DNA from: Methylibium petroleiphilum PM1
GTDB lineage: Bacteria > Pseudomonadota > Gammaproteobacteria > Burkholderiales > Burkholderiaceae_C
Direction: 5' to 3'
Length of the DNA stretch: 64,000 nucleotides
Assembly (NCBI RefSeq): GCF_000015725.1
Contig: NC_008825.1
Location: 2,542,001-2,606,000 of the forward strand
In this document: in pieces, positions 1-64,000 of the stretch
Position numbering within the stretch: position 1 is the first letter of the stretch
Layout of the letters: each line of letters begins with the position of its first letter
Position numbers and translations under genes: made by a program
Notes under the pieces: model-generated
Told to the model about the DNA's origin: nothing
Seen by the model: only the letters and a program-made list of their open reading frames with translations
The model's database searches: none

Positions 1-2
1 CG

Positions 3-311
3 CTCAATGCGAACGTGGGCGACGCCATGCGGCATGTCCTGCTGCGCTCGGGCTACCGGCTCTGCGATGCGGGCGAGGCCGCATCGCTCTACGCGCTGCC
101 GCTGCCTGCCGCACACCTGCGCCTGGGTCCGCTGATGCTGCGCGATGCCTTGCTGACCCTTGCCGGCCCCGCCTGGGAGCTGTCGGTCGATGACTCGACC
201 CGCCAGGTCTGCTTCAGCCGGCGCGGTGCCTCCACCTCCCTTTCCGCCAACCCGCCCGGCACCGCCACGCCCGTGCCGGACGCCGACCGGCCCGAGGAAC
301 TGCAGCCATGA
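3..311 (+). CDS. pilL: PilL-type ICE protein, C-terminal part (5' partial)
   Basis: The frame is already open at base 3, so this is the end of a gene starting before the window; the GTG at 15 is only the first start-like codon seen. The visible part contains the stretch VGDAMRHVLLRSGYRL followed by a region on how the product amounts to a periplasmic repeat domain, as in the PilL N-terminal/TIGR03748 family. In PFGI-1-type elements PilL belongs to the type IV pilus used for mating-pair formation. The last codons are Pro/Asp/Glu-rich. It overlaps the next gene by 4 bp, which suggests coupled translation. Family call is from the motif and the gene order. Confidence 0.75.
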   Translation, partial: LNANVGDAMRHVLLRSGYRLCDAGEAASLYALPLPAAHLRLGPLMLRDALLTLAGPAWELSVDDSTRQVCFSRRGASTSLSANPPGTATPVPDADRPEELQP

Positions 312-955
312 CCTTTCCCCAAGCGCCATCCGAGCGCGATTCCCGCACGCGCTGGCTCAGGATCGCCGCGGCCTTCTGGCTGCTGCTCATCAGTGCCGTG
401 GCACTCATCAACAGCGTCGGCCTGTCTCGGCTCGCAGAACAGACCCAGAGCAGCGCACAGGATGCGCAGGTCAATGCGCTGGGCCTGCGCGTGGCCGATC
501 TCGAACAACAGGCCGATGCGGACAAGCGCCGGCCGGCGCCGATCAGCCAGGCCGAATTCGCCAACGCGCGGCAGGCGCTGGACGAACGGATGACGCGCCT
601 CGAAGAGGCCGATGAGGCGAGGGCCTTGGCCGTCGACCTGCAGACGCTGCTGGCGCGCGTGAACGCAATCGAAACCCGCCTTGAGAAAACCCGGCAGGTG
701 GCATCCGCCGCTCGCCCGCGCACTCCGGTTGCGACGAAGCCCAAGGTGCCGGAGCCGCCGTTCCGTGTGCTCGGCGTGGAGCTGCGGGGAGGCGAGCGCT
801 TTCTGTCGATCACCTCTACCGCCGCGGCCTCGCTCGCGGGCGCCCGGCTGCTGCGCGAGGGCGATGCCGAGGGCGGCTGGCAACTGCAGTCCATCGAGGC
901 GCAGGCGGGCGTGTTCCAGGTGAACGGCCAGACGCAGCGCGTTGCGGTGCCGTAG
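308..955 (+). CDS. ICE hypothetical membrane-anchored coiled-coil protein
   Basis: A 215-residue protein with one membrane segment near residues 19-40, then a helical charged stretch (about 45-140) likely to form a coiled coil, a Pro/Lys-rich hinge around 150, and a compact C-terminal domain ending in VNGQTQRVAVP. The shape suggests an inner-membrane anchored periplasmic protein. It lies between pilL and the TIGR03759 gene, where PFGI-1-type ICEs carry a conserved protein of unknown role. The ATGA overlap with pilL indicates the same transcript. No enzymatic motif is visible and I assign no function beyond conjugation-locus membership. Confidence 0.7.
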   Translation: MTFPQAPSERDSRTRWLRIAAAFWLLLISAVALINSVGLSRLAEQTQSSAQDAQVNALGLRVADLEQQADADKRRPAPISQAEFANARQALDERMTRLEEADEARALAVDLQTLLARVNAIETRLEKTRQVASAARPRTPVATKPKVPEPPFRVLGVELRGGERFLSITSTAAASLAGARLLREGDAEGGWQLQSIEAQAGVFQVNGQTQRVAVP

Positions 956-967
956 GAGGTGTCATGA

Positions 968-1037
968 CCCCCACGCTCACTTCGTTCGCTGCCCCCCGAG
1001 GGGGCTTCAGCCTCCTTGAGGCGGCTCGGCGGAGGCT
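968..1037. repeat. GC-rich hairpin-bearing repeat-like element
   Basis: The block starts CCCCCACGCTCACTTCGTTC and holds two stem-loops: GCCCCC (991-996) with GGGGGC (1000-1005), and GCCTC with GAGGC near 1010-1022. It resembles extragenic repeats that I recall as common between genes in Comamonadaceae and relatives. It lies between one good ribosome-binding site plus ATG (964) and a second one (GGAGG at 1031, ATG at 1042), as if inserted in the leader of the downstream gene. That it is a dispersed repeat in this genome is inference. Confidence 0.4.
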
Positions 1038-1041
1038 GACC

Positions 1042-1761
1042 ATGAACCTGCGGTCGTTGCTCGCTGCCGTCGTCCTGTTCGCCACCTTCGGCGCATCCGC
1101 CCAGCCGGCCCCGGTGACGAACTCGCGCATGGTGCCCGCCCAGGTGCAGCCGGGCGCTGATGCCGCGCTCGACGAGAGACAGGCGCGGGAGTGGGGGCTT
1201 CGCTCCGAGGAGTGGGCACGTTACCGGCAACTGATGCAGGGGCCGCTCGGGGTCTATTCGCCCCAGCTCGATCCGCTCACGGCGCTGGGCATCGAGGCAC
1301 GTAGCGAGGAGGAGCGCAGGCGCTACGCGGAGTTGCAGGTGCAGGCCGAGGCCCAGCGCGTCGGCAAGACGCTGGCCTACCAGCGCGCCTACGACGCGGC
1401 GTGGCAGCGCCTGTTTCCCGGCCAGCCGCGCGTGAGCCTGCCCGGCGCCAAGGCGCAGGGTGCCGGCAACACCGGCTCCGGGCGCCTGGCGGTCTTCGTC
1501 AAGGCCGACTGCGCACCGTGCGCGCAGCGCGTGCAGCAGTTGCAAGCGGCCGGCACAGCCTTCGACCTCTACATGGTCGGCAGCCGTCAGGACGACGCGC
1601 GCATCCGGCAGTGGGCCACCCGGGCGGGCATCGACCCGGCCAGGGTGCGCGCCCGCACCATCACGCTCAACCACGATGCGGGGCGCTGGCTGTCGCTCGG
1701 CCTGCCCGGCGAGCTGCCGGCCGTGGTGCGCGAGGTGAACGGTCAATGGCAGCGGCAGTAG
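1042..1761 (+). CDS. TIGR03759-family ICE protein with thioredoxin-like fold
   Basis: I choose ATG 1042 because it has GGAGG 7 bases upstream and yields a clean signal peptide (MNLRSLLAAVVLFATFGASA). An in-frame ATG at 964 also has a GGAGG but would put 26 residues of repeat-derived sequence before the signal. The 239-residue product is periplasmic. Its second half has a thioredoxin-like beta strand followed by CAPC, and a C-terminal strand region typical of the PFL_4693/TIGR03759 family. The CxxC suggests a redox or structural disulfide role in the mating apparatus, which is inference. It overlaps the next gene by 16 bp. Confidence 0.8.
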   Translation: MNLRSLLAAVVLFATFGASAQPAPVTNSRMVPAQVQPGADAALDERQAREWGLRSEEWARYRQLMQGPLGVYSPQLDPLTALGIEARSEEERRRYAELQVQAEAQRVGKTLAYQRAYDAAWQRLFPGQPRVSLPGAKAQGAGNTGSGRLAVFVKADCAPCAQRVQQLQAAGTAFDLYMVGSRQDDARIRQWATRAGIDPARVRARTITLNHDAGRWLSLGLPGELPAVVREVNGQWQRQ

Positions 1762-2366
1762 GTACGCCGGGCCGGGAGCGTCGGCCGTCCCGCGTCGCCA
1801 TCCGCTGCGCCAGCGCCGCGCTGCTGCTCGCCACCGGCGGCTGGGCGTTGGCCGCCCTGGCGCGGGAAGTGCCGCCGCCGGCCTATCAAATGGCGGCGCA
1901 TCGTGCAGACGTGCCGGCGGCGGTGCTGTACGCGGTGGCCTTGCAGGAGAGCGGCGCCATGCTGCGCGGGCGCCTGATCCCCTGGCCGTGGACGCTCAAC
2001 GTCGCCGGCACACCGCAGCGCTACGCCACCCGCGCCGAGGCCTGCGCGGGGCTGCGCCGGGCGCTCGCCCGCACGCCGGCCAATCGCATCGACGCCGGCC
2101 TCGGCCAGGTCAATCTCGGCTACCACACGCATCGCTACACGCAGCCCTGCGAGCTGCTGGACCCGTACCGCAACCTCGCCGTCGCTGCGGAAATCCTGCG
2201 CGAACAGCACACGCCGGGCGAGGACTGGCTGCTTGCCATCGGCCGCTACCACCGGCCCGCCGGCGGGGCACCCGCGGCGCGATACCGGCGCAGTGTGCAT
2301 CGGCACCTGACCCGCGTACTCGACCCCGGCGTTCCCGTTCCAACTCTCCAGGCCACCACGCCATGA
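1746..2366 (+). CDS. Lytic transglycosylase of the conjugation system
   Basis: A 206-residue SLT-type muramidase expected to open peptidoglycan locally so that the mating pore can pass. After a cytoplasmic lead of about 20 residues comes a signal/anchor (ASAALLLATGGWALAALA). The catalytic Glu is in ALQESG, and GLGQVNLGYH matches the conserved GxxQ(I/V)N block of SLT domains. The C-terminal YRNLAVAAEIL is also typical. Start 1746 is the only ATG that keeps the signal and overlaps the upstream stop; longer upstream reading is antisense-like. Its last four bases overlap the next start (ATGA). Confidence 0.85.
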   Translation: MAAAVGTPGRERRPSRVAIRCASAALLLATGGWALAALAREVPPPAYQMAAHRADVPAAVLYAVALQESGAMLRGRLIPWPWTLNVAGTPQRYATRAEACAGLRRALARTPANRIDAGLGQVNLGYHTHRYTQPCELLDPYRNLAVAAEILREQHTPGEDWLLAIGRYHRPAGGAPAARYRRSVHRHLTRVLDPGVPVPTLQATTP

Positions 2367-2896
2367 ACCACACCGTCCTCATCGCCGCCATCGGGCTGCT
2401 GTCCACGACCACCATCTTCGCCCAGACCGTCTCCGGGCCGCTGATCGTCGTCGAAGACCGCGGCGGCGACTCCGCGCTGCCGTACTACCAGTCGCTGAAT
2501 CCTCAGCCGGATCAGGCCACGCCGCCGGCCCCGATGCCGACCCCTCGCGCGGGCAACACGGCCGACGCCGAAGCCGCCATGCTGCCGGTGCGCTCGACGC
2601 AACTGTCGCCGGGCGAGGTGCAGCGCCGCGTCATCCGGGCGCCGGGCCTGACGGCGCTGTTCCTGATCGGCGACGACGAGCGTTCGCGCGCCTGGCTGCG
2701 GCAGCGGCAGGCGGCGCTGCGAGAGCTGCAGGCCGTGGGCCTGGTGGTCAACGTGGAGTCGATGGCTGCGCTGACGGCGCTGCGCAGGCTGGCGCCCGGC
2801 CTGATCCTGTCGCCGGCCTCCGGCGATGACCTGGCCCAGCGCCTGGGCCTGCGCCACTACCCGGTGCTCATCACGGCCACCGGTGTCGAGCAGTAG
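2363..2896 (+). CDS. TIGR03765 (PFL_4695)-family ICE protein
   Basis: A 177-residue secreted protein with signal peptide (residues 1-20, cleavage after IFAQ), a Pro-rich linker (about 45-65), and the family's conserved C-terminal half: LPVRSTQLSPGEVQ, then a GDDxxSRxWL block, LAPGLIL and the ending LAQRLGLRHYPVLI. Proteins of this family occur just upstream of traD in PFGI-1-like elements and are thought to serve the mating apparatus; no biochemical function is known to me. It starts within the stop of the transglycosylase gene. Confidence 0.85.
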   Translation: MNHTVLIAAIGLLSTTTIFAQTVSGPLIVVEDRGGDSALPYYQSLNPQPDQATPPAPMPTPRAGNTADAEAAMLPVRSTQLSPGEVQRRVIRAPGLTALFLIGDDERSRAWLRQRQAALRELQAVGLVVNVESMAALTALRRLAPGLILSPASGDDLAQRLGLRHYPVLITATGVEQ

Positions 2897-2904
2897 GTGC
2901 GCAA

Positions 2905-5061
2905 ATGGCCCAACCGCATGCGGTCGAGGTCTTGCTGCGGCCAGCGGTGGAGCTTTATACCGTGGCGGTCTGCACCGGCGCCGCGATTCTGTGCCTGGTG
3001 GCACCGTGGTCGCTCGCGCTGAACCCGCTGCTCGGCCTGGGCTCGGCGCTGGCCTTCCTGACCTTCGGCGCGATTCGCCTGCGCGATGCCTGGGCGATCC
3101 TGCGCTATCGCCGCAACATCCGCCGCCTGCCGCGCTACGTGATGACCAGCCGCGACGTGCCGGTGAGTCAGCAACGGCTGTTCGTCGGCCAGGGCTTTCG
3201 CTGGGAACAGCGGCACACGCACCGGCTGATGCAGACCTATCGGCCGGAGTTCCGCCGCTACGTCGAGCCGACGGCGATCTACCGGGCCGCCCGGCGGCTG
3301 GAGGAGCGGCTTGAGTTCGCGCCGTTTCCCGTCTCGACGCTGGCGCGCGCGTTGGCCTGGGACAGCCCGCTCAACCCGGCGCGACCACTGCCGTCGGTCG
3401 GCGGACTGCCACGCCTGCATGGCATCGAACCTGCCGAGGTCGACGTCACCCTGCCGCTGGGCGAGCGCGTCGGCCACACCCTGGTGCTGGGCACCACGCG
3501 CGTGGGCAAGACGCGGCTGGCCGAGCTGTTCATCACCCAGGACATCCGCCGCAAGGTCCGCGGCGAGCACGAGGTGGTGATCGTCTTCGACCCCAAGGGC
3601 GATGCGGACCTGTTGAAGCGCATGTACGTCGAGGCCAAGCGCGCCGGGCGCGAAGGCGAGTTCTACGTCTTCCATCTGGGCTGGCCGGACATCTCGGCGC
3701 GCTACAACGCCGTGGGCCGGTTCGGGCGGATCTCCGAGGTGGCCACGCGCATCGCCGGACAGCTCTCCGGCGAAGGCAACAGCGCCGCGTTCCGCGAATT
3801 CGCCTGGCGCTTCGTCAACATCATCGCGCGCGCCCTGGTCGAGCTGGGGCAGCGGCCGGACTACCTGCTGATCCAGCGCCACGTCATCAACATCGACGCG
3901 CTGTTCATCGAGTACGCCCAGCACTACTTCGCCAAGAACGAGCCGAAGGCCTGGGAGGTCATCGTCCAGCTCGAAGCCAAGCTGAACGACAAGAACATCC
4001 CGCGCAACATGATCGGGCGCGAGAAGCGTGTGGTGGCCCTCGAACAGTACCTGTCCCAAGTGCGCATCTATGACCCGGTGCTCGACGGCCTGCGCAGCGC
4101 GGTGCGCTACGACCGGACGTACTTCGACAAGATCGTCGCTTCGCTGCTGCCGCTGCTGGAGAAGCTCACCACCGGCAAGATCGCGCAACTGCTCGCACCG
4201 AACTATTCCGACCTGTTCGACCCGCGGCCGATCTTCGACTGGATGCAGGTCATCCGCAAACGCGCGGTGGTCTACGTCGGGCTGGACGCGCTGTCCGACG
4301 CCGAAGTCGCGGCGGCGGTGGGCAACTCAATGTTCAGCGACCTGGTCTCGGTCGCCGGCCACATCTACAAGTTCGGCATCGACGACGGGCTGCCCGGCGC
4401 AGCGGTGAGCGCCAAGATTCCGATCAACGTCCACGCCGACGAATTCAACGAACTCATGGGCGACGAGTTCATTCCGATGGTCAACAAGGGCGGCGGTGCC
4501 GGCGTGCAGGTGACGGCCTACACGCAGACCTTGAGCGACATCGAGGCCCGCATCGGCAATCGTGCCAAGGCCGGCCAGGTGGTCGGCAACTTCAACAACC
4601 TGTTCATGCTGCGCGTGCGCGAGACCGCCACCGCCGAGCTGCTGACGCGACAACTGCCCAAGGTCGAGGTGTACGCCACGGCGCTGATGAGCGGCGCCAC
4701 CGACAGCTCCGATCCGCACGGCAATACCGCGTTCACGTCCAACACCCAGGACCGCATCAGCAGCAACAGCGTGCCGTTGATCGAGCCGGCGCATGTGGTG
4801 GCGCTGCCCAAGGGGCAGTGCTTCGCGCTGACCGAGGGCGGCAACCTCTGGAAAGTCCGCATGCCGCTGCCTGCGCCCGACCCCGACGAAGCCATGCCGA
4901 AGGATCTGCAGGAGCTGGCCGGCTACATGCGACAGCACTACGTCGAGGCAGGAGACTGGTGGGAGAACCAAGGCATCCCCGGCCTGCAGGACAAGGCGCT
5001 GCCCGACGACCTGCTGGACGACTTCAAGCAGATGGCCGCGGCTGAAGAGGCCGAAGCATGA
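2905..5061 (+). CDS. traD: Type IV coupling protein TraD
   Basis: A 718-residue inner-membrane ATPase that links the relaxosome to the type IV secretion channel. Two membrane segments lie at about 16-36 and 40-60, followed by the cytoplasmic motor: Walker A GTTRVGKT (196-203), a Walker B-like strand around AVVYVGLD, and INVHADEFNEL with the acidic residues of the second ATPase block. Length fits the SXT/TOL-subtype TraD (about 700). Gene order after the TIGR03765 gene and 4-bp overlap with the following membrane-protein gene support the call. Confidence 0.93.
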   Translation: MAQPHAVEVLLRPAVELYTVAVCTGAAILCLVAPWSLALNPLLGLGSALAFLTFGAIRLRDAWAILRYRRNIRRLPRYVMTSRDVPVSQQRLFVGQGFRWEQRHTHRLMQTYRPEFRRYVEPTAIYRAARRLEERLEFAPFPVSTLARALAWDSPLNPARPLPSVGGLPRLHGIEPAEVDVTLPLGERVGHTLVLGTTRVGKTRLAELFITQDIRRKVRGEHEVVIVFDPKGDADLLKRMYVEAKRAGREGEFYVFHLGWPDISARYNAVGRFGRISEVATRIAGQLSGEGNSAAFREFAWRFVNIIARALVELGQRPDYLLIQRHVINIDALFIEYAQHYFAKNEPKAWEVIVQLEAKLNDKNIPRNMIGREKRVVALEQYLSQVRIYDPVLDGLRSAVRYDRTYFDKIVASLLPLLEKLTTGKIAQLLAPNYSDLFDPRPIFDWMQVIRKRAVVYVGLDALSDAEVAAAVGNSMFSDLVSVAGHIYKFGIDDGLPGAAVSAKIPINVHADEFNELMGDEFIPMVNKGGGAGVQVTAYTQTLSDIEARIGNRAKAGQVVGNFNNLFMLRVRETATAELLTRQLPKVEVYATALMSGATDSSDPHGNTAFTSNTQDRISSNSVPLIEPAHVVALPKGQCFALTEGGNLWKVRMPLPAPDPDEAMPKDLQELAGYMRQHYVEAGDWWENQGIPGLQDKALPDDLLDDFKQMAAAEEAEA

Positions 5062-5807
5062 GCGATCCGGCCGTCGCGGCACAGCGCCAGCAGCAACGAC
5101 AGCAAGGCCTGATCGCCAGCCTGGTCACGCTGCCGTTCCGCTTCTTCGGCGTGCTGTGCGGCGCGCTGCTGCTGTGCATCCTGATCGAATGCGTCGGCAT
5201 GCACTTCTTCTGGCCCGAGCAGGGCTGGCGCCACGCGCAGGGCATGCTGCACTACGAGCTGGATCAGCTTTCCACGCATTTCACCCGCAGCGCGCTGGTG
5301 CAGGAGCCGGGGCGCACCGCGCACCGGCTGGTCGAGCAGGGCTACGACTGGCTGTTCGTGAAGAGCGGTCTGCTGGACTGGATACGCGACGCCTCGGCGC
5401 AGGCCAGCGCCGGCAGCCATCGTCCGACCAAGGATTTCCGCTACTACATCGGCTTGGTCTATGTGAACGTGGAGAGCTACCTGATCGCGGCGGCCTATAC
5501 GACGCTGGTCTTCCTCGTGCGGCTGCTGGTGCTGTGCCTGACCCTGCCGCTGTTCCTGATGGCCGCCTTCGTCGGGCTGGTCGACGGCCTGGTGCGCCGG
5601 GACATCCGCCGCTTCGGCGCGGGACGCGAGTCGGGGTTCATCTATCACCGCGCCAGGGCCAGCTTGATCCCGCTGGCCGTACTACCGTGGGTGACTTACC
5701 TGGCACTGCCGGTCAGCGTGAACCCGCTGCTGATCCTGCTGCCCAGCGCTGCATTGCTCGGCGTGGCGGTGTGCATTGCGGCGGCGACGTTCAAGAAGTA
5801 TCTCTAA
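5058..5807 (+). CDS. TIGR03747-family ICE integral membrane protein
   Basis: A 249-residue protein with four likely membrane segments (about 25-48, 145-165, 168-185 and 210-240) and a soluble domain between the first two. It matches the membrane protein found directly after traD in PFGI-1-type ICEs (PFL_4697). It overlaps traD by 4 bp. The next conjugation gene normally follows at once, but here a minus-strand defence operon is inserted; the stop codon of its last gene overlaps this gene's stop at 5804-5807. Confidence 0.82.
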   Translation: MSDPAVAAQRQQQRQQGLIASLVTLPFRFFGVLCGALLLCILIECVGMHFFWPEQGWRHAQGMLHYELDQLSTHFTRSALVQEPGRTAHRLVEQGYDWLFVKSGLLDWIRDASAQASAGSHRPTKDFRYYIGLVYVNVESYLIAAAYTTLVFLVRLLVLCLTLPLFLMAAFVGLVDGLVRRDIRRFGAGRESGFIYHRARASLIPLAVLPWVTYLALPVSVNPLLILLPSAALLGVAVCIAAATFKKYL

Positions 5808-6895
5808 ATGGTCTGATCCAATGCGTCTCCAGCAGTCAGCAACGGACATGCTGGCCATGCTTGTGAGAGCGTCGCCATATCTGTGATGGCACGTCTCAGA
5901 CCTCGACCTATCGTGGGCAACGCCTGCGATAGGCCGAGCAATTCTCCATATCCAGGGCTGTCGGGCATCAGAAGCATGTAATCGAAACACCGCACCTGTC
6001 GCTCGCGAAAAACGAGCAGCGGCGGGGAATCCGGATAGTCCAAGCCCTTTGCCGCCGCAATCTCAATCTTGTGATTCCCATTGGCTTGGGAGAAGACGAC
6101 CGGCCGTACCTCCTCTTCCCCCCGCAAGCCTGCAGCGTCGATGGATGTCAGGTAGACCCGCTGAGTTGCGACATCGGTCACGCGGAAGTACTGTTCCGTG
6201 ATCTGAGTATTGAAATGCACCTGGGACCATCGACCACCTGCCGCTGGGACTTGCGCAAGCAGGATACGGTCAAGTACCGCCTCCCTGGAGACCGCCCTCG
6301 GTGGCCTTAACTGAGGCGCTCGCGGACCCGGGAGAGCGGCAACGGGGCGAACGATGTTGAGCGCCGCACGGTCAAGCGCCGCCTGATCGATAGGCCGAAT
6401 ATCTGCTTCGTGTCGTGCTATGAACGCATCCAGCGAAGACAGGTCAATCGCCTCCCGCCGCCCTCCACTAATGACGCTATAGCCTTCGAAGTTATGCCTC
6501 AGCCCGCCTGGCGTCAGATTGCCTGACCCCAAGATCAGCTTCGTGCGTCCATCAGCATAGCCAAAATGCGAAATCTTGGGATGAAACAACCCGCCGGTCG
6601 TGTTCCAGAAGACCTTGGGATGAAAATGCTCATGCCGCTCTTCGAGTGCCTGCATGCGCTCCAGCGTCTGCCGGTTCGTCACGGCATCAATGCCGACGAT
6701 GAGATCGATTTCTCCGCCGCGCCGCATGAACTCGTGGACGACCGGATCCTCAATGAGTTGGTCCACCCCGCCACGCGTCGCAAAAGCGTACATGCCGCGC
6801 CACGTCGTGGCGTCGGCAGCCGCGCCGATGATGGCCTCGTACAGGTAGCGTGTACCCGGATCCGTGGGATCCTGCACGCAAAACTCGAACTCCAT
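5804..6895 (-). CDS. PLD-superfamily endonuclease, probable restriction enzyme
   Basis: A 363-residue protein. HPK (105-107) followed by GSGN (123-126) gives the HxK...GSxN signature of phospholipase-D-type nucleases such as BfiI and NgoFVII. Only one such motif is seen, as in BfiI, where two subunits form one active site and no metal is needed. The C-terminal 180 residues resemble no motif I know and could be the DNA-recognition domain. GGAGG stands 6 bases before the ATG. It is the last gene of the operon, downstream of two methyltransferases, so restriction is the likely role. DrmC of DISARM is also PLD-like, but the DISARM helicase genes are absent. Confidence 0.75.
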   Translation of the reverse strand: MEFEFCVQDPTDPGTRYLYEAIIGAAADATTWRGMYAFATRGGVDQLIEDPVVHEFMRRGGEIDLIVGIDAVTNRQTLERMQALEERHEHFHPKVFWNTTGGLFHPKISHFGYADGRTKLILGSGNLTPGGLRHNFEGYSVISGGRREAIDLSSLDAFIARHEADIRPIDQAALDRAALNIVRPVAALPGPRAPQLRPPRAVSREAVLDRILLAQVPAAGGRWSQVHFNTQITEQYFRVTDVATQRVYLTSIDAAGLRGEEEVRPVVFSQANGNHKIEIAAAKGLDYPDSPPLLVFRERQVRCFDYMLLMPDSPGYGELLGLSQALPTIGRGLRRAITDMATLSQAWPACPLLTAGDALDQTI

Positions 6896-6913
6896 GCCCC
6901 CTCCGTCGGCGAT

Positions 6914-7837
6914 CTACTGTTGCCTGAATGCCTGAGCATAGGCCGGCAGCGAGTCCGGCTCCATGATGCCCCCAGTGAGACCCTCGACCAGCTTCTTGTA
7001 AGGCTGCACCTTGGGGCCGGTGGTCTTGGTGCGCGGGGGCTTCGCGAAAATCAGGATGTACTCATGCACGTTCTTGAAGAGGAAGTTCGGCGGGTAGGGA
7101 TAGCTGCCGAAGATGGGGCGCTGGGCGCCGTAAGACCCCCATTTCCCGCCGGTCGCATCTTTCGACCAGATGATCTCATTGATCATCACGAAGCCGATCT
7201 GGCGCAGCAGCACGGCGAAGTCGGTCGCCAGCGGAAACGTGAGCAGGCCATGGTCGGTGTGCTGGTTGACATTGGCGGTCACGACGCAGAGCTTTCGACC
7301 CGGTGTCAGGATCCGATAACACTCCTCGAAGACCGGACGGATGCCTTCGATGAAGTCGCTGTAGCGCTCGATCGTCCCGAGGTTCCGTTTGCTGTCGCCG
7401 TAATCCGCCTTGTTCCAGTAGGGGGGGCTGGTGACGACAAGACCTACGCTGTCGCTCTCGACGAAATCCATCTTGCGGCTATCGCCGTTGACCACGACGA
7501 GCGGCTCGAAGTCCGCTCCATGCCCATTGCGTAGCTTTGCGCAGTCCTTCTTGATGATCTCCGTGTAGTCGGCGTTCTGATCGACGCAGATCGCGCGGCG
7601 GCCCAGCGGGATGGCCGCCCGGGCCGTGGTTCCGGTTCCGGCGAAGGGATCCAGCACGGTTTCACCATAAAAGCTGAACAGCTTTGTGAGCCGGTGCGGG
7701 ATCTCAAGCGGGAACACAGCGGGATGGTCTTCATGACTCGTGTTGGCAATCGACCAGACGGTCTTGGTGTAGTCCCGCCACTCTTCCTTGGTGAGCTTGC
7801 TTTTTTCCTTGTCCTCGGCCGACGGTTTGTGGCTCAT
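6914..7837 (-). CDS. DNA methyltransferase (TSPPYW type)
   Basis: A 307-residue SAM-dependent DNA methyltransferase. Motif I is DPFAGTG (63-69) and catalytic motif IV is TSPPYW (136-141); TSPPY is commonest in N4-cytosine enzymes but also occurs in N6-adenine ones. The order motif I, motif IV, then about 165 residues with the likely target-recognition region fits the gamma arrangement. Start 7837 (MSHKPSAED) has AGAGGA at a good distance; an in-frame start 16 codons upstream has none. Only 18 bases separate it from the nuclease gene, so the two are probably co-translated. Expected role: protecting host DNA from the nuclease. Confidence 0.85.
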   Translation of the reverse strand: MSHKPSAEDKEKSKLTKEEWRDYTKTVWSIANTSHEDHPAVFPLEIPHRLTKLFSFYGETVLDPFAGTGTTARAAIPLGRRAICVDQNADYTEIIKKDCAKLRNGHGADFEPLVVVNGDSRKMDFVESDSVGLVVTSPPYWNKADYGDSKRNLGTIERYSDFIEGIRPVFEECYRILTPGRKLCVVTANVNQHTDHGLLTFPLATDFAVLLRQIGFVMINEIIWSKDATGGKWGSYGAQRPIFGSYPYPPNFLFKNVHEYILIFAKPPRTKTTGPKVQPYKKLVEGLTGGIMEPDSLPAYAQAFRQQ

Positions 7838-7853
7838 GGAATCGATCCTCTCG

Positions 7854-10052
7854 TTATCTTTCGGTGCCTGGCAATGTCCGCGCACGGGTCACGTCCTCGC
7901 AGAACCGTTCCAGTTCATGGGTAAATTCGGATGGCAGGCCAAGTGCTCTGACGAGTAGCGCGTCGATCTTGCTGCGAAGCGGTGACGCCACGGCCGAGAA
8001 ACCGAGTGACGTCTTGCCACGGTTGCGGCTGACGATGGGGCTAACTGATATCTCGTTCCAGAGCAACGCGCCCAACCGCGTCATCTCCGTTGCATGTTCA
8101 GCGCAGTCAAGCATCCCCCCGACCGGCATCGTCTCAATGACGTGCTTGGATACGTGAAAACCGTCACCATGAACATGCCACCACCAGAATGCGAGCCGGC
8201 TGCTTAGCAACGCGAAGATCTGGAGGGCGGCCTCAGGCGATGGGCATGCGATAGCGTGCAGGGGGTTCTCAGTGAACAAGTCTTCGCCGCCCAATGAATG
8301 CGACGTGGGACACAGGAAGACACTCAGGAAGTTGTAAGCGGTGGCGGCAACGAAAACCGTCTTGGCATTGCTCTCCTGCATCGCCTGTCCAAGTGTCGCG
8401 CGACCAATGTGCGGAGCGGCATGCGCAAGCGTGTATCGCAGTTCGACCAAGTGCGCCAAGACCTCGGACTGCATCGCACCTTCGAGTTTGGGAATGCCTA
8501 ACCGGATGTCAGCGTTAATCGGCGTGAAATTGATACCCGCCAGCATGCGGGCCCGGTCACCGCCGCGCCACTTCCGCAAGGGCCCGGTCGAAATACGGAC
8601 GTCAGATTCGCAGCCGTGTCGCACCCACAGCGCAATGGCGTTGCGCGTTTTCACATCCTCTCCGAAGAGCGCGTGCGGCTCACGGTCGAAGAAGGCGAAT
8701 TGCCAATGCCCTGGTGTGCGCGAAAGAAGGCGCCGCAGCGCCAGGAACTGGCGGCTGGTATTGCACGCCAAGGAAAGCGGCAGAACCATCGCGCCACCGT
8801 GCGCATCGGGCGCCGTCAGTCGCGTCATCTGCTCCACGAACAATGGGTACATATCGGAGGTCGATTTCGGCGCCGCCTGGAACGTCTCGAAGCGTTTACT
8901 CAACGAGAGGAAATCGGCGGCCTCTCCAAAACTCGCGTAGGGCGGATTGCCGATGATGACGTGCGCGCCCTCTGCGATCTCGGGAAACACGGCCTGAAAT
9001 CCGACCGGGCCGGACGGCGGTGGCTCGCCCTCCACTTCAGGCAGCGTTCCCGCTTTCAATGCCGCCCTGCATGCCAGGCGTGCGATGCGTTCGGGGTCGT
9101 CATGGGGCACGGCCCTGCCTGGATCGAGCCGCAGTGTGTCCATGTGCACGAGGTTCAGGCGCAGCGCATGCCAGGCCGCGACCGGCGCAATGCCACGTGC
9201 CTCCACCGACTCGAAACTGTCGACCAGAACAACCAAGGCTGCCGCACTGACGGCCCAGGGATCGATATCCGCTCCATACAGGCATGAGCACGCGAGATCG
9301 AACGCATCGGCACCCGGATGCCGGCGTTTCAGTTCGGTCAGCACTGCCCGCAGGAATACGCCGCTTCCACACGCCGGATCGAATACCGTCAGCGGCACGG
9401 CGTCGTCGATCAGGCTCCGGACGATGCGCTCGGCCATGAAGCCCGCGACATCGGCCGGCGTGTAGAAAACCCCGTCTGCCTTCTTGCGCGCCCGCGTCGG
9501 CGCCGTTTCCGGCCGAAGCATGACGCTCATACGGCTGCCTTCGCCGTGAGGATCAAGAACGTAGGGTAAAAGGTCGAGCAGCGCTTTGTGATCGGCGATT
9601 TCATGTAGCAGGCCTTCGGCTTCCACGCGCACGCTGTCGGGCACCAGGGAGACGAAGCCGGTCTGGGCGAGACCGCCGAGAAACCAGGACTCGGCCTCGC
9701 CCAATGTCGCGTTTTCTCGCAGACGCCCGGTGACCACGCCAGCCGTCCATGCGCCCACTGCCATCCACGCCGCCAGATCATTTGGCGAGCGCACTTGATG
9801 GGCACCAGGCTCGACCCTGCGCCGGGCATGCAGTCGATGCCAGACCGCATCGGCCGCCTTTGGCGACACAGCATCGGCCAGCAACGTGGCAGCCCGACGC
9901 ATAGGCGCGCCGTACTGCTCTGCAATGGTTGACAGCACATGCCCTTTGCGCGGCACGGCCAGACTCACCGTTTGGTGTTCGCGCTCGGGCTGCCCGCCCG
10001 ATGGCATCTGCAAATCCAGGAGTCGGTCAGGTTCGACGTACACGACGCTCAC
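7854..10052 (-). CDS. Eco57I/HsdM-like N6-adenine DNA methyltransferase
   Basis: A 732-residue protein beginning with GTG. It has FYTPADVAGFM (196-206), motif I DPACGSG (225-231) and catalytic NPPY (369-372), the hallmark of N6-adenine methyltransferases of the Eco57I/type I HsdM class. The first 180 residues carry no nuclease motif I can see, so it looks like a stand-alone methylase rather than a fused type IIG enzyme. The C-terminal 300 residues should hold target recognition. It begins 4 bases after the RHH gene stop and ends 16 bases before the next methylase start, so all are one operon. Confidence 0.82.
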   Translation of the reverse strand: MSVVYVEPDRLLDLQMPSGGQPEREHQTVSLAVPRKGHVLSTIAEQYGAPMRRAATLLADAVSPKAADAVWHRLHARRRVEPGAHQVRSPNDLAAWMAVGAWTAGVVTGRLRENATLGEAESWFLGGLAQTGFVSLVPDSVRVEAEGLLHEIADHKALLDLLPYVLDPHGEGSRMSVMLRPETAPTRARKKADGVFYTPADVAGFMAERIVRSLIDDAVPLTVFDPACGSGVFLRAVLTELKRRHPGADAFDLACSCLYGADIDPWAVSAAALVVLVDSFESVEARGIAPVAAWHALRLNLVHMDTLRLDPGRAVPHDDPERIARLACRAALKAGTLPEVEGEPPPSGPVGFQAVFPEIAEGAHVIIGNPPYASFGEAADFLSLSKRFETFQAAPKSTSDMYPLFVEQMTRLTAPDAHGGAMVLPLSLACNTSRQFLALRRLLSRTPGHWQFAFFDREPHALFGEDVKTRNAIALWVRHGCESDVRISTGPLRKWRGGDRARMLAGINFTPINADIRLGIPKLEGAMQSEVLAHLVELRYTLAHAAPHIGRATLGQAMQESNAKTVFVAATAYNFLSVFLCPTSHSLGGEDLFTENPLHAIACPSPEAALQIFALLSSRLAFWWWHVHGDGFHVSKHVIETMPVGGMLDCAEHATEMTRLGALLWNEISVSPIVSRNRGKTSLGFSAVASPLRSKIDALLVRALGLPSEFTHELERFCEDVTRARTLPGTER

Positions 10053-10055
10053 ATT

Positions 10056-10256
10056 TCATTCCTTGCCAGCGAGCAGCGGCCACTGCTCGTTGACATACTT
10101 TTCAGAGGCATCCCGGACGACCCAGGCCACAGACACTTTCTTGTCTCTGGCAATTCGTTCCAGCGTCTCATACAGATCGCTCGGAAAACTGACCGACACC
10201 CTGACGGTCTTCAGGTCGGTCTTCGGATCCATTGCCTGCAATGCTTTCGTCGTCAT
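10056..10256 (-). CDS. Ribbon-helix-helix (CopG/Arc-type) regulator
   Basis: A 66-residue protein with TVRVSVSFPSDLYETLERIARDKKVSVAWVVRDASEKYV: a beta strand followed by two helices, the ribbon-helix-helix fold. GGGGGA lies 7 bases before the ATG. As first gene of the restriction-modification-like operon it probably represses its own promoter and so times nuclease versus methylase synthesis, in the manner of a controller protein; this is inference. The tandem 10-bp repeat 20 bases upstream is its likely operator. Confidence 0.75.
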   Translation of the reverse strand: MTTKALQAMDPKTDLKTVRVSVSFPSDLYETLERIARDKKVSVAWVVRDASEKYVNEQWPLLAGKE

Positions 10257-10275
10257 CAGAGATCCCCCAGGCCAC

Positions 10276-10295
10276 TACACCACATTACACCACAT
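10276..10295 (-). promoter_or_regulatory. Tandem operator for the RHH-led operon
   Basis: Two perfect head-to-tail copies of TACACCACAT (minus strand ATGTGGTGTA), 10 bases each, start 20 bases upstream of the RHH start codon. One-helical-turn spacing suits side-by-side binding of ribbon-helix-helix dimers. A TATGTG/TGTAAT -10-like sequence is embedded in the repeats; no clear -35 was found. Confidence 0.5.
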
Positions 10296-10449
10296 AGGTG
10301 CGGCGGTTGCTAGCTTAGAGCTGGGTTCGCCGGATACCTGTTTGGTGAAGAAAACTGGTCCATCGCTGAAACCCATTGTTTGCGGTGCTCGGCTCGCTCA
10401 CGGCGCAGCATCACAGCATCTTCCCGTGCTGACGTGATGCCTGAACTGC

Positions 10450-10797
10450 ATGAATACGCTGACGTTTCGCCGCTTAATGGGCCTGCTATCGGTCCTGCTC
10501 ATGGCAAGCCCGGCGCCTGTGCTAGCCAGCGAGGTCATCGAACGCGAACAGCTCGCCGCGCTCGCCCGCCAGCTCGACCTGATCGACCGCCTCGCCGAGC
10601 ACGCCGCCAATACCGCTCCGCAGGAACGCGCGCGCTACCACTTCGACTACGCCCGACTGCGCGCAGACCTGAAGCGCGTTCGCGCCGGCCTGCAGGACTA
10701 CCTCGTGCCCCAGCGCGCCCAGCCGCGCGATCCCGTCCCGCTGGCCGGCGATTACGTCCGCCGCGACCGCACCGACGACGAGGAGCCGTCGCCATGA
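10450..10797 (+). CDS. RAQPRD-family ICE protein
   Basis: A 115-residue secreted protein: signal peptide to about residue 26 (LASEV), a helical region, and near the C terminus the diagnostic RAQPRDP that names the family (TIGR01690). In PFGI-1/SXT-like elements it is part of the small-protein cluster of the mating pore. The 193-base gap upstream (10257-10449), created by the cargo island, must supply a promoter, since the upstream part of the transfer operon is cut off. It overlaps the next gene by 4 bp. Confidence 0.88.
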   Translation: MNTLTFRRLMGLLSVLLMASPAPVLASEVIEREQLAALARQLDLIDRLAEHAANTAPQERARYHFDYARLRADLKRVRAGLQDYLVPQRAQPRDPVPLAGDYVRRDRTDDEEPSP

Positions 10798-11033
10798 CGC
10801 CCTCTGCCGATCAGGTCGCCGCCTTCCAGGCCAACGGCGGCTTTGCGCCTTCGGCCGTCTCTGCCGTGGTGCTGGGCTTCGTGTTCGCCGTGTTGCTGCT
10901 GTGGGGCGTGTGGGCCATGCGCACCGCCTACGTCGGCTGGGCCGAGCACCGCATCACCGAACGTCAGTTCCTCGGCGTCGTCGTGCGCTTCGTGGCGATG
11001 TACCTGGTGCTGACCTTCTTCCTCCTCTCCTGA
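10794..11033 (+). CDS. TIGR03758-family ICE membrane protein
   Basis: A 79-residue protein with two membrane segments (about 20-42 and 60-78) joined by WAEHRITERQFLG. Size, topology and position after the RAQPRD gene fit the PFL_4701 family, small inner-membrane subunits of the conjugative pore. The ATG overlaps the preceding stop. Confidence 0.82.
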   Translation: MTPSADQVAAFQANGGFAPSAVSAVVLGFVFAVLLLWGVWAMRTAYVGWAEHRITERQFLGVVVRFVAMYLVLTFFLLS

Positions 11034-11055
11034 CCGTCACGAAAGGCCATACGCC

Positions 11056-11430
11056 ATGAACACGCCTCCGACATTCCATCGCATTCCGTCCCGCATCGCC
11101 GCACCGCTGCTGCCGCTGGCGCTTGCGCTCGCGGGCCTGCCGCTGTCGGCCTTCGCGCAGGGCCTGCCGACCATGGAAGACCCTTCGCGCGGCCAGGGCA
11201 GCGGCATCCTGCAGACGTTGCAGAACTACGGCTACGACATCGTGCTGCTGATCGCGCTGCTCGTGGTCGCCTCGATGTTCGTCGGTGTCTGCTATCACGC
11301 CTACACCCGCTACTCGGAGATCCACACCGGCCGCGCCACCTGGGGCCAGTTCGGCCTGACGGTCGCCGTGGGCGCGATCCTGCTGGTGGTCGGCATCTGG
11401 CTGCTCACCAAGGCCACCGGCGTGCTGTAA
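11056..11430 (+). CDS. TIGR03745-family ICE membrane protein (pilin-like)
   Basis: A 124-residue protein with a long signal peptide (cleavage near LSAFAQ, residue 35) and two membrane segments (about 55-78 and 95-118). This small two-helix, signal-bearing layout is that of VirB2/TraA-like conjugative pilins, and the PFL_4702 family occupies the same operon place, so a pilin role is plausible but unproven. AAAGG lies upstream of the ATG. Confidence 0.82.
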   Translation: MNTPPTFHRIPSRIAAPLLPLALALAGLPLSAFAQGLPTMEDPSRGQGSGILQTLQNYGYDIVLLIALLVVASMFVGVCYHAYTRYSEIHTGRATWGQFGLTVAVGAILLVVGIWLLTKATGVL

Positions 11431-11442
11431 GGGCGGCAAGCG

Positions 11443-11853
11443 ATGACTGTCCCTTCGGAGAGCCCGCACGACACGCTGGTGACCTTCCTGCCGCACCGAC
11501 TGAATCGCCAGCCGGTGGTCGTGCGCGGGCTGACCGCCGACGAGTTGTGGATCTGCGCCGGCCTGTCGGCCGCAGCCGGGTTCGCGCTCGGCCTGCCCTT
11601 GGCCTGGCTCACGCACAGCATCGCCATGGTGCCCACGCTGATCGTCGCCGGCATCGCGCTGGGCGTCTTTGTCGGCGGAGGCTTCCTGCGCGCGCAGAAG
11701 CGCGGCCGGCCCGACACCTGGCTGTACCGGCAGCTCCAATGGCGGTTGGCCCTGCGGCATCCGGCGCTGGCGGCGCTCCTGGGCGGGCAGCGCCTCATCA
11801 CCCGCTCGGGCTACTGGACTACCCGGCGCAACACCAATCGAGGGGCGCCATGA
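11443..11853 (+). CDS. TIGR03750-family conjugal transfer protein (TraL/VirB3-like)
   Basis: A 136-residue inner-membrane protein starting with a short cytoplasmic segment containing PHRLNRQPVVVRGLTADE, then two closely spaced membrane helices (about 40-60 and 63-85) and a basic C-terminal tail. This matches the TIGR03750 family and resembles TraL/VirB3, which links the pore to the TraC/VirB4 ATPase. It ends in an ATGA overlap with the next gene. Confidence 0.83.
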   Translation: MTVPSESPHDTLVTFLPHRLNRQPVVVRGLTADELWICAGLSAAAGFALGLPLAWLTHSIAMVPTLIVAGIALGVFVGGGFLRAQKRGRPDTWLYRQLQWRLALRHPALAALLGGQRLITRSGYWTTRRNTNRGAP

Positions 11854-12542
11854 GCCGTTTCAAGAACGAGGTTGCGCACCTGCAGGCGCACGTGAAGACG
11901 TTGCGTCTGGGGGCCGGCGCGCTGTTCGTGGTGGCGCTGCTGCTCGGCTTCGGTTGGTGGAGTGCGCCGAAGAGTCTCACCATCCATGTGCCGCCGGATC
12001 TGCGCTCGGGCAGCACGCGCAAGTGGTGGGACGTGCCGCCCGAGAGCGTGTATGCCTTCTCGTTCTACATCTGGCAGCAGGTACAGCGCTGGCCCACGAA
12101 CGGCGAAGAAGACTATCCGCGCAACCTGCGCGCGCTGTCGGCCTACCTGACGCCGAGCTGCCGGGCCTTCCTGCAACAGGACTACGAGTACCGGCGCGCC
12201 AGTGGCGAGCTGCGTCAGCGCGTGCGCGGCATCTACGAGATTCCCGGTCGCGGCTACGGCGATGATCCGGCCACGCGCGTCAAGGTGCTCTCCGACCGCG
12301 ATTGGATCGTCACGCTCGACGTGAGCGCGGACGAATACTACGGCTCCGAGCAGGTCAAGCGCGCCCTGGTGCGCTACCCCATCAAGGTCGTCCGGCTGGA
12401 CATCGACCCCGAGCGCAACCCCTTCGGCCTGGCGCTGGACTGCTACGCCAGCGCACCCCAGCGCATCGAACCGCCGCCGACGCCGACCCAGGCCGGCGCG
12501 CCCGCCAACACCTCCGGCCATCTGCAGGGAGACTCCCCATGA
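11850..12542 (+). CDS. TIGR03746-family ICE protein (TraE/VirB5-8-like)
   Basis: A 230-residue bitopic protein: cytoplasmic N terminus, one membrane helix (about 24-42), and a periplasmic domain with conserved KWWDVPPESVYAFSFYIWQ. It belongs to the PFL_4703 family, structurally like TraE/VirB8 subunits that scaffold the inner-membrane part of the secretion channel. The start is set by overlap with the preceding stop and by the typical MSRFKNEVAHLQAH opening. The C-terminal 20 residues are Pro/Thr-rich. Confidence 0.83.
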   Translation: MSRFKNEVAHLQAHVKTLRLGAGALFVVALLLGFGWWSAPKSLTIHVPPDLRSGSTRKWWDVPPESVYAFSFYIWQQVQRWPTNGEEDYPRNLRALSAYLTPSCRAFLQQDYEYRRASGELRQRVRGIYEIPGRGYGDDPATRVKVLSDRDWIVTLDVSADEYYGSEQVKRALVRYPIKVVRLDIDPERNPFGLALDCYASAPQRIEPPPTPTQAGAPANTSGHLQGDSP

Positions 12543-13453
12543 AGTCCGTTGCCTTGTCGGCCCTGGCCGGCGTCCTGCTGACCCTCGGTTTCGTGCCGGC
12601 CAGCCAGGCCGTGGAAATCCTGCGTTGGGAGCGCCTGCCCCTGCCGGTGCCGCTGGTGGTCGGCCAGGAGCGCGTGGTCTTCATCGACCGCAATGTGCGC
12701 GTCGGCGTGCCGGCCAGCGTCGGCGACCACCTGCGCGTGCAGAGTGCGGGCGGCGCGATCTACCTGCGGGCGAGCGAGCCGATTCCGCCCACGCGGCTGC
12801 AACTGCAGGACGTGGAATCCGGCGCGCTGATCCTGCTCGACATCGCCGCCGAGCCGGCGAAGGACGGCCAGGCGCCGCTGGAGCCGGTGCGCATCGTGGA
12901 AGCGGAAGCCCCCGCGAAGCGCTACGGCGGCGGTGCAGCAAGCGGCGCGGACGAGCAGGCCGATGCGCCCGCGGACAAACCCCTTCCCCGGCGCGAAACG
13001 CCGGTACCGGTCGTGCTGACGCGCCATGCCGCACAGAACCTGTACGCGCCACTGCGCACCGTCGAGCCGGTCGCCGGCATCGGGCGCGTGAACCTGCGCC
13101 GCGGCCTTGCGCTGGACACCTTGCTGCCGACGTTGCCGGTGCACGCGCGGGCACTGGCCGCGTGGCGCCTGGAAGACCAGTGGGTGACGGCCGTGCGACT
13201 CACCAACACCGCCGCGCGCTGGCTCGACCTCGACCCGCGCGCTTTGCAGGGGAACTTCGTGGCGGCGACCTTCCAGCATCCGAACCTGGGGCCGGCCGGC
13301 ACCCCGTCCGACACCACGGTGCTCTACCTGGTCACGCGCGGCCACGGTCTGGCCGAGTCGCTGCTGCCGGCGCTGAGCCCGATCGACGCCACCGTGAACC
13401 TGCCGCCGGCAGCCGCGGCCGGCTCGACCGAAGGAGCGCGCGATGAAAAGTAA
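12539..13453 (+). CDS. TIGR03749-family ICE protein (TraK/VirB9-like)
   Basis: A 304-residue periplasmic protein with signal peptide (residues 1-23, ending ASQAVE), an N-terminal beta domain (LPLPVPLVVGQERVVFID), an acidic/Pro linker around 125-155, and a C-terminal beta domain. It matches the PFL_4704 family; TraK/VirB9 proteins form the outer ring of the core complex. ATGA overlap upstream and 11-bp overlap downstream show tight co-translation. Confidence 0.83.
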   Translation: MKSVALSALAGVLLTLGFVPASQAVEILRWERLPLPVPLVVGQERVVFIDRNVRVGVPASVGDHLRVQSAGGAIYLRASEPIPPTRLQLQDVESGALILLDIAAEPAKDGQAPLEPVRIVEAEAPAKRYGGGAASGADEQADAPADKPLPRRETPVPVVLTRHAAQNLYAPLRTVEPVAGIGRVNLRRGLALDTLLPTLPVHARALAAWRLEDQWVTAVRLTNTAARWLDLDPRALQGNFVAATFQHPNLGPAGTPSDTTVLYLVTRGHGLAESLLPALSPIDATVNLPPAAAAGSTEGARDEK

Positions 13454-14876
13454 TCCGCTGCTCAAGTGGCTGCTGATCCCGATGGCGCTGCTGCTGGTGT
13501 TCGTCGGCATCAAGCTGTTCTCCGGCTCCCCCGGCGGCCAGCCCGCTCCCAAGGGCGCGGCCAGTACGCTCACGCCCGAGGAGATGAAAGCCCTGGGCAT
13601 CGCTGGCGACACGCCGCGCGATACCGTCGCCACGCTGGTGGCCCAGGTGAAGCAGTTGCGCACCGAGCTGCAGAGCGCGCTCGGCGACAACAAGCAACAC
13701 AAGGCCGAGAACGAGCGCCTGCGTGCGCGGGAAAGCGCGATCGACCAGCGCATTCAGAGCGCGCTGGAAGGCGAACGCAACCGCCTGGAGCAGGAGCGCA
13801 ATCAGGTGGCCAGCGACAGGCAGCAGACCCAGGGGCTGCTGCAGGATCTGCAGCGGCAACTGGACGGCCTTTCCGGCAAGGGTGGCCCGTCCGATCTGCC
13901 CGTCGGGCTGGGGCTCGAAGAGGGTGACGGCCAGCGCTTCAACCGCGGCGTCGCTAGCACGCAGTGGGTCGAGCCCGACGATGCCAAGGTCGACGCCAAG
14001 AACAGCAGCAAGGAGCCGAGCTTTCCCCTGAGCTTCGGGCCGGCCCAGAAAAGCCTGTCGGCCGCAGCGGAATCCGTCGCCGACGTCGGCAGCCGCGCGG
14101 TGGGCGCATCCACGAAGGCTGTCTACACCGTGCCGTCGAACTCGACGCTCATGGGGTCGATTGCCATGACGGCGCTGATCGGGCGCGTGCCGATCGATGG
14201 AACCGTCAACGATCCCTATCCATTCAAGGTGCTGATCGGCCCGGACAACCTCACGGCCAACGGCATCGACATCCCCGACGTGGCCGGCGCCGTGGTCAGC
14301 GGCACGGCCTCGGGCGACTGGACGCTCTCGTGCGTGCGCGGGCAAATCCGCTCGGTCACGTTCGTGTTCCAGGACGGCACCATCCGCACGGTGCCGGAGG
14401 ACAGCAGCAAGGGCGGCAGCAGCGGCGGCAACTCCGGTCACAACGGCGCCAGCATCCAGGGCGGTCTGGGCTGGATCAGCGACCCCTACGGCATTCCCTG
14501 CGTCAGCGGCGAGCGGCGCAGCAACGCCCAGCAGTACCTGGGCAGCCAGGCGCTCATCACCGCGGCCGGCGCGGGCGCCGCTTCGCTCATCAAGTCCGAC
14601 AACGGCAGCGTGGCCGTGGTCGCCAACAGCAACGGCTCGCTGGGCACCGTCGGCATCAGCGGCAACGAAGCGATGGGCCGCATCCTCGCGGGCGGCGTGC
14701 GCGACATGGCCGATTGGGTCAACAAGCTCTACGGCCAGGCCTTCGCGGCGGTCTACGTGCAGCCGGGCGCCAGGGTGGCCGTGCATCTGGAGCAGCCGCT
14801 CGACATCGACTACGACGCCAAGGGGCGTCGGGTCCACCACCGCACCGGAGAAGCCCATGCCTCGGATCTGGATTGA
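13443..14876 (+). CDS. TIGR03752-family ICE protein (TraB/VirB10-like)
   Basis: A 477-residue protein: short cytoplasmic tail, membrane helix (about 8-26), a coiled coil (about 70-140, rich in Gln, Glu and Arg), and a large periplasmic domain with a Gly/Ser-rich stretch (about 320-335). This is the architecture of TraB/VirB10, which spans inner and outer membrane and senses ATP energy; the family is PFL_4705. It overlaps both neighbours (11 and 20 bp). Confidence 0.87.
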   Translation: MKSNPLLKWLLIPMALLLVFVGIKLFSGSPGGQPAPKGAASTLTPEEMKALGIAGDTPRDTVATLVAQVKQLRTELQSALGDNKQHKAENERLRARESAIDQRIQSALEGERNRLEQERNQVASDRQQTQGLLQDLQRQLDGLSGKGGPSDLPVGLGLEEGDGQRFNRGVASTQWVEPDDAKVDAKNSSKEPSFPLSFGPAQKSLSAAAESVADVGSRAVGASTKAVYTVPSNSTLMGSIAMTALIGRVPIDGTVNDPYPFKVLIGPDNLTANGIDIPDVAGAVVSGTASGDWTLSCVRGQIRSVTFVFQDGTIRTVPEDSSKGGSSGGNSGHNGASIQGGLGWISDPYGIPCVSGERRSNAQQYLGSQALITAAGAGAASLIKSDNGSVAVVANSNGSLGTVGISGNEAMGRILAGGVRDMADWVNKLYGQAFAAVYVQPGARVAVHLEQPLDIDYDAKGRRVHHRTGEAHASDLD

Positions 14877-15291
14877 CGCGGCCGCCGTGCTGCTGGCGGC
14901 CACCCTGCTCGGCGGCTGCGCCACCAGCAAGGAGAAGCTGCTGCCGCACGGCGACAGCACCATGCTCGACATCTGGCATCAGGAGACCGGCGGCAGCGCG
15001 GGCGGGGGCCAAGCTGCGCGGCAACTGCTCGACGCGCGCCAGGGCCTGCGCCGGCCGCTGGCCGATGCCGATGTGCAGGCGGCGCCCGGCGTGCAGGCGC
15101 GCTACACCCGTACCGCGCAGAACGAGATTCACCGCCAGTTCCACCGCCTGCCGAACCCCGACCTGGTGATGTACGTGTTCCCGCACCTGGCGGGCACCGA
15201 CCCGGTGCCGGTACCCGGCTACAGCACGGTGTTCCCGCTCTACCAGCGCGTGCAGTACGCGATGCCGGGCGAGCGCGTGGAGGACTACTGA
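14857..15291 (+). CDS. TIGR03751-family ICE lipoprotein (TraV/VirB7-like)
   Basis: A 144-residue lipoprotein with lipobox LGGC (Cys 21). The mature part holds no enzyme motif. It matches the PFL_4707 family, the lipoprotein before the TraC ATPase; TraV/VirB7 lipoproteins anchor the core complex in the outer membrane. Its stop TGA overlaps the ATG of the ATPase gene by one base, and its start lies inside the preceding gene. Confidence 0.85.
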   Translation: MPRIWIDAAAVLLAATLLGGCATSKEKLLPHGDSTMLDIWHQETGGSAGGGQAARQLLDARQGLRRPLADADVQAAPGVQARYTRTAQNEIHRQFHRLPNPDLVMYVFPHLAGTDPVPVPGYSTVFPLYQRVQYAMPGERVEDY

Positions 15292-18179
15292 TGGCCTGGT
15301 CGCTGCCGTGGTCACGCAAGCCCGACGCATCGCCTGCTGACGCCGTAGATGCGGCCGATGATGCCTGGGCACGGCACGTAACGGCGCTGGCGGTACAGGG
15401 TGTCGCCGAGCCGGGCAGCGCGCTCGGCCGGGGCCGGCGCAGACCGGCCACCCAGGCCGACCACGATGCGCTCTATGGCGTCGCGCCGTCGTTCGCGGAC
15501 TTGCTGCCCTGGGTCGAGTACCTGCCCGACACCAAGTGCATGTTGCTGGAAGACGGCCAGTCGGTGGCGGCCTTCTTCGAGCTGGCGCCGGTCGGCACCG
15601 AGGGCCGCGAGATGGCCTGGCTGTGGCAGGCGCGCGATGCGCTGGAGAACGCCCTGCAGGATTCCTTCGACGAGTTGGACGACAACCCCTGGGTGGTGCA
15701 GCTCTACGCCCAGGACGAGGCCGACTGGGACAACTATCGGCGCTCCCTGGCGAACTATCTGCAGCCGCGTGCACAGGGCAGCGCGTTCAGCGACTTCTAC
15801 CTGCGCTTCTTCGCCCATCACCTGCGGGCCATCGCCAAGCCGGGTGGCCTGTTCGAGGACACCACGGTGACGCGCCTGCCGTGGCGCGGCCAAGTCCGGC
15901 GCGTGCGCATGGTGGTCTACCGCCGCACGTCCGCGGCCCAGACCTCGCGGCGCGGCCAGTCGCCCGAGCAGGCGCTGACCACGATCTGCGACCGCCTCGC
16001 CGGCGGGCTGGCCAATGCCGGCGTGAAAGCCCGGCGTCTCGGCGCGGCGGACATCCATGCCTGGCTCCTGCGTTGGTTCAACCCGAATCCGACCTTGCTC
16101 GGCGCCACTGCCGAAGATCGGGAACGCTTCTATGCGCTGAGCCGCTACCCGGAAGAGCGGGAGGAGGGCGAGATCGAACTCGCCAGCGGCACCGATTTCG
16201 CGCAGCGCCTGTTCTTCGGCCAGCCCCGCTCGGACGTGCCCAACGGCCTGTGGTTCTTCGACGGCATGCCGCATCGGGTGATCGTGATGGATCGCCTGCG
16301 CACGCCGCCCGTGACGGGCCATCTGACGGGCGAGACGCGCAAAGGCGGCGATGCCATGAACGCGCTGTTCGACCAGATGCCCGAGGACACGGTGATGTGC
16401 CTGACGCTGGTCGCCACACCCCAGGACGTGCTGGAGGCGCACCTCAACCACCTCGCCAGGAAGGCCGTCGGCGAGACCCTGGCCTCGGAGCAGACCCGGC
16501 AGGACGTGCAGCAGGCGCGCGGGCTGATCGGCAGCGCGCACAAGCTCTACCGTGGCGCGCTGGCGTTCTACCTGCGCGGCCGCGACCTGGCCCAGCTCGA
16601 TGCGCGCGGCCTGCAGCTCGTCAACGTGATGCTCAACGCCGGCCTGCAACCGGTACGCGAAGAGGACGAGGTGGCGCCGCTGAACAGCTATCTACGCTGG
16701 CTGCCGTGCGTGTTCGATCCGGCGGCCGACAAGCGCCAGTGGTACACCCAGCTCATGTTCGCGCAACATGCGGCGAACCTGGCGCCGGTCTGGGGCCGCA
16801 GTCAGGGCACGGGGCATCCGGGCATCACGTTCTTCAACCGCGGCGGCGGCCCGATCACCTTCGATCCGTTGAACCGCCTCGACCGGCAGATGAACGCGCA
16901 TCTATTCCTGTTCGGCCCCACGGGTTCGGGCAAGAGCGCGACGCTCAACAACATCCTGAACCAGGTGACGGCGATCTACCGGCCGCGCCTGTTCATCGTC
17001 GAGGCGGGCAACAGCTTCGGCCTGTTCGGCGACTTCGCGGCACGGCTGGGCCTCACCGTGCATCGGGTGAAGCTCGCGCCGGGCGCGGGCGTCAGTCTGG
17101 CTCCGTTCGCCGACGCCTGGCGCCTGGTCGATACGCCGAGCCAGGTACAGACGCTGGACGCCGATGCGCTCGACGAAGACCAGACCGATGCCGGCATGGC
17201 CGTGGAAGGCGACGAGCAGCGCGACGTGCTCGGCGAGCTGGAGATCACTGCACGGCTGATGATTACCGGCGGCGAGGACAAGGAAGAAGCGCGCATGACG
17301 CGCGCCGACCGCAGCCTGATCCGCCAGTGCATTCTCGATGCGGCCCAGCATTGCGTGGCGGACAGACGCACGGTGCTCACGCGCGATGTGCGCGACGCGC
17401 TGCGCGAGCGCGCCCGCGACGCCACGCTGCCGGAGATGCGGCGCGCACGGCTGCTGGAGATGGCCGACGCCATGGATATGTTCTGCCAGGACGTGGACGG
17501 CGAGATGTTCGACCGGTCCGGCACGCCGTGGCCCGAGGCGGACATCACCATCGTGGACCTGGCCACCTTCGCGCGCGAGGGCTACAACGCCCAACTCTCG
17601 ATTGCCTACATCTCGCTCATCAACACCGTCAACAACATCGCCGAGCGCGACCAGTTCCTGGGCCGTCCGATCATCAACGTGACGGACGAAGGCCACATCA
17701 TCACGAAGAACCCGCTGCTCGCGCCCTACGTGGTCAAGATCACCAAGATGTGGCGCAAGCTCGGCGCCTGGTTCTGGCTCGCCACGCAGAACCTCGACGA
17801 CTTGCCGAAGGCGGCCGAGCCCATGCTCAACATGATCGAGTGGTGGATCTGCCTGTCGATGCCACCCGATGAAGTGGAGAAGATCGCGCGCTTCCGCGAA
17901 CTCAACGCTTCGCAGAAGGCGCTGATGCTCTCGGCGCGCAAGGAGGCCGGCAAGTTCAGCGAGGGCGTCATCCTGTCCAAGTCGATGGAGGTGCTGTTCC
18001 GCGCCGTGCCGCCCAGCCTCTACCTGGCGATGGCGATGACCGAGCCCGAGGAGAAGGCCGAACGCTTCCAGTTGATGCAGCAGCACGGCATCAGCGAACT
18101 GGATGCCGCCTTCCGCGTGGCCGAGAAGATCGACCGCGCGCGGGGCATCGAACCTCTGACGCTGGACACGCTGGCCTGA
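15291..18179 (+). CDS. traC: Conjugative transfer ATPase TraC/VirB4-type
   Basis: A 962-residue cytoplasmic ATPase that energises pilus assembly and DNA transfer. Walker A is GPTGSGKS (542-549). A Walker B region follows in ADITIVDLATF, and NVTDEGHIITKNP with WLATQN matches the later VirB4 motifs. An N-terminal VirB4 domain spans about residues 60-450. Length fits the TIGR03744 (PFL_4706) family. It is the largest transfer gene here and overlaps the lipoprotein gene by one base. Confidence 0.93.
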   Translation: MAWSLPWSRKPDASPADAVDAADDAWARHVTALAVQGVAEPGSALGRGRRRPATQADHDALYGVAPSFADLLPWVEYLPDTKCMLLEDGQSVAAFFELAPVGTEGREMAWLWQARDALENALQDSFDELDDNPWVVQLYAQDEADWDNYRRSLANYLQPRAQGSAFSDFYLRFFAHHLRAIAKPGGLFEDTTVTRLPWRGQVRRVRMVVYRRTSAAQTSRRGQSPEQALTTICDRLAGGLANAGVKARRLGAADIHAWLLRWFNPNPTLLGATAEDRERFYALSRYPEEREEGEIELASGTDFAQRLFFGQPRSDVPNGLWFFDGMPHRVIVMDRLRTPPVTGHLTGETRKGGDAMNALFDQMPEDTVMCLTLVATPQDVLEAHLNHLARKAVGETLASEQTRQDVQQARGLIGSAHKLYRGALAFYLRGRDLAQLDARGLQLVNVMLNAGLQPVREEDEVAPLNSYLRWLPCVFDPAADKRQWYTQLMFAQHAANLAPVWGRSQGTGHPGITFFNRGGGPITFDPLNRLDRQMNAHLFLFGPTGSGKSATLNNILNQVTAIYRPRLFIVEAGNSFGLFGDFAARLGLTVHRVKLAPGAGVSLAPFADAWRLVDTPSQVQTLDADALDEDQTDAGMAVEGDEQRDVLGELEITARLMITGGEDKEEARMTRADRSLIRQCILDAAQHCVADRRTVLTRDVRDALRERARDATLPEMRRARLLEMADAMDMFCQDVDGEMFDRSGTPWPEADITIVDLATFAREGYNAQLSIAYISLINTVNNIAERDQFLGRPIINVTDEGHIITKNPLLAPYVVKITKMWRKLGAWFWLATQNLDDLPKAAEPMLNMIEWWICLSMPPDEVEKIARFRELNASQKALMLSARKEAGKFSEGVILSKSMEVLFRAVPPSLYLAMAMTEPEEKAERFQLMQQHGISELDAAFRVAEKIDRARGIEPLTLDTLA

Positions 18180-18192
18180 CGGGAGCAACACG

Positions 18193-18936
18193 ATGCGCAT
18201 GCCTTCATTCGCCCGCCGTCATCCCTGGATCGGTCTGCTGATCGTGGTGACGATTGGGGTTGCCTCGTGGATGCTGCTGCGCGCGCCGCATCCGGCGACC
18301 GAGCCCATGTCCCTGGCCGCCGCCGGGTCCGAAGCGCCGAAACCGGCCGGCCCGCCCTGGCTGTATGGCCGTGCCGATGCGCGCTTCACGGTGGTCGGGT
18401 ACGCCGACCTGGAGTGTCCGTACTGCCGGGCCTACTTCCCCGCGCTCAAGCGCTGGATCGACGCCCATCCCGAGGTGAACTGGCAGTGGCACCACCTGCC
18501 GCTGTCCATGCACGAGCCGGCCGCGACTGCCGGGGCACGCCTGGTCGAGTGCGCGGGCGAGACGGGCGGACATGCCACGTTCTGGCAGGCCGTGGCGTGG
18601 CTCTACTCGAACACCCGCGGCGACGGCCACGGCCTGCCGGAGGGCCTGCGCTATCCCGACCTCACGCCAGCCATGCAGGGTTGTCTCGACAGCGATCGCC
18701 CCGATGCCGTCATCCGCGCCCAGGCGGTGGAAGCAGCACAGCAGGGCATCGCGGCCACGCCGGCCCTGCAACTGCGCGACCGCGAGTCCGGCAAGACCCT
18801 CCTGCTGCACGGCCCCGTCGAAGGCGATGCCTTGCTGTCGGCCATCGACCTGCTCGCTGCCGGCAGCACGACCGCAGCCGAACCTGCCCATTCCCCAGAC
18901 ATGCCCGCCGGCGTTGCCGGTGACATGCCCAGGTAG
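18193..18936 (+). CDS. DsbA-like thiol-disulfide oxidoreductase
   Basis: A 247-residue protein anchored by an N-terminal helix (about 11-28) with a thioredoxin domain whose active site is CPYC (75-78), preceded by the strand ARFTVVGYADLE. A cis-Pro occurs in ATPALQLRD. It probably forms disulfides in periplasmic transfer proteins. DsbA/DsbC-like genes commonly follow traC in F-like and PFGI-1-like systems. GGGAG lies upstream of the ATG. The last 20 residues are low-complexity. Confidence 0.85.
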   Translation: MRMPSFARRHPWIGLLIVVTIGVASWMLLRAPHPATEPMSLAAAGSEAPKPAGPPWLYGRADARFTVVGYADLECPYCRAYFPALKRWIDAHPEVNWQWHHLPLSMHEPAATAGARLVECAGETGGHATFWQAVAWLYSNTRGDGHGLPEGLRYPDLTPAMQGCLDSDRPDAVIRAQAVEAAQQGIAATPALQLRDRESGKTLLLHGPVEGDALLSAIDLLAAGSTTAAEPAHSPDMPAGVAGDMPR

Positions 18937-18984
18937 CCATCGATCTTCAAGGCTGCGGCGCGGCTCGTCCGCGTTGATCGAAAC

Positions 18985-19095
18985 CCGTTCGCATCGCATC
19001 CCTTGACGCGAACGGCCACCGCATCCGCGGTGGTGGATGCCCGCTCGTCACCTGTTCCATCCCCATCGTCCCCAGGAGGGTTTGCCCTCCTGGGG
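18985..19095. promoter_or_regulatory. Three consecutive stem-loops in the radC leader
   Basis: Inverted repeats occur in series: CCGTTCGC (18985-18992) with GCGAACGG (19008-19015); GCATCC with GGATGC in 19021-19040; and CCCCAGGAGGG (19070-19080) with CCCTCCTGGGG (19085-19095) around a TTTG loop. No T-tract follows the last one. They could terminate, attenuate or stabilise the transfer transcript between the DsbA-like and radC genes. Confidence 0.45.
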
Positions 19096-19131
19096 CAGGC
19101 GCCCTCCGATCTCATCCATTGGAGGTTCGCC

Positions 19132-19626
19132 ATGTCTCTTGTCATCGCCGACTCCCGCCCGGAGTCGCTCACCCTGATCGCCGCCCAGCACGAAGACTGG
19201 ATCATCCAGCAGGCCATCACCCTGCTGGAGAACCGCGTGTTCAAGGCCGGTCCGGCGCTGGGCAGTCCCGCCGCCGTGCGCGACTACCTGCGCCTGAAAC
19301 TGGTCGCGGAGCCGAACGAAATCTTCGCCGTCGTGTTTCTCGACAACCAGCACCAGGTGCTCGCCTTCGAGCCGCTGTTCAAGGGCACGGTCGACCAGAC
19401 TTCTGTGTATCCGAGGGTGGTGGTCCAGCGTGCGCTGGCGCTCAACGCTTCGGCGCTGATCCTGGCGCATCAGCACCCCTCTGGGAACACCGAGCCCTCG
19501 GCCGCTGATCGTGCGATCACCGAGCGGCTGAAGAGCGCCCTGGCCACCGTCGATGTCCGGGTGCTGGATCACTTCATCGTCGGCAAGGGCAGCCCGTACT
19601 CGTTCGCCGAAGCCGGCTTGTTGTAG
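19132..19626 (+). CDS. radC: RadC-family JAMM/MPN protein
   Basis: A 164-residue protein with the RadC metal site HQHPSG...PSAAD (His 113, His 115, Asp 126) and the upstream Glu 64 in PNEIF. Start 19132 has GGAGG 6 bases upstream. Full-length chromosomal RadC is about 225 residues; this version lacks the N-terminal helix-hairpin-helix region, as is normal for mobile-element RadC proteins, often near anti-restriction or toxin-antitoxin genes. The biochemical role of RadC on ICEs is unknown. Confidence 0.88.
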
Positions 19627-19657
19627 CAGCACCCCAGGCGCATTCATTTCATCACCA

Positions 19658-19680
19658 CGGGAGCCCTTGGCTCCCGTTTC
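19658..19680 (+). terminator. Rho-independent terminator after radC
   Basis: CGGGAGCC (19658-19665), loop CTT, GGCTCCCG (19669-19676), followed by TTTCC. It is a perfect 8-bp GC-rich stem with a short pyrimidine run 32 bases after the radC stop, so the next transfer genes probably have their own promoter in 19681-19780. Confidence 0.7.
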
Positions 19681-19791
19681 CTTTCGCCGACCCGCAGAGA
19701 AATCGGGACTGACCGGTTTCGGTTTCTTTGTCGTCCCCTGATCTGCGTTGCGCTCGACTACGAGTCTGCATCGACTCCGCGGAGGCGCGAC

Positions 19792-20241
19792 ATGCCGGCT
19801 CATTCCCTCAACCTTCCTACCGCCTCGCGGCGCCCCCTGGCCGTCCGGCTGGCCGCTGGACTGTGCGCCGCGTTGCTCGGTCCCATCGCGGCGGCCGCCG
19901 ATGTGCTCGTCGTCACCGGCGGCCGTCATCCGGTGCAGGCCCCGGCCGGCGTGCGGATCATCGAGCTGGACCAGGCCACGCGCATCGAGGTCGAACTCGC
20001 CGCGCACCTGCCGGCCGACCCGCAACAGGCCGCAGCCGTGGTGCGGCAGCGGTTGCATGACGGCGGCGAGGCCCTTCAACGCCGCATCGGCCACGCCTAC
20101 CAAGGTGTTGCGGATGCCTGGGGACTGGGCATCGCCAAGATTCCCGCCGTGGTGGTCGATCGACGCTACGTGGTCTACGGCGAGCCCGACGTGGCACGCG
20201 CTGTCGCGCGCATCAACGCCTACCGGAGCACGCAGCCATGA
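19792..20241 (+). CDS. TIGR03757-family ICE protein (TrbC-like)
   Basis: A 149-residue secreted protein: signal peptide to about residue 38 (AAAADVLV), then VLVVTGGRHPVQAP and the family's C-terminal motif WGLGIAKIPAVVVDRRYVVYGEPDVARA, which recalls the thioredoxin-like TrbC/TraW proteins. It corresponds to PFL_4709. GGAGG stands upstream of the ATG. Together with the next two genes it forms the late transfer block; it overlaps the next start by 4 bp. Confidence 0.83.
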   Translation: MPAHSLNLPTASRRPLAVRLAAGLCAALLGPIAAAADVLVVTGGRHPVQAPAGVRIIELDQATRIEVELAAHLPADPQQAAAVVRQRLHDGGEALQRRIGHAYQGVADAWGLGIAKIPAVVVDRRYVVYGEPDVARAVARINAYRSTQP

Positions 20242-21182
20242 GCCTCCCGCCGGCACGCCGGCGCCTGCGCGCCACCGCCGCCTCGCTGCTGCTGGGCGCG
20301 GCTACGTCGACGTTCGCCCTGGACACCGCCACCATCGTTTCGTCGGCACTGTCCCCCGACTGCCTCGAATACCGCGTGGTCGGAATCTGCTACTGGCTGT
20401 ACTGCACGCCCTTCGGCTGCTCGGTTCGCACCTCCGTCAAGGTGCGCCACTACGTCCCCGATGCGGTGGTGTCGAGCTACTCGAACACCGGCGAAAACCC
20501 GTGGCTGGAAGTCAGGGCGATGAGCATGCCCAACCCGAGCGCCAAGGCTGGGGGTGACGGCACGACCAATCATGACAACGAGAACAACCTCGCTAAGTTC
20601 AAGAACACCGATGTCATCGGCCATCCGGCCGGGATGGTGTTCAGCCAGTTCGCCAGCGCCTCAGGCCACTCGTGCGAAGGCGCTGGCACGGCCTTCATGC
20701 CGTATCTGCTGAGCACGCTCGACACGATCGCCTGGCGCTACAACATCCCGGAAGCGTTCTACCCCGAAGCGCTCATCCCCGGCCGGCGCGAAATCGGTAC
20801 GCGCACCGGCCTGAACCTCTGGGGCAACGTGTATCCCCGCGGTGGCTTCCTGCACCAGACCGACGACCACAAGAGCGGCGCCGTGGTCGCGCAGCGCGCG
20901 GGCGACATCGTGACGCGCCGCAACCAGATTCACGTGTACCAGCCTCTGCTGGCCAACGCCCGCGACGGCTACTGGCCGGCCGGCGCGCTGATGGAGACCG
21001 ACGCCTCGACGGGCAAGTGGCATGAGCTGACGCCCACGCTCTCGAACAGTTGCGTGGTCTTCCCGCACAGCCGCACCCGCGTGCAGGCCCAGCAGGGCGA
21101 CTACGCCTGGGCCTTGTGGCGGCCGTACTCCTGCTGCCGGCGCCGTGGCCAGGTCTTCCTCGGCAGCGTCGATTTCATGTGA
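20238..21182 (+). CDS. TIGR03756-family ICE protein (TraU-like)
   Basis: A 314-residue periplasmic protein with signal peptide (ending TSTFALD, about 30) and many cysteines: CLEYRVVGICYWLYCTPFGC and CCRRRGQVF near the end. TraU proteins are Cys-rich and need disulfides, which fits the DsbA-like gene upstream. It matches the PFL_4710 family. It lies 10 bases upstream of the TIGR03755 gene. Confidence 0.87.
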   Translation: MSLPPARRRLRATAASLLLGAATSTFALDTATIVSSALSPDCLEYRVVGICYWLYCTPFGCSVRTSVKVRHYVPDAVVSSYSNTGENPWLEVRAMSMPNPSAKAGGDGTTNHDNENNLAKFKNTDVIGHPAGMVFSQFASASGHSCEGAGTAFMPYLLSTLDTIAWRYNIPEAFYPEALIPGRREIGTRTGLNLWGNVYPRGGFLHQTDDHKSGAVVAQRAGDIVTRRNQIHVYQPLLANARDGYWPAGALMETDASTGKWHELTPTLSNSCVVFPHSRTRVQAQQGDYAWALWRPYSCCRRRGQVFLGSVDFM

Positions 21183-21192
21183 GGAACCCACG

Positions 21193-22599
21193 ATGAACGC
21201 CTCCCTCCCTGACTTTCTGCGCCGCGCGAAGTCGCCCCTGCGGGCCACGCTGCTCGTGGCGGCCATCACGCTGGTCGTCGGCGTCGCCTGGGCGCAGACC
21301 CGCATCGACCCCAATGGCGTGAACGTCAGCGGCAGCGTGATCGGCGACGACGTGCTCTACAGCATCGGCGGCGGCCGGGCCGTGTCGATGGGTGGTGCCG
21401 GCAACATGCAGAGCATCGGCGTCGGCGTCGGCTGGAACAGCAACCTGATCTGCGGCGACATGAGCATCACCACGACGCTGCAGAACCAGCTCAACGGCAT
21501 CACCAACGGCTTCCAGACGATCATGAGCAACGTGATCCAGAATGCCACCAGCGCCGTGGCCTCGCTGCCGGCCCTGATCATCCAGCGCGCCGACCCGGGT
21601 CTCTACAACCTGCTGACCAACGGCATCCTCCAGGCGCGCCTGGACTTCGACCGCTCGAAGATGACCTGCCGGGCCATCGCCAATCGGATGGCGGACATGG
21701 CCGGCGGCCAAGCCGGCTGGGACCAGCTCGCCGAGGGGATGGCGCTGCGGGATGCGGTCAGCAGCACCGATGCCGTCTCCGCCATCGAGCAGGCCGAGTC
21801 CAACAAAGGGAACAACGGCGTGCCCTGGGTCGGCGGCGGCAACGCGGGCGGCTCCGGCCAGAGTTCGATCAAGGTGGTCGGCGACGTGACGCGCGCGGGC
21901 TACAACCTGCTCAACGGGCGCAACGCCACCGATACCTCGTCGATCGCGCGCAGCGCCTGCGGCAACCGCCTGACCTGCCAAACCTGGTCCTCGCCCCAGG
22001 CGGCCGCCGACTGGGCGACCCGCGTGTTGGGCGAACGCGAGCAACGCACCTGCGAAAACTGCACGAAGACCCAGACCACGCCTGGCGTCGGGCTCACGCC
22101 AATGATCCAGGAGGAGTACGAGACCAAGCTGCAGGCGCTGCAGGAACTGGTGACGGGCGCCCGGCCGACGACGTTGGCCAATCTCGACGCAGCCGGCAGC
22201 AGCTCGCTGCCGATCACCCGCGGCGTGATCGAGGCCCTGCGTGACGAACCCGACCAGGACGTGCTGGGCCGGCGCCTCGCGTCCGAGGCTGCGCTGTCCA
22301 GCGTGCTGGAGAAGGCCCTGCTGCTGCAACGCACGTTGCTGACCGGCAAGAAGGAGCCGAACGTCGCTGCCAACGAGCTGGCCGTGCAGGCGGTCGACCA
22401 GGAGAACAGCGCGCTGGAGCAGGAGATCAACAACCTCAAGACCGAGCTGGAACTGCGGCGCACGCTGGCCGGCAACTCGGCGATGGCGATCATCCAGCGC
22501 CACAGCACCCGCGCTGCCGGCTCGCGCGGCGTCTTCGAGGGCGACACCACGCGCGACCGTCTGCGGGAAATCCAGAAGCCGCGGAGCGGTACGCCATGA
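21193..22599 (+). CDS. TIGR03755-family ICE protein (TraH-like)
   Basis: A 468-residue secreted protein. Start 21193 (MNASLPDFLRRAK) has GAGGAA nearby and gives a signal peptide ending AWAQ (about 35). A Gly-rich beta segment follows, then helical and Cys-containing parts (CGNRLTCQTW, CENC), and a long C-terminal helix region (about 350-445) that may be a coiled coil. This matches PFL_4711, comparable to TraH in outer-membrane pilus assembly. Confidence 0.85.
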   Translation: MNASLPDFLRRAKSPLRATLLVAAITLVVGVAWAQTRIDPNGVNVSGSVIGDDVLYSIGGGRAVSMGGAGNMQSIGVGVGWNSNLICGDMSITTTLQNQLNGITNGFQTIMSNVIQNATSAVASLPALIIQRADPGLYNLLTNGILQARLDFDRSKMTCRAIANRMADMAGGQAGWDQLAEGMALRDAVSSTDAVSAIEQAESNKGNNGVPWVGGGNAGGSGQSSIKVVGDVTRAGYNLLNGRNATDTSSIARSACGNRLTCQTWSSPQAAADWATRVLGEREQRTCENCTKTQTTPGVGLTPMIQEEYETKLQALQELVTGARPTTLANLDAAGSSSLPITRGVIEALRDEPDQDVLGRRLASEAALSSVLEKALLLQRTLLTGKKEPNVAANELAVQAVDQENSALEQEINNLKTELELRRTLAGNSAMAIIQRHSTRAAGSRGVFEGDTTRDRLREIQKPRSGTP

Positions 22600-22949
22600 G
22601 CCGGCTGGCCTGGCTGCGGCTGCCATGGCTGTTCAACCGCCGCATCGGCGTGGCGCTGCTGTGGACCTTGCTGGTGGTCGCTGCCGCGGTGGCGGTGAAC
22701 ATCGCCGGCATCCACCTGGTCGGCGGCGTCGAGGGCTGGCAGCACTGGCTGCAGGCGCACGCCGGCCACTTCTTCGTGTGGCGTCTGTGCCTCTACGGAG
22801 CGACGGCTTACGGCTGGTGGTGGATGCGTCGGCGCCTGTTGCGGCGGGAGCCGTCCCGCGAGACGCATCAGCGCCTGCTGCGCACGGAGATCGCGGCCGT
22901 CATCGCCGTGGTCGCGCTGGAAGCCAGCCAGCTGCTGCGGCACGGCTGA
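22596..22949 (+). CDS. ICE hypothetical membrane protein
   Basis: A 117-residue protein with three probable membrane segments (about 18-38, 53-70 and 92-110) and a basic patch WWWMRRRLLRREPSR between the last two. It starts in the stop of the TIGR03755 gene and precedes the TraG-like gene, where PFGI-1-type elements carry a small conserved protein of unknown function. Confidence 0.7.
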   Translation: MSRLAWLRLPWLFNRRIGVALLWTLLVVAAAVAVNIAGIHLVGGVEGWQHWLQAHAGHFFVWRLCLYGATAYGWWWMRRRLLRREPSRETHQRLLRTEIAAVIAVVALEASQLLRHG

Positions 22950-22964
22950 GACCGGGAGGCAGGC

Positions 22965-24488
22965 ATGACGCTCTACACCACGGACTACTTGGAGTATTAC
23001 CTGACCCTGGTGGCTTGGGTGGTCAACAACGGCATCTGGAGCATCCTCGTGGCCAGCGGCGTGTTCGCGCTGCCGTTCGTGGCCATCGTGATCCAGGAAT
23101 GGCTCAAGGCCCGCAGCGAAGGTGCGGACGAGGGCAACAAGGGTGTGCTGTCGACGATGCGCATCGAGAACCGGGTGTGGGTGGCGATCGTGGTCATCAT
23201 GTTCGCGGGCATCCCGTTCATCCCGGTGGATCTCGCCACGATCAGGTTCGACACCACGCGCTCCGCGCAATGCCAGGTCAACGTCCCGCTGCCCAACGAC
23301 ACGGGCTGGTCCAACGTCTACACGGCGCTCAACGACCAGAGCGCGCTGGTGCCGGTGTGGTGGTTCTTCATGCACGCGCTGTCGAAAGCCGTGACGGGCT
23401 CCGCGGTGGCGGCGATTCCCTGCGGCACGGACCTGCGTCAGATTCGCATGGATGTGGATGCCACGCGCATCGACGATCCGGTGCTGGCACAGGAGGTCGC
23501 CGACTTCACGCACGACTGCTACGGGCCGTCGCGCGCCAAGCTGTTCATGAACCGGCCGACGCTCTCCGACGAGCAGATGAACGACGTCACCTGGATCGGG
23601 TCGAGTTACTTCCTCGACACGCCCGGCTTCTATGACACCTATCGCGCCAAGACCCCACGCACGGCCTGGCCCTACGACGCGACCCGCGATGCGGGGTTGG
23701 CACAGGTGGACAGCGGCGGCGGCTATCCGTCCTGCCGGCAGTGGTGGGCCGATGGTGGCCAGGGGCTGCGCAGCCGGCTGCTGGCACAGGTCGACCCGGA
23801 CCTGCTGACCCGCATCGGGCGCTGGGTGGGCTTCCTGTCGCAGCGCGAGGTCAATGACTCGGTGATCCGCGCCGTCGTCTCACCGCGGCAGCAGAAGATG
23901 AACCAGGGCGCCGTCTACACCGACTACGGCGGCCAGATCGACAAGACGCTGTCGAACATCGTCACGCGCGGCGCGAGCGACCTGGGGCTGACCGTCGGCT
24001 CGCTGGGCTTCTTTCCGGCGATGGACGTGGTGCGCCAGGCGCTGCCGATGGTGCTGACCATGCTCAAGATGGCGCTCGTCATCTGCATCCCGCTGGTGCT
24101 GCTGATCGGCACCTACGACCTGAAGACGGTGGTGACGGTGAGCTGCGTCCAGTTCGCGCTGTTCTTCGTGGACTTCTGGTTCCAGCTCGCACGCTGGATC
24201 GACAGCACGATCTTGGATGCGCTCTACGGCTGGGGGTTTGGCGCGGACAGGCCGCACACGAACTTCGATCCGTTGATCGGTTTGAACAACGCCTTTGGCG
24301 ACATGTTGCTGAACTTCGTCATGGCGATGATGTTCATCGTGCTACCGGGTTTCTGGGTAGCTGCGCTCGCGTGGGTTGGTGTCCGCGTAGGCAGCATTTC
24401 GCAGATGCTCTCAGCAGCCACCGATGGCGCCAAATCTGCGGGAGGCAAAGGCGCTGACCTTGCAATCAAAGCAGCGAAGGCGAAGTAG
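22965..24488 (+). CDS. traG: TraG-like mating-pair stabilisation membrane protein
   Basis: A 507-residue protein of the TraG N-terminal family. Membrane helices lie at about 10-40, 68-85, 120-140, 355-390 and 440-470, with a periplasmic loop of about 200 residues in between. In F-like systems TraG stabilises mating pairs and helps pilus assembly; the ICE version lacks the long C-terminal entry-exclusion part. It is convergent with the DUF3742 gene, 16 bases between stops. Confidence 0.87.
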   Translation: MTLYTTDYLEYYLTLVAWVVNNGIWSILVASGVFALPFVAIVIQEWLKARSEGADEGNKGVLSTMRIENRVWVAIVVIMFAGIPFIPVDLATIRFDTTRSAQCQVNVPLPNDTGWSNVYTALNDQSALVPVWWFFMHALSKAVTGSAVAAIPCGTDLRQIRMDVDATRIDDPVLAQEVADFTHDCYGPSRAKLFMNRPTLSDEQMNDVTWIGSSYFLDTPGFYDTYRAKTPRTAWPYDATRDAGLAQVDSGGGYPSCRQWWADGGQGLRSRLLAQVDPDLLTRIGRWVGFLSQREVNDSVIRAVVSPRQQKMNQGAVYTDYGGQIDKTLSNIVTRGASDLGLTVGSLGFFPAMDVVRQALPMVLTMLKMALVICIPLVLLIGTYDLKTVVTVSCVQFALFFVDFWFQLARWIDSTILDALYGWGFGADRPHTNFDPLIGLNNAFGDMLLNFVMAMMFIVLPGFWVAALAWVGVRVGSISQMLSAATDGAKSAGGKGADLAIKAAKAK

Positions 24489-24504
24489 CGCCGAGAGTGG
24501 CGAG

Positions 24505-24879
24505 CTACTCGTCGTCCGCGCTGCCGCCGTCGATGCGTACCTCGCCCCGGTAGAGACCGTATCCGTCCAGGCCGTTTCGCCATTGAGGCTCGTCATCATC
24601 ACTGCTTTCGTCGGCATCGACGTTGCGTACCATCCAGGCAGCGATCACTGCAAAGGCCAGCAGCAGCGCCAGCCAGAACGCGGAGTAGAGCAGCACACCA
24701 AGCACGGCCAGCTTGACGATCCAGAGCACCGCCGTCGCCGCGCCCGCTGGCACCCCGCGCGTCACCAGCCAGCCGGCGACACGCTGCTCGCGGCGCAGGT
24801 ATCCACGCCAGGCACGGCCAGCCCCCCGGCCCAGCCGGTGGCTCCAGCTCCCGTTGTGCGTGTTGGTGGTCATGCTCAT
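24505..24879 (-). CDS. DUF3742-family protein
   Basis: A 124-residue protein with the DUF3742 opening (HRLGRGAGRAWRGYLRREQRVAGWLVTRG), one or two membrane helices (about 48-80) and an acidic, Asp/Ser-rich tail. It regularly sits antisense to and directly behind traG in clc/PAGI-2 elements. Function is unknown; the position suggests a role in regulation of, or interaction with, the transfer apparatus. Confidence 0.85.
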   Translation of the reverse strand: MSMTTNTHNGSWSHRLGRGAGRAWRGYLRREQRVAGWLVTRGVPAGAATAVLWIVKLAVLGVLLYSAFWLALLLAFAVIAAWMVRNVDADESSDDDEPQWRNGLDGYGLYRGEVRIDGGSADDE

Positions 24880-25086
24880 GTGCCTCGGCTTCAGTGGTAC
24901 CTCACCTCATGGAGCGGCCGGTCGGGGCCTGCCCTCCAGCATAGACCGCGATCAGGAGGGCGGGTTGCGGCTGGCAGAGCCGGTCGGCCTGGGTCGCAGG
25001 TCGATTAGATTCTGCGATGGAAATCAAACGTTATGCTACTTTCCCTGCACGTTCTTGCGATAGTTCTAGGGATTGATTGGATTCCG

Positions 25087-25102
25087 TGCTATTTTTATAG
25101 CA
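25087..25102 (+). promoter_or_regulatory. Inverted repeat at the abiEi start, candidate AbiEi operator
   Basis: TGCTAT (25087-25092), TTTT, ATAGCA (25097-25102): a perfect 6-bp repeat ending in the start codon. TTGATT (25073) could be a -35 element and TTATAG a -10, which would place the repeat in the promoter. A further half-site ATGCTA is at 25033-25038. AbiEi antitoxins are known to repress their operon by binding inverted repeats upstream; the assignment here is inference. Confidence 0.4.
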
Positions 25103-25860
25103 TGGATGGAAATTCTAGGCACCAGGTAATCAAGCGGCTGCAGGCGGGACTCCCCCGCGGGGCGCCGTTCGACCTTGCCACCCTGAGCCAGTTCGGGGTA
25201 TCGCCCCAGCTCGCCGCCCACTATGCCGACGGCGGGTGGCTCGTGCGCCTGGCCCATGGCGTCTATGCCTTCCCGAACGATGAGTTCGGGGTCTACGGTG
25301 CGCTGAAGTTCCTGCAACAGCGCGTGCCCGGCCTGCACGTCGGCGGCAAGAGTGCCCTGGCCCTGCAGGGCGTGCGGCACAACCTGGGCAGCCGGGAGGC
25401 GCTGGTGCTGTGGGGCGACGGTCGCTTCGCGTTGCCGGCCTGGTTCACTTCGCGCTTTCCGGCCCGCTACGTCCACGCCCGCCTGTTCGACTGGCCGGAC
25501 ACGGCGCTGGCCGGCAAGACCCTGACCACGCCGCCGGGCCTGCCCGAGGATCTGCGGGTGGCAGCCCCCGAGCGTGCCGTGCTGGAGCTGCTGTACGAAG
25601 CCGGCGTCAAGCAGAGCCTCGAAGAGGCCCGCAACATCTTCGATGGACTGCGTTCCCCCCGCAAGGACTTACTCGGGCAACTGCTGTCCTGCTGCGCCAG
25701 CGTGAAGGCCGTGCGCCTTTTCCTGACCTGGGCGCGCGAGACCAGCCTCGTGGATGTCGATGCCCTGCTGGAGCAGTACCCGGTTCGCACCGGCAGCAAC
25801 ACGCGCTGGATGAGCCGGCTCGATGACGGCACCTTGCTGAGCCTGAGACCTCATGGATAA
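25102..25860 (+). CDS. abiEi: Type IV toxin-antitoxin antitoxin AbiEi
   Basis: A 252-residue protein of the AbiEi family: N-terminal winged helix (LATLSQFGVSPQLAAHYADGG then WLVRLAHGVYAFP), followed by the C-terminal domain (GKSALALQG...SRFPARYVHARLFDW). It neutralises AbiEii not by binding but by an opposite effect on its target, and represses its own operon. Start 25102 is chosen because the upstream in-frame ATG (25033) would add a hydrophobic stretch not seen in the family. The last 8 bases overlap the toxin gene. Confidence 0.85.
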   Translation: MDGNSRHQVIKRLQAGLPRGAPFDLATLSQFGVSPQLAAHYADGGWLVRLAHGVYAFPNDEFGVYGALKFLQQRVPGLHVGGKSALALQGVRHNLGSREALVLWGDGRFALPAWFTSRFPARYVHARLFDWPDTALAGKTLTTPPGLPEDLRVAAPERAVLELLYEAGVKQSLEEARNIFDGLRSPRKDLLGQLLSCCASVKAVRLFLTWARETSLVDVDALLEQYPVRTGSNTRWMSRLDDGTLLSLRPHG

Positions 25861-26773
25861 GACCTACGCGGACACCGTTCGCCTGCTGCTGGCCGTCGCG
25901 CCCGACGTGTTCGCCAACGACATCTTCGCCATGAAGGGCGGCACGGCCATCAACCTCTTCGTGCGGGACATGCCGCGCCTTTCAGTGGACATCGACGTGG
26001 TGTACCTCCCGTGGCAGACGCCGCGCGACGAAGCGCTGCAAGCCATCAACCAGGAGCTGGCCGCCATCGCCACGCGCGTTGCGCCACTGGGCGTGCAGAC
26101 ACGCCTGGTTCGCGCCAAGGACCTGGGAGACACCAAGCTGATCGTCGAGAACGACGCCAGCCAGGTGAAGATCGAGGTCAACGTCGTGTTCCGCGGCAGC
26201 GTGCTGCCCGTCGAGCGGCGGCCGCTGAGCGCCAAGACCAGCGATCTGTTCGGCGTCGAGTTCGAGCTGCCGGTTCTGGCACCGGACGAGCTGTACGCCA
26301 GCAAGCTGGTGGCCGCGCTGGATCGACAGCACCCCCGCGACCTGTTCGACGTGTGGCAGCTCTACGAATCGGGCGACATCAGCGACGGCATGGTCGAGTG
26401 CTTCGTGATCTATCTGGCGGGCCACAACCGGCCGCCCCACGAAGTGCTGTTCGGCAACGACAAGGACATCGCCGGCGAGTACGAACGGGCCTTTGTCGGT
26501 ATGGCCGAAGTGGACTGCCCCTTGGATACGCTGCTGGACGCTCGCGCGCAGTTGCGACGCGAGTTGCAGCAACGGCTGACGAAGGCGCACAGGCGGTTCC
26601 TGAGCGGTCTGGTACGCGCAGAACCGGACTGGTCGCTGGTGCAATGCCAGCACGCCGCGCAACTGCCGGCACTGCGCTGGAAGCTCAACAACCTGGAGAC
26701 CTTTCGCAAGAAGCGCCCCAAGGACTTCGCCGCGCAAGCCGCTGCGCTCGATGCCGGCCTGGGCCAGATCTGA
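25853..26773 (+). CDS. abiEii: AbiEii nucleotidyltransferase toxin
   Basis: A 306-residue nucleotidyltransferase. GGTAINLF (29-36) followed by SVDID (44-48) is the catalytic GSx10DxD-like motif of the AbiEii/AbiGii family. These toxins modify tRNA acceptor ends and cause phage abortive infection or plasmid/ICE stabilisation. It overlaps the antitoxin gene by 8 bp. The pair sits just upstream of the relaxase gene, so it may also stabilise the ICE during transfer. Confidence 0.87.
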   Translation: MDKTYADTVRLLLAVAPDVFANDIFAMKGGTAINLFVRDMPRLSVDIDVVYLPWQTPRDEALQAINQELAAIATRVAPLGVQTRLVRAKDLGDTKLIVENDASQVKIEVNVVFRGSVLPVERRPLSAKTSDLFGVEFELPVLAPDELYASKLVAALDRQHPRDLFDVWQLYESGDISDGMVECFVIYLAGHNRPPHEVLFGNDKDIAGEYERAFVGMAEVDCPLDTLLDARAQLRRELQQRLTKAHRRFLSGLVRAEPDWSLVQCQHAAQLPALRWKLNNLETFRKKRPKDFAAQAAALDAGLGQI

Positions 26774-26976
26774 AGCGGAGGCAGAAGTATTCCCGGCTTG
26801 CCGGGGTTGCCCCATGCCGCATTGATTGCGGCACGCGACACGCGCTGCCCCTATACCCAAAGGCTTCCGAAAAGGCCGCAAGGGCTGGGAAGGGGCAAGG
26901 GAACGGAGCCAAGGGGAAAGGCCCTACCCGAAAAGGCCAAAAGGCGCCCCGAGCAGCCCGTCATCCGGGGTTCGCC
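26774..26976 (+). promoter_or_regulatory. Relaxase upstream region, candidate oriT
   Basis: A 203-base non-coding stretch with two stem-loops, CCCGG-CTTG-CCGGG (26792-26805) and TGCCGCA-TTGAT-TGCGGCA (26815-26833), then a purine-rich track with repeated AAAGGC/AAAAGGC units (about 26865-26945). Hairpins plus short direct repeats directly upstream of a MobH relaxase gene are what an origin of transfer looks like; no nick site can be named. Confidence 0.4.
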
Positions 26977-28815
26977 ATGCTCTCGCTGTTCCAGCGCAAA
27001 CGGGTGCCACCCACCGCCGGCACACCGCCCACATCCGCCATCGAAACTCCAAAAGGGTTGATGCGGCCGGAGTCGGCCGCATCGCTGCTGGCGACGCCGC
27101 GTCGGCAGAAACTGCTGGAACACATCTGGCAGCGCACCTCGCTCTCGCGCCGGCAGTTCGCCACGCTCTACCTCGCCCCACTGGAGCGCTACGCCGAGCT
27201 GGTCCAGCAGTTCCCGGCCTCCGAGAACCACCACCACGCCTATCCGGGCGGCATGCTGGACCACGGCCTGGAGATCGTCGCCTATGCGCTGAAATTGCGG
27301 CAGTCATACCTGCTGCCTGCGGGCGTCACGCCGGAGGCACAGGCGGCCCAGGCCGAAGCCTGGACCGCAGGCACGGCCTACGCGGCCCTGCTGCACGACA
27401 TCGGCAAGATTGCGGTCGATCTGCACGTCGAGCATGCCGACGGCAGCGTCTGGCATCCCTGGCACGGCCCGCTGCGAAAGCCCTACCGCTTCCGTTACCG
27501 AAAGGAGCGCGAGTACCGCCTGCATAGCGCCGCCACCGGGCTGCTCTACGCGCGCCTTCTCGATCGGGACATCTTCGACTGGCTCAGCGGCTATCCCGAC
27601 CTCTGGGCCGCGCTGCTGTACGTGCTGGCCGGCCAGTACGAGCACGCCGGCACGCTCGGCGAGCTGGTCGTGCAGGCCGACCAGGCATCGGTCGCCCAAG
27701 AACTCGGCGGCGATCCCAGCAAGGCGCTGGCGGCGCCCAAGCATGCGCTGCAACGCAAATTGCTCGACGGCTTGCGCTACCTGCTCAAGGAAGAATTCAA
27801 GTTGAACCAGGCCGGCCCGGCGGACGGTTGGCTGACCCAAGACGCCCTGTGGCTGGTGAGCAAGACCGTCTCCGACAAGCTGCGCGCACATCTGCTGTCG
27901 CAGGGCATCGACGGCATCCCGGCGAGCAACACGGCGGTGTTCAACGTGCTGCAGGATCACGGCATCGTGCAACCGACGCCGGATGGCAAGGCGATCTGGA
28001 AGGCTGCCGTCACCAGCGACGCCGGCTGGTCGCACGCCTTTACCTTCCTGAAACTCTCGCCGGCGATGATCTGGGATGCCGTCGACCGGCCGGCGCCGTT
28101 CGCAGGCCGTGTGCAGGTCGAAGAGGAACAGGCGGAGCCGCCGCCGCTGGCGCCGGCGGTGGCCGATGGGCCGCGCGTGGAAGGCACCGAAGCTGCACCC
28201 GCGAGCACGGCGCCGATCGCATCCGCAGCCACGGACATCGGCGTGGCCGCGCTGCTCGACCTGCTGGGCGACACTGCTCCATCCACAGCGCCGGAGATCG
28301 CCGAGGCCGAGCCGGCCCCTTCGACCGTGCCCCCGCCGCAGATGAGCCTCGCGCCTTCCCAGGATCGCGCGGAGCCCTCCGGGGCGCACTTCATGGCCTG
28401 GCTGCGTCAGAGCATCCAGACGCGCAAGCTCATCATCAACGACGCCAAGGCCCTGGTGCATACCGTCGCCGGTACGACCTATCTCGTCAGCCCCGGCGTG
28501 TTCCAGCGCTACGCGCAGGAGTACCTTCAAGTCGCCGCGCTGGCCAAGCAGGAGAAGCTGGAGGGGTGGCAGTGGGTACAGAAGCGCTTCGAGAAGCTGG
28601 GACAGCACCGCAAGCAGCCGAGCGGGCTGAACATCTGGACCTGCGAAGTCACGGGGCCGCGCAAGTCGCGCCGGCTGCACGGCTATCTGCTCGCCAGCCC
28701 GGAGGCGCTGTTCCGGGAGACGCCGCCAGACAACCCATACCTGCGGCTCCTCAACGAGGCCGCAAAGCGCGAAGATTCAGCCCTTGGGGGCAAGGACAAC
28801 GACGATCAGGGGTAG
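26977..28815 (+). CDS. traI: MobH-family relaxase TraI
   Basis: A 612-residue relaxase of the TraI_2/TIGR03760 family, the MobH class typical of clc-like ICEs. The N-terminal HD-like domain shows HHHAYPGGMLDHGLE (85-99) and LLHDIGK (138-144), likely metal ligands for DNA nicking at oriT. A low-complexity Pro/Ala linker covers about 365-465, and a C-terminal DUF1528-like domain ends the protein. Start 26977 (MLSLFQRKR) is taken from family habit; the frame is open far upstream but overlaps abiEii. Confidence 0.9.
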   Translation: MLSLFQRKRVPPTAGTPPTSAIETPKGLMRPESAASLLATPRRQKLLEHIWQRTSLSRRQFATLYLAPLERYAELVQQFPASENHHHAYPGGMLDHGLEIVAYALKLRQSYLLPAGVTPEAQAAQAEAWTAGTAYAALLHDIGKIAVDLHVEHADGSVWHPWHGPLRKPYRFRYRKEREYRLHSAATGLLYARLLDRDIFDWLSGYPDLWAALLYVLAGQYEHAGTLGELVVQADQASVAQELGGDPSKALAAPKHALQRKLLDGLRYLLKEEFKLNQAGPADGWLTQDALWLVSKTVSDKLRAHLLSQGIDGIPASNTAVFNVLQDHGIVQPTPDGKAIWKAAVTSDAGWSHAFTFLKLSPAMIWDAVDRPAPFAGRVQVEEEQAEPPPLAPAVADGPRVEGTEAAPASTAPIASAATDIGVAALLDLLGDTAPSTAPEIAEAEPAPSTVPPPQMSLAPSQDRAEPSGAHFMAWLRQSIQTRKLIINDAKALVHTVAGTTYLVSPGVFQRYAQEYLQVAALAKQEKLEGWQWVQKRFEKLGQHRKQPSGLNIWTCEVTGPRKSRRLHGYLLASPEALFRETPPDNPYLRLLNEAAKREDSALGGKDNDDQG

Positions 28816-28841
28816 CCGTGCGGCCGCTGCGCAGGCCGGCT

Positions 28842-29147
28842 TCAATCCGCGGATGGGGCCGACTCTGCCAGCTTGGCTTCGGTCAGAGTCATCAAGTGGG
28901 CGGAACTGCATTTCAGCGCACGGGCGATCTTGAGGATGAGAGGGAGCGTGGGGACATGCTCGCCGCGCTCGATCTTGCCCATGTGCGACCGTTCGATGCC
29001 GGCCATGTGGGCCAGCGTTTCCTGAGCGATACCCTGGTTGGTTCTTTCTTCCCGCACGGCAGCCCCAAACGCGATGGCTGGTTCCGCTTCGTAGGTAGTG
29101 GTGCCGGTGGGCCGGCCCCTTTGGATCGAACGCTTTGGCATTGCCAA
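28842..29147 (-). CDS. Xre-family transcriptional regulator
   Basis: A 101-residue protein with an HTH-3/Xre domain: FGAAVREERTNQGIAQETLAHMAGI (about 28-52), then SHMGKIERGEHVPTLPLILKIARAL. Such small Xre proteins repress ICE transfer or integrase genes. It is divergent from the LysR-domain gene, and the 100-base gap carries TTAAAC repeats that may be its operator. Regulation of the ICE is inference. Confidence 0.8.
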   Translation of the reverse strand: MAMPKRSIQRGRPTGTTTYEAEPAIAFGAAVREERTNQGIAQETLAHMAGIERSHMGKIERGEHVPTLPLILKIARALKCSSAHLMTLTEAKLAESAPSAD

Positions 29148-29169
29148 GAGCGTCGAACACGGTCACGAT

Positions 29170-29190
29170 TTAAACCACGTTAAACTTAAC
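29170..29190. promoter_or_regulatory. TTAAAC direct repeats in divergent promoter
   Basis: TTAAAC at 29170-29175 and 29180-29185 are exactly 10 bases apart and are followed by TTAAC at 29186-29190. They stand between the divergent Xre and LysR-domain genes and are the most AT-rich part of this neighbourhood, so they may contain the promoter and an operator. Confidence 0.35.
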
Positions 29191-29247
29191 TCATTCAACG
29201 GATTCGAGATCAGTTGCCACGAGTTCACCGCCTGGGGGGAGCTGGAC

Positions 29248-29874
29248 GTGGAATCGAGTGACATCACCGCCGAAATTCGCATGGCCGTCCTCGGCGAATG
29301 GGTGCCTCCCCAGCTCGCCGACGTGCTCGCCCTGCAGCGTGCCGAAGAGCCGGAGACTCATGCCGTCCTGGCCGGCTGGACAGATCCCGGTCGAGGCGCG
29401 GAGCTGCCGGGCGACGGCTTCGACTTCGCCTTGTCTGCGGTTGCCCGGCAGTGGCCTGGCTGGGTATGCGAGCCGCTGTGGCATGACACGCTGGCGGTCG
29501 CCGTGGCCAAGCGCTCCCACCTGCTGGCCTACCGTGAAGTGCCGTGCCAGGAAGTGCTCAAGCAGCCGTTGATCTGCTCGCAGTCCACGGCCGATGAACC
29601 ATGGCGCATGACCGTGCAGCGCGTGTTCGAGAACGCGCTGCAGGAGCGGGAGCAAGCGGTGGAGACATTCGATGTGGTGATGACGCTGGTTGCCGCCGGG
29701 TACGGGATCGCCATTGCGCCCGCCGCGAGACTGGCGAGCTACCTACGCCGAGGCATCGCCGTGCGGCCGCTGGCCGGCGCACCAACGATCGTGATGGCTT
29801 ACCTGCTCCGCCGCAACGCTTCCTTGTCGGACACCCAGGCAAGATTCGCCCGCCGCGCGCGCTTGGTGTCCTGA
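29248..29874 (+). CDS. LysR substrate-binding-domain protein lacking the HTH
   Basis: A 208-residue protein starting at GTG 29248 with GGGGGAG upstream. It aligns in layout with the effector-binding domain of LysR regulators (strand-turn WVPPQLADVLALQRAEEP, then CEPLWHDTLAVAVAKRSHLLA and TLVAAGYGIAIAPAARL), but no N-terminal helix-turn-helix is encoded; the in-frame codons upstream (29098-29247) do not look like one. It may be a remnant or a DNA-binding-free modulator. LysR-domain genes of this kind occur near traI in related ICEs. Confidence 0.7.
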   Translation: MESSDITAEIRMAVLGEWVPPQLADVLALQRAEEPETHAVLAGWTDPGRGAELPGDGFDFALSAVARQWPGWVCEPLWHDTLAVAVAKRSHLLAYREVPCQEVLKQPLICSQSTADEPWRMTVQRVFENALQEREQAVETFDVVMTLVAAGYGIAIAPAARLASYLRRGIAVRPLAGAPTIVMAYLLRRNASLSDTQARFARRARLVS

Positions 29875-29921
29875 CAGACGTGTGGGGATCGCGGTTTCGC
29901 CACGATCCCGCATTCCTGCTG

Positions 29922-31775
29922 CTAGGCGACTCCGACTCGCGGCGGGGTCCATTCGCTTTCCTTCACGGCTGTGCTCACTGCCATGACGAGCTTGTCGAGA
30001 TTGCCGGCCGTCACGCCCTCCAGTGCCGAATGCCCCCGCAGCATCGAGCGCGGTTGCAGCAGTGCATGGTAGATCTGCCAAGGGTCCGCACCCCTGGTCA
30101 GCTTGAGGACGGACTGGATCAGCTCGTGCTTGAGTGGGTCGAGGTGCCAGTCCGGCACCCGCTGGCCGCGGTTGCCCACGTTCAACGCCAGCAAGTTGCC
30201 GGCCTTGATCTCGTAGCTGATCCACCTGCGGGACTTGCCCGCCATCTTCGCAAACGCCGCGACGGGAAGGTTGTGCGGCGCTTCGAAGACATCGAACAGT
30301 TCCATCCTCTCGCGCTGAATGTCCGAAGGCACCAGCGGCGCGGCCGACCGAGGGGGCGGAACCGCCGGCAGCCGGTGTGCGGCGGCAGAAACCAACGGCA
30401 TGGCGTCGCCGGGCTTCGTCACGAGCAGGATTGGCGAAGCGGCAACCGGCGTGGAGGGTGCGCTTGCGGTTTGCTCATTCGGGAACGCGGGCACGCCTTC
30501 CAGATGCACGGTGAGCGGCATGCTGGCCGCCTCGACCTGGTTCTGCTCGAAGAGGTCGAGCCGATCGGCCCAGTCCTGCATCATGCGGCGACGCTGTTCC
30601 ACGTACTCGGCATGGTTGTAGGTCGCGCTGACCTTGTTGGGATCGACATGCGAGAGCTGTGCATCCACCCAGACCTTCGGGTAGCCGATCTCGTTGAGCG
30701 CAGTGGACATCGTGCCGCGGATACCGTGTCCCGTCAGGCGTTCCTGATAGCCCATGCGTTTGAGCGCACCATTGAGCGTGTTCTCGCTGATGCGCTTCTT
30801 CAAGTCGCTGTCGTGCCGGAACAGGTGGCGCTGGGCCGGCTTGAACTCATCCAGCAGGTGCCGGACGATCTCCATGGCCTGAATCGACAGCGGCACGATG
30901 TAGGGCGGGATGTCCTTTGGCTGCTGCCGCTTCTTGCGCATATCCAACTGGAGTTGCTTCACGACGTCGGGCGGGATGATCCACAACCCACGGTCCAGAT
31001 CGAATTGATCCGGCGTCGCCTGTCGCAGCTCGCCGGTTCGCACGCCGGTCAGCAGCAATAGCCGCAGCCCGAGCTGGGTCTGCCGCCTGCCGCGATAGCT
31101 GCGCAGCCGCTGCAACAGCTTCGGCAGCTCGGCCATGCGCAGGAACGGGTTGTGGTTGACGGGTGGCAGCGGCAGCGCCACCACATCGAGATCGGAGGCG
31201 GGGTTTTGCTCCAGGCCCGGCACGATCACCAGCGCGTAGCGAAACAGTTGGTTGAACCACGTCCTGACTTTCTCGGCGACGGAGAGTGCCCTGCGCTTCT
31301 CGATCTTGGCGATCACCTCCAAGAGGTCGGGACGCTTGATCTCATAGACCGACCGCTTGCCCAAGGTGGGCAACACATCCTTGTCGAAGATCCGTGGAAG
31401 TATCGAGAGGGTCGTCTGCCGGCCTTCCTTGAGGCTGAGCCCGCGATGCTTGAGCCACTTGCGATACACCGCCTCGAAGGTGTTCTCGTCGGCGAGCCGG
31501 ACGGCAGTGCGCTTCTGCTTGCGGTGAACGCGAGGATTGATGCCTTTGGCTAGCAGGGCGCGCGCTTCATCGCGCAGGCTGCGGGCCTCGCGAAGCGTCA
31601 CCTCCGGGTAGGTGCCGAGCGACATCCGCTTCTGCTTGCCCGCCCAGTAGTAGCGGAAGTGCCAAGTCCTGCCCCCTGCAGCCGTGACGGCCAGGGAGAG
31701 GCCATCCAAGTCAGGGAGGGTGTATGCCTTGCCAGTTGCCTTGGCCTGTCGAACGGCCAAGTCTGAGAGTGCCAT
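29922..31775 (-). CDS. intB13: P4/IntB13-type tyrosine integrase with C-terminal extension
   Basis: A 617-residue site-specific recombinase. The N-terminal DUF4102 arm-binding domain has the pattern YTLPDLDGLSLAVTAAG. Numbered from the upstream ATG at 31793, catalytic residues are Arg 252 (TGVRTGEL), His 356 and Arg 359 (HGIRG), His 382 and Tyr 392 (ATYNHAEY). The catalytic part ends near 415; a further 200 residues, partly Ala/Pro-rich, follow, as in ICEclc IntB13. I prefer start 31775 (MALSDLAVRQ) because AGGAG lies 8 bases before it. It faces away from the tRNA-Gly att site. Confidence 0.92.
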   Translation of the reverse strand: MALSDLAVRQAKATGKAYTLPDLDGLSLAVTAAGGRTWHFRYYWAGKQKRMSLGTYPEVTLREARSLRDEARALLAKGINPRVHRKQKRTAVRLADENTFEAVYRKWLKHRGLSLKEGRQTTLSILPRIFDKDVLPTLGKRSVYEIKRPDLLEVIAKIEKRRALSVAEKVRTWFNQLFRYALVIVPGLEQNPASDLDVVALPLPPVNHNPFLRMAELPKLLQRLRSYRGRRQTQLGLRLLLLTGVRTGELRQATPDQFDLDRGLWIIPPDVVKQLQLDMRKKRQQPKDIPPYIVPLSIQAMEIVRHLLDEFKPAQRHLFRHDSDLKKRISENTLNGALKRMGYQERLTGHGIRGTMSTALNEIGYPKVWVDAQLSHVDPNKVSATYNHAEYVEQRRRMMQDWADRLDLFEQNQVEAASMPLTVHLEGVPAFPNEQTASAPSTPVAASPILLVTKPGDAMPLVSAAAHRLPAVPPPRSAAPLVPSDIQRERMELFDVFEAPHNLPVAAFAKMAGKSRRWISYEIKAGNLLALNVGNRGQRVPDWHLDPLKHELIQSVLKLTRGADPWQIYHALLQPRSMLRGHSALEGVTAGNLDKLVMAVSTAVKESEWTPPRVGVA

Positions 31776-31870
31776 GCTCTTGCTCCTGAACATGAGTCAG
31801 GAACCAGATGCTGGTCACGTCGACCTCGCCCCTCCATCAACAATCCGGAATCAGCCGCGCCCGCAAAAAT

Positions 31871-31999
31871 GGACTTGTTTGTGGACTTAAAAGTCCCGGC
31901 TGTAGGCGGATCGCAGTGGACTACGGCAGAACGTCAAAGAGAGGAAAAGTCCTTGTGTGGCAACGACTTGCAAACTCTCTTGGACTTCTGCGGAAGTCC
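31871..31999. repeat. Six GGACTT/AAGTCC hexamers between integrase and att
   Basis: GGACTT occurs at 31871, 31883 and 31982, and its complement AAGTCC at 31891, 31947 and 31994. Two pairs form inverted repeats, GGACTT-AA-AAGTCC (31883-31896) and GGACTT-N6-AAGTCC (31982-31999). They fill the gap between the integrase start and the tRNA 3' end, where arm-type integrase sites or excisionase sites are expected. Confidence 0.5.
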
Positions 32000-32013
32000 G
32001 CAGAATGATGCAG

Positions 32014-32031
32014 TGGAGCGGGTGAAGGGAA
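32014..32031 (-). other. ICE right attachment site (tRNA-Gly 3' end)
   Basis: The last 18 bases of the tRNA-Gly gene, the length used by ICEclc-type elements as the core att repeat. The integrase gene lies on the 3' side, so the ICE joins here. Call rests on family knowledge; the left copy is outside the window. Confidence 0.6.
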
Positions 32032-32087
32032 TCGAACCCTCGTATGAAGCTTGGGAAGCTGCCGTTCTACCATTGAACTACACCCGC
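32014..32087 (-). tRNA. tRNA-Gly (anticodon CCC)
   Basis: A 74-base cloverleaf on the minus strand: acceptor GCGGGTG pairing with CACCCGC, D-arm TAGTTCAATGGTAGAAC, anticodon loop TTCCCAA with anticodon CCC (32053-32055), T-arm GAGGGTTCGATTCCCTT, and an encoded CCA end. The anticodon stem has one C-T mismatch. It closely matches the E. coli glyU sequence from memory. Its 3' end is the ICE attachment site. Confidence 0.95.
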
Positions 32088-32112
32088 GATACGCACTGAT
32101 TCTAGCGTGGTG

Positions 32113-32249
32113 CTACGAGTTAACAGCGCGCCTCCGGCCACGCGCCCGTTCGCTCAAATCGGTGATGTCGAAGGTGCGCGTGTAGCTGGTGTTGGCATGC
32201 AGAAACGTCCCGTCTGTCGAATTGCTCAATGACCGAAGGAGTTGCTGAC
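32113..32249 (-). pseudogene. 3' remnant of an unidentified gene
   Basis: A minus-strand open stretch of about 45 codons with no start, ending TAG at 32113. It includes the coding-looking DGTFLHANTSYTRTFDITDL and GC-rich third positions like chromosomal genes, unlike the AT-rich neighbours. It begins just after an in-frame TGA (32250-32252). It seems to be the end of a gene whose front was lost when the AT-rich block arrived next to the tRNA. I do not recognise the protein. The rest of 32088-32376 shows nothing else. Confidence 0.35.
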
Positions 32250-32376
32250 CCCAACTCAATCACGCAAAGCGAATCAGCAGTAAATTATGCCACTCTTTCG
32301 CGGCGGGCTCTTTTGGTGCCTCTGCACGCAGTTTGGCAGCTCGGGAAGCTGCCTATGTGCCGATTGATTTCGGTGA

Positions 32377-33096
32377 TCACATATTTAAATCAACGACCGA
32401 AATCTTGCAGGGCGCCCACGCCTCGGTGACGATCGGCGCTCCGCTGCCGTAGTCCGTCCCAACCACGGATATTGCTATTGGCACGCCGGGAGTTGCTCGT
32501 ATATAGCCAACAATCGAATGAGAAAGGGATGCGCCAAAGACTTTTGACACCTCCTTTCCTGAGTTGAGTTGATCGATACCTTGCCCGTTCGGAAATTTCA
32601 GATTGGTGCCCACCCACATGGTAGCCGAGTTGTACCCTGGAGTTCCGTAGCTGGTCTGCGCTGAAATCTGGAGCAAACCACCTGACGGCGTAAAAGAAAC
32701 TTGACACAGCGTTGTATCAACGTTGAACGCCAGTTGGAGCTGGTTCGTCTGAACGCTTTCATAGAACCCAGCAACCGCCTTCGCTCCCTGGGGCCCAATA
32801 GCCCCCGTAGGGCCGGCGGGGCCGGCAGAACCCGCTGGCCCGACTGGACCAATCGGCCCAATGAGGCCCTGGGAACCCTGAGCCCCTGCCGGACCTTGAA
32901 CCCCCTGAATACCTTGGGGACCGACTTGGTTCCACGCGAGTGGACTTTCACCCCGCCTGCAGCCGGCCGTAGAGGACACTCTGATCGATCCGCTCCTGTT
33001 ATCCACGCAGGTGTTGATCACTTGCGCCGATGCCGACACTACTCCTGAAAGTGCTGCACAGATAACCAAGGCGCTTGCCAGCCTCTCATTCTTCAT
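32377..33096 (-). CDS. Secreted protein with collagen-like repeats
   Basis: A 239-residue exported protein. Start 33096 has AGGAG 8 bases upstream; signal peptide ends ASAQ (about 25). After a Cys-containing N-terminal piece (residues 26-55) come about 15 Gly-X-Y triplets ([19 protein letters not shown] onward), the collagen-like region, then a C-terminal domain of about 130 residues that may be a trimeric beta-sandwich head. Such proteins are usually surface or secreted adhesins. It lies in an AT-rich block and may be foreign. Confidence 0.75.
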
Positions 33097-33361
33097 ATTT
33101 CCGTCTCCTTGTGACCCTATCAAACATGCGACGCCGACTTCAAAGGTCGAAGGTAACCAGAGTCACTCCAATTTTGACGCCTTTACCCCACATCTCGAGC
33201 ACGCCCATTAGCTTGTCGCGAAAGCACAGTGGCGTCGCTTTCGCTTCAACTATCGAACGCGCGTCATGTGCCTTCATCATCCAAACACACGAAAACCCGC
33301 CAAGCAGAAAATATCATACCTCTTTCAAATTAACAGGACTGCGTCATCTCAGCACTTGAAT

Positions 33362-33661
33362 TCATTGCTTGCGACATCCGTTCTCGCTCGGACGCTCGGG
33401 CGATCTACAGTAAATAAACCGAACGTTCTGCTTTCTATCACTGACACGCTTTTCGAAGCCCGGAAGAAGAGTCACCAACGACTCTCTCGGCGGATCACAT
33501 TCAGACCCAAAGCAGAATGATAAATTCACAGAGTATGGACACGAATTCTTTATAACCGTCCCAAAATCACTTGACGCCCCTTCCACACAAGCAAACGCCC
33601 CACCAGAACAAAAAACCACGACGAAAGCCAAAAATCTACGCCAGACATTGAACCCGCCCAT
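33362..33661 (-). CDS. Small secreted Cys-containing hypothetical protein
   Basis: A 99-residue protein from ATG 33661, which has AGGGGA upstream and gives a signal peptide (MGGFNVWRRFLAFVVVFCSGGAFA). The mature part has six or more cysteines (CVEG, CPYS, CFGSECDPP, IYCRSP, NGCRKQ), pointing to a disulfide-stabilised periplasmic or secreted protein. The frame stays open to 33802 but that part looks non-coding. AT-rich codon use. No family recognised. Confidence 0.5.
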   Translation of the reverse strand: MGGFNVWRRFLAFVVVFCSGGAFACVEGASSDFGTVIKNSCPYSVNLSFCFGSECDPPRESLVTLLPGFEKRVSDRKQNVRFIYCRSPERPSENGCRKQ

Positions 33662-33869
33662 AAATATCCCCTTTTTAAATAAATTTTCGCCACCCATCCC
33701 ATCACACTTACGCGTCCACCGAACTATCAAATTCTTATGCTGGGGCCACCAAAGACAAGCCCCCAGAGTAGACCCGTCGAATGACGACTTATCAGCAATC
33801 AATTTCGTAGAAATTTTGCTTCATTCCCACAAAATCAATCATGCATTGAGCACCTATACAAACTATTGC

Positions 33870-34373
33870 CTAGAAATTCCTCCTACATAATTCACCACCC
33901 TCTCTTAGCTCACCCCTACTGTAGCGACAATAAATTAGTTTTTCATTTTGCTCTCCCACCCAAAAAACATAAATATCAGTTCTATAAATGCTCTTGCATT
34001 CTCCTTTTGTTTTGCACTGCTCCCTGGCCAGTATCAGGGCCTGCTCTGCGCTTTTTGCATGGCAAGCCCAACCGCCGTGATAGCCATGATCTTGACCATC
34101 TCGCGAAGCACCGACTAATGCAGCCCATCCAGCCTTACACCTAGCAATCTGCTTTATCCATCTAGTTGGAGACGGGTTCGAGTTTCCTCGCCCCACTCGA
34201 GACTGAATTTCGTCTTTATAAATTTCATCAATATCTTTTTCACCCCCCGAGACAAAAAACATCTGACTCAATTCCCCATGGTCATACACCTCAAAAAATA
34301 TAACCGCCCCCTGCTCATTCGCGTAAACCGGCGATAAAACTAAATAAGCAAAAAGCAACACGAACACCCTCAT
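33870..34373 (-). CDS. Secreted hypothetical protein, weakly DUF4189-like
   Basis: A 167-residue protein with signal peptide ending PVYAN (about 19). The middle has GWAALVGASRDGQDHGYHGG followed by a helix and spaced cysteines (CHAKSAEQALILAREQCKTKGEC), a pattern like the DUF4189 family of small periplasmic proteins (similarity judged by eye, weak). GGAGG stands upstream of the ATG. Third-position use is AT-rich, unlike the ICE and the chromosome, in keeping with an imported block. Confidence 0.6.
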   Translation of the reverse strand: MRVFVLLFAYLVLSPVYANEQGAVIFFEVYDHGELSQMFFVSGGEKDIDEIYKDEIQSRVGRGNSNPSPTRWIKQIARCKAGWAALVGASRDGQDHGYHGGWACHAKSAEQALILAREQCKTKGECKSIYRTDIYVFWVGEQNEKLIYCRYSRGELREGGELCRRNF

Positions 34374-34501
34374 TATTTACCTCCAGGTAACAATAATTAT
34401 ATTATCACTATTGATCACAAAATAACGCACACACAACAATTTCCACAAAACATATTCTCATGACTTTATAAATACCAAATACAAACGATTAAATCGCGCA
34501 C

Positions 34502-34693
34502 TCAACAATAGTCGCCGACAAGCTCTTTTACGAAAATCGCGTCATCACAAATATAGTCAAGCACGATTGTCAACGAAACCGCACGCTTAATATTCCATTG
34601 ATCCACAACCGTTTCTTCGTCCAATTGGCATAGCTTGCCCCGCACATGCACTGAATTTCTCGTCCAAATGCATGAGGTCACTGGCTCGCGCAT
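34502..34693 (-). CDS. Hypothetical small ORF, possibly a fragment
   Basis: A 63-residue open frame in AT-rich sequence without a clear ribosome-binding site or signal peptide. The portion RGKLCQLDEETVVDQWNIKRAV reads like a protein, so this may be the end of a gene whose start was lost where normal GC content resumes near 34,700. The remaining bases of 34374-34788 show no other gene; a LuxR-gene promoter must lie there. Confidence 0.3.
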   Translation of the reverse strand: MREPVTSCIWTRNSVHVRGKLCQLDEETVVDQWNIKRAVSLTIVLDYICDDAIFVKELVGDYC

Positions 34694-34788
34694 CCGCTAT
34701 ATCGCTAACAGATCCGTCGTTCTTGGCGAGCTGCAGACTAAAGAGCAAAGCTACGATTGGCATAAGAGCTCTCGGAAAGGTGACATCG

Positions 34789-35922
34789 ATGGCTTGGAAC
34801 GAGGGAACGGCTTCTCACATCATCGAACTGGCGGCAGAGGCTTGCTTGCAGCCAGCCAAGTGGGACGAATTAGTGGGTGCAATCAGCTTGGCCCTGGGCG
34901 CCAACGGCGGGGGGCTGTTCACACCGCAGCTCGACCCGACCGGACTAAACCTCGCCGCATCCTCCGGCACCGGCGCGGATGCCTTACCGGAGTTCGCTGC
35001 ACGCTGGGCCCCGGAAGACCCTTGGTTTCAGGCCGTCCAGAGTTCGGGGCGGGGCTGGCGAGGCGGGCAGATCTACGTCGCTGACGAATTAGTACCGGCC
35101 TCAGCCTTGTTTCGAACTGCGTTCTACAACGAGTTCAGTAAGCCTTACGGCATCGAGAACGTACTTAGCCTGAAGATCGTCGGTGATCAGGATCCGACCT
35201 CGCCGGTCACTCACCTCTCGCTGTTCCAGAAGCGCAATGCCGAGTCGCAATTCGGCGATCCCCAACGACAGGCGCTCAACGCCCTCTGGCCGCACCTCCA
35301 GCGCGCGATCCAAACCTATTGGCTGCTGCGCAAGGCACGCGACTTCGACCGCATCGCCGAAGGAGCGCTCGATGCCCTGCCGCAACCCACTTGGGTCTTA
35401 CGCGACGACCAGACGATCGACCACGCCAACCGTTCCGCGCGCGACCTGATGTCGTCGGCGCCCTGGCTACGCGCCAGCACGCGTCGCCTAACGGCTGTTG
35501 GCGACCTCGACAGCACTGCACTGCACCGTGCCATTCGTGCGGCAGCCACCGGCGGTGGGCGCCAATGGGTGGCCGCGATTCTCGTGGCCGGCCGGCTGCG
35601 CCGCGCCGTTCTTCACATCGCCCCGCTCGCCGGCGCCGCCCCTTATGAAACGGCCTGGCCTCTTGCCCGCACCCTGCTCACGCTAGAGCTACCCCCACCC
35701 GACGATGTCGCGACCTCGTGGCTGGAACGACTGGCAAAACACTACCGCCTCACTCCGGCAGAAACTCGTGTGCTCGAGCGCCTGGGCGCAGGCTTGAATC
35801 CTCGCGACGTCGCCGACGAGATGCGGGTGTCCTACACCACGGTGCGCACCCACCTGCGCGCCTTGTTCGACAAGACGGGCTGCCACCGGCAGGCCGACCT
35901 CATGCGGCTGCTGCAAGCCTAG
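34789..35922 (+). CDS. LuxR-family transcriptional regulator
   Basis: A 377-residue regulator. The C-terminal LuxR/GerE helix-turn-helix is clear: LTPAETRVLERLGAGLNPRDVADEMRVSYTTVRTHLRALFDKTG (about residues 320-365). The N-terminal 200 residues are a GAF/PAS-like sensor region; a PAS-like piece LPQPTWVLRDDQTIDHANRSARDL lies near 200-225. Start 34789 (MAWNEG) is chosen over 34672 because the upstream part lies in the AT-rich junction. Its stop overlaps the convergent LysR gene by 4 bp. Targets unknown. Confidence 0.82.
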   Translation: MAWNEGTASHIIELAAEACLQPAKWDELVGAISLALGANGGGLFTPQLDPTGLNLAASSGTGADALPEFAARWAPEDPWFQAVQSSGRGWRGGQIYVADELVPASALFRTAFYNEFSKPYGIENVLSLKIVGDQDPTSPVTHLSLFQKRNAESQFGDPQRQALNALWPHLQRAIQTYWLLRKARDFDRIAEGALDALPQPTWVLRDDQTIDHANRSARDLMSSAPWLRASTRRLTAVGDLDSTALHRAIRAAATGGGRQWVAAILVAGRLRRAVLHIAPLAGAAPYETAWPLARTLLTLELPPPDDVATSWLERLAKHYRLTPAETRVLERLGAGLNPRDVADEMRVSYTTVRTHLRALFDKTGCHRQADLMRLLQA

Positions 35923-36890
35923 GTTTCGGCACTGCGGAGAGCGCCCCGGGACGCAGACCGCGATCGACCAGGCGCAGGCACGCGCACGACCGGCAGCGGG
36001 GCCGGGCCGCTCAGGGTCGCGAGCCAGTCGACGAAGGCGCGCGTGCGTGCCGGCAGATTGCGCTGGCTCGCATACACGGCGTTGATCGGCGTGGGCGGAG
36101 GCCGGATGCCGGCGAGCACTTCGACGGCCTCGCCGCGGTCGATGGCGTCGGCCGCCATGTAGTCCGGCACCTGTGCGACGCCCAACCCGGCCCGGACCGC
36201 CACAACCATCGCTTCGCCTTCGTCCAGCATCATGTACACGCGCGGCCGCAACTGCACCGTGCGGCCGTCGCAGCGGAACATCCAGGGCCGCTCGCGGCCG
36301 GTGGTCGGCCAGCGGAAGCTCAGGCAGCGGTGCCGGGCCAGGTCGCCCAGGGTCGCCAGCGCCGCGCTGTCCTGCAGGTAGCCCGGCGAGGCGATCGTCA
36401 CGACCTGCTGGGTCCACAGCGGTCGCGCGACGAGGCTCGAATCGACGAGCGTGCCGATGCGCACCGCCACGTCGACGCGCTCGTCGACGAGCGCCACCTG
36501 GCGATCCGACAGGTCCAGCTCGAGCGTCACGTCGGGCCGTGCCGCGAGGAACTGCGGCAGCCGCGGCACGACGAACAGCTTGCCCAGCGTCGACGGGACG
36601 CTCACCCGCAGACGCCCGCTCGGCGCGGCGCCGCGGTCGGACATCAGGCTGCGCGCCGCGTCGAAGTCGTCGAGCAACCGACGGCAGTGCTCGAAGAACA
36701 CCGCACCGTCGTCGGTGAGCGACACCTGGCGCGTGGTCCGGTGCAGCAGCCGCAGGCCGAGCTGCGTCTCGAGCCGCGCGACGCTCTTGCTGACGCCCGA
36801 CGGCGTCACGTCGAGCAGGCGCGCGGCCTGCGCGAAGCTGCGCGACTCGGCGGTGCGGACGAAGGCCAGGATGCCGGTGAGTTGGTCCAT
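35919..36890 (-). CDS. LysR-family transcriptional regulator
   Basis: A 323-residue LysR regulator: N-terminal winged helix (MDQLTGILAFVRTAESRSFAQAARLLDVTPSGVSKSVARLE, residues 1-41) and a type 2 periplasmic-binding-like effector domain (about 90-290). The last 20 residues are an Arg/Ser-rich tail. It is of the CrgA/AaeR-like subgroup by its HRTTRQVSLTDDG motif. It is divergent from the cupin gene (130-base gap), a classic LysR arrangement, so the cupin gene is a likely target. Confidence 0.88.
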   Translation of the reverse strand: MDQLTGILAFVRTAESRSFAQAARLLDVTPSGVSKSVARLETQLGLRLLHRTTRQVSLTDDGAVFFEHCRRLLDDFDAARSLMSDRGAAPSGRLRVSVPSTLGKLFVVPRLPQFLAARPDVTLELDLSDRQVALVDERVDVAVRIGTLVDSSLVARPLWTQQVVTIASPGYLQDSAALATLGDLARHRCLSFRWPTTGRERPWMFRCDGRTVQLRPRVYMMLDEGEAMVVAVRAGLGVAQVPDYMAADAIDRGEAVEVLAGIRPPPTPINAVYASQRNLPARTRAFVDWLATLSGPAPLPVVRVPAPGRSRSASRGALRSAET

Positions 36891-37020
36891 GGACGGAACG
36901 CCGTTCGGACGCTCGATTGATGACAGCTTGTCCGCAGTCTAGTGCCGGCCCCCGGACTTATCAACGCGCCGGCGGCTGCCCACACTGCAGGCATCGCCCC
37001 CCTGCTCCGAGGAGATTGCC

Positions 37021-37488
37021 ATGTACGCCGTCGTTTCCCATCCCGCCTTGCTTCCCGAACTGCTGCCCGGCATACGGCACCGCACGCTCGCGGGCCCCGA
37101 TGACGGCCTGTCGAGCCTGGAAGTCTGGTCGCAGTCGATCGCAGGACACGGCGCCACGCCGCCGCACCGGCACGATTGCGAGGAGGTGGTCCTGGTTCTG
37201 GCGGGCCGGGGTCTGCTGGCGATGAACGGCACCGACCTGCCCTTCCAGGCCGGCGACACGCTCATCATCCCGCGGGGTGTGGTGCACCAGATCCTCAACG
37301 ACGGCGAGCACGAGCTGCGGCTGTTCGTCGCGCTCGGCATGGCACCGGTGCGGGCGGAGTTCCCGGACGGTACGCCGATCGCGCTGCCGTGGCAGCAGCC
37401 CACCGCCACCGCAGCGGCGTGCGTTCAGCCGCCGGTCCGGGCCGCCGCGGCGCGCGCCAGCGTCTCCGACGCCCGCTCGCCGAACTGA
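37021..37488 (+). CDS. Cupin-domain protein
   Basis: A 155-residue single-domain cupin. Motif 1 is PPHRHDCEEVVLVLAGRG with the metal-binding HxH...E, motif 2 is FQAGDTLIIPRGVVHQILN with the second His. Substrate unknown; related proteins are quercetinase-like or sugar-binding. The last 21 codons run antisense over the end of the AraC gene (overlap 37425-37488) and look like an unconserved extension. Divergent LysR regulator upstream. Confidence 0.82.
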   Translation: MYAVVSHPALLPELLPGIRHRTLAGPDDGLSSLEVWSQSIAGHGATPPHRHDCEEVVLVLAGRGLLAMNGTDLPFQAGDTLIIPRGVVHQILNDGEHELRLFVALGMAPVRAEFPDGTPIALPWQQPTATAAACVQPPVRAAAARASVSDARSPN

Positions 37489-38411
37489 CGCCGGTAGTCG
37501 CCGGCGAAGGCGCTCAGGTTCCAGAAACCCCAGTGGGCTGCCGCGCGCTGCACCGTCAGGCCGGGCGCGGCCTCGCGCAGCAGGCGACGCACGCCGTTCA
37601 ATCGCACGCTGCGCAGGTAGGCGAGCGGGTTGACGCCCACTTCGTCCTCGAAAGCGTATTGCAGCGTGCGGCGGCTCACGTGCAGTGCCGCACACAGCTC
37701 GGGCACGCTGGGTGCGCGATCGGGGGCGGCTTCGATGCGCTCGCGCACCTGGGCCACCAGCCGGCGCCGCGCGCTGGCATTGCCGCGCTCGCGCCGCTCG
37801 GGGCCGCGCGCGTCCAGCAGGCCGGCCACCACGTCGAGCATCGCGCTGCGCAGGTCGCAGGACACGCCGGCCTCGGCCAGCACCAGGATGGCGCGGGCAT
37901 GCACCAGCGCCGCATGGCGCCGTGCCGGGTCGGCCGCCCACCAGCCGGCGCCGCCGGCCCGCGGCAGCTCCAGCCCGGGGGCGTGCGACTGCAGCGCCTC
38001 GCGCGAGACGACGAAGCCGACGATGTCGTGCCCGGCCGGGCTCACCAGCTCGAAGCCACCGTCCTCGCCGCTGACCATCACGCCGTCGGCGCCGACCAAG
38101 CGGCCGTCCAGCCGCGAGCCGTCGTCGGCCACGGTGATGCCGCACCACAGCGCGCCCTGCCAGACCTCGCAGCGCTGGCGCAGGCGCTGGCTGGTGCGCT
38201 CGCGGAACAGCTGCACGCCCGCGCTCACCGCCTCGTCGAGCCGGCCCTCGAAACCGCCGCTGCCGAGCTGGTCGTATGCCTGTCGCCAACCTGACAGATG
38301 CGAGGCGTGCTCGTCGACGTCGGTCGAGCGGTGCGAGCGCGCGCACCACGGAGCGTCCTGCCGTGCGGCGTGGTCGGGCACGTTCTGCGTGCTTGCGGTG
38401 CCGTTCAACAT
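37425..38411 (-). CDS. eutR: AraC-family regulator, EutR-like
   Basis: A 328-residue AraC-type activator with the two helix-turn-helix motifs in the C-terminal 100 residues (PSVPELCAALHVSRRTLQYAFEDEVGVNPLAYLRSVRLN and WGFWNLSAFAGDYRRQFGERASETL). It is divergent from the ethanolamine permease and ammonia-lyase genes, so it is probably their ethanolamine/B12-responsive activator. The first 30 residues are weak and the true start may be later, for example the one near residue 33. The symbol rests on context. Confidence 0.75.
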   Translation of the reverse strand: MLNGTASTQNVPDHAARQDAPWCARSHRSTDVDEHASHLSGWRQAYDQLGSGGFEGRLDEAVSAGVQLFRERTSQRLRQRCEVWQGALWCGITVADDGSRLDGRLVGADGVMVSGEDGGFELVSPAGHDIVGFVVSREALQSHAPGLELPRAGGAGWWAADPARRHAALVHARAILVLAEAGVSCDLRSAMLDVVAGLLDARGPERRERGNASARRRLVAQVRERIEAAPDRAPSVPELCAALHVSRRTLQYAFEDEVGVNPLAYLRSVRLNGVRRLLREAAPGLTVQRAAAHWGFWNLSAFAGDYRRQFGERASETLARAAAARTGG

Positions 38412-38508
38412 TGCCGATTTCCGCTAACGCTCCCTCTGCGCTCTGTCTACGCTGATGCAAACACCGCGCCAACTGCGGGGACTTTCACATCATCCGGAGG
38501 GATTACGC

Positions 38509-39876
38509 ATGAGTACAAGTACGGGACCGGGACTGAACAAGTCCCTCTCGACCCTGCAGCTGTGGGGCATCGCGGTCGGCCTGGTGATCTCGGGCGAGTA
38601 TTTCGGCTGGAGCTACGGCTGGGCCGGCGCCGGCACGCTGGGCTTCCTGGTGACGGCGGGCTTCATCGCGCTGATGTACACCACCTTCATCTTCAGCTTC
38701 ACCGAGCTCACCACGTCGATCCCGCACGCGGGCGGCCCGTTCGAGTACGGCCGCCGCGCCTTCGGTCCGACCGGCGGCTACATCGCCGGCTACGCCACGC
38801 TGATCGAGTTCGTGTTCGCGCCGCCGGCCATCTCGCTGGCGATCGGCTCCTACCTCGCGGTGCAGTTCCCGGGCCTGGACCCGAAGACCGCCGCGGTCGG
38901 TGCCTACCTGATCTTCATGACGCTCAACATCCTGGGCGTGCAGATCGCGGCCACCTTCGAGCTGGCGGTGACACTGATCGCGATCTTCGAACTGCTGGTC
39001 TTCATGGGCGTGGTGGCGCCGGGCTTCTCGATGGCCAACTTCGTCAAGGGCGGCTGGTCCGGCGAGGACAGCTTCAGCCTCGGCTCGCTCGGCGGCATCT
39101 TCGCCGCGATCCCGTTCGCGATCTGGTTCTTTCTAGCGATCGAGGGCGTGGCCATGGCGGCCGAGGAGGCCAAGGACCCGAAGCGCTCCATCCCCATCGC
39201 CTACATCGGCGGCATCGTCACCCTGCTGCTGCTGGCCACCGGCGTGATGATCTTCGCCGGCGGCGTGGGCGACTGGACCAAGCTTGCCAACATCAACGAC
39301 CCGCTGCCGCAGGCGATGAAGGCGATCGTCGGCGAATCCAGCGGCTGGCTGCACATGCTGGTGTGGCTGGGGCTGTTCGGTCTGATCGCCTCCTTCCACG
39401 GCATCATCCTCGGCTACTCGCGGCAGATCTTCGCGCTGTCGCGCGCCGGCTACCTGCCCGAGCTGCTGGGCAAGGTTCATCCGCGCTTCCACACGCCGCA
39501 CATCGCGGTGCTGGCCGGCGGCGTGGTGGGCATCCTGGCCATCTTCAGCGACGAGCTGATCTCCTTCGGCGGCCAGACCCTCACCGCCAACATCGTGACG
39601 ATGAGCGTGTTCGGCGCGATCGTGATGTACATCGTCAGCATGGCCAGCCTGTTCAAGCTGCGCCGCAGCGAGCCGAACCTGGCACGGCCCTTCCGCGCGC
39701 CCATGTTCCCGATCTTCCCGGCCTTCGCGCTGGCGGCGGCCGTGGTGTGCCTGGCCACGATGGTGTACTTCAATCCCTTGGTCGCGATGCTGTTCGTCGG
39801 GCTGGGCGTCGTCGGCTACGGCTATTTCCTGCTGACCCACAAGCGCCGCGAGCGGGCGGCGCTCGCTGCGGCATGA
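38509..39876 (+). CDS. eat: Ethanolamine permease
   Basis: A 455-residue APC-superfamily transporter with about 12 membrane helices. Features include GLVISGEYFGWSYGWAGAGT near the N terminus and ELTTSIPHAGGPFEYGRRAFGP, matching ethanolamine permeases (TIGR00908). Start 38509 has GGAGG 8 bases upstream. It imports ethanolamine for the ammonia-lyase encoded 8 bases downstream (eutB); AraC gene divergent. Confidence 0.92.
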   Translation: MSTSTGPGLNKSLSTLQLWGIAVGLVISGEYFGWSYGWAGAGTLGFLVTAGFIALMYTTFIFSFTELTTSIPHAGGPFEYGRRAFGPTGGYIAGYATLIEFVFAPPAISLAIGSYLAVQFPGLDPKTAAVGAYLIFMTLNILGVQIAATFELAVTLIAIFELLVFMGVVAPGFSMANFVKGGWSGEDSFSLGSLGGIFAAIPFAIWFFLAIEGVAMAAEEAKDPKRSIPIAYIGGIVTLLLLATGVMIFAGGVGDWTKLANINDPLPQAMKAIVGESSGWLHMLVWLGLFGLIASFHGIILGYSRQIFALSRAGYLPELLGKVHPRFHTPHIAVLAGGVVGILAIFSDELISFGGQTLTANIVTMSVFGAIVMYIVSMASLFKLRRSEPNLARPFRAPMFPIFPAFALAAAVVCLATMVYFNPLVAMLFVGLGVVGYGYFLLTHKRRERAALAAA

Positions 39877-39883
39877 TCGACGC

Positions 39884-41293
39884 ATGGCCTACGCGCACTC
39901 CATCGGCCCGCGGCGCTACAGCTTCGACGACCTGCGCACGTTGATGGCCCGGGCTTCGCCCGCGCGCTCCGGCGACGAACTCGCCGGGGTCGCGGCGCGC
40001 AGCAGCGAGGAGCGCGCCGCGGCGCAGATCGCGCTGGCGGCGCTGCCGCTCAAGACCTTCCTGAACGACGCGCTGGTGCCCTACGAGGACGACGAGGTCA
40101 CGCGCCTCATCCTCGACAGCCAAGACGCCGCCGCCTTTGCCCCGATCGCCCACCTCACTGTGGGCGACCTGCGCGACTGGCTGCTGTCCGACGCGGTCGA
40201 CGGCGACACGCTGCGCGCCGCGGCGCCCGGCCTGACGCCCGAGATGACCGCAGCGGTCAGCAAGATCATGCGCAACCAGGACCTGATCCTGGTCGCGCGC
40301 AAATGCCGCGTGCGCACGCGCTTTCGCGACACCATTGGCCTGCCCGGCCGGCTGTCCACCCGGCTGCAGCCCAACCACCCGACCGACAACGCCGCCGGCA
40401 TCGCCGCCAGCACGCTCGACGGCCTTCTCTACGGCAGCGGCGACGCGGTGATCGGCATCAACCCGGCCACCGACAACGTGGCCCAGGTGACGCGGCTGCT
40501 GCAGATGCTGGACGCGGTGATCCAGCGCTACGAGATCCCCACGCAGAGCTGCGTGCTGACCCACGTGACCAACACGCTGCAGTGCATCGAGCGCGGCGCG
40601 CCGGTGGACCTGGTGTTCCAGTCGATCGGGGGCACCGAAGCCACCAACCGCAGCTTCGGCATCGACCTGGCGCTGCTCGCCGAGGCGCACGACGCCGCAC
40701 TGTCGCTGCAGCGCGGCGCGCTGTTCTCCGACGACGGCCAGCGCGGCCGCAACGTCATGTACTTCGAGACCGGCCAGGGCAGCGCGCTGTCAGCCCAGGC
40801 CCACCACGGCTGCGACCAGCAGACGATCGAGGCGCGGGCCTACGCGGTGGCACGGCGCTTCGAGCCGCTGCTGGTGAACAGCGTGGTCGGCTTCATCGGC
40901 CCCGAGTACCTGTACGACGGCAAGCAGATCATCCGCGCCGGCCTCGAAGACCATTTCTGCGCCAAGCTGCTCGGCCTGCCGATGGGCTGCGACATCTGCT
41001 ACACCAACCACGCCGAGGCCGACCAGAACGACATGGACGTGCTGCTCACGTTGCTGGGCGTGGCCGGCTGCAGCTTCATCATGGGCATCCCGGGCTCGGA
41101 CGACGTGATGCTGAACTACCAGACCACATCCTTCCACGACGCGCTCTACGCACGCCGCGTGCTGGGCCTGCGGCCCGCGCCGGAGTTCGAGCGCTGGCTG
41201 GAGGCCATGCGCATCACCGAGCCCGGCGCGCCCGATCGGCTGACCGACCTGATGCCGCCGGCCCTGGCCCGCCTGCTGGAGCACCCGCGCTGA
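39884..41293 (+). CDS. eutB: Ethanolamine ammonia-lyase large subunit
   Basis: A 469-residue TIM-barrel subunit of the adenosylcobalamin-dependent lyase that splits ethanolamine to acetaldehyde and ammonia. Diagnostic blocks: LQPNHPTDNAAGIAASTLDGLLYGSGDAVIGINPATD, YFETGQGSALSAQAHHG and CDICYTNHAEADQNDMD, as in E. coli EutB (453 residues). The stop overlaps the eutC start by one base. No microcompartment genes are near, so this is the short assimilation pathway. Confidence 0.95.
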   Translation: MAYAHSIGPRRYSFDDLRTLMARASPARSGDELAGVAARSSEERAAAQIALAALPLKTFLNDALVPYEDDEVTRLILDSQDAAAFAPIAHLTVGDLRDWLLSDAVDGDTLRAAAPGLTPEMTAAVSKIMRNQDLILVARKCRVRTRFRDTIGLPGRLSTRLQPNHPTDNAAGIAASTLDGLLYGSGDAVIGINPATDNVAQVTRLLQMLDAVIQRYEIPTQSCVLTHVTNTLQCIERGAPVDLVFQSIGGTEATNRSFGIDLALLAEAHDAALSLQRGALFSDDGQRGRNVMYFETGQGSALSAQAHHGCDQQTIEARAYAVARRFEPLLVNSVVGFIGPEYLYDGKQIIRAGLEDHFCAKLLGLPMGCDICYTNHAEADQNDMDVLLTLLGVAGCSFIMGIPGSDDVMLNYQTTSFHDALYARRVLGLRPAPEFERWLEAMRITEPGAPDRLTDLMPPALARLLEHPR

Positions 41294-42087
41294 TGAGCGG
41301 CGGCCCGGTCATCGCCAACCCCTGGAGCGTGCTGCGCCGGCACACACCGGCGCGCATCGGCCTGGGCCGCAGCGGCATCAGCCAGCCCACTGCGCCGCAG
41401 CTCGACTTCCAGCTTGCGCACGCCCAGGCGCGCGACGCCGTGCACCGGCCGCTGGACCATGAAGCGGTCGACGCCGCGGTCCGCGCGCTCGGTCTGCCGA
41501 CGCTGGCGTTGCACAGCGCTGCCGCCGACCGCCATATCTACCTGCAGCGGCCCGACCTGGGCCGCCGGCTCGACGAGGCCTCCATCGCCCGTCTCGCCGC
41601 CTGCACGGCCAACGAACAGGCCGATCTCGCGCTGGTGGTGGCCGATGGGCTGTCGGCGCTGGCCATCGAGCGCCACGCCGCGCCCTTCATCGCCGAACTG
41701 CGCCGTGTGCTGGCGCGCGACTGGCGCTGGGCACCGGTGGCGATCGTGCGGCAGGCGCGCGTGGCGATCGGCGACCCGATCGGCGAGGCGCTCGGCGCCC
41801 GGCTCGCGGTGGTGCTGGTCGGCGAGCGGCCGGGGCTCAGTTCGCCCGACAGCATGGGTGTCTACGTCACCTGGTCGCCGCGAGCAGGCCGGGTCGACGC
41901 CGAGCGCAACTGCATCTCCAACGTGCGCCCCGAGGGCCTGCCCTTGCCGCAAGCCGCCGCCCGCCTAGCCTGGCTGCTGGGCGAGGCGCGCTCGCGCCAG
42001 CTCACCGGCGTGGCCCTGAAGGACGACAGCGGGCCGGCGCTCGAAACGGGCGGCGACAGCGGCAGCTTCCTGCTCGCGCCACCCTGA
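41293..42087 (+). CDS. eutC: Ethanolamine ammonia-lyase small subunit
   Basis: A 264-residue B12-binding subunit. It has the EutC patterns RIGLGRSG, LDFQLAHAQARDAVH, LVVADGLSALAIERHAAPF and GERPGLSSPDSMGVYVTWSP. The start overlaps the eutB stop (TGATG). It is slightly shorter at the N terminus than the E. coli protein (295), as common in proteobacteria lacking Eut microcompartments. Confidence 0.95.
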   Translation: MSGGPVIANPWSVLRRHTPARIGLGRSGISQPTAPQLDFQLAHAQARDAVHRPLDHEAVDAAVRALGLPTLALHSAAADRHIYLQRPDLGRRLDEASIARLAACTANEQADLALVVADGLSALAIERHAAPFIAELRRVLARDWRWAPVAIVRQARVAIGDPIGEALGARLAVVLVGERPGLSSPDSMGVYVTWSPRAGRVDAERNCISNVRPEGLPLPQAAARLAWLLGEARSRQLTGVALKDDSGPALETGGDSGSFLLAPP

Positions 42088-42099
42088 TCCGACTTCCTC

Positions 42100-42606
42100 T
42101 TACTTGACGACGGCCGGCAGGTTGTCGAGTCCGGCGCGGTAGACGCCGGAAATCACCTTCTTCGCCTCATCGTCCGAGACGCCTTCCTTGGCCTTGAAGG
42201 TCGACGACCAGGTCACCGTGGAGCCGCCCTTCGCCTTCGCGACCTTCAGCGTCGAGACATAGTCGGTCACGGGCAGCGGCGAATCGGTGATGCGGTACTT
42301 GTAGCTCATCGACGAAGCGCTGTGCGACAGCAGTTCCTCGGTGATCTTCGCGCCGTCCTTGGTGGTCAGCACCCGCACCGTGCCCTTGGTATTGCCCTTG
42401 CCCTTGGTGATCTCGGTGCCGCCGATCGCCGGGTGCCAGTTCTGCCAGCTGTCGAAGTCCTTGATGGCGGCGAAGGTCTTGGCCGGCGTGGCTGCCACGT
42501 CGACCTTCTCCGTGACCGAGAGCGTCTTTCCCGCGGCCAGCGCGCCGCCGGTCGCGAATGCGAGCGAGAGAAGAATGCCGAACGTACGATGGCCTGCTGC
42601 AGTCAT
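42100..42606 (-). CDS. SRPBCC-fold (polyketide cyclase-like) exported protein
   Basis: A 168-residue protein with signal peptide ending GALAAG (about 25) followed by a START/SRPBCC domain: VTEKVDVAATPAKTFAAIKDFDSWQNWHPAI and TVTWSSTFKAKEGVSDDEA. It probably binds a hydrophobic ligand in the periplasm. GGAGAC precedes the ATG. Convergent with eutC (12 bases apart). Confidence 0.78.
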   Translation of the reverse strand: MTAAGHRTFGILLSLAFATGGALAAGKTLSVTEKVDVAATPAKTFAAIKDFDSWQNWHPAIGGTEITKGKGNTKGTVRVLTTKDGAKITEELLSHSASSMSYKYRITDSPLPVTDYVSTLKVAKAKGGSTVTWSSTFKAKEGVSDDEAKKVISGVYRAGLDNLPAVVK

Positions 42607-42722
42607 GTTGTCTCCTGTGTTCTTGACGGACGGAATGGCGAACGCCGCGCGGCGTCGGAAGACACAGAGCGCGCGGCACCCACTGCGATGCTATGTCCGA
42701 CCCGTCCGCTCCGACGCACGCC

Positions 42723-42747
42723 GCAGCGGGCAACTTGCCCGCGCTGC
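42723..42747. terminator. Strong GC-rich hairpin in the 42607-42832 gap
   Basis: GCAGC-GGGCAA (42723-42733), a one-base loop, then TTGCCC-GC-GCTGC (42735-42747). The stem has a two-base bulge. It has no T-tract. It lies between two minus-strand genes and may end the upstream transcript. The rest of the 226-base gap shows nothing. Confidence 0.35.
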
Positions 42748-42832
42748 GTCCTGCGTCGGCGCCTTGTCAGCCGCGGGCAGGCATTGAGGGCGGTCGGTGT
42801 CGCCCAGGTGACAGCACAGCCTGCGTGCGCCG

Positions 42833-43312
42833 TCAGCGATCGCGCTCGCGGCCGCTCGCCGTCTGTGCATCGAGCCCGCGCGCCGGCGATTCGGCCACCT
42901 GCGGCAGGTCGTCGCCATGCTCGATCAGTTCCTCGACGATCAGGCGTCCATACTTCTGCGCGCGCTCGGCGTTGAAACGCCGCGCCACCGAGGCGACCCG
43001 GCGCGCCTGATCGTCGGAGGGCGCGCGCACCACCAGCCAGTGATAGCCCCGCTCGGCCAGCGCACGGTGCGCCTTCACGAGGTTGAGTTCCTGCCCGAGC
43101 GAGGCGAGCGGGCTGGCGTCGGCCAGTTGCGCATCGATCTGCTCGATCATCGCGGCCGGCGTGTAGCTCCGCACCGTGTCGGGCCCGTGGAAGCCAGCCT
43201 CGACCAGCGCGGCCTGCGCGAAGCGCAGGTCGGCATCGCTGGGGAAGGAGATCACCACGTGACCGACCGGCTTGAACACGCCGTAGGCTTCGGGGACTTC
43301 GTGCTGGCTCAT
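42833..43312 (-). CDS. Hypothetical cytosolic protein
   Basis: A 159-residue protein from ATG 43312 (MSQHEVPEAYGVFKPVGHV) with AGGAG upstream; the frame is open further but without a start signal. It contains a ferredoxin-like alternation of strands and helices (VVISFPSDADLRFAQAALVEAGF, then WLVVRAPSDDQARRVASVARRFNAE...YGRLIVEELI), like proteins of the ACT or GlnB-like size class, and it has no signal peptide. Similar ORFs are common as hypothetical proteins in Burkholderiales. I do not assign a function. Confidence 0.7.
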   Translation of the reverse strand: MSQHEVPEAYGVFKPVGHVVISFPSDADLRFAQAALVEAGFHGPDTVRSYTPAAMIEQIDAQLADASPLASLGQELNLVKAHRALAERGYHWLVVRAPSDDQARRVASVARRFNAERAQKYGRLIVEELIEHGDDLPQVAESPARGLDAQTASGRERDR

Positions 43313-43421
43313 CGGCAACTCCTGTTGAGGTTGCCGCCATCGTGGCCTCGCCGACACTGCCTGACGATCAGCGGACCGCGCCCCTGCGTGTGGGCCTGGG
43401 CCTACAGCCGCCGGTGGGCCT

Positions 43422-43898
43422 TCAGCGGCCCGGCGCGGGGCCACCGAAGGCCGCGATGTCGAGCTGCCCTGTGGACTCGAAGCGCAGCGCCGTCCCCACC
43501 GCGCCGGCCAGCTTGCCGCGCAGGCGGTAGTCGAGGCTGCGCACGTCGCGCGAGGGCAGGCCGAGCATCTGGCGCACCGCGGCGATCGCCGAGACGCTGG
43601 CCGGCACGCCGATCACCGCCTCGCCGAAGCGCGGCACGCTGCCGGCCGCGTCGCTGACGCCGCTGGCGAAGGGCTGGCCCATCAGCTCGAGTTCCATCGA
43701 GAGGCCGCGGTAGTCGATCGGCGCATCGTTCGGGTTCTGCACGCGCAGCTTGACCAGGAAGCGCAGTTCCAGTCCTTCTCCGGGCAGCGCCTCGAGGCCG
43801 GCCACCGACACCCGCGGTGGATCGCGGCCGGACAGGCCGGCGCACGCGCCGACGGCGAGCGCGGGAACGAGCAGCAGGAGCCGGCGACGACGGGGCAT
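43422..43898 (-). CDS. LEA14-like (WHy-domain) lipoprotein
   Basis: A 158-residue lipoprotein with signal and lipobox VGAC (Cys 19). The mature part has the LEA type 2 pattern LRVQNPNDAPIDYRGLSMELELMGQPFASGVS followed by VPRFGEAVIGVPVS-like strands. Such proteins are envelope stress proteins of unknown mechanism. The C-terminal stop lies upstream of the neighbouring gene start by 110 bases. Confidence 0.8.
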   Translation of the reverse strand: MPRRRRLLLLVPALAVGACAGLSGRDPPRVSVAGLEALPGEGLELRFLVKLRVQNPNDAPIDYRGLSMELELMGQPFASGVSDAAGSVPRFGEAVIGVPASVSAIAAVRQMLGLPSRDVRSLDYRLRGKLAGAVGTALRFESTGQLDIAAFGGPAPGR

Positions 43899-43983
43899 GG
43901 TTCGCCATCATGCGCCACTGCGGCCCGGTAGAGTTCGGCCAAAGCCATCCCGGCCCCCGACCGCCGGCCTCGCCCCCCTCCTC

Positions 43984-44454
43984 ATGCTGACCACGCTGCC
44001 CTTCCTGGTGTGCCTCGGCGCCGGCCTGACCGGCGGCGTGTTCTTCGCGTTCTCCGCCTTCGTGATGAAGGCGCTGGCCGAGTTGCCCGCAGAGCACGGC
44101 CTGGCTGCCATGCAGCGCATCAACCGGGTCGTGTTGAACCCCGGCTTCCTGGGCCTCTTCATCGGCACCACGGTGCTGGCCGCCATCTGCATCCTCGCCG
44201 GCTTCTTTCCGTGGGGAAGCACGCGCTCGGCGCTGCTGCTGGCCGCCGGCCTCTGCTACGTGATCGGATCGTTCGGCGTCACCGCCGTCTGCAACGTGCC
44301 GCGCAACGAGCGGCTCGCGCGGCTGGACAGCGGGTCGGCGGAAGCCGCGGCCTACTGGCCGGTCTATGTGCGCGAGTGGTTGCGGTGGAACCACGTGCGC
44401 ACCGCCGCCTGCCTCGCGTCCGCCGCCGCGGCAGCCGCGGCGCTGACCTGCTGA
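43984..44454 (+). CDS. DUF1772/anthrone-oxygenase-like membrane protein
   Basis: A 156-residue protein with four membrane helices (about 5-28, 50-75, 78-98 and 132-153) and the DUF1772 motif AMQRINRVVLNPGFLGLFIGT. Members include fungal anthrone oxygenases; bacterial function is unknown. Start 43984 is the first ATG after the non-coding stretch and gives the family's usual N terminus. Confidence 0.8.
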   Translation: MLTTLPFLVCLGAGLTGGVFFAFSAFVMKALAELPAEHGLAAMQRINRVVLNPGFLGLFIGTTVLAAICILAGFFPWGSTRSALLLAAGLCYVIGSFGVTAVCNVPRNERLARLDSGSAEAAAYWPVYVREWLRWNHVRTAACLASAAAAAAALTC

Positions 44455-44486
44455 ACCGCGACGCGCACGCCCTGCACAGGCCCGCG

Positions 44487-44696
44487 ATGGACCAGCGGAT
44501 CGTCGGCTTTCATCGGGACGACGAAGCCCACTGGGTCGCCGAGCTCGAGTGCGGCCACAACCAGCATGTGCGCCACGACCCGCCGTGGACGAACCGGCCG
44601 TGGACCACCACCGCCGAGGGCCGCGACAGTGCGCTCGGCAAGCGCCTGGCCTGCAGGAAGTGCGATCAAGGCGCGCCGCGGGACTGGGGCGGCTGA
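44487..44696 (+). CDS. DUF3565 small zinc-ribbon-like protein
   Basis: A 69-residue protein with MDQRIVGFHRDDEAHWVAELECGHNQHVRHDPPW and a C-terminal CRKCDQG. This matches DUF3565. Two Cys-containing knuckles suggest metal binding. Start 44487 opens 33 bases after the preceding gene, same strand. Confidence 0.82.
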   Translation: MDQRIVGFHRDDEAHWVAELECGHNQHVRHDPPWTNRPWTTTAEGRDSALGKRLACRKCDQGAPRDWGG

Positions 44697-44732
44697 GTCG
44701 GCTGAGTCGGCCCGAGGCGGGTGGATCGACCG

Positions 44733-45362
44733 CTAAGAGGCCTGTTCCGGGCCCTTGCGGCACAGGCAGTAGAGGAACTTCTGGACGGCGCCCACGGGCG
44801 TGCGATGCTCCTCGCGCTGCTGCTTCAGGAGCGTGAACGAAACACCGAACTCCGCATGCAGTCCGTCGGCGCTGTAGCGCATGACCGGCAGACCGCTGCA
44901 CCGGTCCGGCCCATCGTCGGCGAACGTTGCCACGATGACGTGGCCACCCGGCCTGACCGCATGCAGCACGGCCCGGACGTAGGCTTCGCGCTCCTCGCGC
45001 TGGGTGAGAAAGTGGAAGACGGCCCGGTCGTGCCACACGTCGTAGGCATGCCGCGGCAGATCGACCCTCGTGACGTCCCCGACCCGCCAGGTGACTTCGT
45101 TGGCGCGCGAGCCCAGGCGCAACTTGGCCGTCGACAACGCGGCTTCGGACAAGTCGAGCACCGTGAGGTTCGAATAGCCTCCGCAGAGCAGGTCATCCAC
45201 CAGCGTCGAGGCGCCGCCACCCACGTCGATGAGGCCGGCATCCTTCGCTGCGCCAGTCTGCGCGATGAGCCGCACGGACTCGCGAGCGTGTTCCTGGAAC
45301 CAGCTGACGCCAGTCGCCGCCTTCGTGGTGTAGACCCGCTCCCAGTGAGCCTTCGATTGCAT
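44733..45362 (-). CDS. Class I SAM-dependent methyltransferase
   Basis: A 209-residue methyltransferase: motif I LIDVGGGASTLVDDLL (about 44-59), TVLDLSEAALSTAK, and YDVWHDRAVFHFLTQ with post-motif VRPGGHVIVATFADDGP. It resembles the thiol/tellurite methyltransferase group (SAM-binding 25 domain). Start 45362 has AAGGGTG 7 bases upstream. It is downstream of a sulfur-sensing ArsR gene (72 bases between), so methylation of a sulfur or thiol species is possible, which is inference. Confidence 0.82.
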   Translation of the reverse strand: MQSKAHWERVYTTKAATGVSWFQEHARESVRLIAQTGAAKDAGLIDVGGGASTLVDDLLCGGYSNLTVLDLSEAALSTAKLRLGSRANEVTWRVGDVTRVDLPRHAYDVWHDRAVFHFLTQREEREAYVRAVLHAVRPGGHVIVATFADDGPDRCSGLPVMRYSADGLHAEFGVSFTLLKQQREEHRTPVGAVQKFLYCLCRKGPEQAS

Positions 45363-45433
45363 GCCGGCACCCTTCTCGAGCGTGGGCGCCAAGCCGCCAA
45401 CCATGCGTTCCGACCGGCCTCGCCGTCCGCTGC

Positions 45434-45790
45434 TCAACCCTGCCTGAGCGTCGGCATCAGCCGATCGGACACGGGGATGCTGGCATCGCCGTCGATCTCG
45501 GTCGCGATCTGGTTGCAGACCGCTCGACACAGGGTGGCCGCACGCTGGCTCTTCAGGTTGTAGAAGATCTGGGTGCCCTCACGCCGCTTCCCCAGGATAC
45601 CGGCGCGGTACAGCGTGGAGAGGTGCTGCGACATGTTGGGCTGCGTGGTGTCGATCTCCGCAAGCAGCTGCGAGACGTTCTTTTCGCCATGGCACAGCGC
45701 GCTGATCAGCCTCAGGCGGATCGGCGTCGACAAAATGGAGAACAGGTCCGCCGCCGAGGAGAAGACGGCCTCTGACTCTTCCTGGCTCAC
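45434..45790 (-). CDS. ArsR-family regulator, SqrR/BigR-like (persulfide sensor)
   Basis: A 118-residue winged-helix repressor. The recognition helix is TTQPNMSQHLSTLYRAGIL. Cysteines stand at 33 (LISALCHGE) and 88 and 92 (LCRAVC), the places where SqrR/BigR/YgaV proteins carry the Cys pair that forms a sulfide-induced link (SqrR Cys41 and Cys107). It lies at the left border of the sulfur locus with the same motif as the second ArsR gene, so it probably represses the locus until sulfide or thiosulfate is present. Confidence 0.82.
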   Translation of the reverse strand: MSQEESEAVFSSAADLFSILSTPIRLRLISALCHGEKNVSQLLAEIDTTQPNMSQHLSTLYRAGILGKRREGTQIFYNLKSQRAATLCRAVCNQIATEIDGDASIPVSDRLMPTLRQG

Positions 45791-45884
45791 CGGGATTCCT
45801 TCGGGTTTCGTTCGATTGCCATCGTAGCGGATTCTGCGCTTTCTGCACTACTTGCGCATACATCAAATCATGGCCCACCACCCC

Positions 45885-46211
45885 TCACTTGAAGCGGTAG
45901 TGATCCCGCTGCAGCACGGCTGCGATCGCGGTGACTTCCTCGGGGAACAGGCCGAGACCCAGCTCGGTGTTGCACTGCTCGACCATGCCACGCAGCAGCC
46001 CGGGCGTGGTGATGCGTTCACCGGGTCGGAACACCGCGGACCCGTCCCCGCCGAACTTCGTGGCGTGGCATTGCTGGCATTTGTGCTCCGTCATCAGCCG
46101 CTGGCCCATCGCGAGGTCGGCGTCCTTGAAGATATCGAGACCCTGGGCACCGGCGCCCGCCCCCGCCAGGCAGGCGATCGAGGCGCAGATCCGGCGGACG
46201 GTGGAGACCAT
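45885..46211 (-). CDS. Small c-type cytochrome of the sulfur locus
   Basis: A 108-residue periplasmic protein: start 46211 (MVSTVRRICASIACLAGAGAGAQ) is a signal peptide. One haem site, CQQCH (45-49), and a later Met/His-type ligand region are present. It shares an operon with the TlpA-like and SoxH-like genes. It could pass electrons from sulfur oxidation to the terminal oxidase. The open frame extends upstream to 46397 without a start signal. Confidence 0.75.
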   Translation of the reverse strand: MVSTVRRICASIACLAGAGAGAQGLDIFKDADLAMGQRLMTEHKCQQCHATKFGGDGSAVFRPGERITTPGLLRGMVEQCNTELGLGLFPEEVTAIAAVLQRDHYRFK

Positions 46212-46255
46212 GGAAGACTCCTTGGAGAACGTGCCGGTCCGGGCCGGACCGGGAA

Positions 46256-46804
46256 TCAGGTAGCGCATCGCGAAGTGTCCTGCATGCCCGCCGTCCTGTC
46301 CGGTCGATCCGCCAGCCGGAGCAGGTCCAGGACGTCCTCCTCGAACATTTCTCCGGGTATCGACTGCAACAACCGTCCCGACCGACCGACCGCGCACGTC
46401 ATCGGAATGACGTTGCGGGACGTGAAGAGCGGCCGGAGCCGCTGGGCGCTCATCGAGACCGGAAAGCCGTAGCCGCGGTCGGCCAGATAGCGGCGCACGA
46501 CGCCGGCATCGCGGTCGACGGCGACACCGAGCACCCGCAGCCGCCGACCGGCGCTGGCACGGTGGAGCTTCTCGACGTGTTCATTGTGACGTCGGCAGAA
46601 CGGGCAGGTCGTCGACCAGAACACGACAACGGCCGCGGTGTCATTCCAGTCGGCCGGTTGAAGGACCGTTCCATCCACCAGGGCGATCGTCGGCCAGTCG
46701 ATGGCCGGCGACGCGCCCGGTTGTTGCGCCGCGGCCGGCATCGGCAGCAGACCTCCGGCCGCCGCGGCCAGGATCGCGCGGCGTGACCACGGCAGTTCAG
46801 TCAC
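46256..46804 (-). CDS. TlpA-type thioredoxin-like protein
   Basis: A 182-residue protein with a Tat-like signal (WSRRAILAAAAGGLLP) and a thioredoxin fold: VVVFWSTTCPFC (CPFC at 67-70) and a cis-Pro region VIPMTCAVG. It resembles SoxW/SoxS-type thioredoxins that keep SoxY reduced. It overlaps the SoxH-like gene by 8 bp. Confidence 0.8.
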   Translation of the reverse strand: MTELPWSRRAILAAAAGGLLPMPAAAQQPGASPAIDWPTIALVDGTVLQPADWNDTAAVVVFWSTTCPFCRRHNEHVEKLHRASAGRRLRVLGVAVDRDAGVVRRYLADRGYGFPVSMSAQRLRPLFTSRNVIPMTCAVGRSGRLLQSIPGEMFEEDVLDLLRLADRPDRTAGMQDTSRCAT

Positions 46805-47825
46805 GCTCCTGCTCCATCTGCAGATAGGTGTTGTAGGCGTTCATGCGGTTCGCCGCGCCGAACAGCGGCAACCCCTCGAACCGAGACCAATCGGCCTTCC
46901 GATAAGCGTCCTCGAAAGGCTCCAGGTTGCGGGCCGCGTCACCCATGGTCTGTCGCAGGTAGAGCAGGTAATCGTGCGTCAGGCGGATGTCCTCCGCGGG
47001 TTGGCGTGATGGCGGGCCGTGTCCCGGCACCATGACCCGGATGTCGAAGCGCAGCAAGCCGTCGAGCGACGCGATCCAGCGCCGGCTGTCCGCCTGGCCC
47101 ACGAAGGGGATGCGACCTCGGAACACCGTATCGCCGGCGAACAGCACGAGCTCGCGGGGTACGTGAACCACCATGTCCTCGGGCGTGTGTGCCGGCCCGA
47201 CGGCGCGCAACTGGAACTCGAATCCACCGACCTTCAGATCGGTGTCGCCATCGAGCCAGACGTCGGCCGGCACGAGCCGCGTCGCTTCGTCCACCCACGG
47301 AAAGAGCGTCTGACGGCTGGCCTCCAGCCGCTGTCGCGCGGTGTCGGAGTTCAGGTACTCGAGGGAACGCCGCTGCGCCACGACGGTCGCGCCGGCCCTC
47401 TTGAACGCCTGCAGCCCGTACACGTGGTCGGCGTGATAGTGGGTCACCAGCACATGACTCACCGGCTTGTCCGTGATGCGGCGGATCTCCTGCAGCAGGC
47501 GCTCGGCGAGCGGTGGCGAGCCGAGCGCATCGATGACCACGACCGAACTGTCGGTCACCACGAAGCCGGCGTTCGAGATGAAGTTCTGGTTCGAGGCCGA
47601 CCCGAGGGCCGTCTCGCCCTGCACGAAATAGCTGTGCGGTGCCACCTGCTCGGCTTGCATCGCCACGGTCACATCGTTTGCCTGCGCATGCGCGCCCGGC
47701 AGCAGTGCACACAGGCCGAGCGCCGCCGCGATGCGGCGCGACGCAGACAGCCATCGGCCTCCGAGGCCTCGGTGTGCGGGCAGACCCTGATGGTGCAGTC
47801 GCCACAAGCAACCGTAAATTAGCAT
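46797..47825 (-). CDS. MBL-fold metallo-hydrolase, SoxH-like
   Basis: Up to 342 residues with the metallo-beta-lactamase motifs THYHADH (128-134), AHTPEDMVV, FAGDTVF and PGHGPP. Signal peptide-like region LGLCALLPGAHAQAND ends near residue 50. SoxH proteins accompany sox genes but their exact reaction is unknown. The start is doubtful: ATG 47825 lies within a palindrome and has no ribosome-binding site, and no other in-frame ATG precedes the signal region; a non-AUG start near 47750 is possible. Confidence 0.78.
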   Translation of the reverse strand: MLIYGCLWRLHHQGLPAHRGLGGRWLSASRRIAAALGLCALLPGAHAQANDVTVAMQAEQVAPHSYFVQGETALGSASNQNFISNAGFVVTDSSVVVIDALGSPPLAERLLQEIRRITDKPVSHVLVTHYHADHVYGLQAFKRAGATVVAQRRSLEYLNSDTARQRLEASRQTLFPWVDEATRLVPADVWLDGDTDLKVGGFEFQLRAVGPAHTPEDMVVHVPRELVLFAGDTVFRGRIPFVGQADSRRWIASLDGLLRFDIRVMVPGHGPPSRQPAEDIRLTHDYLLYLRQTMGDAARNLEPFEDAYRKADWSRFEGLPLFGAANRMNAYNTYLQMEQERD

Positions 47826-47830
47826 TTACG
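47813..47830. promoter_or_regulatory. Perfect palindrome, candidate sulfur-regulator operator
   Basis: CGTAAATTAGCATTTACG is a perfect inverted repeat (7-bp arms, TAGC centre) in the divergent promoter between the SoxH-like operon and the fccA gene. Related sequences stand before soxY (54720-54734, minus strand CGTATTTATTAGCAT) and at the start of the second ArsR gene (57557-57572). ArsR-type sulfur sensors bind AT-rich imperfect palindromes. Assignment is inference. Confidence 0.5.
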
Positions 47831-47937
47831 AATATTAAGAGCTGCCAACCCTTACCGCCAGCGACGACGCTCATCGTTTCTACCGGGGTGAGCACAGTGC
47901 GTCGAAGCGTCTTCCACCACAGACACCAGGAGCCTGC

Positions 47938-48270
47938 ATGCCAAGAATCCTCCCGCCCCTGCCGGCACTGCGCATGTGCCTCGCCGTGGGGCTCGTCGTC
48001 GCCGGCAGCGCCCAGGCGCAGAGTGCGTCGCAGGCCCTCCACCTGAGGGCGCTCGCGGCCACCTGCGCAAACTGCCACGGCACCGACGGTCGCGCCGTCG
48101 ATGGCGCCGGCAGCATCCCGTTGCGCGGGCTGGGCAAGGACTACATCGTGGCCCAGATGACCGCCTTCCGTGAAGGCAAGCGCGCGGCCACCGTGATGCA
48201 CCAGCTCGCCAAGGGCTACACGCCCGAGCAGGTCGAGCAGCTCGCCGCGTACTTCGCGGCCCAGAACTGA
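47938..48270 (+). CDS. fccA: Cytochrome c subunit of flavocytochrome c sulfide dehydrogenase
   Basis: A 110-residue periplasmic cytochrome: signal peptide ending AQAQS (about 29), one haem site CANCH (43-47) and a later YIVAQMTAFREGKR region providing the Met ligand. It is followed 10 bases later by the flavoprotein gene, the typical FccA-FccB (SoxE-SoxF) pair, so it takes electrons from sulfide oxidation. Diheme FccA is longer; this is the single-haem type. Confidence 0.88.
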   Translation: MPRILPPLPALRMCLAVGLVVAGSAQAQSASQALHLRALAATCANCHGTDGRAVDGAGSIPLRGLGKDYIVAQMTAFREGKRAATVMHQLAKGYTPEQVEQLAAYFAAQN

Positions 48271-48280
48271 AAGGCCTCCC

Positions 48281-49561
48281 ATGAAGCGTCGTCAACTGAT
48301 CCAGGCCGGCCTCGCCGGCGGCGGTCTGCTCGCCTTGGGGGGCTGCGCCACCCCGAGCGGTGGCGTGCCCGGCAGCGCGAAGGTCGTCGTCATCGGCGGG
48401 GGCTACGGCGGTGCGACCGCAGCGAAGTACGTGCGCCTGCTGTCCGACCAGCGCATCGACGTGGTCCTGATCGAACCCCAGGCCAGCTTCGTCTCCTGCC
48501 CGATCTCCAATCTCGTGGTGGGCGGCACGCAGACGTTGGGGGACCTGACGACGTCCTACGACGCGCTGGCCACACGCCACGGGGTGCGCATCGTGCGGGA
48601 CACGGCATCGAGGATCGATGCCACAGCTCGGACCGTGACGCTCGCATCCGGCGCCACGATCCGCTACGACAAGCTGGTGCTCTCCCCGGGCATCGAACTG
48701 ATGTTCGACGGCGTCCAGGGGCTGCGCGAGGCACAGGCCAGCGGCCAGATCCTGCAGGCCTGGAAGGCCGGGCCCGAGACCCTGGCGCTGCGCCGGCAGC
48801 TCGAAGCGCTGCCCGACGGCGGCGTGTACGCCATCGCGATCCCCGAGGCGCCTTTCCGCTGCCCCCCCGGGCCCTACGAGAGGGCCAGTGTGGTCGCGGC
48901 CTATTTCAAGCGCGCGAAGCCCCGCTCGAAGGTCCTGATCCTCGACGCCAACCAGGATGTCGTCTCCAAGGCCGCTCTCTTCAAGAAGGCCTGGGCCGAG
49001 CTTTATCCCGGCATGGTGGAGTACCGGCCGCAGCACAAGGCGGTGGGGGTCGATCCGCGGACCGGCACGATCAAGTTCGATGTGCAGGACGATGTGAAGG
49101 CTGACGTGCTCAATGTGCTGCCGCCGATGCGCGCCGGCGCGATCGCCGTGCAGACCGGCCTGGCCAATGCCAACGCACGCTGGTGTCAGGTGGACTACCA
49201 GACCTTCGAATCCACGGCGGCGAAGCACATCCACGTGCTGGGTGACTCGATCCAGGTCGCGCCGCTGATGCCCAAGAGCGGCCACATGGCCAACTCGCAT
49301 GGCAAGGTGGCCGCCGCTGCGATCGTGGCGCAACTGATGGACATCGAGATCAATCCGCGTCCGATGCTGACCAACACCTGCTACAGCTTCGTCGACGAGA
49401 AGCACGTGATCCACGTCGCCAGCGTGCACGAATACGTCGCGGCCGAGAAAACCTTCAAGACCGTGGCCGGTTCCGGCGGCGTCTCGGCCGCTCGCAACGA
49501 AGCCGAAGCCGGCTTTGCCATGGCCTGGGCGCGCAACATCTGGGCCGACACGCTGGGCTAG
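48281..49561 (+). CDS. fccB: Flavocytochrome c sulfide dehydrogenase, FAD subunit (SoxF)
   Basis: A 426-residue flavoprotein. After a Tat-like signal (MKRRQLIQAGLAGGGLLALGG, Cys next, so also a lipobox) comes the FAD site KVVVIGGGYGGATAAKY, the active-site region FVSCPISNLVVG with its redox Cys, and the second FAD motif. It oxidises sulfide to sulfur or polysulfide and passes electrons to the cytochrome encoded upstream. The stop overlaps the convergent GlcG gene by 4 bp. Confidence 0.92.
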   Translation: MKRRQLIQAGLAGGGLLALGGCATPSGGVPGSAKVVVIGGGYGGATAAKYVRLLSDQRIDVVLIEPQASFVSCPISNLVVGGTQTLGDLTTSYDALATRHGVRIVRDTASRIDATARTVTLASGATIRYDKLVLSPGIELMFDGVQGLREAQASGQILQAWKAGPETLALRRQLEALPDGGVYAIAIPEAPFRCPPGPYERASVVAAYFKRAKPRSKVLILDANQDVVSKAALFKKAWAELYPGMVEYRPQHKAVGVDPRTGTIKFDVQDDVKADVLNVLPPMRAGAIAVQTGLANANARWCQVDYQTFESTAAKHIHVLGDSIQVAPLMPKSGHMANSHGKVAAAAIVAQLMDIEINPRPMLTNTCYSFVDEKHVIHVASVHEYVAAEKTFKTVAGSGGVSAARNEAEAGFAMAWARNIWADTLG

Positions 49562-50064
49562 AACTCCAGCGCCTCGGCGATGGCCTGGATGCCGGCCTTC
49601 GCGCAGGCGTCGTCCGCCGCGCCGCCCGGCGCGCCGGACACGGCGATCGCACCGACGACCGAACCGGCCGATTCGATGACCTGACCACCGCCGACCGCCA
49701 CGACCCGCGGCGCGGCGCGGATGCCGCTCATCTCCTTGCCGGCCTGCGTTTCGGTCCCCAGCGTGGCCGTGGGGATGCGAAAGCTCGCTGCCGTCCAGGC
49801 CTTGCCGATGGCCAACTCGACGGTGTGCGCGCCCGCATGACGATCGCGCAGGAACACCTGCGGCAACCCGGCGCGGTCGACCACCGCCACGCCGACCTGG
49901 TAGCCCGCCTTTCGGCAATGCTCGAGCGCAGCGCGCGCCGCGGTCAGCGCAGTCTCGGGCGTCAGCGACCTGGTGATGAAGGTCCCTTCGGCAGTTTGCG
50001 CCGGAGCGGCTCCCACCGACATCCACAGTGCGGCCAGCACCGCGAAACGTTCTGCCTTGCTCAT
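49558..50064 (-). CDS. GlcG/HbpS-family exported protein
   Basis: A 168-residue protein from ATG 50064 (MSKAERFAVLAALWMSVG), with a signal peptide ending APAQT and the GlcG/HbpS domain (ALEHCRKAGYQVGVAVVDRAGLPQVFLRDR, then GVGGGQVIES-like blocks). Such proteins bind haem or small organics and often end sox operons, where their role is unknown. It is the last gene of the long minus-strand sox operon. Confidence 0.83.
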   Translation of the reverse strand: MSKAERFAVLAALWMSVGAAPAQTAEGTFITRSLTPETALTAARAALEHCRKAGYQVGVAVVDRAGLPQVFLRDRHAGAHTVELAIGKAWTAASFRIPTATLGTETQAGKEMSGIRAAPRVVAVGGGQVIESAGSVVGAIAVSGAPGGAADDACAKAGIQAIAEALEF

Positions 50065-50080
50065 CGGTGCGCCTCCCGCA

Positions 50081-50494
50081 TCAGGGCTTGATGTACGCAT
50101 AGCCCTGCAACTGCATCTTGGTGAGCCGGACGACGCCCGAGGGAGTGAACGTCGCCTCCTGGATGAACTGTTCCTTCTTCAGGTTGCGGTTCTTCAGCGT
50201 GATCTCGCAGATCTCGAACTTCACGCCGCGGCTGACCAGCGCCGAGACGGTGGCCGCGTACTCGCCGCCATTCGGGTCCTTGGCGCCCTCCATCAGGAAG
50301 TCGACGCCGTTCGCGTGAGTCACCACCGTGATCTGCGCGCTGGGGTCGGTGTCGAGATGGTTGCGAATGTTCCGCAGGGTGGCGAGCGCCTGGGTCTGGG
50401 CTTCGTTGACGTGGTACGCGACCTTGTCCTGTGCATGGGACGTCGCGACCACGGTCAGCAGCAGTGCGGCCATGAGCCACCGTCGGATATTCAT
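50081..50494 (-). CDS. DsrE-family periplasmic protein
   Basis: A 137-residue protein with signal peptide ending HAQD and a DsrE/F-like fold (KVAYHVNEAQTQALATLRNIRNHL ... GVKFEICEITLKNR). The conserved Cys stands in EICEITL, where sulfurtransferases of this family hold the active-site Cys. It follows soxB by 30 bases, so it may carry sulfane sulfur in the Sox pathway. Confidence 0.82.
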   Translation of the reverse strand: MNIRRWLMAALLLTVVATSHAQDKVAYHVNEAQTQALATLRNIRNHLDTDPSAQITVVTHANGVDFLMEGAKDPNGGEYAATVSALVSRGVKFEICEITLKNRNLKKEQFIQEATFTPSGVVRLTKMQLQGYAYIKP

Positions 50495-50524
50495 GTGTGT
50501 CTCCCCGATGCGCCGACCTCGGCG

Positions 50525-52252
50525 TCAAGCCGCGCCGGCATTGCCGTCCACGCCGATCAGTCGAGGCGCATTGAGCCTGCGCGGCGTGACGCGGCCCTTC
50601 GCCTGGAGCCAGGATTCGACCACGTCCCACACCATCTTGTTGCCGGCGCTGCGGGCCTCTTCGGCGACGGGGGCCCAGCCCGCCACCCGGTAGCGCTTGT
50701 CCGCCTCGATCGGTCGGCCTGCGAGGCGCAGGTCCTGGATGCGCTTGCCCATCGATTCGCCGGGTGCGATCGCGTAGGCAAGGCCCCCCACGCGAACCAT
50801 GTCACCGCCCTGCTGGTAGTAGGGGTCGGGGTTGAACAGGTTGTCGGCGACATCCTCGAGGATGGTCTTGATCGTCTCGCCGGTCATCTCGGTCACGGTT
50901 GCATAGGAGTAGGTGGTCGCCACCTGGTCCATCATGAGTTCGCGCGTGATCACGTCACCGGGCAGCAGGCTCGTGCCCCATCGAAAGCCCGGCGAGAAGG
51001 CGATCTCTGCGCCCTGCACCTCCATCAACGCATCGCACAGCAGCTGATCCCAGCTGCCGTTGAAGTTGCCGCGCCGGTAGAGCAGCCCCTCGGTGATGGC
51101 CAGTTTCTCGGCGAGCTTGTCCTTGTAGGGAGCACGGATCCTGTCGATCAGCGACTGCATCTGAGGGTCGGCCGGCAACTGGTTCGAGAACACCGGCAGC
51201 AGCTTGTAGCGGTAGTCGGCGACCTTACCGCCCTTCACGTCGAGATCGAGCACGCCGAGGAACTTGGTGTTCGAGCCGGCATTGGTCACCAGAGTCTTGC
51301 CCCCCGGGTTGGCAACGACCACCGGCACCGGAATGCCATCGTGCGTGTGGCCGCCGAGGATGGCGTCGATGCCACGCACGCGGCCCGCCATCTTCAGATC
51401 GACGTCCATGCCGTTGTGCGACAGCACCACCACCACCTGCGCTCCGGCAGCCCGCGCCGCGTCGACGACCTTCTGCAGGTTGTCGTCCTGGATCCCGAAG
51501 CTCCAGTCCGCCACCATGTAGCGCGGGTTGGCGATGGGCGTGTAGGGAAAGGCCTGCCCCACGATCGCCAGCTTCACGCCGTTGACATCGCGCAGCGTGT
51601 AGGGCTTGAACACCTCGTCGCCGAAATCGGTCGTCCTGACGTTCTGCGCCACGAAATCGATCCGACCCTTGAAGTCCTCGTCGACGATCTGCTGCACACG
51701 CTTCTGGCCGTAAGTGAACTCCCAGTGCCCGGTCATCACGTCGACCCCCAGCAGCTTGCAGGCGTCCACCATGTCCTGACCGTTCGTCCACAGCGACGTG
51801 GCCGAGCCCTGCCAGGTGTCGCCGCCATCGAGCAGCAGCGCGCCGGGGCGGCTGGCCTTCAGGCGCTTGACCAGCGTCGCCATGTGCGCGAAGCCGCCCA
51901 CCTTGCCGTAGCGGCGCGCAGCCGTCTCGAAATCCAGAAAGGTATAGGCATGCGCGAGCAACGTGCCGGGCCGCACCCCGACGGCCTCGAGCAGGTGCTC
52001 GCCGACCCGGTGCGGCAACTGGCCGCTCATCGCACCCACGCCGAGGTTGACGCTCGGCTCGCGGAAGTGGATGGGCAGCAATTGCGCATGACAGTCGGTC
52101 ATGTGCAGCAACGACACGTTGCCGAAACGCGGCACCTCGTAGAGCCCCCGCTCTGCCGTGGCGGCGTCGGCGTCGGCGTACCGTGCCAGGCCCAGGCCCG
52201 CAGCCGACGCCGCGCCCAGCACCTGCAGGAACTCTCGCTTGGACAGGCTCAT
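50525..52252 (-). CDS. soxB: SoxB thiosulfohydrolase
   Basis: A 575-residue periplasmic enzyme that hydrolyses the terminal sulfate from the SoxY-bound thiosulfate intermediate. It has the metallophosphatase-like motifs: HMTDCHAQLLP with Asp 53 and His 55, GGDTWQGS, GHWEFTYG, SHNGMD and GGHTHDG, the Mn-binding residues of SoxB. The signal has SKREFLQ, a KR variant of the Tat motif. A promoter may lie in the AT-rich 83 bases upstream. Confidence 0.95.
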   Translation of the reverse strand: MSLSKREFLQVLGAASAAGLGLARYADADAATAERGLYEVPRFGNVSLLHMTDCHAQLLPIHFREPSVNLGVGAMSGQLPHRVGEHLLEAVGVRPGTLLAHAYTFLDFETAARRYGKVGGFAHMATLVKRLKASRPGALLLDGGDTWQGSATSLWTNGQDMVDACKLLGVDVMTGHWEFTYGQKRVQQIVDEDFKGRIDFVAQNVRTTDFGDEVFKPYTLRDVNGVKLAIVGQAFPYTPIANPRYMVADWSFGIQDDNLQKVVDAARAAGAQVVVVLSHNGMDVDLKMAGRVRGIDAILGGHTHDGIPVPVVVANPGGKTLVTNAGSNTKFLGVLDLDVKGGKVADYRYKLLPVFSNQLPADPQMQSLIDRIRAPYKDKLAEKLAITEGLLYRRGNFNGSWDQLLCDALMEVQGAEIAFSPGFRWGTSLLPGDVITRELMMDQVATTYSYATVTEMTGETIKTILEDVADNLFNPDPYYQQGGDMVRVGGLAYAIAPGESMGKRIQDLRLAGRPIEADKRYRVAGWAPVAEEARSAGNKMVWDVVESWLQAKGRVTPRRLNAPRLIGVDGNAGAA

Positions 52253-52335
52253 GATTCAGTGATTACTTATATGTTGCAGACGAAAAGGCCCGCCGTCTCG
52301 TGCATCGATCAGGCGGGCCAGGCAACCGCGGTCGG

Positions 52336-52974
52336 TCACTGGTTGACCGGTGACTTCGGGTCGAGCAGCAACGCCATCAGATGGCGGATCTGGGTCTCGT
52401 CCAGCACACCGGCATGGCCGAAGCGCGGCATGTTCGAGCAGGCCTCGTAGGCCTTGCTGTTCCACAGCTTGGCCCAGGTGTACTGCACGATCGCCGCGCT
52501 CTTGGGGTCGACGGGGTCGGTGACGCCGCGCAGCTTGCCGTACTGGTACAGGCTCGGGCCGATGGTGCCGAACGACAGCTCGGCCTTGCCGATCTGGTGG
52601 CAGTTGTAGCAGCCACCGCCGTTGACGCTGCCTGCCGCATCGGTCCAGGTGCCGCCCCGCCCGTTCTGGGCGATCTTTTCGCCCTCCTTCCAGTCTCCGA
52701 GGTACTGTCCGGAAGCTGGCCACTTGACCGAGGCGAGCGCGGCGTCCCGGATCTGCGCCGCCGCCCTGTCGTCGGGCGAGTGGTCGGACGAGCAGGCCTT
52801 CTGTCCCAGGTCCTGGTTCAGTCGATCGACCTTGGCGATGCCCTGGTCGCGGAACGAGGCCTTCATCATGGCCGCGGCCTGGGCATCGAGCTCCTGTGAT
52901 GAAGGCAGGGGTTGCAACGCGGCGCAGCCGGCAACGGCCAGCGCGGCCACGGCGAGAGTGATCTTGGCGTTCAT
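52336..52974 (-). CDS. soxX: SoxX cytochrome c
   Basis: A 212-residue monoheme cytochrome, haem site CYNCH (122-126). SoxX forms with SoxA the complex that joins thiosulfate to the SoxY Cys. The N terminus has AVAGC (Cys 17), a lipobox, so this version may be a lipoprotein, and there is an extra domain of about 90 residues before the haem domain. Gap of 12 bases to soxA. Confidence 0.93.
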   Translation of the reverse strand: MNAKITLAVAALAVAGCAALQPLPSSQELDAQAAAMMKASFRDQGIAKVDRLNQDLGQKACSSDHSPDDRAAAQIRDAALASVKWPASGQYLGDWKEGEKIAQNGRGGTWTDAAGSVNGGGCYNCHQIGKAELSFGTIGPSLYQYGKLRGVTDPVDPKSAAIVQYTWAKLWNSKAYEACSNMPRFGHAGVLDETQIRHLMALLLDPKSPVNQ

Positions 52975-52986
52975 GCAGTCCTCGCT

Positions 52987-53796
52987 TCAGCGCTTGATCG
53001 ACGGCGCGATCGATTCGGCGCCCTTGGCGTTGACGCCCATGAAGACACCGAGCGCGATCGTCACGTCGGAGGCAAAGCCCGGGAACGGGAAACGTTGCTG
53101 GCGGTAGCAGTCGTTCAGGCGGCGCTGCATGCTCCACAGCTCGCCGCTGGACACCCGGTAAGCGGGCCAGGCGGCGAAGCCCACGCCGTCGCCGGGATTG
53201 CGGGTCAGCACCGGCAGATCCTGCAGCCGGATTCGCTTGCCCGCCTCGCCATGGCAGGAGGCGCAGGAGAAATCCATCGGCCCGCCGCGGAAGAAGAAGG
53301 CTCGCTTGCCGAGCTCGTACATCACCTTCTCTTCGCGGTGCGTCTGCGGCAGGTTCATCCGCAGGCCGCGCGAGGCTGCCGAGACATAAGCCGCGAGAGC
53401 CTCCATGTTGGCCTGCTCGCCGCGGCCGAACGGGGTCTTGGCGATCTCCGCCGCGTTGAGTCCCTGCAGCGTCTCCATGCAGGTCAGCAGCCGCGATTCG
53501 AGGTCCTGCACGCGCCCCGTGTCGGCGAACCAGCGCGGCAGTTCGACCCAGGCGCCCTGGACGACGCCGGGCCCCTTGCCGAGATCGCACTGCTCGAGCG
53601 AGGCGTTCTTCGGGCCGCGCTTCTGCTTCCACAGGTTCTCGCCCTTGGCCTCGAACAGATCGGCCGGGTTGCCGTCCTCCAGCATCTTGCGGTACTCGGC
53701 GATGCCGTCGGCCGTGCTCTTGGCCTGCGACCACGCGGTGCCGGACACCACCAGCGCCGCCGCGCCGAGCAGCGCACGCTTGTTCCATGCCTTCAT
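52987..53796 (-). CDS. soxA: SoxA, mono-haem
   Basis: A 269-residue periplasmic cytochrome. Haem site CASCH (178-182) and the catalytic Cys in RLNDC (Cys 230), which carries the thiosulfate-derived persulfide. The first haem site of diheme SoxA is missing; instead Cys 70 and Cys 106 probably form a disulfide. Signal peptide ends TAWSQ (about 24). Start 53796 has GGAG-like purines upstream. Confidence 0.94.
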   Translation of the reverse strand: MKAWNKRALLGAAALVVSGTAWSQAKSTADGIAEYRKMLEDGNPADLFEAKGENLWKQKRGPKNASLEQCDLGKGPGVVQGAWVELPRWFADTGRVQDLESRLLTCMETLQGLNAAEIAKTPFGRGEQANMEALAAYVSAASRGLRMNLPQTHREEKVMYELGKRAFFFRGGPMDFSCASCHGEAGKRIRLQDLPVLTRNPGDGVGFAAWPAYRVSSGELWSMQRRLNDCYRQQRFPFPGFASDVTIALGVFMGVNAKGAESIAPSIKR

Positions 53797-53875
53797 CGGT
53801 CTGTCTCCTCGTTCAGCGCCCTCGGCGCTTCGTCTTGTGACCGGGACACCCGCCATTCCCGGCGCCGTGCCGCGC

Positions 53876-54187
53876 TCAGGAAACAACCGCCTCGTCGGTC
53901 CGGGTGTCGCCCTTGTTGTCGACCCAGGTGATCGAGATCTTGTCGCCCGCCTTCGCGCCCTTGACGGTGAACTGCAGGAACGGGTTCTTGGAGACGGCCG
54001 GACCCCACTGGGCCTTCATCACCGGCTTGCCATTGTGCTGGGCGCTGACGGTCTGGATGTGCCAGGCCGGGATCGCCTTGCCGGCCGCGTCCTTGCGCAA
54101 GCCGGTCTCCATCTCGTGCGCCATCAGCACGCGCACGGTCGCGTTGTTGCCGGCCACCTGGGCGCGGATCTTCATCGGGTCTGCCAT
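53876..54187 (-). CDS. soxZ: SoxZ
   Basis: A 103-residue partner of SoxY, with no signal peptide (it is exported together with Tat-carrying SoxY). Recognised by KIRAQVAGNNATVRVLMAHEMETGLRKDAAGK and the final strand KISITWVDNKGD. It lies 40 bases after soxY. The strand-rich Ig-like fold fits the family length of about 100. Confidence 0.95.
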   Translation of the reverse strand: MADPMKIRAQVAGNNATVRVLMAHEMETGLRKDAAGKAIPAWHIQTVSAQHNGKPVMKAQWGPAVSKNPFLQFTVKGAKAGDKISITWVDNKGDTRTDEAVVS

Positions 54188-54227
54188 GGGATGCTCCTCA
54201 AATCGTCGGGGGATCGCGCCGTCCGCT

Positions 54228-54698
54228 TCAGCCGCCGCAGCCGCCGAGCGTGACCTTCACTTCCTTCTGCGCGTACAGCACCCGACCGTCGTTCATCATC
54301 GCGACCGCGAAGACATTCGACGACTGGCCCATCTTGACGCGGGTGCTGACCGAGGCCTCGACGGCGTCGGTGAGCTCGAACATCGAGGTCATGATGCTCG
54401 GGTTCTTCTCGACCAGCAGCAGCAGGTTCTTGACGCCAGGCAGTGCGGTGGCCGCACCGAGCGGCACGACGGCGCCGTTCTCGGCGATATCGGGCCCGGT
54501 GATGGTCACGTCCTTGCTCTCGGTCGGCGCGGACGCGCCCAACGTCTTCATCAGGTCGGCCATCGTCTTGCTCTCGAACGCGCCGGCGTTGTAGCCGGCG
54601 GCCTGCGCGCGCACGGTGGTCGGCAGCAGGCCGGCGCTCATCAGCAGCGTGGCCACCGCGGCGCCGTGCCGGAGCATCTCTCTGCGGGTGTTCATCAT
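54228..54698 (-). CDS. soxY: SoxY sulfur carrier protein
   Basis: A 156-residue protein whose C terminus reads GGCGG: the Cys carries the covalently bound sulfur chain through the Sox cycle. The N terminus has a Tat signal (TRREMLRHGAAVATLLMSAGLLP). Two ATG codons in tandem precede it; GGAG stands upstream. The 71-base gap to soxD holds an AT-rich operator-like site. Confidence 0.96.
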   Translation of the reverse strand: MMNTRREMLRHGAAVATLLMSAGLLPTTVRAQAAGYNAGAFESKTMADLMKTLGASAPTESKDVTITGPDIAENGAVVPLGAATALPGVKNLLLLVEKNPSIMTSMFELTDAVEASVSTRVKMGQSSNVFAVAMMNDGRVLYAQKEVKVTLGGCGG

Positions 54699-54719
54699 CG
54701 ATCTCCTATTGTTCAGCCG

Positions 54720-54734
54720 ATGCTAATAAATACG
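54720..54734 (-). promoter_or_regulatory. Candidate regulator site before soxY
   Basis: Plus strand ATGCTAATAAATACG; on the minus strand CGTATTTATTAGCAT, which shares TTAGCAT and a CGTA start with the perfect palindrome at 47813-47830. It lies 22 bases upstream of soxY in a short AT-rich island, so an internal promoter of the sox operon is likely here. Confidence 0.4.
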
Positions 54735-54769
54735 GGACGGCAGTTCGGTACGTGCCATCCCTTAGGGAA

Positions 54770-55837
54770 TTACTTGGGGGCCCCGGCGGCGAGCCAGGCG
54801 GCGATCGTCCGGGCATCGGCCTCGGGCAGCGCCTGCGGCGGCATCGCCATGGCACCGCCCCACACACCGCCGCCGCCGCTCCGGATCTTGCCGGTCAGGT
54901 AGTCGACCCCGTCGGCGCGTCCGGCGTACTTCTGGGCAATCTGCCGGAAGGACGGGCCCAGGCCCTTGCTGTCGAGCGAATGGCACGCCGTGCAGGCGTT
55001 CGAACTGGTCAGCGCGAACGCGGCGTTGCCGGTGCCGTTCGCGGCGGCGCGCGCCGGCACAGGCGCCGACTTCGCGGCGGCATCGGGCCGCGTCGTGTCC
55101 GCGCCGCGCTGCGCGCCGACGGTCCGGTTCTGGTCGGCAAGATTGCCATGCGCATCGCGCGCGAACTCGGGCAGCGAGGAGGCCAGCCGCGGTTCGCCGC
55201 CGCAGTTGCGCATGCAGCCGGACCCCTGCACGTCGGGCTTGCCGGTGCCGCCGAACTCGGGGCCGGGCCACAGCCCGTGCTGCGTGGTCAGGCCCTTGCG
55301 ATTGGGCATCCGCTGCTGGACTTCGGCGGCATTGCGGTCCGAGAGCACGAAGTCGTCGGGCACCACGCCGCCGAGGTTCAGCAGGTAGGCAGTGACGGCG
55401 TAGACCTCCTCGGTCGCCAGCGACTTCGGGTTGTCCCAGGGCATGGCCCGGTTGATGTAGTCCCACAGCGTCGACAGGTGGGCCGCCTTCATCAACGTGG
55501 TGCGGCCGGGGAAGCTCGAGTCGGTCAGGCGCGCGACGCGACCGGCCTCGACATCGGCCTGGGTGGTGCCGCCGACCAGCGGATTGAACACCTCGCCGGA
55601 TTCGCCGAAGATGCCGTGGCAGGACGCGCACTTGCTCTCCCAGACCCCCTGGCCCCTGGCGACCGAACCCGATCCCTTGGGCAGTCCCTTGAAGTCCGGC
55701 CGCACGTCGATGTCCCAGGCGGCGATCTCCCCGGCCGTGGCGGGGCGCCCGATGCCGTCATAGACCGTCCCCTGCGCCAGCGAGGCGCCGCTGACCGTCA
55801 GTGCGGCGAGCACCGCGAGTTCACGCCAGCTGGACAT
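54770..55837 (-). CDS. soxD: SoxD diheme cytochrome c
   Basis: A 355-residue diheme cytochrome; haem sites CASCH (70-74) and CTACH (282-286), with a Pro/Ala-rich linker near 240-265. SoxD carries electrons from the sulfur dehydrogenase SoxC, allowing complete oxidation of the sulfane sulfur without sulfur globules. Start 55837 gives a signal peptide ending SLAQG. It overlaps the soxC end by 17 bp. Confidence 0.93.
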   Translation of the reverse strand: MSSWRELAVLAALTVSGASLAQGTVYDGIGRPATAGEIAAWDIDVRPDFKGLPKGSGSVARGQGVWESKCASCHGIFGESGEVFNPLVGGTTQADVEAGRVARLTDSSFPGRTTLMKAAHLSTLWDYINRAMPWDNPKSLATEEVYAVTAYLLNLGGVVPDDFVLSDRNAAEVQQRMPNRKGLTTQHGLWPGPEFGGTGKPDVQGSGCMRNCGGEPRLASSLPEFARDAHGNLADQNRTVGAQRGADTTRPDAAAKSAPVPARAAANGTGNAAFALTSSNACTACHSLDSKGLGPSFRQIAQKYAGRADGVDYLTGKIRSGGGGVWGGAMAMPPQALPEADARTIAAWLAAGAPK

Positions 55838-57194
55838 TGCGCACCTCGCCGCTCTCTTCCACCAGCCAGGTCTGGATGGCGTTGTTGTGATAGATCGAGC
55901 GCGAGCCGCGCACCGCCCGCAGCTGCGAATAGTTCGACTGCACATGGCCGGTCTCGTCGGTGGCGCGGCTCATCACCAGCGCCGGCTTGCCGTCCCAGGT
56001 CCAGTCGATGTTGAAGCGCGTCAGGCACTTGCTCATCGCCATGCCCTCGAGTCGCGCCTGGCGCCAGTTGCGCCCGCCGTCGACCGAGACATCGACCTTC
56101 TTCACCTTGCCCCGCCCCGACCACGCGAGGCCCGACACGTTGTAATAGCCCTTGTCGAGCAGCACCTGGCCACCCGAGGGCGTCGTGACCACGCTCTTGA
56201 CCTCCTGGAGCGAGCTGTACTGCCGGTGCAGGCCGCCGGGCATGAGGTCGATGTAGTGGATCACCTCGTCCTTCGCGCCGTAGGGCTGGTCTCCGAGCTC
56301 GATGCGCCGCAGGTACTTGACCCAGCTCACGCCCTGGACGCCAGGCACCACCAGGCGCAGCGGGTAGCCGTTCTCCGGTCGCAGCATCTCTCCGTTCTGC
56401 CCATACGCCACCAGCACCTCGCCGCTGTCGATCAGCGAGCGGGGGATGGTGCGCGTCATCGACGATCCGTCGGCGCCTTCCGCCAGCACGAAGCGGCCGC
56501 GCTTCCAGTCGGCACCGCACAGGTCGAGCAGGATCTTCAACGGCACGCCGGTGAACTCGCTGCACGAGATCATTCCGTGGCTGTACTGGCAGGTCGGCAC
56601 CGCGACGTTGCCCCACTCCATACCGGTGTTGGCGCCGCATTCGATGAAGTGGAACCGGCTCACCGATGGCAGCCGCATGATCTCGTCGAGCGTGAAGACC
56701 ATCGGCTTGCGCAGCATCTTCTCGTCCGAGCCGTTGACCATCAGCCGGTGCTTGGACGGGTCGATGTCCCACCAGCCCTGGTGGTGGCGCTCGAAATGGA
56801 GGCCGCTCGGCGTGACGATGCCGAACAGGCTCTGCAGCGGCGCGAACGACACCGAGGCCTGCGCCGTCTGCGTGAGTCCCGGGCTCCGGCGGCGCTGCAC
56901 GTTGGCCTCGAACCTCGAGGGCCTGCCGTAGCCGTCGGTGACGACCGGCTGGCCCAGACCTCGGCTGTGCGCCGGCAACGTGAGGATGTTCGGATCGCCG
57001 TCGCCGGCCACCGGGTTGGACTGCGAGGTCGCCAATGGCGTCGCCAAGCCTGCGGCCGCGGCGGCGAACGCACCGCGGATGAAGTCACGGCGCCCGGCCT
57101 TGGCCTCGGCGAACACGCGGCGAATGCCTTCGCGGTCCAGGAAATTCTCGGGTGCCTTGAGCAGGCGACCGGAGCCGTTCGGGTCTCGAATCAC
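55821..57194 (-). CDS. soxC: SoxC sulfane dehydrogenase (molybdenum subunit)
   Basis: A 457-residue molybdopterin enzyme of the sulfite-oxidase fold. Tat signal GRRDFIRG (34-41) stands after a 33-residue N-terminal extension usual in SoxC. The Mo-binding Cys is in MISCSEFTGVPLKILL; FHFIECGANTGMEW is another SoxC block. With SoxD it oxidises protein-bound sulfane sulfur by six electrons. First gene of the soxCDYZAXB operon, 39 bases after the ArsR gene. Confidence 0.94.
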   Translation of the reverse strand: MIRDPNGSGRLLKAPENFLDREGIRRVFAEAKAGRRDFIRGAFAAAAAGLATPLATSQSNPVAGDGDPNILTLPAHSRGLGQPVVTDGYGRPSRFEANVQRRRSPGLTQTAQASVSFAPLQSLFGIVTPSGLHFERHHQGWWDIDPSKHRLMVNGSDEKMLRKPMVFTLDEIMRLPSVSRFHFIECGANTGMEWGNVAVPTCQYSHGMISCSEFTGVPLKILLDLCGADWKRGRFVLAEGADGSSMTRTIPRSLIDSGEVLVAYGQNGEMLRPENGYPLRLVVPGVQGVSWVKYLRRIELGDQPYGAKDEVIHYIDLMPGGLHRQYSSLQEVKSVVTTPSGGQVLLDKGYYNVSGLAWSGRGKVKKVDVSVDGGRNWRQARLEGMAMSKCLTRFNIDWTWDGKPALVMSRATDETGHVQSNYSQLRAVRGSRSIYHNNAIQTWLVEESGEVRNVQLA

Positions 57195-57233
57195 GTTGTC
57201 TCCTTGCGGATGCGGCAGGGCCTGCGTTGCGGA

Positions 57234-57560
57234 TCAGTCCAGGCCATCCCGGATCGCGATGTCGATACAGACCTCGCGACAGATGGCCGACACACCGGTG
57301 TGGCTGATGCGGTAGTGCACCTGGGCCCCGTCGCGACGCCTCGCGACGACGCCGGCGCGGTACAGCACCGACAGGTGCTGCGACATGTTGGATTGCGTCG
57401 CCCCGATGCGTTCCTGCAGCTGCCCCACATTGAGCTCGCCGCGACACAGCTCACCGACGATGCGCAGCCGCAGCGGCGACGACAGCAGGCCGAACAGCTC
57501 GGCCGCCCTCTCGAACACCTGCGCGGCATCGGTTGCATGGGACGGAAGATTCGTATGCAT
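57234..57560 (-). CDS. soxR: ArsR-family regulator of the sox operon (SoxR-like)
   Basis: A 108-residue winged-helix repressor of the same type as the gene at 45434: recognition helix ATQSNMSQHLSVLYRAGVV, Cys at 39 (GELCRGE) and 94 and 98 (ICREVC), matching the sulfide-sensing Cys pair of SqrR/BigR. It starts the sox operon in the same direction as soxC. The symbol follows use for ArsR-type sox regulators. No ribosome-binding site precedes ATG 57560; an operator-like GCATTTATTTGAATAT spans the start. Confidence 0.82.
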   Translation of the reverse strand: MHTNLPSHATDAAQVFERAAELFGLLSSPLRLRIVGELCRGELNVGQLQERIGATQSNMSQHLSVLYRAGVVARRRDGAQVHYRISHTGVSAICREVCIDIAIRDGLD

Positions 57561-57572
57561 TTATTTGAATAT
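57557..57572. promoter_or_regulatory. AT-rich site at the soxR start
   Basis: GCATTTATTTGAATAT spans the soxR start codon in the 178-base gap between the divergent soxR operon and the transporter gene. It shares GCATTTA and GAATAT with the sequence at 47822-47836 (GCATTTACGAATATT). A second AT-rich patch, AAATATATAG, follows at 57583. Confidence 0.4.
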
Positions 57573-57738
57573 CTGCAACAACAAATATATAGATCGACAG
57601 GACCGCATCCATCCGGACTTACGCGGAGACCGGCCACGCGCCATGCCGCCCCGGCCCGACAAGGCGGCGCGGACGCGCTGCGGTCACAATGTCCGCCCGT
57701 CGCCCTCCAGCGCTCCTCCCTGCTTCCGCCCCTTCGCC

Positions 57739-58860
57739 ATGAACCTGCCCCTCGCCCCGGACACAGCGACCCACTTCGTGGTGTGGGGAGCCCTGCTCAT
57801 CGGGCTGGTACTCGGCGCGGCCGGACAGGCCTCACGCTTCTGCGTGCGCGGCGCGATCGCCGACTGGTTCATCTACGGCGGGCGCTCGCGGATGATGGTG
57901 TGGGTGCTGGTGGTCGTGGTGGCCGCTCTCGGTTCCCAGGCGGTCATCGGCCTCACGTCGTTCCAGCCCGAACGCACGATCGCCTGGAGCGACCGCTTCC
58001 TCTGGTCGTCCTACCTCGCCGGCGGGCTGTTGTTCGGGTACGGCATGGTGCTCGCGGCCGGGTGTCCGCAACGCAGCCTGGTCAAGGCGGGAACCGGCAA
58101 CCTGCGAGCCATCGTGACATTGCTGGTCGCGGCGGTGACCGCGCAGATGACGCTGCGCGGCGTGTTCGCCGAGGGCCGCGTGAGGACCGTGGACGCCTGG
58201 GGCCTGCAGTTGTCCGGCCCGCAGGATCTGGGTTCGCTGCTGGCCGCCTGGGTGCCCGCCTCGGCCGGCGCGCTGCGCACCGGCGTGCTGCTGCTGCTGG
58301 TGACCCTGGCCGCCGCGTGGCTGTGGCGGCGCCGGGCCGACCTGACGCTGCTGGACTGGAGCGCGGGCGTGCTGATCGGGCTGCTGGTTCCTGCCGCTTG
58401 GCTGCTCACCGGGCTCATCGGTTTCCTGCCCGAGCACCCGGACACGCTGGAGCCCGCCTGGCAGGGAACGCAATCGCGACGGCCAGAGGCGCTGACCTTC
58501 ATCGCTCCGATCGCGCATGGGCTGGACCTGCTCACCTACTGGACGGACAAGAACGCACGGCTGAGCTTCGGCGTCATGCTGACCGCGGGGGTCCTGCTCG
58601 GCAGCCACCTGTCGGCGCGCGCGCGCGGCGAGTTCCGGCTGGAGTCCTTCAGCAACGCCGCCGAGTTGCGGGACCACCTGCTGGGTGGCGTGCTGATGGG
58701 CGTCGGCGGGGTGACCGCGATGGGCTGCTCCGTAGGACAGGGCGTGACCGGGCTGGCCATGCTGTCGGCCGGCGCGGTGCTGGCCGTGACCGGGATCGCT
58801 GCCGGCGCGCTGCTCGCGCTGAAGGCGCAGGTCCGACGGGCCGACGCTGCCGCCGGCTGA
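57739..58860 (+). CDS. YeeE/YedE-family sulfur transporter (TsuA-like)
   Basis: A 373-residue membrane protein with about nine helices. Conserved blocks are GAAGQASRFCVRGA, LAAGCPQRSLVKAGTG and AMGCSVGQGVTG: the Cys-containing pores of thiosulfate transporter TsuA and YeeE. It probably moves thiosulfate or sulfide-derived sulfur across the inner membrane. It is divergent from soxR, so it is likely co-regulated. Start 57739 chosen as the first ATG giving a membrane start. Confidence 0.85.
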   Translation: MNLPLAPDTATHFVVWGALLIGLVLGAAGQASRFCVRGAIADWFIYGGRSRMMVWVLVVVVAALGSQAVIGLTSFQPERTIAWSDRFLWSSYLAGGLLFGYGMVLAAGCPQRSLVKAGTGNLRAIVTLLVAAVTAQMTLRGVFAEGRVRTVDAWGLQLSGPQDLGSLLAAWVPASAGALRTGVLLLLVTLAAAWLWRRRADLTLLDWSAGVLIGLLVPAAWLLTGLIGFLPEHPDTLEPAWQGTQSRRPEALTFIAPIAHGLDLLTYWTDKNARLSFGVMLTAGVLLGSHLSARARGEFRLESFSNAAELRDHLLGGVLMGVGGVTAMGCSVGQGVTGLAMLSAGAVLAVTGIAAGALLALKAQVRRADAAAG

Positions 58861-59223
58861 TCGCCTCGCCCGGCGGGTCGGAGGGTTCGCTACGTTCGTT
58901 GTAGCGCCAGTAAGTACGTCGTTTCGATGCCATCGAGTGCGCCACTCCCCGACGATTTCCCCGATCCCGCCCGGTGTCTGGCCAAGAACACTGCGCAGAT
59001 GACGATGCTGTCGCGCTGAGCAATCTGCGGATGGCTCGGCGGCAAGTGATCGAGGCCCAGGGGTGAGAGCGCCAGCGATGCGGCGCAGGGTCCTCAAAGG
59101 GGCCGAACTCACATCCCGCAGGCCGCCCAACCCGCTCAACAGGACAGTCAGGGCCGGATCACGGCATGCCAGCCCTGAGTGCAGCTCCGATGCGCACAAA
59201 CGGCAAGGTCTTTCAGACAGTCC
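58861..59223. other. Non-coding or degraded stretch
   Basis: 363 bases between the transporter gene and the convergent MocR gene. Only a weak hairpin (GCTAC...GTAGC near 58890) stands out. No convincing gene, tRNA or terminator was seen; a minus-strand piece near 59150-59220 could be decayed coding sequence. Confidence 0.3.
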
Positions 59224-60684
59224 TTAGATCGGAAGCCTGGGACCTCGGCGAACATCTCCTGCCGGCGATTGCGAATGCATCGCACGCCAAACTTCGGCCA
59301 GTCGACGAATCGCTTCATTGCTCGTCTCCGTCGGCACGGTGAAGGGCAAGCGAACGAAACGCTCGAATGCATCGTCTATTCCAAACCTCGGGCCAGCTGA
59401 AAGAAGGACTCCTGCGTGGCCTGCCGCACTGACGAAGCGCGATGAGATTCGCTCTTGTAGATCGACCCAAAGGCTAAGTCCGCCGAGCGCCCTCGTCGGA
59501 CGCCATTCAGGAATGTGGTTGTTCAGCTGAGAGACCAACTCGTCGCGAGCAGTGCGAAGCACTTGTCGGCGATGCGCGACCACTTCGTGCAACCGGGGGA
59601 ACAGTGAGGCGACGATCAGCTGCTCGAGGATCGGACTCGACATGTCGAGCGGAGGACGAAGACCCGCCACCTTGCGAATGACGGCAGCCGGGGCGCGCAG
59701 CCACCCGACGCGTATTCCGCCCCAAAAGATCTTGCTCGCCGATCCAATCGTCACGATGGGCGTCGCTTCTTCGGAGCCATAGACGCCTGTCGGCTCCGGT
59801 GCGTCGTGTTCGATGCCGAGTTCAACAAGTGTCTCGTCGATGATCAGGGGCGTCCGTGTTCGATGTGCTGCAAGGACAAGCTGCTTGCGGTCCGCGGGGG
59901 ACATGCAGAGGCCGGTCGGGTTGTGAAAGTCCGGAACGAAATAGCCCAGTTGCGCTCCGGAATCTCGCATGGTGGACGCGATCAGGTCGAGGTCCCACTT
60001 CCCTTCGTTGAAGGGCACCGGAACCGGCCGGGCGCCCCGCTGACGGATGGCGTCGAGGGCATTGGGGTAAGTCGGATGCTCAACAATGACCTTTGACCCG
60101 TGGTCCGCAAAAGCCATGATGGCGAGGCTGAGCGCCTGTTGGGCGCCACTCGTTATCAACACCTGCTCTGCATGGGTGGGAAGGCCTCGTGCCGAGAACC
60201 GTGCGGCGACGACCTCCCTCAGCTTGGGCAAGCCGAGCAGGTTGTAGCCGTGTCCGCGCAGGTGAATTGACAGCTGACCGGTGGCCTCGGCCATCGCGGA
60301 ATGGAACACCTCCACGGGCGCGCTCAGAGCGGCATGGGAAAGATCCAGCTCACTTCTTGCTGCACCTGGAAGCCAAGGCGCAGTCGCTTTGGAGTCCACG
60401 TCCTCAGGCAGTGCAATCCATGTCCCGGATCCTTGTTGGCTTTGCAGGAATCCGCACTGCCTCAGAAGGTCATACGCGGCCGCTACGGTGGTTCTGCTGA
60501 TGGCCAGCTCCGCTGCCAGCGAACGTTCGCTAGGTAGGCGGGTCATCACGGGAAGTCGGCCGTCCAGGACCATCAGCCGCGTTTGCTCCGCCAGCGTTGA
60601 GGCGAGGTTTCCACGAATCCCTTGGCGCCATTGGCCCAGATGCCTGGCAAAGCCTTGACTGCTCACGCGACGATCGATTTGCAT
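59224..60684 (-). CDS. MocR-type regulator (GntR-HTH fused to aminotransferase fold)
   Basis: A 486-residue protein: N-terminal GntR winged helix (about 25-95: LPSERSLAAELAISRTTVAAAYDLLRQ) joined to a class I aminotransferase-like domain. HNPTG (254-258), Asp 283 and PLP-binding Lys 318 in SASK are present, so it likely binds PLP. MocR proteins such as GabR and PdxR sense a metabolite through PLP. It is divergent from the hydrolase operon, with direct repeats between. Ends with a basic tail. Confidence 0.88.
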   Translation of the reverse strand: MQIDRRVSSQGFARHLGQWRQGIRGNLASTLAEQTRLMVLDGRLPVMTRLPSERSLAAELAISRTTVAAAYDLLRQCGFLQSQQGSGTWIALPEDVDSKATAPWLPGAARSELDLSHAALSAPVEVFHSAMAEATGQLSIHLRGHGYNLLGLPKLREVVAARFSARGLPTHAEQVLITSGAQQALSLAIMAFADHGSKVIVEHPTYPNALDAIRQRGARPVPVPFNEGKWDLDLIASTMRDSGAQLGYFVPDFHNPTGLCMSPADRKQLVLAAHRTRTPLIIDETLVELGIEHDAPEPTGVYGSEEATPIVTIGSASKIFWGGIRVGWLRAPAAVIRKVAGLRPPLDMSSPILEQLIVASLFPRLHEVVAHRRQVLRTARDELVSQLNNHIPEWRPTRALGGLSLWVDLQERISSRFVSAAGHAGVLLSAGPRFGIDDAFERFVRLPFTVPTETSNEAIRRLAEVWRAMHSQSPAGDVRRGPRLPI

Positions 60685-60690
60685 GCGCTT

Positions 60691-60743
60691 GATCCACTAT
60701 CAGGCGATTGGCCATTTCCGTCGCCGCCATCCAGATCCAATAT
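60691..60743. promoter_or_regulatory. Direct repeats GATCCA(C/A)TAT, candidate MocR operator
   Basis: GATCCACTAT (60691-60700) and GATCCAATAT (60734-60743) are direct repeats, 33 bases between them, 43 bases start to start. GabR binds two direct repeats with a spacer of about 34 bases, the same geometry. They sit between the divergent MocR gene and the hydrolase gene. Confidence 0.5.
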
Positions 60744-60767
60744 AGCGGAATTGAGCGGCTTCATTCA

Positions 60768-60789
60768 ATCCACTTCGAGCGAAGTGGAT
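60768..60789. promoter_or_regulatory. Perfect 10-bp palindrome before the hydrolase gene
   Basis: ATCCACTTCG (60768-60777), AG, CGAAGTGGAT (60780-60789) is a perfect inverted repeat that begins 70 bases before the start of the hydrolase gene. Its arms contain GATCCAC-like sequence (the reverse of the direct repeats above), so it could be an additional regulator site or a leader hairpin. Confidence 0.4.
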
Positions 60790-60837
60790 CACCAAGACGC
60801 TCACCCTTGGTTTGCCGATTGGTGCAATGGAGAGCGA

Positions 60838-61590
60838 ATGAATCAGCTTGCTGCGGTCGAAGGTTCTGGCCTGCATCGTGTGCTCGTTCTTCACGGATGG
60901 GCACTCGACAGCGGGGTATGGCTGGCGAGCCGCGCTTTGACCGACCAGGCGCAGTTCTGCTACGCGTACTTCGATTTCCCGGGCTATGGAGTGAACCGAC
61001 GCCAAGCGCCGGCTGCAAGCCTGGACGATATGGCCGCTGCCGCGCTTGCGGCGGCCGATAGCCTCGGGTGGAGTTCGTTTTCGGTCGTGGGTCATTCGAT
61101 GGGCGGCGCCACGGCCATGCGGGTCGCGACGATGGCGCCCCAGCGCGTCCGCTCGGTGGTCGCGGTCACCCCAGCGTCGCCCGGAGGGACGCCACTCGAC
61201 GCAGATGCCTATGCCCACTTCCAAAGCGCATGGGCTGACCCGGCGACACGCATCGTCAAGGCGCTCTCGCCGGGCATTGCACCGGTCGACCTGCGCAACC
61301 TTTCAGCGCGCAACCGCGCCACGATGAACCAAGTCGTCTGGGACGCGTACCTCGCGAACTGGACCTCTGCCAATTTTCTGACCGAGTTGAAGAACTACGA
61401 CGGCCCCGTCGAGTTGCTGTACGGAGAAGACGACCCGTTCGTCACGCCGGCTTACCTGTCCTCAACGATCGCCGCGCTGCCCCGGCACAACTTGCGTTGC
61501 ATCGCCAAGGCAGGTCACTACCCCATGGTCGAGCAACCCGCCTCGACCGTCGGCTTATGGGAAGCGGCGCTGGCCACGTCAGCACGCTGA
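60838..61590 (+). CDS. Alpha/beta-hydrolase
   Basis: A 250-residue alpha/beta-hydrolase fold enzyme: oxyanion-hole HGW (19-21), nucleophile elbow GHSMGG (Ser 87), acid GEDDPF and the C-terminal His in GHYPMVEQP. Resembles BioH/haloperoxidase-like esterases; substrate unknown. Start 60838 has GGAGAG 5 bases upstream. Divergent from MocR, 27 bases before the next hydrolase gene, so they are probably one operon. Confidence 0.8.
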   Translation: MNQLAAVEGSGLHRVLVLHGWALDSGVWLASRALTDQAQFCYAYFDFPGYGVNRRQAPAASLDDMAAAALAAADSLGWSSFSVVGHSMGGATAMRVATMAPQRVRSVVAVTPASPGGTPLDADAYAHFQSAWADPATRIVKALSPGIAPVDLRNLSARNRATMNQVVWDAYLANWTSANFLTELKNYDGPVELLYGEDDPFVTPAYLSSTIAALPRHNLRCIAKAGHYPMVEQPASTVGLWEAALATSAR

Positions 61591-61617
61591 CCTTCACTGA
61601 CTCAAGGAGACGTACGA

Positions 61618-62469
61618 ATGCCAGTTGATGCACACGCACAAGGACTGCTGGATGCCCTCAAGGCGCAGGGCCTCAAGTCGTTCGAACAGATGACCATCGC
61701 CGAGGCGCGCGGCGCGATCGAGACGTTCGTGGGCCTGCAGGCTCCGCCAGAGGAGGTGAAGCAAGTCCACGATCTGACGGTGAAGGGGCCTGCAGGTGAG
61801 CTCCAGTACCGGATCTTCGTTCCCGCTGGTCCGACACCTATGCCGGTTCTCGTGTACTTCCACGGGGGCGGCTGGGTCGGTGGGAGTCTCGCGGTGGTGG
61901 ACGAACCCTGCCGGGCGATCGCGAACCGTTGCGGCGCCGTGGTCATCGCTGCGAGCTACCGACTTTCACCGGAAGCCCGGTTCCCCGCGGCGACGGACGA
62001 CGCGTACGCCGCAGTCCAATGGGCCAGCGCCAACGCCGCGACCTACGGCGGTGATGCGAGCCGTCTGGGCGTCATGGGCGACAGCGCCGGCGCCAATCTC
62101 GCGGCGGTTGTTTCAATGATGGCGCGTGATCGCAAGGGGCCGGCCATCAAGGCTCAGATCCTGACCTATCCCGTGATCCAGCGCGATGGCGACTTCGCCT
62201 CCCGCAAAGCCAATGAAGAGGGGTATCTGCTGACGTCGGCGGGTGTCGCGTGGTTCTGGAAGCAGTACCTGGCGAGCGATGCGGACGCGGTCAACCCGTA
62301 CGCATCGCCCATCATGGCCAAGGACCTGACCGGCCTGCCCCCTGCACTGGTGATGACCGCCGAATTCGACCCCGCGCGCGACGAAGGCGAGGCCTACGGC
62401 AAGGCGCTGGCCAAGGCGGGGGTTCCTGTGACGGTCCGCAGGTTCGAAGGTCTGATCCACGGCGTCTTC
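61618..62469 (+). pseudogene. HSL-family alpha/beta-hydrolase, 5' part, interrupted by an IS5 element
   Basis: The hormone-sensitive-lipase family is clear: HGGG (82-85) oxyanion hole, GDSAG (154-158, Ser 156), acid in EFDPARDEGE and His in LIHGVF. The IS element enters right after GVF codons (62464-62469). The present reading frame runs on into the IS to 62496 with seven foreign codons. Joining this part to 63684-63761 restores a 309-residue protein ending like other family members (see separate entry). All catalytic residues lie before the break, so the truncated product may keep some activity. Confidence 0.9.
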
Positions 62470-63679
62470 GGAAGCGCTGATCAACCCGCTTCGTGACCGC
62501 GACTCGGCCGACAGCGGGCGTTGATGGCGACTCGTGAACTCAGAAGTGGCACCGATGAGCCCCTTCTGCGGCACTTCGAGGCCGCTCTCAGGCCCCCGTT
62601 CATGCAGCAGACGCACTGAGGCCTTGGGCCAGCAATCGGCGCCGGGCGATGTACAAGTTGGCCAGCGCAGCGTGCGCCTTCGCGCGAGCTTCGTTCTTGG
62701 AGATCCCGCGGTAGCTGACCTTGCGGTAGCCGAACAGGTTCTTGATGACGTGGAACGGGTGTTCGACGATGGCCCGCACCTGAGCCTTGCGCCGTTCGAA
62801 CCACTCGTGCATCGCCTTGGCCGGCCCTTCGGGCATGGCCTTGAGTTGGCCGCGCTTCATGGCGATACGCCAATCCATGTCCTGGCGCAGCCTGCCCTCT
62901 TCCTGCGCCGTCGTGATCTCGTCTCGCCTCTGGATGCCGGTGTAGCCGCTGTCGCCGTGAACTTGGCTCTCCTGGCCATGCAGCAGTTCGTGCGCGTGCG
63001 CCACGTCAGCCTCGTTGGCCGCGGTGCAGACCACGCTGTGGATCAGACCCGACTCGGCATCCACGCCCGAGTGCATCTTCATCCCGAAGTGCCACTGGTT
63101 CCCCTTCTTGGTCTGGTGCATCTCGGGGTCGCGCTTGCCGTCCTCGTTCTTCGTCGAACTTGGCGCGGCAATGATGGTGGCGTCCACCACCGTGCCCTGG
63201 CGCATCAGCAGCCCACGCTCGGTGAGGTGCGCGTTGACCTCGGCCAGGATGGCCGACGTCAAGTCGTGCTGCTCGAGCAGGCGGCGGAACTTCAGCAGCG
63301 TTGTGGCGTCGGGTACGTTCTCCCGCCCAAGGTCGATGCCGATGAACTCGCGCATGGCCTGGCTGTCGTACAGCGCGTCTTCCAGTGCCTCGTCGGCCAG
63401 CGTGTACCACTGCTGCAGGAAGTACATGCGCAGCATCCGCGGCACGCCAATCGGCGGTCGGCCCACCTTGCCGCTCTTCGGGTAGTGCGGCTCGATCAGC
63501 GCCTCAAGCCGCGCCCACGGAACCACCACGTTCATCTCGGCCAGGAAGCGCTCCCGGCGCGTCTGGCGCTTCTTGCCGGCGTACTCGGCAGTGGCAAAAC
63601 TCGTCTGCTTCATGGCAGCATCATCGCCGCTGAATTCGCCGCACGCCATCGTGGCCTGCACGGATAAATCAGTGCTTCC
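62470..63679 (-). mobile_element. Intact IS5-family insertion sequence
   Basis: 1210 bases with imperfect inverted repeats: left GGAAGCGCTGATCAACCCG (62470-62488), right complement GGAAGCACTGATTTATCCG (63679 back to 63661), 15 of 19 bases matching. A 4-bp duplication CTTC flanks it (62466-62469 and 63680-63683). It carries one transposase gene of normal length, so it seems complete and recently inserted. Confidence 0.92.
62600..63613 (-). CDS. IS5-family transposase
   Basis: A 337-residue DDE transposase: an N-terminal DUF772-like domain (MKQTSFATAEYAGKKRQTRR, PRMLRMYFLQQWY), and the DDE region with VVDATIIAAPSS (first Asp), HGDSGYTG (second Asp) and the final Glu near RAIVEHPFHVIKNLFGYRKVSYRG. 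Start 63613 fits the IS5 N terminus; upstream frame is open but is IS end sequence. The gene fills the IS. Confidence 0.93.
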   Translation of the reverse strand: MKQTSFATAEYAGKKRQTRRERFLAEMNVVVPWARLEALIEPHYPKSGKVGRPPIGVPRMLRMYFLQQWYTLADEALEDALYDSQAMREFIGIDLGRENVPDATTLLKFRRLLEQHDLTSAILAEVNAHLTERGLLMRQGTVVDATIIAAPSSTKNEDGKRDPEMHQTKKGNQWHFGMKMHSGVDAESGLIHSVVCTAANEADVAHAHELLHGQESQVHGDSGYTGIQRRDEITTAQEEGRLRQDMDWRIAMKRGQLKAMPEGPAKAMHEWFERRKAQVRAIVEHPFHVIKNLFGYRKVSYRGISKNEARAKAHAALANLYIARRRLLAQGLSASAA

Positions 63680-63683
63680 CTTC

Positions 63684-63761
63684 TGGATGTCCGGTGCGGT
63701 TCCTCGCGGCGCCGAATTGCAACAGGCGATCGTGCAGTTCGTTTCCAAGCAGTTGAAGTAA
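63684..63761 (+). pseudogene. HSL-family alpha/beta-hydrolase, 3' part cut off by IS5
   Basis: 25 codons plus stop beyond the IS and the second CTTC: begins WMSGAVPRG and ends FVSKQLK, the usual C-terminal helix of HSL-type esterases. It is in frame with 61618-62469 when the IS and one CTTC copy are removed. It has no start of its own. Confidence 0.85.
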
Positions 63762-63785
63762 CCCACACACCAACAGGCCTCCTGA

Positions 63786-64000
63786 ATGAACACCTATGCC
63801 GTTCTCTGGACCTACACCGCCGATGCGGAGAAGGTCGCCCGCCACAAAGACAGCCACATGCAGTACATCAAAAGCCTGGCAGCGGGAGGCGCAATTGTCG
63901 AAGGGGGAGCCTGGCGTGACGGCTCGGGCGCATTGATCATCTTCCGCGCCAGTGATCGCGAACAGATCAGGGGCTACCTGGACGCCGATCCATTCACGAC
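63786..64000 (+). CDS. YciI-like (dimeric alpha-beta barrel) protein, 3' partial
   Basis: The open frame runs from ATG 63786 to the window end (71 codons seen). It begins MNTYAVLWTYTADAEKVARHKDSHMQ and contains FRASDREQIRGYLDADPF, the YciI/EthD-like pattern of small dimeric enzymes. It starts 24 bases after the disrupted hydrolase gene, so it is likely the third gene of that operon, and the IS may affect its expression. Confidence 0.75.
   Translation, partial: MNTYAVLWTYTADAEKVARHKDSHMQYIKSLAAGGAIVEGGAWRDGSGALIIFRASDREQIRGYLDADPFT

Follow-up and report, generated by a model that had tools for sequence, protein, structure and literature searches.

The 3' end of an esterase gene on the chromosome of Methylibium petroleiphilum PM1 has almost certainly been interrupted by transposition of an IS5-family insertion sequence (IS), with duplication of the four target bases CTTC, and the resulting product is probably impaired. 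The gene was located in the window, that is, the whole stretch of 64,000 nucleotides that was analysed, and the features of the interrupted locus are summarized in Table 1.

Table 1. Coordinates of the interrupted esterase gene and the inserted element in the window
Feature	Position	Strand	Details
5' part of the Abhydrolase_3 / hormone-sensitive-lipase-type esterase gene	61618..62469	+	284 codons, ATG at 61618; contains Ser156 (GDSAG), Asp251 and His281 (basis: PF07859, LipP1, 20-sequence alignment)
CTTC target duplication, left copy	62466..62469	+	final 4 bases of the esterase 5' part
IS5-family insertion sequence	62470..63679		1210 bp; transposase on - strand
Left terminal inverted repeat	62470..62488	.	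15/19 vs right end
Read-through of the esterase frame into the IS	62470..62496	+	8 IS-encoded codons, then stop
IS5-family transposase	62600..63613	-	337 aa from ATG; DUF772 + DDE_Tnp_1
Right terminal inverted repeat	63661..63679		
CTTC target duplication, right copy	63680..63683	+	
Severed 3' end of the esterase gene	63684..63761	+	25 codons + TAA

The earlier note on this DNA had described a 1210-bp element with imperfect 19-bp inverted repeats and CTTC on either side, and it had claimed that exact removal restores the frame of a hydrolase gene. The element, its repeats (15/19) and the duplication were confirmed to the base. When the IS and one CTTC were removed in silico, the esterase frame was restored to 309 codons, with the 25-codon tail in frame and the TAA at 63759–63761. 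Open frames across the joined sites of 12 copies were also compared, which is uninformative by itself in such G+C-rich DNA, and the longest frame spanning the joined site here was not that of the esterase. At present, the gene encodes 292 residues versus 309 in the uninterrupted form, and the last eight of the 292 are IS-encoded. The insertion would have been carried out by the element's own type of transposase. Translation would enter the IS for eight codons and stop there, so that the protein would end at 292 rather than 309 residues and the last helix would be gone.

The uninterrupted site was found in a relative of the same genus (G001). The esterase orthologue of this relative, 96% identical over residues 1–286, is a continuous frame of 309 codons with a single CTTC. 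The window was aligned with this genome at 60119–62469 and 63680–64000, and the two matches overlapped by four bases of the relative, CTTC. The identity was 93.58% over 2352 bases upstream (approximately 6% difference) and 88.47% over 321 bases downstream (11.5% difference). The earlier note had proposed a comparison with relatives carrying the whole gene; G001 supplies such a gene with matching DNA on both sides, and the interruption of the hydrolase gene was thus borne out. Among the five other genomes of the genus that were searched (G001–G005), so close an esterase match was found only in G001. The IS had no match in G001 (7 of 174 candidates scored), and a query containing another IS-bearing locus (L011) returned only a 26-base match to its flank and no IS (40 of 138 scored); G001 is a draft of approximately 20 contigs, and repeats can be missing from such assemblies. 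Some match to the IS was obtained in 26 of 60 relatives, where up to seven candidates were scored in each genome; the match with the lowest E-value was 77% over 712 bases in G002. Since a related species carries the whole gene, the disruption is considered real but ordinary; it represents well-understood biology and raises no new mechanistic question. For annotators of this esterase, the copy here is truncated and an intact orthologue is available in a relative. A report on this very insertion was not found by title or the start of the abstract among the literature matches listed, which is no proof of absence.

The interrupted product was assigned to Abhydrolase_3 (Pfam PF07859, E 1.1e-75) and scored above the cut-off of the NCBIfam model LipP1 (NF058653; 375 bits, cut-off 350). 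By Pfam and NCBIfam, it shares its family with LipP1-type and hormone-sensitive-lipase-type esterases such as Est8 (4ypv) and EST2 (1qz3), which were matched by the intact orthologue of G001 with E 2.3e-75 and 2.8e-67, respectively. The chloramphenicol hydrolase model (NF033149) gave 255 bits, far below its cut-off of 500, and the esterase was therefore not assigned there. In an alignment of 20 rows, H82, G83–G85, S156, D251 and H281 were invariant, and the HGGG and GDSAG motifs were both present. Ser156, Asp251 and His281 are taken to be the catalytic triad, in line with the roles of these residues in the family. Five further matches to the esterase were found in the same genome, at 54% (C1:935153), 49% (C2:556067) and 40% (C1:1936655) together with partial matches at 40% and 38%, and these other family members may cover part of its role.

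Compared with Est8- and EST2-type esterases, the copy in the window lacks the C-terminal helix. With AlphaFold2, the intact orthologue (19-row alignment) was modelled at a mean pLDDT of 95.5 with its last helix at 293–307, and the interrupted product (20 rows) at a mean pLDDT of 91.4. In the latter, the last two blocks (281–292) fell to 57 and 56, no helix was formed in 281–292, and no element followed the strand at 271–280. The first two blocks of the N-terminus reached 76 and 78 in the interrupted product versus 92 and 87 in the intact one. Alignment and models agree with the previous claim that the truncated enzyme keeps its catalytic residues, here Ser156, Asp251 and His281, but loses the last helix. 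As far as such structure models, which say little about stability, can indicate, the protein is probably destabilised without its last helix, the 292-residue form is probably unstable or impaired, and the truncated esterase likely loses activity. As the core of the interrupted product was still modelled with confidence, loss of function is not certain and there is room for residual function.

The retained catalytic residues and the well-modelled core would also suit an adaptive or regulatory insertion, either through an active truncated esterase or through IS-driven expression of the downstream YciI-like gene, and IS5 elements are described as driving downstream genes in Pseudomonas syringae in PMC12858298. 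However, the region severed from this esterase is the one after the active-site His, which is present in 106/106 measured homologues, and no sigma-70-like match was found in 61500–64000. The scan of this interval for promoters and terminators gave no hits, where shuffled sequences led to expectations of 0.4 and 1.3, and is a weak test. An adaptive or regulatory role is accordingly regarded as improbable, and it is slightly more improbable still that the insertion left the full esterase shorter but active, with a C-terminus encoded by the IS, and that this form was selected in the lineage. Under the preferred reading, a plain transposition that probably impaired the esterase, transcription of the YciI-like gene (63786 on) may nevertheless be altered. 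The profile matches of this YciI-like frame were below cut-off. Within 59224–63998, a regulator-like frame, presumably of MocR/GntR type, is divergent from an alpha/beta hydrolase gene, the esterase gene and the YciI-like gene.

The inserted element belongs to the IS5 family (IS5 group), as indicated by its transposase profile, short terminal inverted repeats and 4-bp duplication. The transposase matched the NCBIfam IS5_4 model (NF033581) with 333.3 bits (cut-off 140) over profile positions 1–285/285, and its longest frame begins farther upstream, at a GTG. The likeness to the IS5 group extends to the size of approximately 1.2 kb, the short imperfect inverted ends and a duplication that is mostly CTAG, the IS5 duplication found in earlier studies according to PMC10379815. 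At least 12 copies of the IS were found on the chromosome (40 of 203 candidates scored), and 12 were identical over 1210 bp. The 4-bp duplications matched in 11 of these 12, namely CTAG in six, TTAG in two, and CTAA, CTGA and the CTTC of the esterase site in one each. Unlike CTAG, TTAG, CTAA and CTGA at the ten other sites, CTTC is off the IS5 group consensus, yet it is exactly duplicated; this deviation counts against the explanation preferred here. Chance was excluded as the cause of the IS pattern by the 11 other identical copies, the matching flanks in 11/12 and the empty site in G001. The identical copies and this empty site also point indirectly to transposition of the element in the cell.

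Twelve identical copies are a situation in which assemblies go wrong, and the IS could in principle have been placed here by an assembly error in repeated DNA and not by transposition. However, none of the other 11 copies has a CTTC duplication, G001 has one CTTC at this position, and the site is interior to a contig of 4,044,195 bases. Misassembly is thus very unlikely, and transposition of the IS5-family copy into the esterase gene is retained.

The insertion had previously been called very recent, which holds in relative terms only, given the 12 identical copies and the absence of an IS match in the draft G001. With no difference in 12 × 1210 bases, change since the spread is at most 3/14520, or approximately 0.02%, a rough bound that assumes independent copies and would be weakened by gene conversion, whereas the DNA beside the insertion differs from G001 by approximately 6% upstream and 11.5% downstream. 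Since 12 copies are identical and 11/12 have matching duplications, the element seems to have spread recently relative to the divergence of the species, and judged from one genome of the species, a relatively recent insertion of the IS is supported. The IS would then have spread recently in this lineage and cut a metabolic gene. Clade-specific IS5 expansions in Pseudomonas syringae, as given in PMC12858298, are similar in that a single IS5-family element has recently spread within a particular lineage; the copies number at least 12 here versus >100 in the genomes of that source. Among 37 plasmid records with a match to the element, none covers 80% of it in one place, and the best 20 of the 37 reach a coverage of at most 54% with an identity of 71.8–79.9%.

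The C-terminal region was compared at 109 homologous loci, of which 29 were obtained from one search and 80 were retained of 588 from another. Three of these loci were not measurable, as two hit contig ends (one, L121, has 24 residues past His with no stop) and one failed to align as far as His. In all 106 measured homologues, the His was present and was followed by 25–56 residues (median 29.5), versus 11 in the window product. Naturally short relatives without the tail, which the earlier note had named as evidence against an interruption, were therefore absent from the measured set. The window product does not have the full-length C-terminal region of LipP1-type esterases and is a broken member of that family. 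The codons of the window and G001 differ at 60 of 309 positions, 48 of them silently; in the 25-codon tail (63684–63758), nine codons differ, seven of them silently, although this is a small sample. As the tail differences are mostly silent, the tail seemingly remained coding during much of the period after the two lineages diverged, within the limits of that sample. A chance open frame as the tail was ruled out by the G001 orthologue and the mostly silent codon differences. A natural C terminus of the hydrolase near residue 292, with unrelated sequence or a chance open frame after the IS, agrees with an open 292-codon frame containing Ser, Asp and His but can practically be dismissed, because the G001 orthologue runs on through the tail and 106/106 measured homologues are longer after His.

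Other copies of the element were also observed in the genome. On the second contig (C2), no identical IS copy was present among the matches listed, and a diverged relative was located at C2:504119–504959 (77–83% in three pieces). The sole copy of the 12 without a matching duplication (GAAG/CAAG) is L011 (C1:2706500–2708300, IS at 329–1538), which is flanked by a piece of a HisKA histidine kinase on one side and a YHS-domain end on the other; the YHS-domain end has 72% identity over 78 residues to C1:857315, in a 533-codon open frame. The two flanks seem, from their sequences, to derive from different genes, which suggests either that IS copies recombined with each other or that DNA next to the IS was deleted. 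These two events are among the causes of missing duplications named in PMC11708052. Three identical IS copies (L003, L004 and L005) lie within approximately 5.3 kb at C1:3175413–3180738, and at C1:2769250–2774143, two identical copies lie on either side of a related segment (2771402–2771950) that is 71% identical.
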